Shown here piece after piece: positions 1 through 38,484 of a stretch of 38,484 nt of DNA (position 1 is the stretch's first letter; each line of letters begins with the position of its first letter). Where the stretch lies: contig JACRBX010000194.1 in assembly GCA_016219225.1 (NCBI GenBank), positions 1-38,484 on the forward strand. Reading direction: 5' to 3'. The notes below the pieces were generated by a model. The model saw nothing but the letters and a program-made list of their open reading frames with translations, was not told the DNA's origin and did no database searches. The DNA comes from Deltaproteobacteria bacterium. GTDB taxonomy: Bacteria > Desulfobacterota > RBG-13-43-22. The position numbers and the translations under genes were made by a program.

Positions 1-1726
1 CCGATGCATCGATCCTACAAGGAGTCCGAGAAGTTCTAACCAACTCTCCCGCAATTCGCTCTACTTCTGTAGCCCGATCTCCTCTCCCATTCCCAAGCGA
101 GATCCCCACTGTTTTGTCAAATGCTGAGGTTGCCGCATTAACCGTCTTGTTCTCTATACCCAATAAACCCGCGGCTATAGAGAAATGTAGCCAATCTCTC
201 AGGCTAAAACCATTATCCTTCTCCAAGAATTGTATGACATCAAGCACTAAGGATGTCTTGTCAACCGTGATGTTGCTATAGAGTTCGATTTCATATTCTG
301 AGTTGTTGGTCAGAATGGTCATAATAATGCGGTGAAGAATGTCCGAGTATTCTTGGTAGCAGGATAGTTCGCGTAAAGCCCTCCCCGACGAGGTTTGCAG
401 TGCCAGGATTTGCTTTACTTGCTCCAAGATCTCTCGGAAGTTAGTGCCTTTGACAAGGTCTGGTTTGCTTGCTTCGATGAGGCGCAGATCCTCATTTACG
501 GCGTTCCGTAACCAATTGTCGTAGTCTGTTGACGGGGTAATAAATCTGGCACCTTTATTAATGTCCGATAACGTGAAAAGCCCTGGTACAAAATCTCTGT
601 CTACTAGACGATATAACGATATGGCCTTCTCCCCTCTATTAGAGTTTTGATAGCCCAAGATGGAGTCTTGAATGCCACTCCAGCAATTGTCACCGAACTG
701 ACAGCATGACTTCGCCAAACAGTTCTTCATCTCGAATGAGTATTTACTTTTCTCCCAGTTGCGATGAAAAATGCCATCATGGATAACCGGAATCACATGT
801 TTTGAGGCAACTAACTGCTGCGTAGAAGCGACAATCGTGTCAAACCAGCTTCGTTCGATTCTCTTTGCCGTTCGAGTAAGAGTAAACTCTGGTGCAACTC
901 CTACATCTGCTCCATACGTATAAAGGCTAATCTGGATTGTATCATTGTCAACAATTATGGTCCGAAATCGCGGCATATAGCTGGACAATAGAACGGTGAG
1001 GTTCTTGGGACGGTTTGTCACGGAAAACATATTCTGCAAGACTCGAATGCTGTTTGTAATCTGCTCGCGTGAAGGACTACGGCTCTCAAGCATGTGAAAT
1101 GGCTCATGTGCACGGGAATAGTCGCAGAAAGGATTTATCAAAACTATCGTTACTCTGACGCCAGAGTTCATTGCACTGAGAAGCGTAGTTCTGACTTCTG
1201 ATTGGTCGGTAAACTTGTCGAGAGTGTGCCCAGATATCAGCAGGGTTTGTTTCGCGCGTCCCAAGATTTCATTAAGGCTTATAGCGCCCTCGTCTGCTTC
1301 AAGGAGCGGAGTTGAGTATTTGATTCCCTTTACAAGATAGGTAAGGTTGTCAGAGTATTTTGACTCGTTGCTGAAATCAACCCACTGTCGATTAGAAAGG
1401 AAGCCGGGTATCTCTGCTTCTTTCAATATAAGAGGAATGACTTTTCTTTGTTGTTCTGTGCGGACACACAAATCAATTGCCCGAAGGTACTCTTCCCTTA
1501 CCCAGTTAGACCTTAATGACTCAGGAGATACGACCATGCACACGGTTCTGCTCTCGTTGAGTCCTTTTTCAATAGCCTCCACAAATAAATCTCCGGGCAA
1601 CAGCTTGTCTTGATCTATCCAGACTTTGATCCCATTTTGTCTGAGGTCTTCCCACAACTTGTTGACGAAAACTTGATCCCTGGAACTGTAACTCAGGAAG
1701 GTATCGAACTTGTAATTATTGTTCAT
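1..1726 (-). CDS. TIR-domain protein with PLD-like middle domain, partial (C-terminus off window)
   Basis: An uninterrupted minus-strand frame of 575 codons runs off the left edge. The ATG is preceded by AGGAGA at good spacing. Residues 1-135 form a TIR domain: the FLSYSSRD box (10-17), then the SNWVREEY segment, where W75 and E79 match the W-x3-E signature and E79 would be the NADase glutamate. Residues ~158-305 resemble a phospholipase D-like fold (LLISGHTLD strand; RFRTIIVDNDTIQISLY where HxKxxxxD is expected), but His and Lys of the HKD motif appear to be Arg, so nuclease or lipase activity is doubtful. Residues ~306-575 are unrecognised and include a Cys cluster (C336, C341, C342, C348). 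TIR proteins of this kind commonly act in antiphage NAD+ depletion. That role, and sensing by the rest of the protein, is inference. Base composition looks more AT-rich than the genes to the right. Confidence 0.85.
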   Translation of the reverse strand, partial: MNNNYKFDTFLSYSSRDQVFVNKLWEDLRQNGIKVWIDQDKLLPGDLFVEAIEKGLNESRTVCMVVSPESLRSNWVREEYLRAIDLCVRTEQQRKVIPLILKEAEIPGFLSNRQWVDFSNESKYSDNLTYLVKGIKYSTPLLEADEGAISLNEILGRAKQTLLISGHTLDKFTDQSEVRTTLLSAMNSGVRVTIVLINPFCDYSRAHEPFHMLESRSPSREQITNSIRVLQNMFSVTNRPKNLTVLLSSYMPRFRTIIVDNDTIQISLYTYGADVGVAPEFTLTRTAKRIERSWFDTIVASTQQLVASKHVIPVIHDGIFHRNWEKSKYSFEMKNCLAKSCCQFGDNCWSGIQDSILGYQNSNRGEKAISLYRLVDRDFVPGLFTLSDINKGARFITPSTDYDNWLRNAVNEDLRLIEASKPDLVKGTNFREILEQVKQILALQTSSGRALRELSCYQEYSDILHRIIMTILTNNSEYEIELYSNITVDKTSLVLDVIQFLEKDNGFSLRDWLHFSIAAGLLGIENKTVNAATSAFDKTVGISLGNGRGDRATEVERIAGELVRTSRTPCRIDAS

Positions 1727-1883
1727 CAGTGCTTCTCCTAAACTCTATCCGTGAAACGGCCCGATGGAGTGATATAGCTGTAGTATGCCGCCAAACAAGT
1801 TATTCTAAAGTTTTTCTGGAAATCTCCTTGATCCAAGTCCCCTCCGGGGACATAAACAACGACCAGGGGCCATTATGGGATTA

Positions 1884-2044
1884 TCAGAAGGCATCCACCG
1901 CATCCTTGAACGGTTTGGCGATTTCAACCTTCACCACTGTCTTGACCGCAACCTTGATTGGCTGAACGGTCTGGGGAAACGGGCGGTCCGGGAGGTCCGC
2001 TTGAAAAGGTCTGTTTTGCCGATTTTAATTTGGTCCCGGGCCAT
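1884..2044 (-). pseudogene. possible remnant of an HU/IHF-family DNA-binding protein
   Basis: The minus strand reads PQTVQPIKVAVKTVVK followed by VEIAKPFKDAVDAF and a stop at 1884. This resembles the C-terminal tail of HU proteins (NPQTGxPIKV...VVKF...K.LKDAV). The upstream part (IKIGKTDLFKRTSRTAR) sits in another frame, as expected after a frameshift, and no HU N-terminal half is visible. I infer a decayed HU-like gene between the TIR gene and the small terminator. A chance resemblance is possible because the match is short. Confidence 0.3.
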
Positions 2045-2079
2045 AAAAAACCCCACCTCTCATTCGATCAAGCGGGGTT
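2045..2079 (-). terminator. rho-independent terminator-like hairpin
   Basis: On the minus strand AACCCCGC pairs with GTGGGGTT (one G-U) around a 13-nt loop and is followed by six T residues. It lies one base beyond the stop of a five-codon ORF and just before the HU-like remnant. Confidence 0.55.
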
Positions 2080-2094
2080 CTACCAGCCTTCCAT
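2080..2094 (-). CDS. candidate mini-ORF MEGW with strong ribosome binding site
   Basis: ATG-GAA-GGC-TGG-TAG is preceded by a perfect AGGAGG six bases upstream (2106-2101) and runs directly into the hairpin at 2079-2045. The arrangement resembles a leader peptide with an attenuator, but the only downstream candidate is a broken gene, so this may be a relic or chance. Four residues cannot support a function. Confidence 0.2.
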   Translation of the reverse strand: MEGW

Positions 2095-2170
2095 CGACTA
2101 CCTCCTAAATAGGGATTAGGACTGCCAACTTTATCACCGGAAATCTTACTATCCAAAATCCAATTCGTAA

Positions 2171-2197
2171 CTTATACCCAACTAAAACCTTTGTCAA
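2171..2197 (-). promoter_or_regulatory. candidate promoter for the mini-ORF/terminator unit
   Basis: TTGACA (2197-2192) and TATAAG (2176-2171) on the minus strand are separated by 15 bases, slightly short; a 17-base alternative to TAAGTT also exists. Transcription would yield an RNA of roughly 120 nt ending at the hairpin at 2045. The surrounding spacer 2107-2260 is AT-rich and holds nothing else I recognise. Confidence 0.3.
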
Positions 2198-2399
2198 AAG
2201 ATTTTTTTCCCCTTTAGGGCCTTTATTCTTGATCTAATTTATTGATTTTTTAATTTATTTGGCCGGGAAGTGGCCGTCTTCCGCAACAACCTGGACAGGT
2301 AGAGTCGTTGGGATAACGTGTTTTCCTTCCCAGTCCAACTTGACTTTATGGGCCTTGGCTTCGATCAAGGCAAGGCTTGACAAATCAATTAGTTTTCTT

Positions 2400-2516
2400 G
2401 ATACTCGGACCATTCATGAGTTACTGGGGCATAGTGATGTCAGAACCACCATGATCTACACCCACACGGTGGAGAGCGTCACGATCAATGAGGCCGAGAG
2501 CCCCCTTGATTTCTGA
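2400..2516 (+). pseudogene. tyrosine recombinase (integrase) C-terminal fragment
   Basis: The frame encodes TRTIHELLGHSDVRTTMIY followed by TH and ends in ESPLDF-stop. This is the classic C-terminal box of phage/integron-type tyrosine recombinases, with the second catalytic His (LLGH) and the nucleophilic Tyr (MIYTH) retained. Upstream of about 2400 the frame no longer resembles an integrase, and the catalytic Arg region and core-binding domain are absent. It is therefore the 3' stump of an integrase, probably left by deletion or recombination at the edge of an acquired segment that includes the TIR gene. It cannot be active alone. Confidence 0.8.
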
Positions 2517-2572
2517 AGTCTGAAAACCTCATTTGATTTTTGGACTTTTCTGCTAAACCGGAATAAAATTTT

Positions 2573-2635
2573 ATGACTATAGAAGAAACCGAAGAGACCG
2601 ACAAGGAGATGGGAAAAAAATCGGAGGTCTTATGA
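2573..2635 (+). CDS. 20-codon ORF overlapping the next start (weak candidate)
   Basis: This reading frame is rich in Glu and Lys (MTIEETEETDKEMGKKSEVL) and ends in TGA that overlaps the ATG at 2632 as ATGA, the geometry of translational coupling. It has no clear ribosome binding site of its own. It could be a leader ORF or chance; I do not recognise it. Confidence 0.2.
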   Translation: MTIEETEETDKEMGKKSEVL

Positions 2636-2916
2636 AACGGCCCTCTAAACAGAAAAATAAGACGGATGAAATGCCCTTGGAAATCATGGCTGAGAAAGCA
2701 TTGAAGGAGGCGGTAGCTGAGGCCATTGCCGAGCACAAACTGCGAGGCCACCCCATCGTTGTCTGGCGGGATGGGAAGGTGGTTTCCATTCCACCAGAAG
2801 AGATAGTTGTTACGGCAAAAAGGGATGAACGGCCGAAAAATACCTTGCTCCGCGTTAAAGAAAGAAGTCAGTCTTACGGTAAGCAAAAAGACAAGCGAAA
2901 CAATGAGGGAAAGTAA
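2632..2916 (+). CDS. small conserved-looking hypothetical protein
   Basis: This 94-residue protein starts at an ATG preceded closely by GGAGGT. Residues ~15-37 form a probable amphipathic helix (LEIMAEKALKEAVAEAIAEHK). A compact strand-turn-strand segment, HPIVVWRDGKVVSIPPEEI, follows at ~40-58, and the tail is Lys/Arg-rich and likely disordered. The helix plus VVWRDGKV pattern looks like that of small uncharacterised bacterial proteins, but I assign no function. The stop lies 20 bases before the selenocysteine glutaredoxin, so the two may be co-transcribed. Confidence that it is real rests on the ribosome binding site and the protein-like composition. Confidence 0.6.
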   Translation: MKRPSKQKNKTDEMPLEIMAEKALKEAVAEAIAEHKLRGHPIVVWRDGKVVSIPPEEIVVTAKRDERPKNTLLRVKERSQSYGKQKDKRNNEGK

Positions 2917-2936
2917 TAGGAGTAGAAGAAGTCATT

Positions 2937-3269
2937 ATGGAAGAAATTTTACTCTATTCTTTGCCGGCCTGACCGGGGTGTGTGGCGGCGAAAGAGTTCT
3001 TTCGTCAAAAAGGGATTGCCTTTCAGGAATTCGATCTTTCCAAAGACCAAGGGGCCGTAACCCGGATGCTCAGGTTGACCCGGCAGAAGAGGGTGCCGGT
3101 CATTCAAAAAGGGGAGAAGTATGTGGTCGGGTTTCATGCCGAGGAACTTGAAAAATTGATAAAACCTATTACCGATCAATATATCCATGTCGTGGCCGGG
3201 ATTACCGGCACCAAAGGACGGCTTCTGAAGGCCTTAAAGGCGGAGAAGGAGAAGGAAAGGAATTTGTGA
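2937..3269 (+). CDS. glutaredoxin-like selenoprotein (UGA decoded as selenocysteine at residue 12)
   Basis: The ATG at 2937 opens a 110-codon frame with one internal TGA at 2970-2972. Read through, the N-terminus is MEEILLYSLPAUPGCVAAKE: a glutaredoxin first strand followed by U-P-G-C in place of the usual C-x-x-C redox motif. Residues 52-65 (RVPVIQKGEKYVVGF) supply the cis-proline and the Gly-Phe of the glutathione-binding face. The helix AAKEFFRQKGI and strand FQEFDLS complete the fold, and residues ~80-110 are a basic C-terminal tail. The UGA falls exactly on the nucleophilic Cys position, the frame is open on both sides, and a SECIS-like hairpin follows at suitable distance. A conventional caller would start at 2982 and lose the active site. 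Likely role: thiol-disulfide or deglutathionylation chemistry in the cytoplasm. It requires SelA/B/C/D encoded elsewhere. Confidence 0.85.
2970..3006 (+). promoter_or_regulatory. bacterial SECIS-like element for the UGA codon
   Basis: Downstream of the TGA, GGCGAAAG (2987-2994) pairs with CTTTCGTC (2999-3006) around the four-base loop AGTT, giving an 8-bp stem with one G-U. The apical loop begins 22 bases after the UGA, within the spacing known for bacterial SECIS elements, and contains a G. The sequence also encodes the protein. Recognition by SelB is inferred, not shown. Confidence 0.6.
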
Positions 3270-3285
3270 GCCCCATGTGAAAATC

Positions 3286-3316
3286 CGCCTGGATTCCCGT
3301 CTGCGCGGGAATGACG
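3286..3316. repeat. short palindromic dispersed repeat between convergent genes
   Basis: ATTCCCG (3293-3299) and CGGGAAT (3306-3312) form a perfect 7-bp hairpin within GGATTCCCGTCTGCGCGGG and a trailing AATGACG. This motif type is widely scattered in proteobacterial genomes. It sits between the 3' ends of the glutaredoxin and ackA and could serve as a bidirectional terminator or mRNA-stabilising hairpin. Confidence 0.6.
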
Positions 3317-3336
3317 AGTTTTTACAAGACCATCAA

Positions 3337-4560
3337 TTATCTCTGCCGATCGTTCACCAAAAAGGCCTTGAGAAAGGCCGAGCGGGCGATGACGATCTCC
3401 TCGTTAGTGGGGATGACCAGGATCTTTACCGGACTTCGGTCCGTGCTGATGAACCCGGACAGGCCGTTAATGACCTCTCGATTTTTCTTTTCATCGATTT
3501 CCATTCCCAATGAATCCAAGCCTTCCAGCAGGGCGGCCCTGACCTCCGGCGTATTTTCACCGATGCCGCCGGTAAAGATGAGGACGTCCGCTCCCCGTAA
3601 AACAAAGAAATAAGCCCCAAGATATTTTCGCAGAGAATGGATGAACATCCGGAAGGCCAGATCGGCCCGGGTATTACCTTGCCCGCGAGCCGAAAGGATC
3701 AGACGGAGGTCCCGGCCGATCCCGCTGACGGCGGCCAGGCCGCTTCCGTGATTCAATGTCCTCATGATCTCTTCCAAAGAGGCATGGGTCTTGGCCATGA
3801 CATAAGGGATGATGGCCGCATCGATCGTCCCCGGACGGGTCCCCATCATCAAACCTTCCATGGGGGTGAAACCCATACTGGTTTCTACTGGACGGCCTTG
3901 CTCGAAAGCCATCATGCTGGCCCCGTTGCCCAAATGGGTGGCAATCAGTCTGAGTGTCGAAAGTGGTCTTCCCAGCAGCTTGGAAGCTTCCTGGGTCACA
4001 TAATCATAGGAGATCCCGTGGAAACCATATCGGCGGACACCATACTTTTCATGCCATTCCAGGGGGAGTGGATAAAGATAGGCCTGTTTCGTCAGCTTTC
4101 GAAAAAAGGCGGTGTCAAAATGGGCGATTTGCGGGCAACGGGGAAGCATTCGCCGGCAGGCTTCGATGCAGGCGATATTGGCCGGGAGGTGAAGGGGGGC
4201 GAGATCGATCAACCCTTTCATTTGAGCTAAATTTTCATCGCTCACCAAAAGGGGTTCGGTGAATAAATCGCGGCCGTGGACGACTCGGTGTCCGACGGCC
4301 CCGATTTCTTCCCGGTTTTTTAGAAAGCCGATTTTCGGGTCCAGAAGGGCGGCAAAAACCAGCTCCAGGGCCTTTTCATGGTTCGGACAATCGCACCTAT
4401 CCTCCACGACCAAAGCCTTGTCCATGGACTCAAAAAAGCAGGTCGTCCCGGATTCGCCGATTTTTTCGATCCGGCCGGAGTGGAGCAGACGCTCTTCGGG
4501 CATTTGTAATAATTTATACTTCAGCGAAGAGCTGCCGCTGTTCAGGACCAGGATGTGCAT
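3337..4560 (-). CDS. ackA: acetate kinase
   Basis: At 407 residues this is full length for acetate kinase, which converts acetyl phosphate and ADP to acetate and ATP in the cytoplasm. Family signatures are present in order: VLNSGSSSLKYKL at 5-17, GHRVVHG near residue 90, the ATHLGNGAS phosphate loop, GFTPMEGLMMGTRPG, and FTGGIGENTPEVR near the C-terminus. It follows xsc by 51 bases on the same strand. Xsc releases acetyl phosphate, so AckA gives direct substrate-level phosphorylation with no phosphotransacetylase needed. The ribosome binding site is weak (AAGG about 12 bases upstream), so expression may be coupled to xsc. Confidence 0.97.
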   Translation of the reverse strand: MHILVLNSGSSSLKYKLLQMPEERLLHSGRIEKIGESGTTCFFESMDKALVVEDRCDCPNHEKALELVFAALLDPKIGFLKNREEIGAVGHRVVHGRDLFTEPLLVSDENLAQMKGLIDLAPLHLPANIACIEACRRMLPRCPQIAHFDTAFFRKLTKQAYLYPLPLEWHEKYGVRRYGFHGISYDYVTQEASKLLGRPLSTLRLIATHLGNGASMMAFEQGRPVETSMGFTPMEGLMMGTRPGTIDAAIIPYVMAKTHASLEEIMRTLNHGSGLAAVSGIGRDLRLILSARGQGNTRADLAFRMFIHSLRKYLGAYFFVLRGADVLIFTGGIGENTPEVRAALLEGLDSLGMEIDEKKNREVINGLSGFISTDRSPVKILVIPTNEEIVIARSAFLKAFLVNDRQR

Positions 4561-4611
4561 GGTACTAATAAACCTTAGTGTTCAATTCAGTTGGATAAGA
4601 CCAATTTTCTT

Positions 4612-6399
4612 TCAGACCCCTTTCTGGGGTTGCATGTCTGATTTTTCAATACCGGCAACCGGCACAGGGGTTTTCATGGCATCGCGGCGGAACGGTTCAC
4701 CCAGTTCCTGGTTGGTCATCACCTCAATAAAAGTCGTCTTCTTTTCTTCCATCTGGGCTTTGATGGCCACGTTCAGCTTTTGGGTTAAATCATCCATGGT
4801 GACTGCCACAAGGCCCTCGTGCCCGCAGGCACGGGCAATGCCGGCGTAAGAAACATGGCGATCCAATTCGGTCCCCACAAAATTGTCGTGGTACCAAAGC
4901 GTCGTGTTCCGTTTCTCGGCCCCCCACTGGTAGTTACGGAAGATGATCATGGTGATGGCCGGCCATTCGTCCCGGCCACAGGCCGTCATTTCGTTCATGG
5001 AGATTCCAAAAGCCCCGTCACCGGCAAAACCGACTACCGGCAGGTCGGGCCGCGCGATCTTAGCCCCCAAAATGGCCGGGAACCCATAGCCGCAAGGGCC
5101 AAACATTCCCGGGGCCAGATATTTACGGCCTTCCTCGAAAGTCGGATAGGCGTTCCCGATGGCGCAGTTATTCCCGATGTCGGAGGAAATGATGGCTTCC
5201 TTGGGCAGAGCCGCAATGATCGCCCGCCAGGCCATCCGGGCCGTCATCTTTTCCGGCTCACGGTTTCTGGCTCTCTCGTTCCAGGTGGTACCGAGATCGT
5301 CTTCTTCATGATTCATGGTCGCCAGCTCCTGGGCCCAGTCGGCTTTTAGTTTAGCTATGGTTTTTTTGCGTTCTTCCCGGCCATCATCCCCGGCGGTTGC
5401 CGAAAGGTGGCTCAGAATGGCATTGGCGACCTTTTTGGCGTCGCCGACGATGCCCACGGTGACGGGCTTGGTGAGACCGATACGGTCGGGGTTGATATCA
5501 ACCTGAATGAGAGCCGCAGCGGTCGGCCAGTAGTCGATGCCGTAGCCCGGCAGAGTGGAGAAAGGATTCAGACGGGTACCCAGGGCCAGGACGACGTCGG
5601 CTTTGGCGATCAGCTCCATTCCGGCTTTTGACCCGTTATAACCCAGAGGACCGGCGAACAGCGGATGACTGCCGGGGAAAGCATCATTGTGCTGATAGCC
5701 GCAGCAAACCGGAGCGTCCAGGCGCTCGGCCAGGGCCACGGAATCCTTGATAGCCCCCCCGATCACCACACCCCCGCCATTCAGGATGACCGGGAATTCG
5801 GCCTTGGACAGAAGCGCGGCTGCGCGAGCGATCGCTTCCGCGCCTCCGGCCAAACCCTCGAAATCGACCACGGAGGGAAGTTCGATCTCGATCACCTGGG
5901 TCCAGAAGTCCCGGGGTATATTAATCTGGGCCGGAGCGGAGGCACGCTTGGCCTTCATGATGACCCGGTTGAGGACCTCGGCCACACGGGACGGGTGCAG
6001 CACTTCTTCCTGATAGGCCACCAGGTCCTTAAAAAGGGCCATCTGCGGGACCTCTTGGAAACCGCCCTGTCCCATGGTCATGTTGGCCGCCTGGGCGGTT
6101 ACCAGCATCAGCGGGGTATGGTTCCAGTAGGCGGTTTTCACGGGGGTAACAAAGTTGGTGATACCGGGGCCGTTCTGTCCGGCCATCATACATATCCTGC
6201 CGGAGGCCCGGGTGAAGCCGTCGGCCATCATCCCGGCGTTCCCTTCATGTCCGCAATCCCAGAAGGTGATACCGGCTTTGGGAAACAAATCCGAAATCGG
6301 CATCATCGCCGAACCGATGATACCGAAGACGTTTTCGATGCCGTGCATCTGTAACACTTTAATAAAGGCTTCTTCTGTGGTCATTTTTACTTTTCCCAT
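4612..6399 (-). CDS. xsc: sulfoacetaldehyde acetyltransferase (thiamine diphosphate enzyme)
   Basis: I chose the ATG at 6399 (595 residues) because GGAGG lies five bases upstream; an in-frame ATG at 6423 adds eight residues. Xsc converts sulfoacetaldehyde plus phosphate to acetyl phosphate and sulfite. The protein has the three-domain layout of ThDP enzymes: an N-terminal PYR domain with HEGNAGMMADG (E52 as the cofactor-activating Glu), a central domain (~190-360), and a C-terminal PP domain with the GDGAFGISMNEMTACGRDEW metal/ThDP motif ending in FRN. NINIPRDFW-type and AGQNGPGITNFVTPVKTAYW segments match Xsc rather than acetolactate synthase. ackA lies directly downstream and a tetR gene upstream. 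No taurine:pyruvate aminotransferase, isethionate dehydrogenase or sulfonate transporter is in the window, so the source of sulfoacetaldehyde is unknown here. Confidence 0.93.
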   Translation of the reverse strand: MGKVKMTTEEAFIKVLQMHGIENVFGIIGSAMMPISDLFPKAGITFWDCGHEGNAGMMADGFTRASGRICMMAGQNGPGITNFVTPVKTAYWNHTPLMLVTAQAANMTMGQGGFQEVPQMALFKDLVAYQEEVLHPSRVAEVLNRVIMKAKRASAPAQINIPRDFWTQVIEIELPSVVDFEGLAGGAEAIARAAALLSKAEFPVILNGGGVVIGGAIKDSVALAERLDAPVCCGYQHNDAFPGSHPLFAGPLGYNGSKAGMELIAKADVVLALGTRLNPFSTLPGYGIDYWPTAAALIQVDINPDRIGLTKPVTVGIVGDAKKVANAILSHLSATAGDDGREERKKTIAKLKADWAQELATMNHEEDDLGTTWNERARNREPEKMTARMAWRAIIAALPKEAIISSDIGNNCAIGNAYPTFEEGRKYLAPGMFGPCGYGFPAILGAKIARPDLPVVGFAGDGAFGISMNEMTACGRDEWPAITMIIFRNYQWGAEKRNTTLWYHDNFVGTELDRHVSYAGIARACGHEGLVAVTMDDLTQKLNVAIKAQMEEKKTTFIEVMTNQELGEPFRRDAMKTPVPVAGIEKSDMQPQKGV

Positions 6400-6500
6400 G
6401 GGGTCCTCCATCCTTTCATTCATCCCGTTTATTCGATTTACTTGACAGAGTGTGAGCCACCCTTAATTCCGCCATCGATAAATAACGGCAGGGGGCATTT

Positions 6501-6583
6501 CAAGGTTTAAGGTTCAAGGTTCAAGGGTTTAGATATAGGTTTTACCTCATACCTTGCACCTTGCACCTTAAACCTTAAACCTG
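6501..6583. repeat. inverted pair of 7-bp tandem repeats
   Basis: Left arm (6501-6527) repeats CAAGGTT-type heptads. Right arm (6551-6583) repeats the complementary ACCTTGC and ACCTTAA heptads. The arms can fold into a long imperfect hairpin between xsc and tetR, and the tetR stop codon (6575-6577) lies inside the right arm. It belongs to the heptad family seen across this window. Confidence 0.75.
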
Positions 6584-7204
6584 TTTTCGTGTCAGGCCTT
6601 CAATAAACTGTTCCACGGCAAAGTTGTACAGGGCCTTATGGTTTTCCCCTTGCAAGAGGGTTGTTTCCATTTTCTTGAATTGGATCAATCCGTGCTGGGT
6701 CCCCCAGAGCATAATGGAGGACCTTCTCGGATTCACCTTTCTAAAAATTCCATTCCGGATACCGTCTGTAATGACTACTTCGAGCAGGCGCAGGATCTTA
6801 TTGCCCAGGTGATCCACCTGAATTTTGTGCTCCGAAGAAAAAATAACCCTGGGGGCCGAGAGAAAGTAATTGATGACGTCGAAATAATCCTTATGGATTT
6901 CACTGAAACGATAATAGGCTAAAGCCATCTTTTTTATTCTATTGGGGGGATTTTTTCCTTTTTGGGCGGCCTCCATTATCCCGGAATAGAGCAGGTTCAG
7001 TCCTTCTTCCTGCAAGGCAACGTATAGTTCCTCCTTATTCTGGTAATAGGAATAGATGGTGGCTACTCCCAATTCAGCCCGCCTGGCGATTTGATTAACC
7101 GTAGTGGCCGGCAGGCCTTTCTCCAGGAGCAAGGTCCTGGCGGCATCCAGGATCTGCTTTTTTCGTTCCAATTTTTCCCGCTGCCGTCTTTCTTTTAAAC
7201 CCAT
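6575..7204 (-). CDS. TetR/AcrR-family transcriptional regulator
   Basis: This is a 209-residue protein from the ATG at 7204. A longer frame opens at a TTG in the tRNA terminator and is unlikely. A basic N-terminus (MGLKERRQREKLERKKQ) leads into the TetR helix-turn-helix at ~18-65: ILDAARTLLLEKGLPATTVN followed by QIARRAELGVATIYSYYQNKEELY, an excellent match. The remaining helical region is the ligand and dimerisation domain and is not specific enough to name an inducer. It lies upstream of xsc-ackA on the same strand, 175 bases away across a heptad hairpin. Control of sulfonate genes by this regulator is a reasonable guess from position alone. Confidence 0.92.
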   Translation of the reverse strand: MGLKERRQREKLERKKQILDAARTLLLEKGLPATTVNQIARRAELGVATIYSYYQNKEELYVALQEEGLNLLYSGIMEAAQKGKNPPNRIKKMALAYYRFSEIHKDYFDVINYFLSAPRVIFSSEHKIQVDHLGNKILRLLEVVITDGIRNGIFRKVNPRRSSIMLWGTQHGLIQFKKMETTLLQGENHKALYNFAVEQFIEGLTRKQV

Positions 7205-7223
7205 GGCTTGTAACCTTTTTGTC

Positions 7224-7259
7224 AAAAAAAAGGGAGTCAACCTTTACGGCTAACTCCCT
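7224..7259 (-). terminator. rho-independent terminator of the tRNA operon
   Basis: On the minus strand AGGGAGT (7259-7253) pairs perfectly with ACTCCCT (7237-7231) and is followed by seven T residues. It lies just past tRNA-Asp and ends 20 bases before the tetR start. Confidence 0.85.
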
Positions 7260-7267
7260 GAATTTTC

Positions 7268-7344
<77 letters not shown>

Positions 7345-7354
7345 GATCTTAATT

Positions 7355-7429
7355 TGGTAGGCGGAACAGGATTTGAACCTGTGACCCTCGGCTTGTAAGG
7401 CCGATGCTCTCCCGCTGAGCTACCCGCCC
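7355..7429 (-). tRNA. tRNA-Val (TAC anticodon)
   Basis: The sequence is 75 nt with CCA encoded. The anticodon loop TTACAAG gives TAC, the D-arm AGCTCAGCGGGAGAGC and T-loop TTCAAAT are canonical, and the acceptor stem has G-U pairs at both ends. It is the first gene of the tRNA transcript. Confidence 0.97.
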
Positions 7430-7444
7430 AGCATAAATTCAAAA

Positions 7445-7472
7445 CTTATCCTAAAAGCTGTTTCTATGTCAA
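7445..7472 (-). promoter_or_regulatory. sigma-70 type promoter for the tRNA-Val/tRNA-Asp operon
   Basis: A perfect TTGACA (7472-7467) and GATAAG (7450-7445) are spaced by 16 bases on the minus strand. The predicted start is about 8-10 bases before the mature tRNA-Val 5' end, as expected for a tRNA promoter. Confidence 0.65.
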
Positions 7473-7480
7473 GAAAAAAT

Positions 7481-9022
7481 TTAGTTGTCATGGGAAATTT
7501 TAAACTGTTCCAAATGCATGGCTTCTTTGGATTCCACGGAAATCCTTTTGCCGATCCTTTGTTCCACTTCCTCCATGGCCGGGTGCTCTTCATCCAGCAG
7601 CAGACCGGCGATTTCGGGATGAACCTGTAAGGTCAGGTTGTCGCTTTGGATTTCCCAGGCTTCCCGTTCGATCTGGCGGAAGATCTGATAACAAATGGAA
7701 TTTTTTGATTTAAGCCAACCTTCCCCTTCACAATAAAAACAAGGTTCCCGGAACAGACGGGTCAGATTTTCCCGTGTCCGTTTCCGAGTCATTTCAATTA
7801 AACCGAGTTCCGACATCTTAAGGACATTGGTCTTGTTTTTATCCCGCTTCAGGGCTTCTTTGAGGGCGTTAAATACCTTTTCCCGGTCGCCCTTTTTCTC
7901 CATGTCGATAAAATCAATAACTACCAGCCCGCCGATATTACGCAGCCGTAACTGGTAAGCGATCTCTTTGACGGCCTCCAGATTGGTCTTTAGAATCGTT
8001 TCTTCCAGATTTCTCTTGCCCACATATCGGCCGGTATTGACATCGATGGAGGTTAAGGCTTCGGTGGCCTCAATAACGATATATCCACCGGATTTCAACC
8101 AGACCTTTTTGCCTAAGGCCCGGCCAACCTCGACTTCGATCCCATAACCGTCAAAAAGGGGTTCTTTCCCTTCGTATAAATGGACGAGATGTTTCAGTTT
8201 AGGCATAAAGGTATCGATAAATTGAAGAATCTGCTCATACTCCGGCCGGGAATCGATTACTAAACGATCCACTTCTTTAGTAAATAGATCCCGGACGGCC
8301 CTTAAAGTGATATTCAAATCCCGGTGAATCAGACTGGGAATAGGGGCCCGAGGCATTTTTTGTTGGATATTAGAAAAGAGTTTGATCAAAAAATCCATCT
8401 CGGTCTTAATTTTGTCTTTGGGCACCCCCTCGCTGGCGGTTCTGGCAATAAGGCCGAATCCATCTGGTTTGATACTGGTTAAAAACTCCCTGAGTTTTTT
8501 ACGCTCGTTTTCATCTTCGATCCGGCGGGAAACACCCACATGATCCATGGTGGGCATGAGGACCAAATGGCGGCCAGGCAGGGAGATGTGGGTGGTTATC
8601 CGTGCACCCTTTGAACCAAGAGGTTCCCGGACAACCTGGACCAGGAGTTCCTGACCTTCATTGAGCAAGTCCTCAATATTAAAATAGAGCTGATGGGGCA
8701 TCATTTTTTCTTCGAGTTCGCCGTCCAGTTCCCCCTGGCCATCCTCAAGGTCCTCCTCCTCATCGTCCTTCAGCATGGCCTCGAACTCTTCAAAATTATC
8801 CGTAACATCCGTAATATATAAAAAAGCCGCCCGTTCCAGCCCGATGTCGACAAAGGCGGCCTGCATTCCGGGCAGGACCCGGACCACCCTTCCCTTGTAA
8901 ATATTTCCAGCCAGGCTATACCGATTAGGTCTCTCGACATGGAGTTCGGCCAGGATGTTGTTTTCGATAAGGGCCACCCGGGTCTCATAGGAACGGGTAT
9001 TAATCAGTAATTCAGTGCTCAT
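7481..9022 (-). CDS. rng: ribonuclease G/E family endoribonuclease
   Basis: At 513 residues this is RNase G sized and lacks the long RNase E scaffold. It cleaves single-stranded AU-rich RNA and matures rRNA in the cytoplasm. The S1 RNA-binding domain (~38-140) carries an acidic insertion (residues 86-105, mostly Asp/Glu) not usual in E. coli RNase G. The catalytic DNase I-like region holds SIDVNTG (D327) and VVIDFIDM (D370, D373), the Mg-binding acids. The Zn-link CFYC (C428, C431) supports tetramer assembly. It starts at ATG with no Shine-Dalgarno; the candidate -10 box lies only seven bases upstream, suggesting a leaderless mRNA. It is divergent from the sirC operon. Confidence 0.95.
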   Translation of the reverse strand: MSTELLINTRSYETRVALIENNILAELHVERPNRYSLAGNIYKGRVVRVLPGMQAAFVDIGLERAAFLYITDVTDNFEEFEAMLKDDEEEDLEDGQGELDGELEEKMMPHQLYFNIEDLLNEGQELLVQVVREPLGSKGARITTHISLPGRHLVLMPTMDHVGVSRRIEDENERKKLREFLTSIKPDGFGLIARTASEGVPKDKIKTEMDFLIKLFSNIQQKMPRAPIPSLIHRDLNITLRAVRDLFTKEVDRLVIDSRPEYEQILQFIDTFMPKLKHLVHLYEGKEPLFDGYGIEVEVGRALGKKVWLKSGGYIVIEATEALTSIDVNTGRYVGKRNLEETILKTNLEAVKEIAYQLRLRNIGGLVVIDFIDMEKKGDREKVFNALKEALKRDKNKTNVLKMSELGLIEMTRKRTRENLTRLFREPCFYCEGEGWLKSKNSICYQIFRQIEREAWEIQSDNLTLQVHPEIAGLLLDEEHPAMEEVEQRIGKRISVESKEAMHLEQFKISHDN

Positions 9023-9028
9023 ATTTAT

Positions 9029-9057
9029 ATATTACACCATTACGCTTTAGTTATCAA
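9029..9057 (-). promoter_or_regulatory. candidate rng promoter, start site at or next to the ATG
   Basis: TTGATA (9057-9052) and TAATAT (9034-9029) lie 17 bases apart on the minus strand. The usual +1 would fall at about 9022, the first base of the rng ATG. Confidence 0.55.
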
Positions 9058-9080
9058 GTATTGGTTATTCAGGGTAAAAG

Positions 9081-9108
9081 TTGACAAGAAGGTAAATCGT
9101 GATAATAT
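9081..9108 (+). promoter_or_regulatory. promoter for the sirC-ccsA-hemA operon
   Basis: A perfect TTGACA (9081-9086) and TAATAT (9103-9108) have a 16-base spacer. It is back to back with the rng promoter. The resulting 5' untranslated region is about 235 nt and consists mostly of a dispersed repeat. Confidence 0.6.
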
Positions 9109-9139
9109 TAAAAAAGGCTAATGAGGCAGAGGAGTGAGG

Positions 9140-9335
9140 GGCACCACGAAACATGAAAATGGGGTCAGGGGTCAGGGGTCAGGGATTGGGGGTTAAGTAA
9201 AAACATAAAACTGACTCCGAAGTTTATTTCCCAGAGGGTACCACGAAGCGTAAAAATTGGAATTAAAAGGGCTTATAGGCAATGGGATTTCGCCGATCCC
9301 TGATCACCGATCCCTGATCCCTGAAGGTTATTTTC
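9140..9335 (+). repeat. dispersed intergenic repeat, copy A
   Basis: It begins GGCACCACGAAACATGAAAA, passes into GGGGTCA heptads, a unique-looking core (AAAACTGACTCCGAAG through GGCTTATAGGCAATGGGATT) and GATCCCT heptads, and ends near GGTTATTTTCG. A closely matching inverted copy lies at 33668-33858, and shorter related modules lie at 15643-15822 and 18896-19011. The core contains a second, degenerate head motif (GGTACCACGAAGCGTAAAAA). It occupies the sirC operon leader. Confidence 0.85.
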
Positions 9336-9351
9336 GAACTAAAGGAGATGG

Positions 9352-10038
9352 ATGCGTTATTATCCTGCATTTCTGGATTTAAAAAATAGGCCTTGTCTGG
9401 TGATCGGGGGTGGGCAGGTCGGGGAACGAAAGGTCAAGACCTTGCAATCCTGTGGGGCCAGGGTTTATCTGATCAGCCGGGAACTATCCCCTTATCTTAA
9501 GGACGAGGTTGAAGAGGACCGGATCAATCTGCTGGCCCCGTCTTATGATGCCCAATATCTGGAGGATATGTTTCTGGTTATCGGGGCCACCGATGATCCG
9601 GATCTCAATAAAAAAATAAGCCGGGAGGCCTTGGAACGCCGGTTGTTATGCAACATTGCCGACGACCCGGAGGCCTGTAACTTTATCCTTCCGTCACTGG
9701 TTTCAAGGGGGGATTTAACTATTGCTATTTCCACTGCCGGGAAAAGCCCGGCCCTGGCCAAGAAAATTCGCCGGGATTTGGAAGATCGATTTCCCGAGAT
9801 CTACGGCCGGTATCTTGAACTGTTGGGGCAAATACGGACTCTGGTCCTGGCGCGCAAAAAGCCCCAGGAGGAAAATCAAAAAATCTTCGAGGCCCTCATT
9901 AACGCTCCCTGGATATCCTGGGTGGTGGAAGAGGATTTTGTCCCCTTTTATGATTTATTGGATCGTCTGATCGATCCACCCTTGCCCCGTTCCGTATTGG
10001 CCGAAATCATAAACCAATTGTTCCACCGCCACCCGTGA
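9352..10038 (+). CDS. sirC: precorrin-2 dehydrogenase / sirohydrochlorin-forming protein (CysG N-terminal type)
   Basis: This 228-residue protein matches the stand-alone CysG-N/Met8-like family, which uses NAD+ to oxidise precorrin-2 to sirohydrochlorin and may also chelate iron, on the way to siroheme. The N-terminus YYPAFLDLKNRPCLVIGGGQ contains the Rossmann glycine motif GGGQVGERK (19-27). NIADDPEACNFILPSLVSRGDLTIAISTAGKSPALAK is the strongly conserved family segment carrying the catalytic Asp and substrate contacts (split here: NIADDPEACNF near 103, GDLTIAISTAGKSPA near 122). AAGGAGA is close upstream. The next gene starts seven bases after the stop, so it is the first gene of the tetrapyrrole operon. 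Siroheme would serve sulfite reductase. Confidence 0.9.
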   Translation: MRYYPAFLDLKNRPCLVIGGGQVGERKVKTLQSCGARVYLISRELSPYLKDEVEEDRINLLAPSYDAQYLEDMFLVIGATDDPDLNKKISREALERRLLCNIADDPEACNFILPSLVSRGDLTIAISTAGKSPALAKKIRRDLEDRFPEIYGRYLELLGQIRTLVLARKKPQEENQKIFEALINAPWISWVVEEDFVPFYDLLDRLIDPPLPRSVLAEIINQLFHRHP

Positions 10039-10044
10039 GGACTT

Positions 10045-10905
10045 ATGGCCCTTTTCTTTTTTAAATGCGCTTTAAGCATCTATCTCCTGGGGACCCTGGG
10101 ATACATTCTATTTATTGTTTTTCAAATTAAATCCATGGCCCGGATTTCTTTTGGGCTCCTCCTTTTGGGATTTTTATCACACACCCTGAGCCTCGGACTC
10201 TGGTATGGCCAAACCGGCTATTTCCCGGTCCACACCCTGGGAGAGTCTTTATCGTTTTTCGCCTGGGCGATCATCGGAGTATTCCTTTTATTCCAGATCC
10301 GCTTTAATATTCTGGTCCTGGGATCTTTCCTTTCCCCTTTGGCTGCGGTGATGATGATCAGTTCTTCTTTTTTCCCTCACCCAACCGGACCGGCCAATCC
10401 TTTATTGCACAACATCTGGTTAATGGTTCACGTGGTGACCATCTTTATCGGTAATGGGGCCTTTGCCATCGCCTTCCTGGCCGGTATCATGTACCTCATC
10501 CAGGAACGGCAGATCAAATCCAAACGTTTCGGCCCTTTTTATTATCGTCTTCCTTCCCTGGAGACTCTGGATGCCTTGAATTATAACTGCCTGATTTTGG
10601 GATTTCCTCTTTTGACCCTGGGCATGCTCAGTGGATCGATATTCGCCCAATACACCCTGGGTCATTTCTGGCGGTGGGATCCCAAAGAGGTCTGGTCCCT
10701 GATTACCTGGTTGCTTTATGCCGCTTTGTTGCACGGCCGTCTGGTGGCCGGATGGCGGGGAAGACGTTCGGCCTTGATTTCTATTGTCGGCTTTCTTGTT
10801 TTGACCTTCTCCTTCCTCGGTGTGAATTTTTTGGTCAAAGGATATCACAGCTTTTCGGCCTTTAAGGCCCCGGCTATAGAGGTCCCGGAATCCATCAAGA
10901 AATAA
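10045..10905 (+). CDS. ccsA: cytochrome c assembly protein, CcsA/HemX family
   Basis: This is a 286-residue polytopic membrane protein with about eight hydrophobic segments. The tryptophan-rich heme-handling motif is at ~208-225 (LGHFWRWDPKEVWSLITWLL), and conserved His residues occur near TM segments (H130 region, HGRL). Family members either deliver heme in system II cytochrome c maturation (CcsA) or, when next to hemA as here, act as HemX, which modulates glutamyl-tRNA reductase level. Sequence alone does not separate the two roles. The start is ATG with GAGG upstream, six bases after the sirC stop. Confidence 0.88.
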   Translation: MALFFFKCALSIYLLGTLGYILFIVFQIKSMARISFGLLLLGFLSHTLSLGLWYGQTGYFPVHTLGESLSFFAWAIIGVFLLFQIRFNILVLGSFLSPLAAVMMISSSFFPHPTGPANPLLHNIWLMVHVVTIFIGNGAFAIAFLAGIMYLIQERQIKSKRFGPFYYRLPSLETLDALNYNCLILGFPLLTLGMLSGSIFAQYTLGHFWRWDPKEVWSLITWLLYAALLHGRLVAGWRGRRSALISIVGFLVLTFSFLGVNFLVKGYHSFSAFKAPAIEVPESIKK

Positions 10906-10943
10906 AACGGGCCATGAATTAATTTTTTTTAAAGGGTTTAAAC

Positions 10944-12221
10944 TTGGAAATTGTTGTTGTTGGTCTTAATCATAAAACCGCCCCGGTGGAATTGCGGGAA
11001 CGGTCAACCAGGTTTTTGAATCAAAAGGAGGTCTTTTCTTCTTTTCAAGGGATAACCGGTCTCAAGGAAATCTTGTTATTGACCACCTGCAACCGGGTTG
11101 AAATCCTGTTTACTTCGGAAGAACCGGACCAGACTATCCGGGAGCTGATGCACTATTGGTCCGGCGGCATTCTTCAATCCGCTTCTGATGGTCTGCCTGG
11201 AAGTTATATTTATCGGGCCGGGGAGGCCGTACAACATCTCTTTCGGGTAGCCTCCAGTCTGGACTCCATGGTTATCGGAGAACCCCAGATCCTGGGCCAG
11301 ATCAAAGAGGCCTATCGAGAAGCGAGCGACCAGCATCACACCGGGGTCATACTCAACCGTCTCCTGCATAAGACCTTTTCGGTGGCCAAACGGATCCGGA
11401 CTGAAACCGGGATTGCCAGTCATGCGGTTTCCATCAGTTTTGCCGCGGTCGAACTGGCCAAGAAAATCTTTCAGGATCTGGCTGGAAAAAAGGCGTTATT
11501 GATCGGGGCCGGGGAAATGGCCGAACTGGCCGCCGAACACCTCTTGAACAACCGGGTCCGGAAAATTATCGTCGCTAACCGGACTCTGGAGAGGGCCTTG
11601 GATCTGGCCGGCAGATGGCAGGGGCAGGCCATCTCCCTGGAGGAAGTTCCTTCGGCCTTGATAGAGACCGATATCGTTATCAGTTCCACTGGGGCGGCCG
11701 AGACCATTATCTATTACCCGCAGGTCAAGGCCATCATGAAACAAAGGAAACAAAGACCCCTTTTCTTTATCGATATTGCGGTTCCCAGAGATATCGATCC
11801 CAAGATCAACGAGTTGGATAATGTCTATCTGTATGACATCGATGATCTCCAGGGGATCGTAGCTCAAAATATAGCCGAAAGAAAACAGGAGGCCCTGCAG
11901 GCCGAACGGATCGTTCAAGAAGAGTCCATTAAATTTCGTTCCTGGTTGAACAGGCTGGAGGTGGCCCCGACTATTATCGCCCTGCGGAAAAAAATGGAAG
12001 AAATCCAGCAGGGGGAATGGAAAAAAGGCGGGGTCAGCCTGCAGGGTTTAACCCCTGAACAACGGAAGTCCATGGAGATTATGACCTCTGCCATCATTAA
12101 CAAGGTCCTTCATGATCCGATCTCTTTTTTAAAACAACCGGGACATGAGAATCTTAAGGATGAGAAAATTGATTGGATTCAAAAAATATTTAATTTAAAT
12201 AAAGGAATGGGAGAAGATTAA
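10944..12221 (+). CDS. hemA: glutamyl-tRNA reductase
   Basis: This 425-residue enzyme performs the first committed step of C5-pathway tetrapyrrole synthesis: NADPH-dependent reduction of Glu-tRNA to glutamate-1-semialdehyde. It begins at TTG; MEIVVVGLNHKTAPVELRE is the canonical N-terminus and no ATG precedes it. The catalytic Cys lies in LLLTTCNRVEI (C49). SLDSMVIGEPQILGQIKEAY and the Rossmann segment LLIGAGEMAELAAEHL are intact, and the C-terminal dimerisation helix is complete. It is third in the sirC-ccsA operon, so heme and siroheme supply appear co-regulated. Confidence 0.97.
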   Translation: MEIVVVGLNHKTAPVELRERSTRFLNQKEVFSSFQGITGLKEILLLTTCNRVEILFTSEEPDQTIRELMHYWSGGILQSASDGLPGSYIYRAGEAVQHLFRVASSLDSMVIGEPQILGQIKEAYREASDQHHTGVILNRLLHKTFSVAKRIRTETGIASHAVSISFAAVELAKKIFQDLAGKKALLIGAGEMAELAAEHLLNNRVRKIIVANRTLERALDLAGRWQGQAISLEEVPSALIETDIVISSTGAAETIIYYPQVKAIMKQRKQRPLFFIDIAVPRDIDPKINELDNVYLYDIDDLQGIVAQNIAERKQEALQAERIVQEESIKFRSWLNRLEVAPTIIALRKKMEEIQQGEWKKGGVSLQGLTPEQRKSMEIMTSAIINKVLHDPISFLKQPGHENLKDEKIDWIQKIFNLNKGMGED

Positions 12222-12222
12222 A

Positions 12223-12618
12223 ATGGCCGATATCATTCCTCTTGAAGGACGTTTGCGGAAGCAAAAAGAAGAGGTCCTTTCCAGGGAAAAGAAAAAAAGA
12301 CTGGATTCTTTCCGGATGGCCATGCAATGCACGGCCTGTCAGCTCAAATGTGCCAAATGCGGCTCTCAATTAGAGGTTCCGAAACCCCAGGTCATCTCTG
12401 AGGTTTTACCGTTAAGACTCTGCCAGGGCTGCTGGGAAGAATACACCCTCTATCAACAACTGTCTGCCGGCCTGACTCCGGCAGGAGGGCAGGAATATTA
12501 CTATAACCAGGCCTGGCTGGGGGTCTGGAAATCCTGGTTGGAGTATCAGAGGCATCTCCAGCACTATCGGAGTTCCGAGGAATTTTTAAGGCTGGTGGAA
12601 GAGCTGTCTCAGGACTAA
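12223..12618 (+). CDS. uncharacterised Cys-rich (putative zinc-binding) protein
   Basis: This 131-residue protein is not recognised. It starts one base after the hemA stop, so it is translationally coupled to it. A basic N-terminal helix ([18 protein letters not shown]) is followed by six cysteines in pairs, C36-x2-C39, C43-x2-C46 and C67-x2-C70, a pattern fit for one or two zinc sites. The C-terminal half is rich in aromatic residues (Trp, Tyr), with a [11 protein letters not shown] helix. The position after hemA suggests a role linked to tetrapyrrole synthesis, but this is context only. Its 3' end overlaps the convergent ssb by four bases. Confidence 0.75.
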
Positions 12619-13046
12619 AAAGGGATATCCTCTTCAGGAAAAGGTCCTCCGCCTTGAGGTTCGCCGCCCCCCACATCCTTTCCGCCGAATTCCTTTTCCG
12701 AAGGGACCCGTTCTCCGGCCGACCCTAACATCTGCATCGTTTGGGCCAGGATTTCAGTGGTGTACCGTTTGTTTCCGTCCCGGTCCTCCCAGCTTCGAGT
12801 TTGTAACTTCCCTTCGATATAAACCGGTTTGCCTTTGGCCAGATACTCGCCGCAAATTTCTCCCAACCTCCCCCAGGCCACAACCCGATGCCACTCGGTA
12901 CGTTCTTCCTTATTTCCGTCCTTACCCGTCCAAGCCTCCTTAGTGGCCAACCTGAAGTTGGCGACGGCCGTTCCGGTGGCGGTATAGCGCAGTTCCGGAT
13001 CAGCCCCCAGGTTTCCTATCAAAATGACCTTATTTACTGAAGCCAT
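12615..13046 (-). CDS. ssb: single-stranded DNA-binding protein
   Basis: The start is the ATG at 13046, preceded by AGGGGG; 143 residues follow. The OB-fold spans ~1-110, beginning [20 protein letters not shown], with [21 protein letters not shown] as the conserved core. A Gly-rich linker leads to the terminal EEDIPF peptide, which recruits replication and repair partners. It stabilises ssDNA during replication, recombination and repair. It is monocistronic here and convergent with the gene after hemA, not in the usual rpsF-rpsR context. Confidence 0.96.
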
Positions 13047-13172
13047 GGTTTCCCCCTTCCTCAATCTGCCGTAACCGAATCAATTGTCGGGCATCCTACC
13101 ATATCTCCCCAAAGGGGGCAAGCCTTTATCCGAAATCCAGACAAACAAACTCTGGTTCAAGACCGGGACCTA

Positions 13173-13181
13173 TGATATAAT
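13173..13181 (+). promoter_or_regulatory. extended -10 promoter upstream of cysE
   Basis: TGATATAAT is an exact extended -10 (TGn-TATAAT) 29 bases before the cysE ATG. No convincing -35 box is present, which is typical of this class. Confidence 0.45.
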
Positions 13182-13210
13182 TCAAAAAAATTATTAACGG
13201 AGCGGACTTC

Positions 13211-14197
13211 ATGAAGAAAGCCGAACGACCCTGTGTTATGGAAGAACCTTCCCATCAGCCGGATGTTGAGGGGGAATGCAGTCATCCTTTATCATCCCGC
13301 CAGGAACTCCCGACCCTTGTTTCCGAACTGGTCGAAAGCTGTCAGGATCAAAAAACGTTTCATCATCTGAACCTGGCCGGATTGCCTTCCCGGGAGGCCG
13401 CCCTTGAAATCATTGACAGTTTAAGAAAGGTCCTCTTTCCCGGCTATTTTGGGCCCCGGGAAATGGATGAGATCACCCTTTCTTATCAAATAGGGATTGA
13501 AATCAGTGCCCTTTTTGAACTGCTTTCCAGACAGATATCTTTAAGTATCCGGCACGAATGCCGCCGCTATCAGCAGGTTTGCACCTTGTGCGTTGAAAGG
13601 GGACAAAAGGAGGCCCTGGTTTTTTTAAAAAAACTCCCCGAATTAAGGAAGGTTTTAGGGGATGATGTGCGGGCCGCCTATCAGGGAGACCCGGCGGCCA
13701 AAAGTTATGATGAGATTATTTTCGGCTACCCGAGTATCCTGGCTATCTCCATCTATCGTCTGGCCCACGAGTTGTGGGTCCAGGAGATCCCCTTATTGCC
13801 CAGGATGATGACGGAATATGCCCACAGCGTCACCGGTATTGATATCCATCCCGGAGCCAGGATCGGGCGGGACTTTTTTATCGATCATGGGACCGGTGTG
13901 GTTATCGGGGAAACCTGTATTATCGGGGACCGGGTCCGGATCTACCAGGGGGTCACCTTAGGGGCTTTAAGTCTGCCCATGGAGGAACAGGGGGAGCTGT
14001 TGAGGAAGAGCAAACGGCATCCCACCATTGAAGACAAGGTAACCATTTATTCCGGGGCGACGATCTTGGGCGGTGAGACGGTCATCGGGACCGGTTCGGT
14101 CATCGGCGGGAATGTCTGGTTGACCCATTCGGTCCCCCCTGGAACCACGGTGATGATCGAAACGCCGAAATTGAGGTATAGGGAAGAAAATGGTTGA
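13211..14197 (+). CDS. cysE: serine O-acetyltransferase
   Basis: This 328-residue enzyme acetylates L-serine with acetyl-CoA to give O-acetylserine, the carbon skeleton for cysteine synthesis. The long N-terminal alpha-helical domain (~1-200) is of the EpsC type and longer than E. coli CysE. The left-handed beta-helix of hexapeptide repeats follows from GIDIHPGARIGRDFFIDHGT (catalytic His in the DHGTG turn) through GVVIGETCIIGDRVRIYQGV and GSVIGGNVWLTHSVPPGT. The ATG has GGAG upstream. No cysK is adjacent. Feedback inhibition by cysteine is a family property, not visible here. Confidence 0.93.
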   Translation: MKKAERPCVMEEPSHQPDVEGECSHPLSSRQELPTLVSELVESCQDQKTFHHLNLAGLPSREAALEIIDSLRKVLFPGYFGPREMDEITLSYQIGIEISALFELLSRQISLSIRHECRRYQQVCTLCVERGQKEALVFLKKLPELRKVLGDDVRAAYQGDPAAKSYDEIIFGYPSILAISIYRLAHELWVQEIPLLPRMMTEYAHSVTGIDIHPGARIGRDFFIDHGTGVVIGETCIIGDRVRIYQGVTLGALSLPMEEQGELLRKSKRHPTIEDKVTIYSGATILGGETVIGTGSVIGGNVWLTHSVPPGTTVMIETPKLRYREENG

Positions 14198-14236
14198 AGC
14201 AGGAAGCTCAAAACTGAAAGCTCAAGGCTGAAAGGA
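14198..14236 (+). repeat. short heptad repeat
   Basis: AAGCTCA, AAACTGA, AAGCTCA and AGGCTGA follow one another in 7-bp phase in the spacer between cysE and the TldD-like gene. Confidence 0.6.
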
Positions 14237-14250
14237 AGGGAAGACAGCCC

Positions 14251-15642
14251 ATGATCAGTTCCAATCTTTTTAAATCGTTTGCCCAGGATATCATTTTTGA
14301 CCTGGAACGGCTTTTCCCCTACGCGGCCCTCCTGGCCACGGAAAGCTTCGGCGAGCGCCTGGCGGTTCAGACGCGGCAGCAACAGGCCGAACTCCTGGAT
14401 CCGGTGCGGGGGGTGGTCTTGACGGCCTTCAACGGCCGCTATTTTTTAGAGGCCGCTACTTCGGATCTATCCGAAAAAGGTCTTGAAATAATTTCCCGCC
14501 AACTTAAAGAAATGGGAAAAGATCAGGGGATTTTTTATGACGGCCCTTTTATCGATCCCGGTCCAAAATTGGAAAAGGACTATTTTGTTTCTGTTGAAAA
14601 ATACCCTGAGTCCATCCCTTTGAAGGAAAAGATCGGGGCCTGTACGGCCTTAAAAGACCGGCTTCATCAAAAAGATAAGCGTATCGTCCAGGCCACCGGC
14701 CAGTATGCCCATGTGCGGAACCGGGAGTTATTCGTCAACCGCCATAAGGTATTATTTCAGGACCTGCGCCGGACCCAGATGGTGGCCATGGTGGTCATGA
14801 AGGGGGAGGAGCGATCGGTCCATCTCCATACCGGTCAAGCCCTTCAGGGCGGATTTGAAAAGGCCTTTATCCCTGAGGAAAAGCTGGAACAAATGGTCCG
14901 GGATTGCGGGAAAATGCTCGGGGCCCCCCGCCTGCGCCCAGGGACCTATGATTGTGTCTTTTCCCCGGAATTCGCCGGCATCTTCGCCCATGAGGCCTTT
15001 GGCCACGGGATGGAAACGGACATGTTTTTAAAAAAGCGGGCCAGAGGTGAGGACTATCTGGATAAGCCGGTGGCTTCACCCCTGGTGAATATGTTTGATT
15101 CCCCGGCCCTTCCCGGTCAGGCGGCCTCTTTTTTCTTTGATCATGAAGGGGAACCGGCCAGAGAGACCAGGATCATCGAAAAAGGGATTTTAAAAAGGGG
15201 ACTGACGGATTTGAATTCGGCCACCCGTTTGGGCCTGGAGCGATCGGCCAACGGCCGCCGGGAATCTTTTGAGAGAAAGGTCTACGCCCGGATGACCAAT
15301 ACCTGTTTCGGGCCCGGGAAACATTCCTTTGAACAAATGGTGGGCTCTATTGCGGAGGGATTCTTTCTGGATCATCCGTCCAATGGTATGGAAGATCCCA
15401 AAGGCTGGGGTATCCAATTGGAGGGCTATTACGCCGAAGAAATAAAAAACGGGCAATTGACCGGCCGGGTCTTTACGCCGGTTATCATTACCGGCGATGT
15501 CCCGGATCTGCTTCAGTCCATCTCCATGGTGGGGAATTCCCTCGAAATCAGCGGCCTGGGCCTGTGCGGCAAAGGCCATAAGGAATGGGTCAAGGTGACA
15601 GACGGCGGCCCCTATCTTAAATTAAAGGCCCGTTTGGCCTGA
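14251..15642 (+). CDS. TldD/PmbA-family metalloprotease
   Basis: This 463-residue protein has the TldD fold. The zinc motif HEAFGH (H247, E248, H252) in EFAGIFAHEAFGHGMETD is intact, so it is the catalytic TldD-like type rather than the inactive PmbA/TldE type. The C-terminal LDHPSNGMEDPKGWGIQ and SISMVGNSLEISGLGLCGKG segments are also family-typical. TldD with TldE degrades unfolded peptides and matures some peptide antibiotics in E. coli. No TldE partner lies next to it; its partner may be elsewhere or it may act alone. The ATG follows a purine-rich AAGGAAGGGAAG stretch. Confidence 0.9.
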   Translation: MISSNLFKSFAQDIIFDLERLFPYAALLATESFGERLAVQTRQQQAELLDPVRGVVLTAFNGRYFLEAATSDLSEKGLEIISRQLKEMGKDQGIFYDGPFIDPGPKLEKDYFVSVEKYPESIPLKEKIGACTALKDRLHQKDKRIVQATGQYAHVRNRELFVNRHKVLFQDLRRTQMVAMVVMKGEERSVHLHTGQALQGGFEKAFIPEEKLEQMVRDCGKMLGAPRLRPGTYDCVFSPEFAGIFAHEAFGHGMETDMFLKKRARGEDYLDKPVASPLVNMFDSPALPGQAASFFFDHEGEPARETRIIEKGILKRGLTDLNSATRLGLERSANGRRESFERKVYARMTNTCFGPGKHSFEQMVGSIAEGFFLDHPSNGMEDPKGWGIQLEGYYAEEIKNGQLTGRVFTPVIITGDVPDLLQSISMVGNSLEISGLGLCGKGHKEWVKVTDGGPYLKLKARLA

Positions 15643-15822
15643 TATGAAAATAACCTTCAGGGATCAGAGATCGGGGGTCTGGGGTCGGTGAAGAGAAAGT
15701 TGCCTGTTTCAAGTTGCAAGATGCAAGTTTCAAGCATGAAAAACCCCACTCCCATAGGACCTCTGTAGGGGTGGGTTTTAAACCCGCCCTTACGGCCCAT
15801 TTTCATGATTCGTTGTGGCCCT
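15643..15822 (-). repeat. dispersed intergenic repeat, copy B with internal palindrome
   Basis: The ends match the other copies (ATGAAAATAACCTTC at the left, ATTTTCATGATTCGTTGTGG at the right). Inside are TGCAAGTTTCAAGCATGAAA, shared in large part with the copy at 18896, and GTAGGGGTGGGTTT pairing with TAAACCCGCCCTTAC (15765-15793), a palindrome of a type common in environmental proteobacteria. It fills the spacer between the TldD-like gene and the convergent ABC permease gene. Confidence 0.7.
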
Positions 15823-15864
15823 TGAGCATGAAGGTTTTAAATGGGAGGACCGCAAAGACGGTCA

Positions 15865-16602
15865 TTATTCGCTGTAATTTTTTATCAGGCGGGAACCCAG
15901 GAAAAAAAACAGGGCGGCATAGGCGGCCAGGACCAAAAGGGACAGCCAACCCTGGCCGTCGAGGGCCGATTTTCTGATCAGGATGTTGGTATGGGTCAGG
16001 GGCAGGCAGAGGATGATGCCCTTAAGCAGGTTGGGCATCCGGTCGATAGGGAAAAAAGTGCCGCTGAAAAAGACCATGGGCAGGATAAAAAAATTGGCAT
16101 AAGTGGAAGTGTCCTCATGGCTCTTGGTGATCATCCCCACAATGACGCCTAAATTGGAAAACAAAAAACAATTCAGTAGCAGGGTGATTACGAAAAGAAA
16201 AGAGAGATGAAAACCGGCATCGGCCAGGAGTCCCACCAGGATAATCATCAGAGAAGCGAAAAGGCCCCGAACCATACCGGAAAGGACATAACCGCCCATA
16301 ATAGAGGTGGGAGCAATCGGGGCCTGGACCAGGACCTGAAAGGTTTTGAAATAGAGGCGGCTCAGATTCAGACCGCTGGCCACCCAGTTATAGGAATTGT
16401 TCATGGAACTCATGGCCACCAGACCGGGCAGGAGAAAATTCAAATAACTTCCTGTTGAAAGTTGTATACTACGGCCCAGGCCCAATCCAAAGGCCAACAG
16501 ATAAAGTAGAGGGACCATCATGGAGGTAAAGATATATCCCAGGCGGAAAAGCTTCTTTTTAAATTGCAGCATCTCCCTGAGAAAGATCGGATACCAGTTC
16601 AT
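15865..16602 (-). CDS. ABC-2 type transporter permease
   Basis: This is a 245-residue membrane protein with about six hydrophobic segments and the ABC-2 layout (cytosolic start MNWYPIFLREMLQFKKK, TM1 YIFTSMMVPLLYLLAFGLGL, and an NFFILPMVFFSGTFFPIDRM loop before the last helices). The start is uncertain: ATG 16602 is conservative, TTG 16614 is in frame, and a CTG further upstream at 16641 has a good GGAGG. It pairs with the ATPase gene 112 bases upstream as an exporter, possibly of a drug, lipid or polysaccharide. The substrate is not apparent. Confidence 0.88.
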   Translation of the reverse strand: MNWYPIFLREMLQFKKKLFRLGYIFTSMMVPLLYLLAFGLGLGRSIQLSTGSYLNFLLPGLVAMSSMNNSYNWVASGLNLSRLYFKTFQVLVQAPIAPTSIMGGYVLSGMVRGLFASLMIILVGLLADAGFHLSFLFVITLLLNCFLFSNLGVIVGMITKSHEDTSTYANFFILPMVFFSGTFFPIDRMPNLLKGIILCLPLTHTNILIRKSALDGQGWLSLLVLAAYAALFFFLGSRLIKNYSE

Positions 16603-16670
16603 GGAATCACGCAAAATATCATTGATAGGTTTATCCAGCGTTTCCTCCGTTACGAGTGTGGCAGATCGTT

Positions 16671-16707
16671 ACTGGTTACTGGTTAAAACGAGTAACGAGT
16701 AACCAGT
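16671..16707. repeat. heptad inverted repeat between ABC transporter genes
   Basis: ACTGGTTACTGGTT (16671-16684) and AACGAGTAACCAGT (16694-16707) pair at 13 of 14 positions. The arms are made of TTACTGG and GAGTAAC heptads. It lies in the transcript between the ATPase stop and the permease start, where it could modulate read-through. Confidence 0.65.
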
Positions 16708-16714
16708 ACCCGCT

Positions 16715-17551
16715 TCATTTCATAATCTTTTCTCCCGTCAGCCTGACAAAGACATCTTCCAGGTTGGCCTTTCGGAGGGTCATCTCGCTATCGGCCTCGT
16801 TCAGCCGGCAGCGGGCATCTTCCCGGCTCCGGCACATCTGATAACCCTTGCTGCCGTCCTGATTCAAGTATTCGACCACGTATTCCCCAACCAGCTTTTT
16901 GAGGTTCTCCGGCATATCCAGGGCAATCAGTTTTCCTTTGGCCAGGATGCCCACCCGGTCGCTCAAGGCTTCGGCTTCCTCGATATAATGGGTGGTCAGG
17001 AGGACGGTCCCGCCCTGGGTCCTGATCCTCCGGATCCTGTTCCAGATCTCCCGGCGGACTTGCGGATCCAAACCAATGGTCGGTTCGTCCAGAAAGAGGA
17101 TTTGAGGGTTCCCCAGCACGGCCCGGGCAATGAGCAGCCGCCTTTGCATGCCTCCGGAAAAGGCCTGGACCATATCATTACGTCTCTCCCAGAGATCCAG
17201 GGACCGGAGGTGTTCCTCGATTTGTTTGGTGAGGTCCGGGATGTGATGGAGCAGTCCATAGATTTTAAGATTCTCATAGGCCGTCAGATCCCGGTCGAGG
17301 TTGTTTTCCTGGGGGACTACCCCGATCCGTTGCTTGATGGCCAGGGGATTTCGGACCACATCAAACCCGTCCAACAGTGCCCGGCCGGAAGTCGGTTTAA
17401 CCAGGGTATTTAATATCTTGATAGTGGTGGTCTTCCCGGCCCCATTAGGACCCAAAAGACCGAAGATTTCCCCTTTATGGATCTTAAGGGACAAGGAGGC
17501 GAGGGCCGTGACTTTCCCATAATTTTTAGTCAGGTTTTCAATGGTGATCAT
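16715..17551 (-). CDS. ABC transporter ATP-binding protein (ABC-2 / DrrA-NodI type)
   Basis: This 278-residue nucleotide-binding subunit has Walker A GPNGAGKTTT (~34), Q-loop VVPQENNLD, signature FSGGMQRR, Walker B ILFLDEPTIGLDP and switch His in LLTTHYIEEAEAL. The C-terminal extension (~225-278), ending in LEDVFVRLTGEKIMK, is typical of the DrrA/CcmA branch paired with ABC-2 permeases. The ATG is preceded by GGAAG at long spacing. It is first in the two-gene exporter operon. Confidence 0.95.
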   Translation of the reverse strand: MITIENLTKNYGKVTALASLSLKIHKGEIFGLLGPNGAGKTTTIKILNTLVKPTSGRALLDGFDVVRNPLAIKQRIGVVPQENNLDRDLTAYENLKIYGLLHHIPDLTKQIEEHLRSLDLWERRNDMVQAFSGGMQRRLLIARAVLGNPQILFLDEPTIGLDPQVRREIWNRIRRIRTQGGTVLLTTHYIEEAEALSDRVGILAKGKLIALDMPENLKKLVGEYVVEYLNQDGSKGYQMCRSREDARCRLNEADSEMTLRKANLEDVFVRLTGEKIMK

Positions 17552-17685
17552 TCAACTGATCTTCCGGCGTTTCAATAAGCGGACTATTCGGTTTTTGACA
17601 ATTTAGTCTTGACATTCAATAAGTTACTCGTTATAAAGGTATTCTATTCGAATCGTCTTGTCAAGCAATTTTAAAGGATAGGGGA

Positions 17686-18018
17686 GTGGGTACATTACGG
17701 CAATCCATTATCTTTCTTTTAAAGGACCAGGAACTCACGGCCAAGGAGATTTCCCAGGCCGTGGGGATCCGGGAAAAGGAGGTCTATGAGCACTTGGCCC
17801 ACATCGCCCGGTCCAAAATCCCGGAGGGAAAATTTCTGGTTCAGCCGGCGGTTTGCCGAAAATGCGGGTTTGTCTTTAAAAAGAGGGACCGCCTGACCCC
17901 TCCCAGCAGATGTTTCCTTTGCCGGGGGGAATCCATCACCCCGCCCAGTTATACGATCCGGATGGATCCTGCGAAAGGGATGACGGACAAGGAACAAATG
18001 ACGGCGGAAGAGGGTTGA
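17686..18018 (+). CDS. predicted transcriptional regulator, HTH plus zinc ribbon
   Basis: This 110-residue protein starts at GTG with an AGGGGA-rich upstream region. Residues 1-45 form a winged-helix-like domain (LKDQELTAKEISQAVGIREK then EVYEHLAHI). The C-terminal zinc ribbon has C57-x2-C60 and C76-x2-C79 (VCRKCGFVFKKRDR; SRCFLCRGE). This layout corresponds to the small HTH/Zn-ribbon family described for archaea and anaerobic bacteria (COG3357 type). The target is unknown. Its 3' end is 17 bases from the convergent sirtuin gene, and it is divergent from the ABC exporter, which it might control. Confidence 0.8.
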   Translation: MGTLRQSIIFLLKDQELTAKEISQAVGIREKEVYEHLAHIARSKIPEGKFLVQPAVCRKCGFVFKKRDRLTPPSRCFLCRGESITPPSYTIRMDPAKGMTDKEQMTAEEG

Positions 18019-18034
18019 AGGGTTTTATCCAGTA

Positions 18035-18808
18035 TCAAGTATCCAGCATTTTTTTTACTGACGCTACTATTCCAGCCATGACCGGTCCGGCCTGACCATG
18101 GATGACCAGGTCGGCTATCCCGTCCAAGGGGGTTGAATCCCGATTAACGATCACCAGACGGGCCTTGTTCCTTTTGGCTGTCTGGGGCAGGGAAGCGGCC
18201 GGCTGGACCGCCAGGGAAGAGCCGATGACCATAAATAGATCGGCCAGGGCCGCCCTCTCAAAGGCCTCCTGGGTTTCCTTTTCCGGCATGGATTGGCCGA
18301 AAGAGATGGTGGCTGGTTTCAAGATCCCGCCGCAGTCATCGCAGTAAGGGACTTTAATGCCTTTTTGTAAACGCCCCTGGATTTCATCCCGGTCATACTT
18401 TTTTTTGCAGGAAAGGCAATAGACAAAGAGGGCCGTTCCATGGAGTTCGATCACCTTTTCCGGGCTGTTGCCGGCCTTGAAATGGAGGCCGTCGATGTTC
18501 TGGGTGATGACCCGGTCAAGCCGGCCCAGTCTCTCTAATTCGGCAATGGCCAGATGGGCCGGGTTGGGTTGGGCCTCCCTGATCGTTGCATACATTTCCG
18601 TGGCCATCTGCCAGTATTTCTGGCGGGATTGTTCACAGGCAACAAAATTCTGAAAATAGAAATCTTCCGGATTATAGCGGTCCCAGATCCCACCCGGGCT
18701 GCGAAAGTCGGGGATACCCGATTCGGTACTTAAGCCCGCTCCGACAAAGACAATAAGCTTTTTGGAATCTATAATCCATTGGGCGGCTTGAGAAATAAGG
18801 TGTTCCAT
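18035..18808 (-). CDS. cobB: NAD-dependent protein deacylase (sirtuin, CobB family)
   Basis: The start is ATG 18808 (257 residues), backed by GAGGAAGGA; a 30-residue upstream extension lacks support. Motifs in order are VFVGAGLSTESGIPDFRSPG (NAD binding, 21-40), TQNIDGLH (102-109), catalytic H123 in ELHGT, zinc site C131/C134/C156/C159, and GSSLAVQPA near 205. It removes acyl groups from lysine and regulates enzymes such as acetyl-CoA synthetase in other bacteria. The gene ends MLDT-stop inside an ATCCAGTATCAAGTATCCAG repeat, which recurs at 37100. Confidence 0.94.
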   Translation of the reverse strand: MEHLISQAAQWIIDSKKLIVFVGAGLSTESGIPDFRSPGGIWDRYNPEDFYFQNFVACEQSRQKYWQMATEMYATIREAQPNPAHLAIAELERLGRLDRVITQNIDGLHFKAGNSPEKVIELHGTALFVYCLSCKKKYDRDEIQGRLQKGIKVPYCDDCGGILKPATISFGQSMPEKETQEAFERAALADLFMVIGSSLAVQPAASLPQTAKRNKARLVIVNRDSTPLDGIADLVIHGQAGPVMAGIVASVKKMLDT

Positions 18809-18895
18809 ATCAGGTCCTTCCTCATATTTTTGTTGAGAAATTAACGACTTTTTGCCATTATAAGAAATATCGATCCGAAAAACCAGCCTATTTAA

Positions 18896-19011
18896 CATGA
18901 AAATAAAGTTTCAAGATGCAAGATGCAAGTTTCAAATATGAAAAACCTTTTGAACCCTGAGCCCTGAACCTATTTTCATGCTTCGCGGGTGCCCCGCGGG
19001 GCATGGGGTTT
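18896..19011 (-). repeat. dispersed intergenic repeat, copy C
   Basis: It is bounded by ATGAAAATAAAGTTTC and ATTTTCATGCTTCGCGGG. The middle is AAGATGC/AAGTTTC heptads plus GAACCCT heptads, and the end holds the perfect palindrome GCCCCGCGGGGC (18991-19002). It lies between cobB and glnS, ending 29 bases before the glnS start. Confidence 0.7.
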
Positions 19012-19039
19012 AATAAAATATTTCTGAGGAGTTTTTACC

Positions 19040-20731
19040 ATGTCCAATAATGCCCCGGTTTCTTCCCATTTTATCAAAGAGATCATTTTAGAGGATTTAA
19101 AAAATAATAAAAATCAGGGCCGGGTCCATACCCGTTTTCCACCCGAACCCAACGGTTATCTCCATATCGGCCATGCCAAGTCCATCTGTCTCAACTTCGG
19201 GTTGGCCAAAGAATTCGGGGGGTATTGCAATCTACGTTTTGACGACACCAATCCCACCAAAGAGGAAGTGGAATATGTGGACTCGATTAAAGAGGATGTA
19301 CGCTGGTTGGGATTCAGTTGGGATGATCGGGAATTCTATGCCTCGGATTATTTTGATCACCTTTATGAATTTGCCCTGCAGTTAATCGAAAAAGGCCAGG
19401 CCTATGTCTGTGACCTGAGCCCCGATGAGGTCCGCAAATACCGGGGAACGTTGACCGAGCCGGGCAAGGAAAGTCCCTTTCGAAATCGCTCCAGAGAGGA
19501 AAACCTGGATTTATTTACCCGCATGCGGGCTGGTGAATTTGATGAAGGGACTCGAACCTTACGGGCCAAGGTCGATATGTCCCACCCGAATATCAATATG
19601 CGGGATCCGGTCATGTACCGGATTTTGAAGGCCAGCCATCATCGGACCGGGGATAAATGGTGTATCTATCCCAGTTATGATTACGCCCACGGACAGAGCG
19701 ATTCCCTGGAAGGCATCACGCACTCGATCTGCACCCTGGAGTTTGAAGACCATCGACCGCTCTATGACTGGTTTTTGGAGGCCCTGGAGATTCACCATCC
19801 GCGGCAGATCGAATTCGCCCGTTTAAATCTGACCTATACGGTCATGAGCAAGCGCAAGCTTTTAAAACTGGTCCAGGAAGGGCTTGTTTCCGGCTGGGAC
19901 GACCCCCGGATGCCGACGATTTCCGGTTTGCGCCGGCGGGGCTATACTCCGGAATCGCTGCGAAATTTTTGTGATCGGATCGGGGTGGCCAAGAGCAACA
20001 GCGTGGTGGATATCGCCCTGCTGGAGCACTGCCTGCGGGAGGACCTGAATAAGCGGGCACAGCGGGTCATGGCGGTACTGCGGCCCCTCAAGGTGGTCAT
20101 AGACAATTATCCTGAGGATCAGGTAGAAGAACTCGAGGCCGTTAATAATCCGGAAGATCCCGCTATGGGGACCAGGATGGTGCCTTTTTCCAAGGTCCTT
20201 TACATTGAAGCCGATGATTTCAGGGAAGACCCGCCCAAAAAATTCTTCCGTCTGGCTCCGGGCCGGGAGGTTCGTTTGCGGTATGGCTATTTTATTACCT
20301 GCGTCGGTGTGGTTAGGGATGAACAGACCGGAGAGGTCACCGAACTCCATTGCACCTATGATCCGGCCACCCGCGGGGGGGATTCACCGGACGGTCGCAA
20401 AGTCAAGGCGACTTTACACTGGGTATCGGCCGCCCGGGCGGTTGAGGCCGAAGTTCGTTTATACGAGCACCTGTTCCTGAAGTCCGATCCTGAAGATGTG
20501 GAGGAGGGAGATTTTACCAGGGTCTTGAATCCTAATTCTTTGGTCACCTTGACCGCCAGCAAGTTGGAACCCGCTCTGGCCGGGGCCGCTCCGGGGATGC
20601 TTTTTCAGTTCGAAAGGCAGGGGTATTTTTGTGTCGATCCCGTGGAGATGAAGGCCGGCAGATTGGTCTTCAACCGTACGGTGCCTTTAAAGGATTCCTG
20701 GGCCAAGATTGAGAAGGGGGAGAAAAGTTAG
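19040..20731 (+). CDS. glnS: glutaminyl-tRNA synthetase
   Basis: This 563-residue class I synthetase charges tRNA-Gln. [20 protein letters not shown] carries the HIGH motif, and [10 protein letters not shown] is the KMSKS equivalent. [20 protein letters not shown] and [20 protein letters not shown] are GlnRS-specific and separate it from GluRS. The C-terminal anticodon-binding beta-barrels (~340-555) are complete. A GGAG-containing site precedes the ATG. Its presence implies direct Gln-tRNA charging rather than sole use of the GatCAB route. The last four bases overlap the convergent PIN toxin gene. Confidence 0.97.
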
Positions 20732-21153
20732 ATTCTAATCGCCTCAACCCGCAGTCGCTCGATCTCCCGAAGGAAGTCCCGCACAGTTACGATCTTTATC
20801 GAAGAGACCTCCTTGGGGAAATGTTTTTTGTTTTTGGTCACCAGTAAGGCCGCATGGCCGGCCAGGGCGGCGGAAATAAACTTTTCATCATCCCCGTCCT
20901 TACACAACCCGCTGGCCGCTGCCGGTCTGACTTTAACGGCCTTTTCAAAAACAAGTTCGAGTAATTCCTCGCTCTGGGACGCGGGAATGGCGTTATCGAA
21001 GAGATGAAGGACTCGGACATATTCATCAAACACCCCCGGTGTGACAACGAGATGAAACTCTCCGTCCCGGAAGGCTTGAATGATTTTTGCCGCGCCGCCC
21101 TCGGCATTGAGCAACCCGGCCAGGAAAATGTTGGTATCTATAACCGCCCTCAA
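20728..21153 (-). CDS. PIN-domain ribonuclease toxin (VapC-like)
   Basis: This 141-residue PIN protein starts at TTG and overlaps the antitoxin stop as TTGA. Acidic active-site residues are in [10 protein letters not shown] (D6), VFDEYVRVL (the helix Glu) and [15 protein letters not shown] (the Asp cluster), so the Mg-dependent RNase site looks intact. The family (COG1569 type) is annotated as the toxin of AbrB- or RHH-linked modules. The cognate antitoxin is directly upstream. The gene is convergent with glnS and overlaps it by four bases. Confidence 0.85.
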
Positions 21154-21425
21154 CGGGCCGCCTTCTTCCGGGCGGTCTTGACGGCCTCATCGATCTTCTT
21201 TGCGGTTATACCAGCCCTTTTCGCCGTTTCCCTTACACTCCCGAGGGTTTCGTCGAATTTCCGCGCCCAATCTACGGTTTTATCGGAAACCCGTTTCGGA
21301 GTCATGATGATCTGTCCGGTCTCATAGGATACCTCGATGAAATCGCCCTGCTCGATATGGGCCTTCCTGCGGATATCGGCAGGGATTGTCACCTGAGCGA
21401 ACCGCTTTACTTTTACCAATGACAT
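21150..21425 (-). CDS. AbrB/MazE-type antitoxin
   Basis: This 91-residue protein has an N-terminal SpoVT/AbrB swapped-hairpin DNA-binding domain (VKVKRFAQVTIPADIRRKAH then IEQGDFIEVSYETGQIIMTPK). A Lys/Ala-rich C-terminal helix ([19 protein letters not shown]) probably wraps the toxin. GAGGAGG precedes the ATG. It is the first gene of the two-gene module and likely autoregulates it. Confidence 0.87.
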   Translation of the reverse strand: MSLVKVKRFAQVTIPADIRRKAHIEQGDFIEVSYETGQIIMTPKRVSDKTVDWARKFDETLGSVRETAKRAGITAKKIDEAVKTARKKAAR

Positions 21426-21545
21426 AGACCCTCCTCTCTAAATCTCTTAATTTAAGATTTTACACCATGAGAGGTTATAGTCAACAGAAAAATTCGTCAG
21501 GGAATCCCTGTCATGGGCTGGCTTTTTCATGTCTGAGGCCTTTTT

Positions 21546-22208
21546 TTAATTTTTATCCCGGCAACTGACGGAGATGCCCTCTCCGCCGCCCTGTTCAATG
21601 ACGGTCCGGAATCCGGGATGGCTTTTCACGCGATCCAGGAATTTTTTGATGTGGGGATCGTGGGTCCACGAAACATTGTGGGCCGTAAAGCAGCCGTTGG
21701 GGCTTAACTTGCCTTCCAGATCGAGGAAATACTTAAGATAGCCCTCCTTTTCGGCATCACAGAAGACGAAGTCATAGGGGCCTGGGAGCCGGGGAATAAG
21801 CTCGTGGGCGTCGGCCAGGCGGGCATCGATATAGGAGGACACCCCGGCTTTTTTGAAATTGACCAGGGCCTTTTCATGCCGCCCGCGATCGATTTCAATA
21901 GTGGTGACCCGGCCGCCGGTTTTAGAAGCCGCCCAGGCCAGCCAGATGGTCGAATGTCCGGTTGACGTGCCGATTTCCAGGATATTTTTGAAATGGCCCT
22001 TGAGCACCAGGGAATAAAGAACTTGTCCATCGACGTAAGGTACGTTCAAATCAGACCAGGCGTTTCTGTTCTCCTCTAAGAAGCGTGTAACCCGGCTATC
22101 CAGATCGGAAGGATTACCTGTCTGCTGGGCCGATAAAAAGCCGACGAGGCCGAAGCTGATCAATCCCCCGACCAGGGCCATGACGAATCCTTTAAGGTTT
22201 TGTCCCAT
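21546..22208 (-). CDS. O-methyltransferase-like protein with N-terminal signal or anchor
   Basis: This 220-residue protein has a hydrophobic stretch at ~8-28 (FVMALVGGLISFGLVGFLSA) before the catalytic domain. It then follows the family 3 class I SAM-methyltransferase pattern: NILEIGTSTGHSTIWLA (motif I, ~76-92), TTIEIDRGRHEKALVNF (motif II), RLADAHELIPRL and YDFVFCDAEKEGYLKYF (metal/catalytic Asp region). SAM is a cytoplasmic cofactor, so an exported or periplasm-facing methyltransferase is unexpected; the segment may instead be a membrane anchor, or the protein may have another role. GAGGTGA precedes the ATG. It is monocistronic, between the TA module and the LuxR regulator. Confidence 0.85.
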   Translation of the reverse strand: MGQNLKGFVMALVGGLISFGLVGFLSAQQTGNPSDLDSRVTRFLEENRNAWSDLNVPYVDGQVLYSLVLKGHFKNILEIGTSTGHSTIWLAWAASKTGGRVTTIEIDRGRHEKALVNFKKAGVSSYIDARLADAHELIPRLPGPYDFVFCDAEKEGYLKYFLDLEGKLSPNGCFTAHNVSWTHDPHIKKFLDRVKSHPGFRTVIEQGGGEGISVSCRDKN

Positions 22209-22307
22209 CGGTCACCTCAATCAGTGTAATAGTCATTTTTCTCCAAAATCATCCTGACTCGTTGGCCCGGAGAATGGAAATTAGTCCCGATCCCTGTAAA
22301 AATCCCA

Positions 22308-25049
22308 TCACCGGATATAACCAAAATTGCGGGCCAGGGCCACGGCCTGGGTTCGATTATGGGCCCCTAACTTCCAATGAATGTTGCGGAGGTGAAACCG
22401 GACGGTATGGATGGAAATGCACAATTGATCGGCTAAATCCTCGTTGGAAAGCCCCATAGCCACTTTCTCCAAGATATCGATCTCCCGGCCGGTAAGGGGT
22501 TCCGGGGGGGTGGATCCCTGATCGGTTTTGGGACTGATGGAACAGGGTGTGACCTCCCCGATGGCCAGGAGAATCCGGTCGAGATATTCCACAGAGATAC
22601 TTCCCCGCCCTATCATCCCGGCGGACGCGGCAAATTTGTGTATTTCCCGGATCATCTTGGGAATCGGGTCTCCCTCATCCACAAAGCTCCGGATGAACCC
22701 TTCACCCTGGGCCATTATCAGTGCATCCCTTAATACCCGAAGGGCCTGTCTTTTTTCTTCACAGGACTCCATGGCCTTGGCTATAAGGATACGCAGCAGA
22801 AGGCCCTGACGAACGAATCCCAAACTTTCCGCCTTGCTTAACTCATTCTTCAAAGGCTCTAAAACTTTCCGGGCCTGCCCCCGTCCCATCATCAATCGTA
22901 GGCGGGTGATTTCCGGTGTCTCAGGGTTGTTGCCGATCATACAACGCCCCTCAAAAGACAGCCATATTATTCGGTCATCATGATGCCGGGAAATCTCCAG
23001 GGCCCGTTCCGGTTCGCCACGCTGAAGGGCAATGCGTATGCGTTCCTGACGGGCTGTCGCCGAGACCCGTGGAAGCCCTCTTTCGGCACCAAGCCGTTCC
23101 AGTTGGGTAAGATATCTGAGCGCGCCGGTAAAGTCACCATAGGCCGCACGAATTCGGGCCAAAGTCCGTAGTCCCATGATCATGACGTCCGGGATAGCGA
23201 TCTGCACCATGGTATTATAAGTAAGGAGCAACTTTTCCGCCTTGGCCAACTCGTTTTTTTCATAGAGGATCTCGGCCTGAAGCACCGCAACGGCCGTCCC
23301 ACCACCGGAAAACCGGGAAGGGCTGGATTTGGTTTCGTCAAGAGCGGAATGGGTGACCGCCAGCACTTCATTGAGTTTTCCCTGGGTGAAACCGATAGCC
23401 TGTTCAAGAAACTTGTTGAATAACAGCATTACTCCGGTCGTCCGGCTGACGAGTTGGGCTGATTGCCAGGTATACTCAAGGGCCTCTTCAAATCGACCAA
23501 CGGTTATTTTCAATAACCCGGCGATATGGAATAGGGTCGGGAGAAATCGTATTTGCCGATCCAGGTGTAAGACGTCGAGTTCGGCCAGAGCGTCCGTTGT
23601 TACCTGTTCGCATTCCTTCATCTTGTCCTGTACCGATAGAGCTAATATCCGGAGATTATAAAGATCTCTATTGATGTGGTCGTCAATATGGGACTGTTCC
23701 CCATGATGCCCTAACTGATCCAGTACCTCCAGCGCTTTTTCGGGTTTGTGTCTGACGATCAGGGCATAGGTGTAGGCGAGATGCAAGACCGGGTGACGGG
23801 CAAGAACAGTTTTCGGCAGCCATTCCCCCCATTCGACTATGGTCGCCGTCAGACCGTTCCTCACCAGATCAAAAGCGCAACCTTCCATCTGGTTCGCGGC
23901 ATACTCCACATCGCCGGCTGACATGGCATGTTCGGCTGCCTCCTGAATCTCACCCACAGCAGCGTACCATTCGCTCGCGGCCCGATGGAGGTCTATACCA
24001 TCTTGGTCTCCCTCCCGTTCGAGCCTGGTCCGGAGGAATTTGGCAAAAAGGCCGTGGTAACGATACCAGCGACGTTCCGCATCCAGAGGGACCAGAAAAA
24101 TGTTGGCCTTCTCCAGGTAATCCAGCGTCTCATATCCGTCGCTTCGACCGGTGAGTCTATTGCAGAGCGGGCCGGTCAGCCTTTTGAGAATGCTTGTTTT
24201 AAGGAGGAACGATTGGATTTTTTCCGGCTGGCGAGTCAGGACTTCTTCCGCCAGGTAGTCATAAACCTTGCCGGCGGCCCAGGAATGGGTTTGATTGCTG
24301 TTCTCCTGATTTTTTCGCCATATCGAGGAAAGGGTGGAGAGCTGAAGTCCCGCAGCCCATCCCTCGGTAACCTGGTACAAATATTCTATTTCGTTTTCAT
24401 CCAGGTCCAGACCTTGTGTCTGCCGAATGAATTGTTCCGTTTCATCGCGAGAGAATTGTAATCCTTTAAAATCGATCTCAAGAAGTTCTCCTTGAGCTCG
24501 AATCCTTTCGATCCGAAGTGCCGGAATCTGCCTGAGGGCGATGATCAACTGTTTATCCGCCGGAAGATGGTGAAGAAGCTGCTGGACTATATTGAGCACC
24601 TCCGGTGATTGAATGACTCCGAAGTCGTCCAGAAAGAGGGTGAGAGAGGCGGGGAAAGCAGACAAGCGTTCCAATACGTATAAGAGTAATCCGGTTGAAG
24701 CATGTCCGGCGTTCATCAGGCTCGGCTCCAGTCCGGTGAGGTCGAAACTGGGAATGTTTTTCTGTATGGCTCCGATAAGATAGGTGAGAAAACGACCAGG
24801 GTCATTGTCCGCTTCGTCAAGGGCCAGCCAGGCAGTAGGGATCCCCTGTTCATGCAGGCAGTTCAGCCACTGAACCATTAGGGTCGTTTTGCCGAATCCG
24901 GCTGGACCGCATAACAAGATCAACTTGGCCTGCCGGGCGGATTTCAACTGATCGATAAGCCGGGCTCGGGGGACTGAAACACGGCTGCTGATAGGTGGAT
25001 TCAGCTTGGACTGAAATATAGGCTGGACAAAAGATTTTTTTTTAGCCAT
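22308..25049 (-). CDS. MalT-like LuxR-family transcriptional regulator (STAND ATPase)
   Basis: This 913-residue regulator has three parts. The first is an N-terminal NTPase (Walker A GPAGFGKTT at 48-56, Walker B LTLFLDDFGV near 138, and sensor residues RQIPALRIERIRAQGEL). The second is a long helical TPR-like region (~360-840) that in MalT binds the inducer. The third is a C-terminal LuxR helix-turn-helix (~851-913, LTGREIDILEKVAMGLSNED then LADQLCISIHTVRFHLRNIH). Ligand and ATP typically drive oligomerisation and activation. It is divergent from the DUF1302 operon across 317 bases, so it is the obvious candidate activator; the inducer is unknown. The ribosome binding site is weak (TAAGGT). 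Confidence 0.93.
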   Translation of the reverse strand: MAKKKSFVQPIFQSKLNPPISSRVSVPRARLIDQLKSARQAKLILLCGPAGFGKTTLMVQWLNCLHEQGIPTAWLALDEADNDPGRFLTYLIGAIQKNIPSFDLTGLEPSLMNAGHASTGLLLYVLERLSAFPASLTLFLDDFGVIQSPEVLNIVQQLLHHLPADKQLIIALRQIPALRIERIRAQGELLEIDFKGLQFSRDETEQFIRQTQGLDLDENEIEYLYQVTEGWAAGLQLSTLSSIWRKNQENSNQTHSWAAGKVYDYLAEEVLTRQPEKIQSFLLKTSILKRLTGPLCNRLTGRSDGYETLDYLEKANIFLVPLDAERRWYRYHGLFAKFLRTRLEREGDQDGIDLHRAASEWYAAVGEIQEAAEHAMSAGDVEYAANQMEGCAFDLVRNGLTATIVEWGEWLPKTVLARHPVLHLAYTYALIVRHKPEKALEVLDQLGHHGEQSHIDDHINRDLYNLRILALSVQDKMKECEQVTTDALAELDVLHLDRQIRFLPTLFHIAGLLKITVGRFEEALEYTWQSAQLVSRTTGVMLLFNKFLEQAIGFTQGKLNEVLAVTHSALDETKSSPSRFSGGGTAVAVLQAEILYEKNELAKAEKLLLTYNTMVQIAIPDVMIMGLRTLARIRAAYGDFTGALRYLTQLERLGAERGLPRVSATARQERIRIALQRGEPERALEISRHHDDRIIWLSFEGRCMIGNNPETPEITRLRLMMGRGQARKVLEPLKNELSKAESLGFVRQGLLLRILIAKAMESCEEKRQALRVLRDALIMAQGEGFIRSFVDEGDPIPKMIREIHKFAASAGMIGRGSISVEYLDRILLAIGEVTPCSISPKTDQGSTPPEPLTGREIDILEKVAMGLSNEDLADQLCISIHTVRFHLRNIHWKLGAHNRTQAVALARNFGYIR

Positions 25050-25366
25050 CGACCTTAGTGGATTTCGGGGATTGTTCTAAAAATGAAATAGGTTTCATCC
25101 TATTCGAGTTCCCGTCTATTTTTAAACCTATAGTATAGTTCCCGGAATTAGTCAATGACAATGGACACCTTCCACCCCGCCCGATTATTGCTTTCGGACA
25201 TTTTTAATAAGTCTGATTCAAAAGAGATATTCCCGAGGAACGGTTCATACCGGCAATTCGGACGGGTAGATAATTATGATCATTTCAGTCTATTCGGGCG
25301 GTGAAAATTAACCCCCTCTTCCATATGATCTAACCTACTAAATTGGTGGAAAGGAGGAAGAGGGAA
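25050..25366. promoter_or_regulatory. divergent regulatory region with repeat motifs
   Basis: This 317-base spacer separates the LuxR regulator gene from the DUF1302 operon. CACCCCGCCCGATTA (25173-25187) and TATTCGGGCGGTG (25291-25303) form an inverted pair about 100 bases apart. GAGTTCCCG (25106-25114) and TAGTTCCCGGAATTA (25136-25150) are a loose direct repeat. These are candidate operators for the regulator. No strong sigma-70 promoter was evident by eye. Confidence 0.4.
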
Positions 25367-27028
25367 ATGGGTAAAACGAAAGGGTTAAGAAAACAGTCGA
25401 GGGGACTTCCGGGGATGAGGCTCCGATGGATTACGATGGCCTTAGCCGGTCTTTTGGTACTCAGCGGCACTGTCGGGGCCTTTGAGATCAAGACCGGGAT
25501 AGAGGATCTCGACCTTCGCTGGGATAACACTTTTAAGTACAACTTCGGATATCGGACCAAAGGTCAGGACAACGCAATTCTTAAATTCCCCAATGCCGAT
25601 GACGGGGACCGAAACTTTAACAAAGGAATCGTATCGAATCGGATCGATATCCTGTCCGAATTCGATATACAAATTAAAAAGAGGTTCGGCGCCCGTTTCA
25701 GCGCAGCCGGCTGGTATGATCAACGGTATCATGGTTCTTTGGATAACAACTCTGTGGCCACCTCCAATCATCTGGAAAACGGACGTCCGGCCCTGGGGTT
25801 GCATAATGTGACCAAAAGATATTTTGCAGGACCTGACGGAGAGTTGCTCGATGCCTTTGCCTTCGGCAAATTCGATCTCGGGGCCGTCCCGGTGAATCTC
25901 AAGGTCGGCCGGCATACGGTTTATTGGGGTGAAAGCTTGTTGTTTTCCGGGGCGATCCATAGCGTTTCCTATGCCCAGATGCCCATCGATACCTTAAAGG
26001 CCTTTGCCGTGCCGGGTTCAGAGGCTAAAGAGTTATTCCGTCCCCTTTTCAATGTCTCGACGCAAGCGCAACTTACCGATAAATTCTCTGTTGCCGCTCA
26101 ATACTTCCTGGAATGGGAGCCCTATCGATTACCTGAAGCCGGCGCCTATCTCGGTTTTTCCGACGTGCTGTTGCAGGGAGGGGAATCGCTCATAGCCGGC
26201 CCTGTGAGATTCATTCATGGTAACGATATTCAACCCAGCGGCAAGAAGGACTGGGGGTTGTCGGCCCGCTGGACGCCTCAGTGGCTCGACGGGACAATCG
26301 GTGCCTACTATCGTCGTCTTTCCGACAAATTGCCCCAAACGCAATTGAACCCGGCGAAAGGCCAATACTTTTTTGTTTATGGGGATTCCATCGATTTGTA
26401 CGGCCTGAGCTTGGCCAAGCAAATCCTCGGGATCAGCGTTGGTGCGGAGGTATCTTACCGGAAAAATATGCCGCTGATCAGTGATGCGGTAGCGAGCACC
26501 CAGCGTCCGGCCGAGGGGGAGACCCTGGGGGCCAGGGGCAACACCTGGCACGGGTTAGTCAACTTTGTCGGGATTGTAACGCCGCCGTTGTGTGATCTGG
26601 CCGCCTGGAGTCTGGAGTTTACCTGGAGCCGCTGGGACACCGTGACCCAGGGGCTCCAATATTTTAAAGGACGGGGCGGTTATACGGCCATCGATCTCGT
26701 CACCCCGGACTATGCAGGCTTTGGAATCAATTTCACGCCTACCTGGTATCAGGTCTTTCCGGGGATGGACCTGTCGATGCCGCTTTCCTACAGCCGGGGT
26801 TTGTTTGGGAACTCGGCCATCACCCTGGGCGGCAATGAGAATGCCGGGAACTATAGCCTCGGGGTTTCCCTGGATGCCTATAGCAAATATAGATTCGACC
26901 TCAAGTACATCGATTTTATTGGAGACTACGTTACCGGGCCGACAGGTGCCGTCACCGTGGCCAATGGTCCCCTGGCCTTGCTCAGTGACCGCGGCATGGT
27001 CACCTTTACTTTCAAAGTTACCTTTTAG
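25367..27028 (+). CDS. DUF1302-family outer-membrane protein
   Basis: The start is ATG 25367 (553 residues) with AGGAGG nine bases upstream; a TTG eight codons earlier is less likely. A basic N-terminus and hydrophobic core (ITMALAGLLVLSGTVGA) form a signal peptide, with cleavage likely after VGA. The mature protein opens FEIKTGIEDLDLRWDNTFKYN and continues with alternating short beta strands and aromatic girdle residues, ending MVTFTFKVTF with a terminal Phe, a hallmark of outer-membrane beta-barrels. DUF1302 proteins are predicted porin-like barrels often found with DUF1329 and RND genes. Passage of a hydrophobic substrate is inferred from neighbours. Confidence 0.88.
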   Translation: MGKTKGLRKQSRGLPGMRLRWITMALAGLLVLSGTVGAFEIKTGIEDLDLRWDNTFKYNFGYRTKGQDNAILKFPNADDGDRNFNKGIVSNRIDILSEFDIQIKKRFGARFSAAGWYDQRYHGSLDNNSVATSNHLENGRPALGLHNVTKRYFAGPDGELLDAFAFGKFDLGAVPVNLKVGRHTVYWGESLLFSGAIHSVSYAQMPIDTLKAFAVPGSEAKELFRPLFNVSTQAQLTDKFSVAAQYFLEWEPYRLPEAGAYLGFSDVLLQGGESLIAGPVRFIHGNDIQPSGKKDWGLSARWTPQWLDGTIGAYYRRLSDKLPQTQLNPAKGQYFFVYGDSIDLYGLSLAKQILGISVGAEVSYRKNMPLISDAVASTQRPAEGETLGARGNTWHGLVNFVGIVTPPLCDLAAWSLEFTWSRWDTVTQGLQYFKGRGGYTAIDLVTPDYAGFGINFTPTWYQVFPGMDLSMPLSYSRGLFGNSAITLGGNENAGNYSLGVSLDAYSKYRFDLKYIDFIGDYVTGPTGAVTVANGPLALLSDRGMVTFTFKVTF

Positions 27029-27047
27029 GAAAAGGAGGGAAAAAGTC

Positions 27048-28394
27048 ATGATCATTCGAAAATACATGATAGCAGTTGCCTTGGTGTTGGTTTGTGCGGG
27101 ATGGGCTATCGGGGCGGTCAGCCAAGAAGAGGCCAAAAAACTGGGCACGACGTTGACGCCGATCGGTGCCGTAAAGGCCGGAAACGCTGAAGGGTCGATT
27201 CCTGAATATACCGGCGGGCTGATCAATCCCCCGGCGGGTTATGTAAAGGGTTCCGGTTTACGCCCCGATCCGTTCATGGGCGAAAAGCCTTTATTTTCGA
27301 TCGATGCCAAGAATATAGCCCAATATGCCGATAAATTAACCGAAGGCACGAAGGCCTTGATGAAAAAATACCCGAGCTTCCGCATTGACATTTATAAAAC
27401 CCACCGGACGGTGGCCTTTCCGGAGTTCGTCGCTGCCAATACGGTAAAGAACGCCCTAAAGGCCAAAACCGCCAGAGAAGGTTTGTCGTTGCAAAACGCC
27501 CATGCCGGGTATCCTTTCCCGATACCGAAAGATGGCTATGAGGCCATGTGGAACCATCTGACCCGTTTTTCCGGGGACGCCTACACTATCAACTTCGAAT
27601 CCTATAATATCGATTCGGCCGGTATTCCGTCATTATCGTTGATCGCTACCTTTATTTTTGATTACCCCTTCTATGATACCGGTAAAATGAAAGTGGATTA
27701 CTTCTACAGGATGAAGGCCTTATATACGGGACCTCCCCGCCGGGCCGGGGAGGCCGTTATTATCTTGGAACCGCTTGATTATACGGAAAAAGGACGGCGA
27801 GCCTGGCAGTATCTCCCCGGTCAACGCCGGGTGAGGTTGGCGCCGGACATTGCCTTCGATACCCCCAATCCCGGAACAGCCGGCGGAAGCTGCTATGATG
27901 ACACTTTTCTCTTTAATGGATCAATGGAGCGGTTCAACTTCAAGCTTATCGGTAAAAAGGAAATTTATGTTCCGTACAACAACTATAAATTGTCTTACTT
28001 TCAAGGGGACATGAAACAGGTCCTGACGCCGAAACATTTGAATCCGGACCTGGTCCGTTGGGAACTGCACCGGGTTTGGGTGGTGGAAGGAACGTTGGCT
28101 GAAGGAAAGCGGCATATCTACAGTAAGCGTACCTACTACCTGGATGAAGATTCCTGGACGGCCCTGGCCTCGGATGAATACGACAAGCGGGGCAATATGT
28201 ATCGTATGGGCTTGGCCTATATGTCGCCGAGCTATGACCTGCCGGCGCCCAGCGCGGACATGCAAACCTATTACGACCTGATCGCCCACTCCTATGCAGT
28301 CAACTTCTGGCCCCGGAAAGGCATCAAATACACCAATAAATTGCGGGACGTGGAGTTCAGCCCCGATGGACTGGCCGGCAGCGGCCTTCGCTAA
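27048..28394 (+). CDS. DUF1329-family periplasmic or outer-membrane-associated protein
   Basis: This 448-residue protein starts at ATG 27048 with AGGAGG upstream. The signal peptide is MIIRKYMIAVALVLVCAGWA, cleaved near IGA. The mature start VSQEEAKKLGTTLTPIGAVK and the YTGGL segment are typical of DUF1329, as are the later YLPGQRRVRLAPDIAFDTPN and VPYNNYKLSYF segments. Its function is not established. Partnership with the DUF1302 barrel is suggested by repeated co-occurrence and by the 19-base gap here. It probably acts between the inner-membrane MMPL transporter and the outer membrane. Confidence 0.9.
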   Translation: MIIRKYMIAVALVLVCAGWAIGAVSQEEAKKLGTTLTPIGAVKAGNAEGSIPEYTGGLINPPAGYVKGSGLRPDPFMGEKPLFSIDAKNIAQYADKLTEGTKALMKKYPSFRIDIYKTHRTVAFPEFVAANTVKNALKAKTAREGLSLQNAHAGYPFPIPKDGYEAMWNHLTRFSGDAYTINFESYNIDSAGIPSLSLIATFIFDYPFYDTGKMKVDYFYRMKALYTGPPRRAGEAVIILEPLDYTEKGRRAWQYLPGQRRVRLAPDIAFDTPNPGTAGGSCYDDTFLFNGSMERFNFKLIGKKEIYVPYNNYKLSYFQGDMKQVLTPKHLNPDLVRWELHRVWVVEGTLAEGKRHIYSKRTYYLDEDSWTALASDEYDKRGNMYRMGLAYMSPSYDLPAPSADMQTYYDLIAHSYAVNFWPRKGIKYTNKLRDVEFSPDGLAGSGLR

Positions 28395-28404
28395 AGGGGA
28401 TGGG

Positions 28405-28445
28405 CAAGGCAATCCCGGTGAATCGTATCGGTCGGGATTGCCTTG
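28405..28445 (+). other. perfect 13-bp intercistronic hairpin
   Basis: CAAGGCAATCCCG (28405-28417) pairs without mismatch with CGGGATTGCCTTG (28433-28445) around a 15-base loop. There is no U-run, so it is not an ordinary terminator. It lies 11 bases after the DUF1329 stop and 45 before the next start, and may stabilise or segment the operon mRNA. Confidence 0.8.
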
Positions 28446-28489
28446 ATCGACTTGCATTGAGACCACAAGCCTGCATTCAGGAGACCAAA

Positions 28490-29563
28490 ATGATTCCACG
28501 ACTTTTAGCCCTCCCCTTGATGATTGCGGCCTTAGCGGTTACCGTCCGTTCCGGGGCCTCCGGCTTTAAGGATGTGCTGGATACACCGGCCTTGAAAAGC
28601 ACCCTGGCCCAAAAAACACTGCTTAACGGAGTCACAAGGGCCGGCAAACGGTTAGTCAGCGTCGGCTGGCGGGGCCACATTCTTTATTCGGACGACCAGG
28701 GGAAGAGTTGGTCCCAGGCACAGGTTCCGGTCAGCTCCGATCTGGCGGCCGTTCATTTTCCATCTCCCGAGAAAGGATGGGCGGTTGGGCATGAAGGCGT
28801 GGTACTGCACAGCCCGGATAAGGGTGTCACCTGGACCAGGCAGTTCGACGGCCGGGAAGCGGCCCGGGTCATGATAAGCCATTACACTGAACATCCGCCC
28901 AAGGATCTTCACGGCGGCGCCGAGGCCAGGCAACGCTTTATGAATGAGGTGAAACAATTTGAGCAGGAAGGACCGGATAAACCCTTCCTGGACGTTTGGT
29001 TCGATGACGAGAAAACCGGTTTCATCGTCGGCACCTTCAATCTCATTTTTCAGACCGTCGACGGCGGTCGAACCTGGGAGCCCTGGTTTGATCGAACCGA
29101 GAACCCCAAACGGCTGCACCTCTATGCTGTTCGCCGGATCGGCCAGGACCTGTTCATCTGCGGAGAGCAAGGACTGGTATTAAAGCTTGATCGGCAAAGT
29201 CGACGATTCCGTCTCTGTACCGTTCCGCATAAAGGGACCTTCTTCGGGATTACGGGCAAGCCGGGTAAGGTGATCGTCTTCGGACTGCGGGGCCATGCTT
29301 TCCGCAGTCTGGACAACGGTGCCCACTGGCAGAAGGTGGAGACCAGGGTACAAGCGGGTCTCAATGGAGCTACCCTGACCGAAGACGGATGTATCCTGTT
29401 AGTCAGTCAGGGTGGACAGCTTCTCGTGAGCTGCGACGACGGCCGTAGCTTCGATCCGGTCAAGACGGGGCGACCCGTTCCGGCATCGGCGATCGTAGCC
29501 CTCGACAGGGAAACCCTGTTATTAGTCGGACTTTTAGGCTTGCAATCGAAACGGTTCAGGTAG
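28490..29563 (+). CDS. Ycf48-like beta-propeller protein (BNR repeats)
   Basis: The start is ATG 28490 (357 residues) with AGGAG seven bases upstream. A signal peptide (MIPRLLALPLMIAALAVTVR) is followed by at least six repeats of the type G-x-ILYSDDQGKSW, for example VGHEGVVLHSPDKGVTW, VGTFNLIFQTVDGGRTW and FGLRGHAFRSLDNGAHW, the blades of a Ycf48/Hcf136 propeller. Ycf48 is a photosystem II assembly factor in phototrophs. In non-phototrophic bacteria such proteins sit beside MMPL transporters, as here. A role as periplasmic adaptor or assembly factor for the transporter is inferred. Confidence 0.87.
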   Translation: MIPRLLALPLMIAALAVTVRSGASGFKDVLDTPALKSTLAQKTLLNGVTRAGKRLVSVGWRGHILYSDDQGKSWSQAQVPVSSDLAAVHFPSPEKGWAVGHEGVVLHSPDKGVTWTRQFDGREAARVMISHYTEHPPKDLHGGAEARQRFMNEVKQFEQEGPDKPFLDVWFDDEKTGFIVGTFNLIFQTVDGGRTWEPWFDRTENPKRLHLYAVRRIGQDLFICGEQGLVLKLDRQSRRFRLCTVPHKGTFFGITGKPGKVIVFGLRGHAFRSLDNGAHWQKVETRVQAGLNGATLTEDGCILLVSQGGQLLVSCDDGRSFDPVKTGRPVPASAIVALDRETLLLVGLLGLQSKRFR

Positions 29564-29585
29564 CCATAGCTTGGGAGAACTGAAA

Positions 29586-32009
29586 ATGGATGTCGGGACG
29601 GACAAAGATAAAATTGATGAAATGCCGGTAGTACAGGACCTGAACGATTTCGATATCAGGTCCGGAAACAGGCTTGAAAGGCTGATTTTTAACAACCGGG
29701 TGCCTTTGATCATCGCCTGTGCTCTCATCACCCTGATCCTGGCCTTTCAGGCCCGAAAGATCGTCATCAACGCCAGCTTCGAGAGAATGATTCCCCAGAG
29801 TCAACCCTATATCAAGAACTATCTGGATAATAAAAACAATTTGCGGGGGCTCGGTAATTCCCTGCGGGTGGTGGTGGAGAATACCCGGACGGATATCTTC
29901 GATCCGGAGTATCTGGAGGTCCTGAAACAGATTAATGATGAGCTTTTTCTTACCCCTGGGGTGAATCGGGCCTGGTTGAAATCCCTCTGGACGCCATTGG
30001 TGCGCTGGAAGGAACTTACCGAGGAAGGTTTCACCGGCGGACCGGTCATGCCGGATAACTATGACGGGTCGGAAAAGACTATCGATCAACTCAGGCAAAA
30101 CATCGGCCGGGCGGGTATTATCGGCAGTCTGGTGGCCAATAACCTTAAATCGTCCATGATTACGGTGCCGCTACTGGACCTGGACCCCGACACCGGACGC
30201 CGGCTTGATTACCGCGCCCTCTCCCGTCACCTGGAGAAACACATCCGGGCCAATTATGAAAAAGGCGATAAAAGTAAGGCCGGTAAGATTAAGGTCCACA
30301 TCATCGGCTTTGCCAAGATCATGGGGGATATGATCGAAGGCCTGATGAAGGTCATGATCTATTTCCTGGTGGCCGCCGTTATCGCCGTTCTGGTCATCTT
30401 TCTTTACACCCGGTGCATCCGCAGCACAGTGCTGGTGATCGTCTGCTCGTTGATCGCTGTGCTCTGGCAGATAGGGCTGGTGGCGACCTTCGACTTTGAC
30501 CTCGACCCCTATTCCATCCTGGTGCCGTTTCTGGTTTTTGCCATCGGCGTGTCCCACGGTGCCCAGAAGATGAACGGCATCATGCAGGACGTGGGCCGGG
30601 GCACCCACAGGCTGGTGGCCGCCCGATATACCTTTCGCAGGCTCTTTCTGGCCGGGCTGACGGCCCTTTTGGCCGATGCGGTCGGATTTGCCGTGCTGAT
30701 GTTGATCGACATTCCGGTAATCAGGCACCTGACCCTTTTCGCCAGTCTCGGGGTGGCGGTGCTCATCTTCACCAACCTCATGCTCTTGCCGGTACTCCTT
30801 TCTTTTATCGGGGTGAGTCCGGCTGCAGCCCAGCGCAGCCTCCGGATGGAGAAAGAGGAAAGCCGACCAAAGGGAGCCGGGGCCATCTGGAGTTTTCTCT
30901 GCCGGTTCACCGAGCGACGCTGGGCCATCGGTGCGGTGGCCTTTGCGGCCTTGCTGGCCGGTTTCGGCCTGGCTATGAGCGTCCATCTTAAGATCGGGAA
31001 TTTGGACCCCGGGGCGCCCGAACTCCGACCGGATTCGCGCTACAACCGGGACAACGCCTATATGATCGCCAATTACGGACTCTCCAGTGATCAGTTCGCC
31101 GTGATCGTCAAAACCCCGCCGGATGGGGTCATGAAGTACGAGACCCTCATTGAGGCCGACCGTCTGGCCTGGGCTCTGCGCCAGGTGCCCAGGGTCCAGA
31201 CCGTTACTTCCCTGGCCGATGCGGTGCGACAGGTCACGGCCGGCACCTACGAGGGGAGTCCCAAATGGCTGGCCATCTCCCGCAATCAGAAAGAACTAAA
31301 TTACGCCGGCAATCTGGCGGTAACCTTCACTCCGGACTTTTTAAACGTGGAGGGCTCGGTCATGCCGGTGATTGCCTATCTTTCCGACCACAAGTCGGAG
31401 ACCCTGGACCGGGTAATCAAGGTGGCCGCCGCATTCTCGGAAAAGCATAGTGATCGGGATCGCCAGTTTCTCCTGGCTGCGGGCAACGCCGGGATCGAAG
31501 CGGCTACCAATATCGTTGTCCGGCAGGCCAATCACACCATGATGCTCTATGTCTATGCAGCGGTCATCCTGCTCTGTTTTATCACCTTCCGCAGTTGGCG
31601 TGCGGTTTTGGTGGCGGTGGTGCCACTCATCCTCACCACGATCCTCTGTGAAGCCCTGATGGTGGCCCTCGGCATCGGTGTAAAGGTCGCCACCCTCCCG
31701 GTGATCGCTCTGGGAGTGGGCATTGGGGTGGATTACGCCCTTTATCTTTTGAGCGTGCAATTAGCCCAACAGCGGGCAGGCCTGTCGCTTGGCGAGGCAT
31801 ATAAACGGGCGGTCCGGTTTACCGGCAAGGTGGTCGGACTGGTGGGCATTACGCTGGCTGCCGGGGTCATCACCTGGGTGTTCTCGCCGATCAAATTCCA
31901 GGCCGATATGGGAATATTGCTGACCTTCATGTTCCTCTGGAATATGATCGGGGCCCTCATATTTATTCCGGCTTTGTCCCATTTTCTGCTCCGGACCAGG
32001 GTCACCTAG
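29586..32009 (+). CDS. MMPL/RND-superfamily transporter
   Basis: The protein has 807 residues from ATG 29586; a TTG five codons earlier is less likely. It has the twofold RND layout. TM1 is LIIACALITLILAFQA, followed by a periplasmic loop of ~180 residues, then a TM block (~250-415) with MIYFLVAAVIAVLVIFLYTR and VPFLVFAIGVSHGAQKMNGI. A second half starts near AIGAVAFAALLAGFGLAMSV and ends with a TM block carrying GVGIGVDYALYLLSVQLAQQ. The GVDYALY segment matches the proton-relay helix of MMPL proteins. Such pumps move lipids and hydrophobic compounds using proton motive force. Import versus export is not decidable from sequence. Confidence 0.93.
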   Translation: MDVGTDKDKIDEMPVVQDLNDFDIRSGNRLERLIFNNRVPLIIACALITLILAFQARKIVINASFERMIPQSQPYIKNYLDNKNNLRGLGNSLRVVVENTRTDIFDPEYLEVLKQINDELFLTPGVNRAWLKSLWTPLVRWKELTEEGFTGGPVMPDNYDGSEKTIDQLRQNIGRAGIIGSLVANNLKSSMITVPLLDLDPDTGRRLDYRALSRHLEKHIRANYEKGDKSKAGKIKVHIIGFAKIMGDMIEGLMKVMIYFLVAAVIAVLVIFLYTRCIRSTVLVIVCSLIAVLWQIGLVATFDFDLDPYSILVPFLVFAIGVSHGAQKMNGIMQDVGRGTHRLVAARYTFRRLFLAGLTALLADAVGFAVLMLIDIPVIRHLTLFASLGVAVLIFTNLMLLPVLLSFIGVSPAAAQRSLRMEKEESRPKGAGAIWSFLCRFTERRWAIGAVAFAALLAGFGLAMSVHLKIGNLDPGAPELRPDSRYNRDNAYMIANYGLSSDQFAVIVKTPPDGVMKYETLIEADRLAWALRQVPRVQTVTSLADAVRQVTAGTYEGSPKWLAISRNQKELNYAGNLAVTFTPDFLNVEGSVMPVIAYLSDHKSETLDRVIKVAAAFSEKHSDRDRQFLLAAGNAGIEAATNIVVRQANHTMMLYVYAAVILLCFITFRSWRAVLVAVVPLILTTILCEALMVALGIGVKVATLPVIALGVGIGVDYALYLLSVQLAQQRAGLSLGEAYKRAVRFTGKVVGLVGITLAAGVITWVFSPIKFQADMGILLTFMFLWNMIGALIFIPALSHFLLRTRVT

Positions 32010-32056
32010 GAAAATAACTGATGCGAATAAATATTTTTTTAAAGGAGACCTAAAAA

Positions 32057-33661
32057 ATGGACTACGAGTCAACGACATTAGGGGGACTTTTAGAGAAGAG
32101 GACGGACCAATTTTCAGATAAAATCTATCTTCTCTTCAAAGAGACGGGAATTTCCTATCGGAAATTAAACGAAAAAGTAAACCAGGCGGCAAATGGATTG
32201 CTGCGATTGGGCGTGAAAAATGGAACGCCGGTAAATCTCCATCTGGCCAATTGTCCCGAGTTTCTCTTTGCCTTCTTCGCTGCGGCCAAAATCGGTGCGA
32301 TTGTGACTCCGACCAACCTGGCTTTGACCAAGGGGGAAGTCGGTTTTATCGTCAATCACGCCGATGCGGTCTTAAGCATTACCCAGCCGGCCTTTCAAGA
32401 CCTGATCCGGTCTTTGAAACCCGAATGCCGGAACCTCGAGAAGATAGTCGTTGTGGGCGGCGAAAGGTCGGACGGGGAATCGATTACCTGGGACGATTTT
32501 GTCCAAAACACATCGACCACCCTAAATGTACCGAACCTCCCTGAGCCGGATGATGTGGTGGTCAATATGTATACCTCGGGAACCACCGCCCTGCCCAAGG
32601 GGGTTATGCTGACCCATCAAAACATCCTCTCTGCCGGACATTCCTGGATGTGGCTGGTTGGATTTACACCCAAGGACCGGACCATGACCGGGTTCCCATT
32701 ATTCCATGCCAATGCCCTCTTCTTTAGTTGTGTCGGCAGCCTGTTCTGCGGCGGTAGTCTGGCCCTCCTCGATAAATTCAGCGCTTCCAATTATCTCAAA
32801 TTGGCGACCTACTATCAGGTAACCCATTTTAATTTTGCCGGTGCTGCCATGGCCCTTATGCTGGCGCAACCGGAAGATCCCGGTGATTCCAATAACCCGG
32901 TTCGCGTCATCCATAACGCCATGGGGCCAACGGAGATGATACAAAAATGGGTGAATCGTTTCAAAATCAGGGCGGTCATGATTTATAACCTCACCGAATG
33001 TGCCTTGGCCACCGGGACGCCTATCAGCGGGCCCCACCCCATCAAGTTAGGTTCCATCGGCTGGCCGGCCCCTTCGTTGCCCTTTTCCACGGAGGTTCGG
33101 GTGGTGAATGAAAAGGGTGAGGATACCCGGCCGGGTGTCGTTGGTGAGATCATCATACGGGGGCCGGCGCTAATGAAAGGGTATTACAAGGATCCTGAAA
33201 AAACCGCTGAAACCATCAAGAATGGCTGGCTTTACACCGGTGATGGCGGCTATCGGGATGAAGACGGCTGCCTTTGGTTTCACGACCGGATCAAAGACAC
33301 CCTCAAACCGAAAGGAGAAAATGTGGCTTCGGTCGAGGTGGAAGGCGTTATCGCTGCTCATCCTAAGGTGGCGGATGTGGGAGTCATCGGAGTGGCCGAT
33401 CCGGTGATGGGAGAAGAGATCAAGGCCTCTCTGGTATTGGTCGAAGGAGAGACTGCCGAAACGGTTCCCCCTGTAGAGATCATTAAGTGGTGTGAGGAGC
33501 GTCTGGCTAAATTCAAGATTCCGAGGTTTTACGAATACCGGGATAGACCTGTTCCCCGCATCCTGGGCGGGGCCAAAATTTCTAAAAAAGATTTGAGGAA
33601 AGAGAAAGAAGACCCAAGGCAGGGCTGCTATGATGCACGATCCGGGAAATGGCTCAAGTAA
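32057..33661 (+). CDS. acyl-CoA synthetase (AMP-forming, ANL superfamily)
   Basis: This 534-residue ligase activates a carboxylic acid to its CoA thioester through an acyl-AMP intermediate. AMP-binding motifs are present: P-loop MYTSGTTALPKGVMLTHQN (~172-190), YNLTECALATG (aromatic/Glu motif), GWLYTGDGGYRDEDG, the hinge DRIKDTLKPKGENVASVEVE, and the C-terminal catalytic Lys region ILGGAKISKKDLRKE. It resembles CaiC/fatty acyl-CoA ligases rather than acetyl-CoA synthetase, but chain length is not readable. AAGGAGA precedes the ATG. It connects the transport genes with the downstream thiolases in one apparent operon. Confidence 0.93.
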   Translation: MDYESTTLGGLLEKRTDQFSDKIYLLFKETGISYRKLNEKVNQAANGLLRLGVKNGTPVNLHLANCPEFLFAFFAAAKIGAIVTPTNLALTKGEVGFIVNHADAVLSITQPAFQDLIRSLKPECRNLEKIVVVGGERSDGESITWDDFVQNTSTTLNVPNLPEPDDVVVNMYTSGTTALPKGVMLTHQNILSAGHSWMWLVGFTPKDRTMTGFPLFHANALFFSCVGSLFCGGSLALLDKFSASNYLKLATYYQVTHFNFAGAAMALMLAQPEDPGDSNNPVRVIHNAMGPTEMIQKWVNRFKIRAVMIYNLTECALATGTPISGPHPIKLGSIGWPAPSLPFSTEVRVVNEKGEDTRPGVVGEIIIRGPALMKGYYKDPEKTAETIKNGWLYTGDGGYRDEDGCLWFHDRIKDTLKPKGENVASVEVEGVIAAHPKVADVGVIGVADPVMGEEIKASLVLVEGETAETVPPVEIIKWCEERLAKFKIPRFYEYRDRPVPRILGGAKISKKDLRKEKEDPRQGCYDARSGKWLK

Positions 33662-33667
33662 CCTTTA

Positions 33668-33858
33668 GTTTGAAAATAAACTTCGGGGATCGGGCTTCGG
33701 GGGTCAGGGATCGGCAAAATCCCATTGCCTATAAGCTCTTTTAATTTCAATTTTTACGCTTCGTGGTACCCTCTGGAAAATAAAGTTCGGAGTCAGTTTT
33801 ATGTTTTTCCCTTAACCCCCAATCCCTGACCCCATTTTCATGCTTCATGGTGCATTTT
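33668..33858 (-). repeat. dispersed intergenic repeat, copy D (near-identical inverted copy of 9140-9335)
   Basis: Read on the minus strand it starts TGCACCATGAAGCATGAAAA, then GGGGTCAGGGATTGGGGG, the same core as copy A (GACTCCGAACTTTATTTTCC, GAGGGTACCACGAAGCG, GGCAATGGGATTTTGCC) and a heptad tail ending TTTATTTTCAAAC. By eye the core differs from copy A at only a few positions. It lies inside the apparent operon, between the ligase and thiolase genes. Confidence 0.88.
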
Positions 33859-33930
33859 AGGGCATGAGGGGTTAGAAGGGATTCAAACGATTCTTATAAC
33901 AACAACCGTAAGTTAAGAAAGGAGAAGGAC

Positions 33931-35124
33931 ATGAATAAGAATAAGGTGATTATCGCCGGGGTCGGCATGATCCCTTTCAAGAAACCAGGAAAAAGTGAGA
34001 CCTATGATGTCATGGGGGCTCAGGCAGCCCAAGCGGCCCTTAAGGATGCCGGCATCGAGTACAAACAGGTGCAGCGGGCTATTGCCAGCTACGTCTATGG
34101 GGACACCTGCTCCGGTCAGGCGGCGCTCTACCACGTGGGCATAACCGGAATTCCTGTGGTCAATGTCAGCACAGCCTGCGCCAGCGGCTCCACGGCCTTC
34201 GCCCTGGCCACCGATGCGGTTAAAAGCGGGGCCGTGGATTGCGCCCTGGCGGTCGGCTTCGAGCAGATGGTTCCGGGTGCCCTTGATATGATTTTCCCCG
34301 ACAAACCCTGCCCGCAGGACCGCCATATAGCGGCCATTGCCCAATTGTCCTACCTCAGTGACGAAGAACTCAAAACGCCGGTAGCCATACTGATGTTCGG
34401 CTGCCAAACTGATTTGCTGAAGGAACGGTATGGCATCAGCGACCGGGCTCTGGCGCGCGTTGCGGTAAAGGCCCGCCGTCATGCGGCGGGCAATCCCAAC
34501 GCCATTTTCCGCGACCCGATTACCGAGGAGGACATCCTGGCCATGCCACCGATTTTCCGCAGTTTGCGTAAATTCTATGCCTGCCCACCCAGTTGCGGTG
34601 CCGCCGCGGTCATCGTTTGTAACGAAGAATTTGCTGCGAAAAACGCTATCTGCAGAGACATCTCCGTAGCCGGACAAGGCTGGGTCAGTGACCGGCAGAA
34701 TTATTTTGAAGGTGATCCGCTCGACATCATGTTGCGGGGCCTGGTCCGCGATTCCGCCAATCTAGCCTATGAAGAAGCCGGTCTTGGACCAGATGATGTG
34801 GATGTCATCGAGTTGCACGACTGTTTTACCAGCAATGAGATCGTCAATTACTCCGGTCTGGGTCTGTGCAAGGAAGAAGATCTGGAGCGGTTTGTGATGG
34901 AAGACCGGAATACCTACGGCGGACAGGTGGTGGTCAACCCATCGGGCGGGCTTTTATCCAAAGGTCACCCCCTCGGGGCTACCGGGCTGGCTCAGATTAC
35001 CGAACTTACCTGGCAATTGCGCGGCCAGGCCGGCCCCAGGCAGGTGGAAGGGGCGCGCATTGCCCTTCAGCAAAATGCCGGCGTCGGCAGTACCTATTGC
35101 GTCAATATTTTTCAGCGCCAGTGA
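33931..35124 (+). CDS. SCP2-type thiolase (acetyl-CoA acyltransferase-like)
   Basis: This 397-residue protein has the thiolase fold. The nucleophile C83 lies in NVSTACASGSTAF. The HDCF motif (H296, C298) is within DVIELHDCFTSNEIVNYSGL, and H346 is in GGLLSKGHPLGATG. The Cys in HDCF is the second catalytic Cys of SCP-x/archaeal thiolases, replacing the CxG near the C-terminus of classical thiolases, so the enzyme should be competent for thiolytic cleavage or condensation of beta-ketoacyl-CoA. A clear GGAGAAGG site precedes the ATG. A cupin gene and a second thiolase-like gene follow. The DUF35 partner common for this class is not seen here. Confidence 0.92.
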   Translation: MNKNKVIIAGVGMIPFKKPGKSETYDVMGAQAAQAALKDAGIEYKQVQRAIASYVYGDTCSGQAALYHVGITGIPVVNVSTACASGSTAFALATDAVKSGAVDCALAVGFEQMVPGALDMIFPDKPCPQDRHIAAIAQLSYLSDEELKTPVAILMFGCQTDLLKERYGISDRALARVAVKARRHAAGNPNAIFRDPITEEDILAMPPIFRSLRKFYACPPSCGAAAVIVCNEEFAAKNAICRDISVAGQGWVSDRQNYFEGDPLDIMLRGLVRDSANLAYEEAGLGPDDVDVIELHDCFTSNEIVNYSGLGLCKEEDLERFVMEDRNTYGGQVVVNPSGGLLSKGHPLGATGLAQITELTWQLRGQAGPRQVEGARIALQQNAGVGSTYCVNIFQRQ

Positions 35125-35160
35125 TTAAGGAAATCAAATATCTTAGAAAAGGAGAAAAAT

Positions 35161-35706
35161 ATGGTAGCTAAAATTCGTCGTGTTGTAACTGGAGTGAATG
35201 AAAAAGGAGAGTCCGTTGTTCAGTTCGATGGGGAAGCCCAAAATATTCTTTTATTTTCCAGTTATCCCGGTGCGGGTGTCACCGACTTGTGGGTAACTAG
35301 TGAGATCCCTGTTGATAACCGGGGCGATGTTGATCGGGGAACACTGCCGTTTAAACATGATCCTGATCCGAATGGTACGATATTCCGGATAGTCGAATTG
35401 CCTCCGGAAGAAAAATCGTCTGCTGCGGTCGATATGGATGCGGCCATGGATTCGTTGGGTAGCAAAAACAAGTTGACGGCCCAGGAGCGCACCAAACACC
35501 CAACCATGCATTTTACCGATTCCATTGATTACCTGGTTGTGATTTCGGGAGAACTCACCATGATCATGGACGTCGGTGAAGTTACGTTAAAAGGGGGGGA
35601 TTGCATCGTCCAACGTGGCACCAGACACGGCTGGGCCAATCGAGGCGATCAGCCGGTCATTTTTGCCGCCGTCCTGGTTGAGGCCATAAAACAGAGAGGG
35701 CATTAA
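35161..35706 (+). CDS. cupin-domain protein
   Basis: This 181-residue protein has a single cupin barrel in its C-terminal half: HFTDSIDYLVVISGELTMIM (~115-134), then VGEVTLKGGDCIVQRGTRHG and WANRGDQPVIFAAVLVEA. Motif 1 lacks the usual HxH pair (DSIDYLVVISG), and motif 2 keeps only one His (TRHGW), so metal binding is uncertain. The N-terminal ~100 residues are a partner or lid region (LWVTSEIPVDNRGD). AAAGGAG precedes the ATG. It sits between two thiolase genes with gaps of 36 and 71 bases. Function is unknown; it may bind substrate or regulate the thiolases. Confidence 0.85.
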   Translation: MVAKIRRVVTGVNEKGESVVQFDGEAQNILLFSSYPGAGVTDLWVTSEIPVDNRGDVDRGTLPFKHDPDPNGTIFRIVELPPEEKSSAAVDMDAAMDSLGSKNKLTAQERTKHPTMHFTDSIDYLVVISGELTMIMDVGEVTLKGGDCIVQRGTRHGWANRGDQPVIFAAVLVEAIKQRGH

Positions 35707-35777
35707 AAGAAATTGGAATCCAGAATTCAGAATAAATTCAGAATAAAAAATTAAAATTTCTTAAAGGAGGCGAGGAA

Positions 35778-37034
35778 ATGCGAGACGTCTACATTATAGG
35801 TATTTACGGGACACCGGTCAGAAAATATATGGATATCGGCTTCAAGGAGCTGACCCGGCGGGCCTTTATGGGGGCTATAGAGGATGCCGGGATGGAAAAC
35901 GGGGAGGACATCCAACTCTGTTATTTCAGCAATACCGGGGCGTTCACATTCAACCAGTATTATTTGCAAGGGCAGGCTTTCACCATCCCTTTGAAAAACG
36001 AAGGTCTTTTGCAGGCCAGGGTGCCCATTTTTAACGTTGAGGGGGGCTGCGCCTCAGGTTCCATCGCCGTGCACAACGCCTGGAAAGACATCCTCTCCGG
36101 GCAGTCGGAAGTCACTATGGCCATAGGGATAGAGAAAATGTACCACCCTGATGGAATCGGGGTTACGCTGGATGCTGTGGCCAAGGCCGAGGATAATGAA
36201 GGGAGTGCCGAGTGGAGAGACCTCCTGCAGAAGGCGGCCAGGGCAGCGGACTCGGATATCCGTTTCGGTCCGGACCGCTCCATCGCCATGGATTTTTATG
36301 CCCTGCTGGCCAAGGAGCACATGAAAAAATACGGCACCACCCAGACCCATATCGCCCATGCGGCGTCGAAGAACCATAAAAACAGTCTTAACAATCCCCG
36401 TGCCCAGTACCACTTTGACATGACCGTGGAGGATGTTCTGAAAGACCGGATGGTGAGTTGGCCGCTGACCCGGGCCATGTGTGCCCCGATCGGGGATGCG
36501 GCGGCGGCCGCCATTTTATGCTCCGGGGACTATCTCAGATCCATTCCATCGGGCGTCCGCGAAAGGGCCGTCAAGATTCGGGCCAGCGCCTTTGCCGGTG
36601 GGGTGTTCCATCGTCAGTCCCTGGATGATCGGGCCTCTGCGGCGGCGGCGGCCAGGGCTTACCAGATGGCCGGGATCAAACCCAGCGATATCGATGTCGT
36701 TGAGCTACATGATGCCACATCCATTGCGGAAATTCTTATTGTCGAGGATCTGCAACTGTGTCGTCCGGGGCAAGGCGGACCGTTCACGGCCTCCGGGGCT
36801 ACCCGGATCGATGGAGATGTGGCGGTCAATACCTCCGGAGGTCTGGTGTCCCGCGGTCACCCGGTCGGAGCCACCGGCATTATGATGCTCAACGAACTTT
36901 CATTGCAATTGCGCGGGGAGGCTGGAGCGAATCAGGTCAAAGATGTGGAACTGGCCCTTCAGGAAAATGGCGGCGGCTTTGTCGGGATGGATGTGGCCGT
37001 TTGTTCGGTGATGATTCTCGAACGAGCGGTCTAA
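35778..37034 (+). CDS. thiolase-like protein with altered active site
   Basis: This 418-residue thiolase-fold protein keeps the nucleophile C91 (NVEGGCASGSIAVHNA) and H361 in GGLVSRGHPVGATG. The HDC motif of the upstream paralog reads H311-D312-A313 (VVELHDATSIAEILIVEDLQ), so the second catalytic Cys is absent. The N-terminus starts RDVYIIGIYGTPVRKYMDIG and carries extra sequence relative to the 397-residue paralog. It may be a partner subunit, a non-decarboxylating synthase-like enzyme, or a thiolase with a different base. AAAGGAGG precedes the ATG. It is the last gene of the operon. Confidence 0.88.
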   Translation: MRDVYIIGIYGTPVRKYMDIGFKELTRRAFMGAIEDAGMENGEDIQLCYFSNTGAFTFNQYYLQGQAFTIPLKNEGLLQARVPIFNVEGGCASGSIAVHNAWKDILSGQSEVTMAIGIEKMYHPDGIGVTLDAVAKAEDNEGSAEWRDLLQKAARAADSDIRFGPDRSIAMDFYALLAKEHMKKYGTTQTHIAHAASKNHKNSLNNPRAQYHFDMTVEDVLKDRMVSWPLTRAMCAPIGDAAAAAILCSGDYLRSIPSGVRERAVKIRASAFAGGVFHRQSLDDRASAAAAARAYQMAGIKPSDIDVVELHDATSIAEILIVEDLQLCRPGQGGPFTASGATRIDGDVAVNTSGGLVSRGHPVGATGIMMLNELSLQLRGEAGANQVKDVELALQENGGGFVGMDVAVCSVMILERAV

Positions 37035-37059
37035 GGGGACCATCCTGGATTAAACTGCC

Positions 37060-37116
37060 GATACTGGATTTTGGATAAAAACAAACGATACTTGATAAAA
37101 TCCAGTATCAAGTATC
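37060..37116. repeat. overlapping inverted repeats (two mutually exclusive hairpins)
   Basis: GATACTGGATTTT (37060-37072) pairs perfectly with AAAATCCAGTATC (37097-37109). GATACTTGAT (37087-37096) pairs perfectly with ATCAAGTATC (37107-37116). The two 3' arms overlap, so only one hairpin can form at once. It lies between the convergent thiolase-like and PilZ genes and is built of heptads; the right part recurs at 18027. Confidence 0.8.
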
Positions 37117-37142
37117 CAGCATCACAGGGGGTACATATTCCA

Positions 37143-37475
37143 TCAGCTCTCAAAAATTTCCAAAAAATAGGCCAATTTGATCTCGTCCTTCGGAGCCATG
37201 GAGATAAATTGAAGCCCTGATCCTTTTCCATCATTTCCCTTATGGGCGACCCGGACTTCTATCTGAATCATGCCAATCTCCGGGAGGTCTATCAGGATGG
37301 AAAAAGTCTGCCCGACGGAACCCAGGTCCGCCACTTGGAAAAAACACCCTTTCGGGGACAGATTATGACAGAGTAATTTAAGTTTAAGATGGGGGATAAG
37401 GATGGAGACCCCCATGGGGATACGGGGAGATTTCCTCCTGTCCCGGTCCTGCTGATTGGAGTTTGCCTCGATCAT
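37143..37475 (-). CDS. PilZ-domain protein (predicted cyclic di-GMP binding)
   Basis: This 110-residue protein starts at ATG 37475, which has GGAGG seven bases upstream. The PilZ signature is complete: RxxxR (R14-K-S-P-R18 in DRRKSPRIPM) and N-x-S-x-x-G (N38, S40, G43 in CHNLSPKGCFF), with GKGSGLQF as the later barrel strand. It is a stand-alone PilZ domain, so it probably binds cyclic di-GMP and acts on a partner protein, for example in motility or exopolysaccharide control. No partner is visible in the window. Confidence 0.9.
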   Translation of the reverse strand: MIEANSNQQDRDRRKSPRIPMGVSILIPHLKLKLLCHNLSPKGCFFQVADLGSVGQTFSILIDLPEIGMIQIEVRVAHKGNDGKGSGLQFISMAPKDEIKLAYFLEIFES

Positions 37476-38141
37476 TTTCGATCCTCCGAACAGACGCAAG
37501 GGGTGGATTCATCATAAACCAGGATGGGGTCCCGGTTCGGCCCTGCAAAAAAGCTTAGTCGCCATGGTGGACAACATCAAAAAACAAGCCTCTCAACTTC
37601 TTTAATAAAGTGCGGGATAAATTCGCAAATGCACTCCGTTAGAACCTAAGCCTCGTCCGAGAGTTTCCCCGGAAGAGATGGCCCCCAAAGGGGGCAAAAT
37701 GCGGGGTGGGTGGAGTGATAACGGAACCCACCGATTAAAGTGGCCCTTAGTTACTTAAGAATAAATTTCTACGCAAAATGGATAGAATTTATTAAAGAAC
37801 AGGCCGTTAACCCGGAACCAGTCAAGACATTTAACATGTTTCGTATATCCAATTTTGGTTCCGGCTGGTCCGGGTTGGGTATATTTTGTTTTAAAGAATA
37901 CAGGATTCATCCTATTTACATGAAAATTATTCAAATTTAAATTATACTTACAGATATTACATTATAGAACAAAATAAAACGAGTCAAAAATATTTAAGGG
38001 AAAGTCTTCCTGGTCGGGGATATCAAAGTTCCTATTATACCCATAACAAGACGGAATAAAAGGAAAAAAAGGCAAGAAGCTTAATTTATTTCAATCATAA
38101 AAATCCAAATCGCCGAGAAGTGCCGAGGGGAGAAGGTTGAA
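37476..38141. other. long noncoding spacer with several hairpins
   Basis: No credible gene is seen in these 666 bases. GCCCCCAAAGGGGGC (37681-37695) and GGTGGGT/ACCCACC (37705-37711 with 37726-37732) form adjacent hairpins. AACCCGGAACCAG (from 37809) pairs, with one bulge, with CTGGTCCGGGTT (to 37876) around a long loop. From about 37900 the sequence is very AT-rich, as expected for the promoter region of the DUF547 gene. I cannot match it to a known riboswitch. Confidence 0.5.
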
Positions 38142-38484
38142 ATGAAAAAATCAAATATACGATACCTTGCCGGATTTATTATTATAGGTATCCAAGGACT
38201 GGTATCTTGGGGGGCGTTTGCCCTATCGTCTGACCGTGTCGATCATGGAATGTACGGCGAGCTCTTGCAGAAGTATGTTACCAATGGGGTAGTGGATTAT
38301 CAGGGATTCAAGAAGGAAGAGGCCAAGCTCGATCGATATCTCGGTGTTTTAGAGAAAGTCGACCCAAAGACCCTTTCCCCAAAGGAACAGTTCGCTTTTT
38401 ACGTCAACGCTTACAATTCCTGGACCATCAAACTGATCTTGAGCGCCTATCCTTCCATCCACTCGATCAAAGATCTCGGCAGTC
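38142..38484 (+). CDS. DUF547-domain protein, partial (C-terminus off window)
   Basis: The first 114 residues are visible. A signal peptide (MKKSNIRYLAGFIIIGIQGL, continuing to WGAFA) is followed by HGMYGELLQKYVTNGVVDYQ and GFKKEEAKLDRYLGVLEKVD. The diagnostic FYVNAYNSWTIKLILSAYPS segment matches the start of DUF547, a family of exported proteins of unknown function. The ATG is preceded by a purine-rich AGGGGAGAAGG site. The gene runs off the right edge. Confidence 0.85.
   Translation, partial: MKKSNIRYLAGFIIIGIQGLVSWGAFALSSDRVDHGMYGELLQKYVTNGVVDYQGFKKEEAKLDRYLGVLEKVDPKTLSPKEQFAFYVNAYNSWTIKLILSAYPSIHSIKDLGS

What the first reader, a model, noticed from the sequence alone, without database searches (positions are those of the whole stretch)
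2937..3269. Selenocysteine glutaredoxin hidden by an in-frame UGA
An open frame continues through one TGA that falls exactly on the first Cys of the glutaredoxin redox motif (U-P-G-C). A hairpin 22 bases further on resembles a bacterial SECIS. Standard annotation would start at 2982 and produce a protein without an active site. Selenoprotein redoxins are known in deltaproteobacteria; whether this subfamily, with its basic ~30-residue tail, is described I cannot tell.
Basis: partly seen in the sequence, partly recalled or inferred. Interest (0 to 1): 0.78.

Follow-up and report, generated by a model that had tools for sequence, protein, structure and literature searches.

The report
Selenocysteine glutaredoxin with borrowed antitoxin tail
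This gene almost certainly makes a small redox protein that uses the rare amino acid selenocysteine at its active site, a known kind of protein that gene finders miss, and in this one genome its end has been swapped for the toxin-binding tail of an antitoxin.

Summary
The frame 2937-3266 encodes a glutaredoxin domain in which TGA 2970-2972 sits on the first active-site Cys (U-P-G-C). In 72 homologous loci from the same phylum this position is always Sec (40) or Cys (32). A hairpin with its loop 22 nt after the UGA is shared by the Sec genes and nearly absent from the Cys genes (Mann-Whitney p = 2e-10 under synonymous-codon control). The genome has selA, selB and a Sec-containing selD, plus a second UGA glutaredoxin (native copy, contig C238) and a UGA UXX-star gene beside selB. 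An intact tRNA-Sec is missing from this draft assembly: only its 3' half is present, and the contig carrying its upstream flank ends just short of it. Four close relatives have the gene. Bacterial Sec glutaredoxins are already known. The new point concerns the "basic ~30-residue tail". It is not a subfamily trait: residues 75-110 are the C-terminal VapC-binding tail of a SpoVT/AbrB-type VapB antitoxin (28 of 36 identical), joined in frame exactly where the redoxin domain ends, with no VapC beside it. The chimera was seen in this genome only and is most likely a recombination product. An assembly chimera and a functional tail are both unproven.

The parts
2937..3269 (+). Chimeric CDS: Sec-glutaredoxin domain (residues 1-74) fused in frame to a VapB-type antitoxin tail (residues 75-110)
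   Evidence: Read-through translation; Pfam PF00462 E 2e-13; nucleotide match to native U-Grx genes ends at 3160 and match to vapB genes starts at 3159
2970..2972 (+). Sec codon UGA (residue 12, first position of the UPGC redox motif)
   Evidence: Aligned to Sec (40) or Cys (32) in 72 homologous loci
2987..3006 (+). bSECIS hairpin: stem 2987-2994/2999-3006 (one G-U pair), loop AGUU 2995-2998 with a G, 22 nt after the UGA
   Evidence: Folding; p 0.018 against synonymous recoding, conserved in Sec and not in Cys homologs; covariation in the homologous helix
2937..3158 (+). Glutaredoxin-like (YruB/NrdH-type) domain, dispersed duplicate of the native U-Grx on contig C238 (83% aa identity)
   Evidence: dN 0.075, dS 0.81 against the native copy; 3ZIJ match covers residues 1-75
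3159..3266 (+). C-terminal tail of a SpoVT/AbrB-type VapB antitoxin (28 of 36 identical to VapB tails), same stop position
   Evidence: donor family has PF04014 and is followed by a PIN-domain VapC
2918..2922 (+). Possible Shine-Dalgarno AGGAG, 14 nt before the ATG (spacing long)
   Evidence: Read directly from sequence; not tested
3291..3314 (-). REP-like palindromic repeat just after the stop codon
   Evidence: a like element lies at the broken end of contig C177
2397..2468 (+). Remnant of the C-terminus of a tyrosine recombinase, upstream of the duplicate
   Evidence: PF00589 positions 145-168 only, E 6e-5, below the curated cut-off

Best explanation
The gene encodes a selenoprotein glutaredoxin. 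Ribosomes insert selenocysteine at UGA 2970-2972, recruited by SelB bound to the hairpin at 2987-3006, giving a U-x-x-C active site on a YruB/NrdH-like redoxin fold. Sec should act as the attacking nucleophile and Cys15 as the resolving residue in disulfide reduction (inferred from the family). The window gene is a second, relocated copy of the lineage's native U-Grx gene. During or after relocation, recombination replaced the last few codons by the 3' end of a lost vapBC operon, leaving the VapB toxin-binding tail as a C-terminal appendage. Shown here: UGA conservation, SECIS conservation, Sec machinery, purifying selection on the redoxin part, and the identity of the tail. Inferred: actual Sec insertion, redox activity, and that the tail is tolerated baggage rather than a working antitoxin.
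For: Residue 12 is Sec or Cys in 72 of 72 loci (the register was read by script within 3 codons of the BLAST position). Sec versus Cys hairpin contrast: median z -2.43 against -0.79, p 1.7e-10; hairpin sequence signature in 34 of 40 Sec and 1 of 32 Cys genes. Compensatory pairs C-G to U-A and A-U to G-C in the stem: 93% of cells pair, against 36-70% for slid helices. In the window's subfamily the protein reads FFRQ instead of FLSQ, yet the hairpin is kept with its 3' arm shifted by one base. selA E 4e-161, selB wing domain E 1e-22, selD E 9e-118 with catalytic UGA. Other UGA genes in the genome: native U-Grx on C238 and a UXX-star beside selB. dN/dS about 0.09 between window and native copies. 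Tail.
Against: No complete tRNA-Sec in the held assembly: Rfam gave no hit over threshold and only the 3' 65 nt were found. The SECIS energy of the window sequence alone is not exceptional against dinucleotide shuffles. Everything comes from one draft assembly of 353 contigs, 98.9% complete and 4.8% contaminated by the tool's estimate. No expression data exist. The structure model is too weak to use (mean pLDDT 52).
Confidence: 0.87

Rival explanations
1. The UGA is an ordinary stop. The real product is the 95-residue ORF from GTG 2982, or the locus is a decaying pseudogene of a redoxin.
For: Standard gene calling gives that ORF. The gene is a relocated duplicate beside a recombinase remnant. 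An intact tRNA-Sec is absent from the assembly.
Against: UGA/Cys at this residue in 72 of 72 loci; hairpin conserved in Sec genes only; Sec machinery and other UGA genes in the genome; strong purifying selection across the whole redoxin part including upstream of the UGA.
Confidence: 0.04
2. The Sec glutaredoxin is real but the VapB tail is an assembly or binning chimera.
For: One draft metagenome-type assembly; the chimera appears in no other genome searched; a REP-like repeat lies 22 nt after the stop.
Against: The joint is in frame and falls at the end of the redoxin domain. No assembly-breaking repeat was seen at the joint itself. The redoxin half is a distinct paralog, not a copy of C238, and no intact close VapB donor was found in the genome to misjoin with.
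Confidence: 0.12
3. The fusion is functional: the redoxin replaces the DNA-binding half of the antitoxin, giving a selenium- and redox-linked VapC inhibitor.
For: The retained piece is the whole C-terminal tail that in VapB wraps VapC (PMC3384007), with the original stop codon. It has changed 12-16 nonsynonymous sites per 82 while synonymous sites are saturated.
Against: No vapC beside it. VapB antitoxins found elsewhere in this genome have unlike tails. Selection on the tail may predate the fusion. Single occurrence.
Confidence: 0.06
4. Genome-wide UGA reassignment (Trp or another residue) rather than selenocysteine.
For: Only that a frame is open under such a code.
Against: The native copy, many homologs and the window gene itself end in UGA stops. 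Homologs carry Cys, not Trp, at the site, and Sec machinery is present.
Confidence: 0.01

Closest known systems
Bacterial selenoprotein glutaredoxin (e.g. WP_010943784.1 in the table of PMC13188914; Grx in the Sargasso Sea set, PMC1088965; Clostridium oremlandii Grx, Kim et al. 2011, cited there)
   Same: Grx fold, UxxC motif with Sec at the first active-site position, bacterial SECIS directly downstream, deltaproteobacterial-type hosts
   Different: Belongs to a separate clade (5 members, support 99/99, stem length 1.17) and bears a VapB tail
Glutaredoxin-like protein YruB family (TIGR02196) / NrdH redoxins
   Same: Best named family match (71.8 bits); same length and VPV...VGF C-terminal part; no GG-D motif of classical Grx
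   Different: Score is below the TIGR02196 cut-off of 88.55; Sec in place of Cys
UXX-star glutaredoxin-like selenoproteins (NF041212, NF041114)
   Same: Related Grx-like fold (61.1 bits to NF041212); the same genome has a true UXX-star with two UGA next to selB
   Different: Below the cut-off of 66; no C-terminal U-x-x-stop; the motif is UxxC
VapB antitoxin with SpoVT/AbrB domain, of vapBC operons
   Same: Residues 75-110 match VapB residues 41-76, 28 of 36 identical, same stop
   Different: The AbrB DNA-binding domain is missing and no VapC follows

Membership tests
Bacterial selenoprotein (UGA/bSECIS type) | In-frame UGA aligned with Sec or Cys in homologs | tested here: met
   72 of 72 loci
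Bacterial selenoprotein (UGA/bSECIS type) | Hairpin just after the UGA with a small apical loop containing G | tested here: met
   Loop AGUU 22 nt after the UGA; Sec-specific conservation and covariation; criterion from PMC1088965
Bacterial selenoprotein (UGA/bSECIS type) | Genome encodes SelA, SelB, SelD | tested here: met
Bacterial selenoprotein (UGA/bSECIS type) | Genome encodes tRNA-Sec | tested here: inconclusive
   Only the 3' half assembled; flank contig ends near it; intact in four close relatives
Bacterial selenoprotein (UGA/bSECIS type) | Selenium present in the protein | not testable with these tools
   Needs 75Se labelling or mass spectrometry
Glutaredoxin (PF00462) | Score over the curated cut-off with the redox motif in place | tested here: met
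   50.8 bits against cut-off 22.9
Classical GSH-dependent glutaredoxin | GG-D type GSH-binding motif after VP | tested here: not met
   RVPVIQKGEKYVVGF here, against VPQIFIGDLHVGGCD in L124; the meaning of the motif is from general knowledge
YruB glutaredoxin (TIGR02196) | Score over cut-off 88.55 | tested here: not met
   71.8 bits
UXX-star selenoprotein | Score over cut-off and C-terminal UxxStop | tested here: not met
   61.1 against 66 bits; no such C-terminus
VapB antitoxin | SpoVT/AbrB DNA-binding domain | tested here: not met
   Only the C-terminal tail is present; Pfam finds no MazE/AbrB domain in the chimera
VapB antitoxin | Adjacent vapC | tested here: not met
   A REP-like repeat and a converging acetate-kinase-like ORF follow; tblastn of the donor-family VapC finds nothing in the window

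The most novel reading that the evidence does not exclude
A selenium-dependent redoxin has captured the toxin-binding tail of a VapB antitoxin and uses it to hold or regulate a PIN-domain RNase, so that VapC inhibition depends on selenocysteine supply or redox state.
Probability: 0.05. Interest if true: 0.82.

Novelty: new variant of a known kind. Interest (0 to 1): 0.42.

Why it matters
It adds a well-supported clade of Sec glutaredoxins, all Sec in the five copies seen, which ordinary annotation cuts to an inactive stub. The homolog set gives a clean natural experiment, with at least 5 and up to 11 Sec/Cys switches on the tree, in which the SECIS hairpin appears and disappears with the UGA. 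The in-frame capture of an antitoxin's toxin-binding tail by a selenoprotein is an unusual domain joining, and its function is directly testable.

Tried and rejected
Viral contigs: no relative. Plasmids: only NrdH/Grx-type matches at under 40% identity. Rfam over the window gave only two tRNAs and no SECIS family. tRNA scan near selA and selB found nothing. A first regular-expression pass was badly written and was replaced. AlphaFold with two sequences: mean pLDDT 52, not used further. The idea that the tail is a subfamily trait was rejected because the paralog and relatives lack it. The idea that the 94-residue ORF upstream (2632-2916) explains the locus was dropped: no family found. The literature searches listed no paper that by title or abstract describes a glutaredoxin/antitoxin fusion; of the listed papers only a few (PMC1242214, PMC1794560, PMC9312934, PMC13188914, PMC1088965, PMC3384007) were opened, by term search, and only open-licence papers are held.

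Full report
OBSERVATION. The frame from ATG 2937 runs through TGA 2970-2972 to a TGA stop at 3267-3269 and reads MEEILLYSLPAUPGCVAAKEFFRQKGIAFQEFDLSKDQGAVTRMLRLTRQKRVPVIQKGEKYVVGFHAEELEKLIKPITDQYIHVVAGITGTKGRLLKALKAEKEKERNL. Residues 4-63 match Pfam Glutaredoxin (E 2e-13). A genome-wide glutaredoxin search marks this place and two others as broken by one TGA.

SEC MACHINERY. The window's own genome (G000, 5.93 Mb, 353 contigs) has selA, selB and selD. selD is itself a UGA gene: its frame reads NGARAAGUASKLGPGDL. The third UGA glutaredoxin hit lies a few hundred bases downstream of selB. It contains two UGA codons and scores above the cut-off of the UXX-star selenoprotein family 1 model. The tRNA-Sec covariance model gave no hit over threshold. 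A pattern search found only a 3' half on contig C145. Those 65 nt are identical to the 3' part of the intact tRNA-Sec of genus-mate G003. All of G001-G004 have an intact tRNA-Sec over threshold. The sequence that flanks tRNA-Sec upstream in G003 lies at the very start of G000 contig C177, where the assembly stops in a repeat; the downstream flank is inside another contig, C250. I infer that the intact gene is in an assembly gap and that the C145 piece is an attachment-site-like remnant. This was not proven.

CONSERVATION OF THE UGA. A class-level search (5 genomes) found the subfamily in G000 (two copies), G004, G002 and G001, all with TGA at the same residue. A phylum sample (395 genomes) found 71 genomes with homologs. 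I read 72 loci (71 distinct sequences) around residue 12: 40 Sec and 32 Cys, nothing else. The reading script searched for U or C within three codons of the position expected from the BLAST alignment, so the register is slightly guided, but every row aligns visibly. On the protein tree Sec and Cys are interleaved: 11 changes on the tree, at least 5 forced by well-supported branches. The window's subfamily forms one clade (99/99) on a long stem and is all Sec (few columns, so deep forks are unsure).

SECIS. The window hairpin is GGCGAAAG-AGUU-CUUUCGUC, 2987-3006, with its loop 22 nt after the UGA. Its energy alone is not remarkable against dinucleotide shuffles (z -0.26). Against random synonymous recoding of the same peptide the window has p = 0.018. 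Across loci the Sec genes have median z -2.43 and the Cys genes -0.79 (Mann-Whitney p 1.7e-10). The signature CGAARGAGT plus CTTTC is present in 34 of 40 Sec and 1 of 32 Cys genes; the single Cys gene that keeps it (L115) looks like a recent Sec-to-Cys change. In 34 Sec sequences of the common register, 93% of pair cells are standard pairs, against 36-70% when the helix is slid, with two pairs showing changes on both sides. In the window's subfamily the peptide is FFRQ instead of FLSQ, yet the stem survives with the 3' arm moved by one base, which points to selection on the RNA rather than on the protein. [quoted passage not shown]

THE TAIL. The phylum search returned ORFs of 79-93 residues that match only residues 49-110 of the query. 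They are SpoVT/AbrB-type antitoxins: MDKAVVTVKGQVVIPS...EIVIKPITDEYIRSMAGITGTKGKLLKALKEEKAKERAL (PF04014 E 1e-11), each followed by a PIN-domain VapC. Nucleotide similarity to native U-Grx genes stops at window position 3160, and similarity to vapB starts at 3159. The 36 tail residues are 28/36 identical to VapB tails and end at the same stop codon (sequences). In the Shigella VapBC structure residues 1-45 of VapB form the DNA-binding domain and the C-terminal tail wraps and inhibits VapC (PMC3384007). The chimera therefore keeps the toxin-binding part and lacks the DNA-binding part. No vapC follows: a REP-like palindrome (3291-3314) and a converging acetate-kinase-like ORF (3337-4560) come next. 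VapBC pairs elsewhere in this genome have unlike tails.

ORIGIN OF THE COPY. The C238, G004, G002 and G001 U-Grx genes share flanking DNA. In C238 the gene lies 12-13 nt after a GDP-mannose 4,6-dehydratase-like gene and behind glycosyltransferase-like genes (names by reading the sequences, not by a family search). The window copy shares nothing with that locus except the coding sequence and, with G004, about 14 bases before the start. It lies after a recombinase C-terminal remnant (2397-2468; weak, below the Pfam cut-off). Between window and native copies dN is 0.075 and dS 0.81, so the redoxin part of the relocated gene has stayed under purifying selection. For the tail dN is 0.16-0.22 with synonymous sites saturated; this selection may predate the fusion.

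MECHANISM AND STATUS. Most likely: SelB and tRNA-Sec decode UGA 2970 with the help of the hairpin. The product is a U-x-x-C redoxin of YruB/NrdH type, without the GG-D motif seen in classical Grx3-like rows such as L124, so reduction by a thioredoxin-reductase-type partner is as likely as by glutathione (inference). The nearest solved structure by sequence is 3ZIJ, deposited as a thioredoxin, matched over residues 1-75. The tail is most likely tolerated baggage.

NOVELTY. Sec glutaredoxins are known: ten in the Sargasso Sea set, one in the Geobacter sulfurreducens table of PMC1242214, and one in the current list with WP_010943784.1 (PMC13188914). What is new here is this all-Sec clade and the chimeric architecture, the latter seen once.

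Noticed in passing
L025/L064 (G000 contig C145) 160-224: 3' half of tRNA-Sec, identical to that of G003, with unrelated sequence on both sides: looks like an attachment site of an element that integrates into selC.
   Followed up: partly
L015 (G000 contig C54), about 8697-8910: UXX-star selenoprotein with two in-frame UGA codons just downstream of selB; it scores over the NF041114 cut-off.
   Followed up: partly
L115 (G053 contig C25): Cys glutaredoxin that still carries the SECIS-like hairpin sequence, a likely recent Sec-to-Cys conversion.
   Followed up: no
window 2-1726 (-): TIR-domain protein (PF13676 E 1.5e-29, weak ThsB_TIR match), cut off by the contig end; possibly a defence gene.
   Followed up: no
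window 2397-2468 (+): Degraded tyrosine recombinase C-terminus ending in a THTV...SPLD pattern reminiscent of integron integrases (from memory, untested).
   Followed up: no
window 20728-21186 (-): ORF beginning [19 protein letters not shown], which looks like a PIN-domain putative toxin; not adjacent to the chimera.
   Followed up: no
L017 (G000 contig C238), native locus: The native U-Grx follows a GDP-mannose 4,6-dehydratase-like gene and glycosyltransferase-like genes, with flanks conserved in three relatives: an odd neighbourhood for a redoxin.
   Followed up: partly
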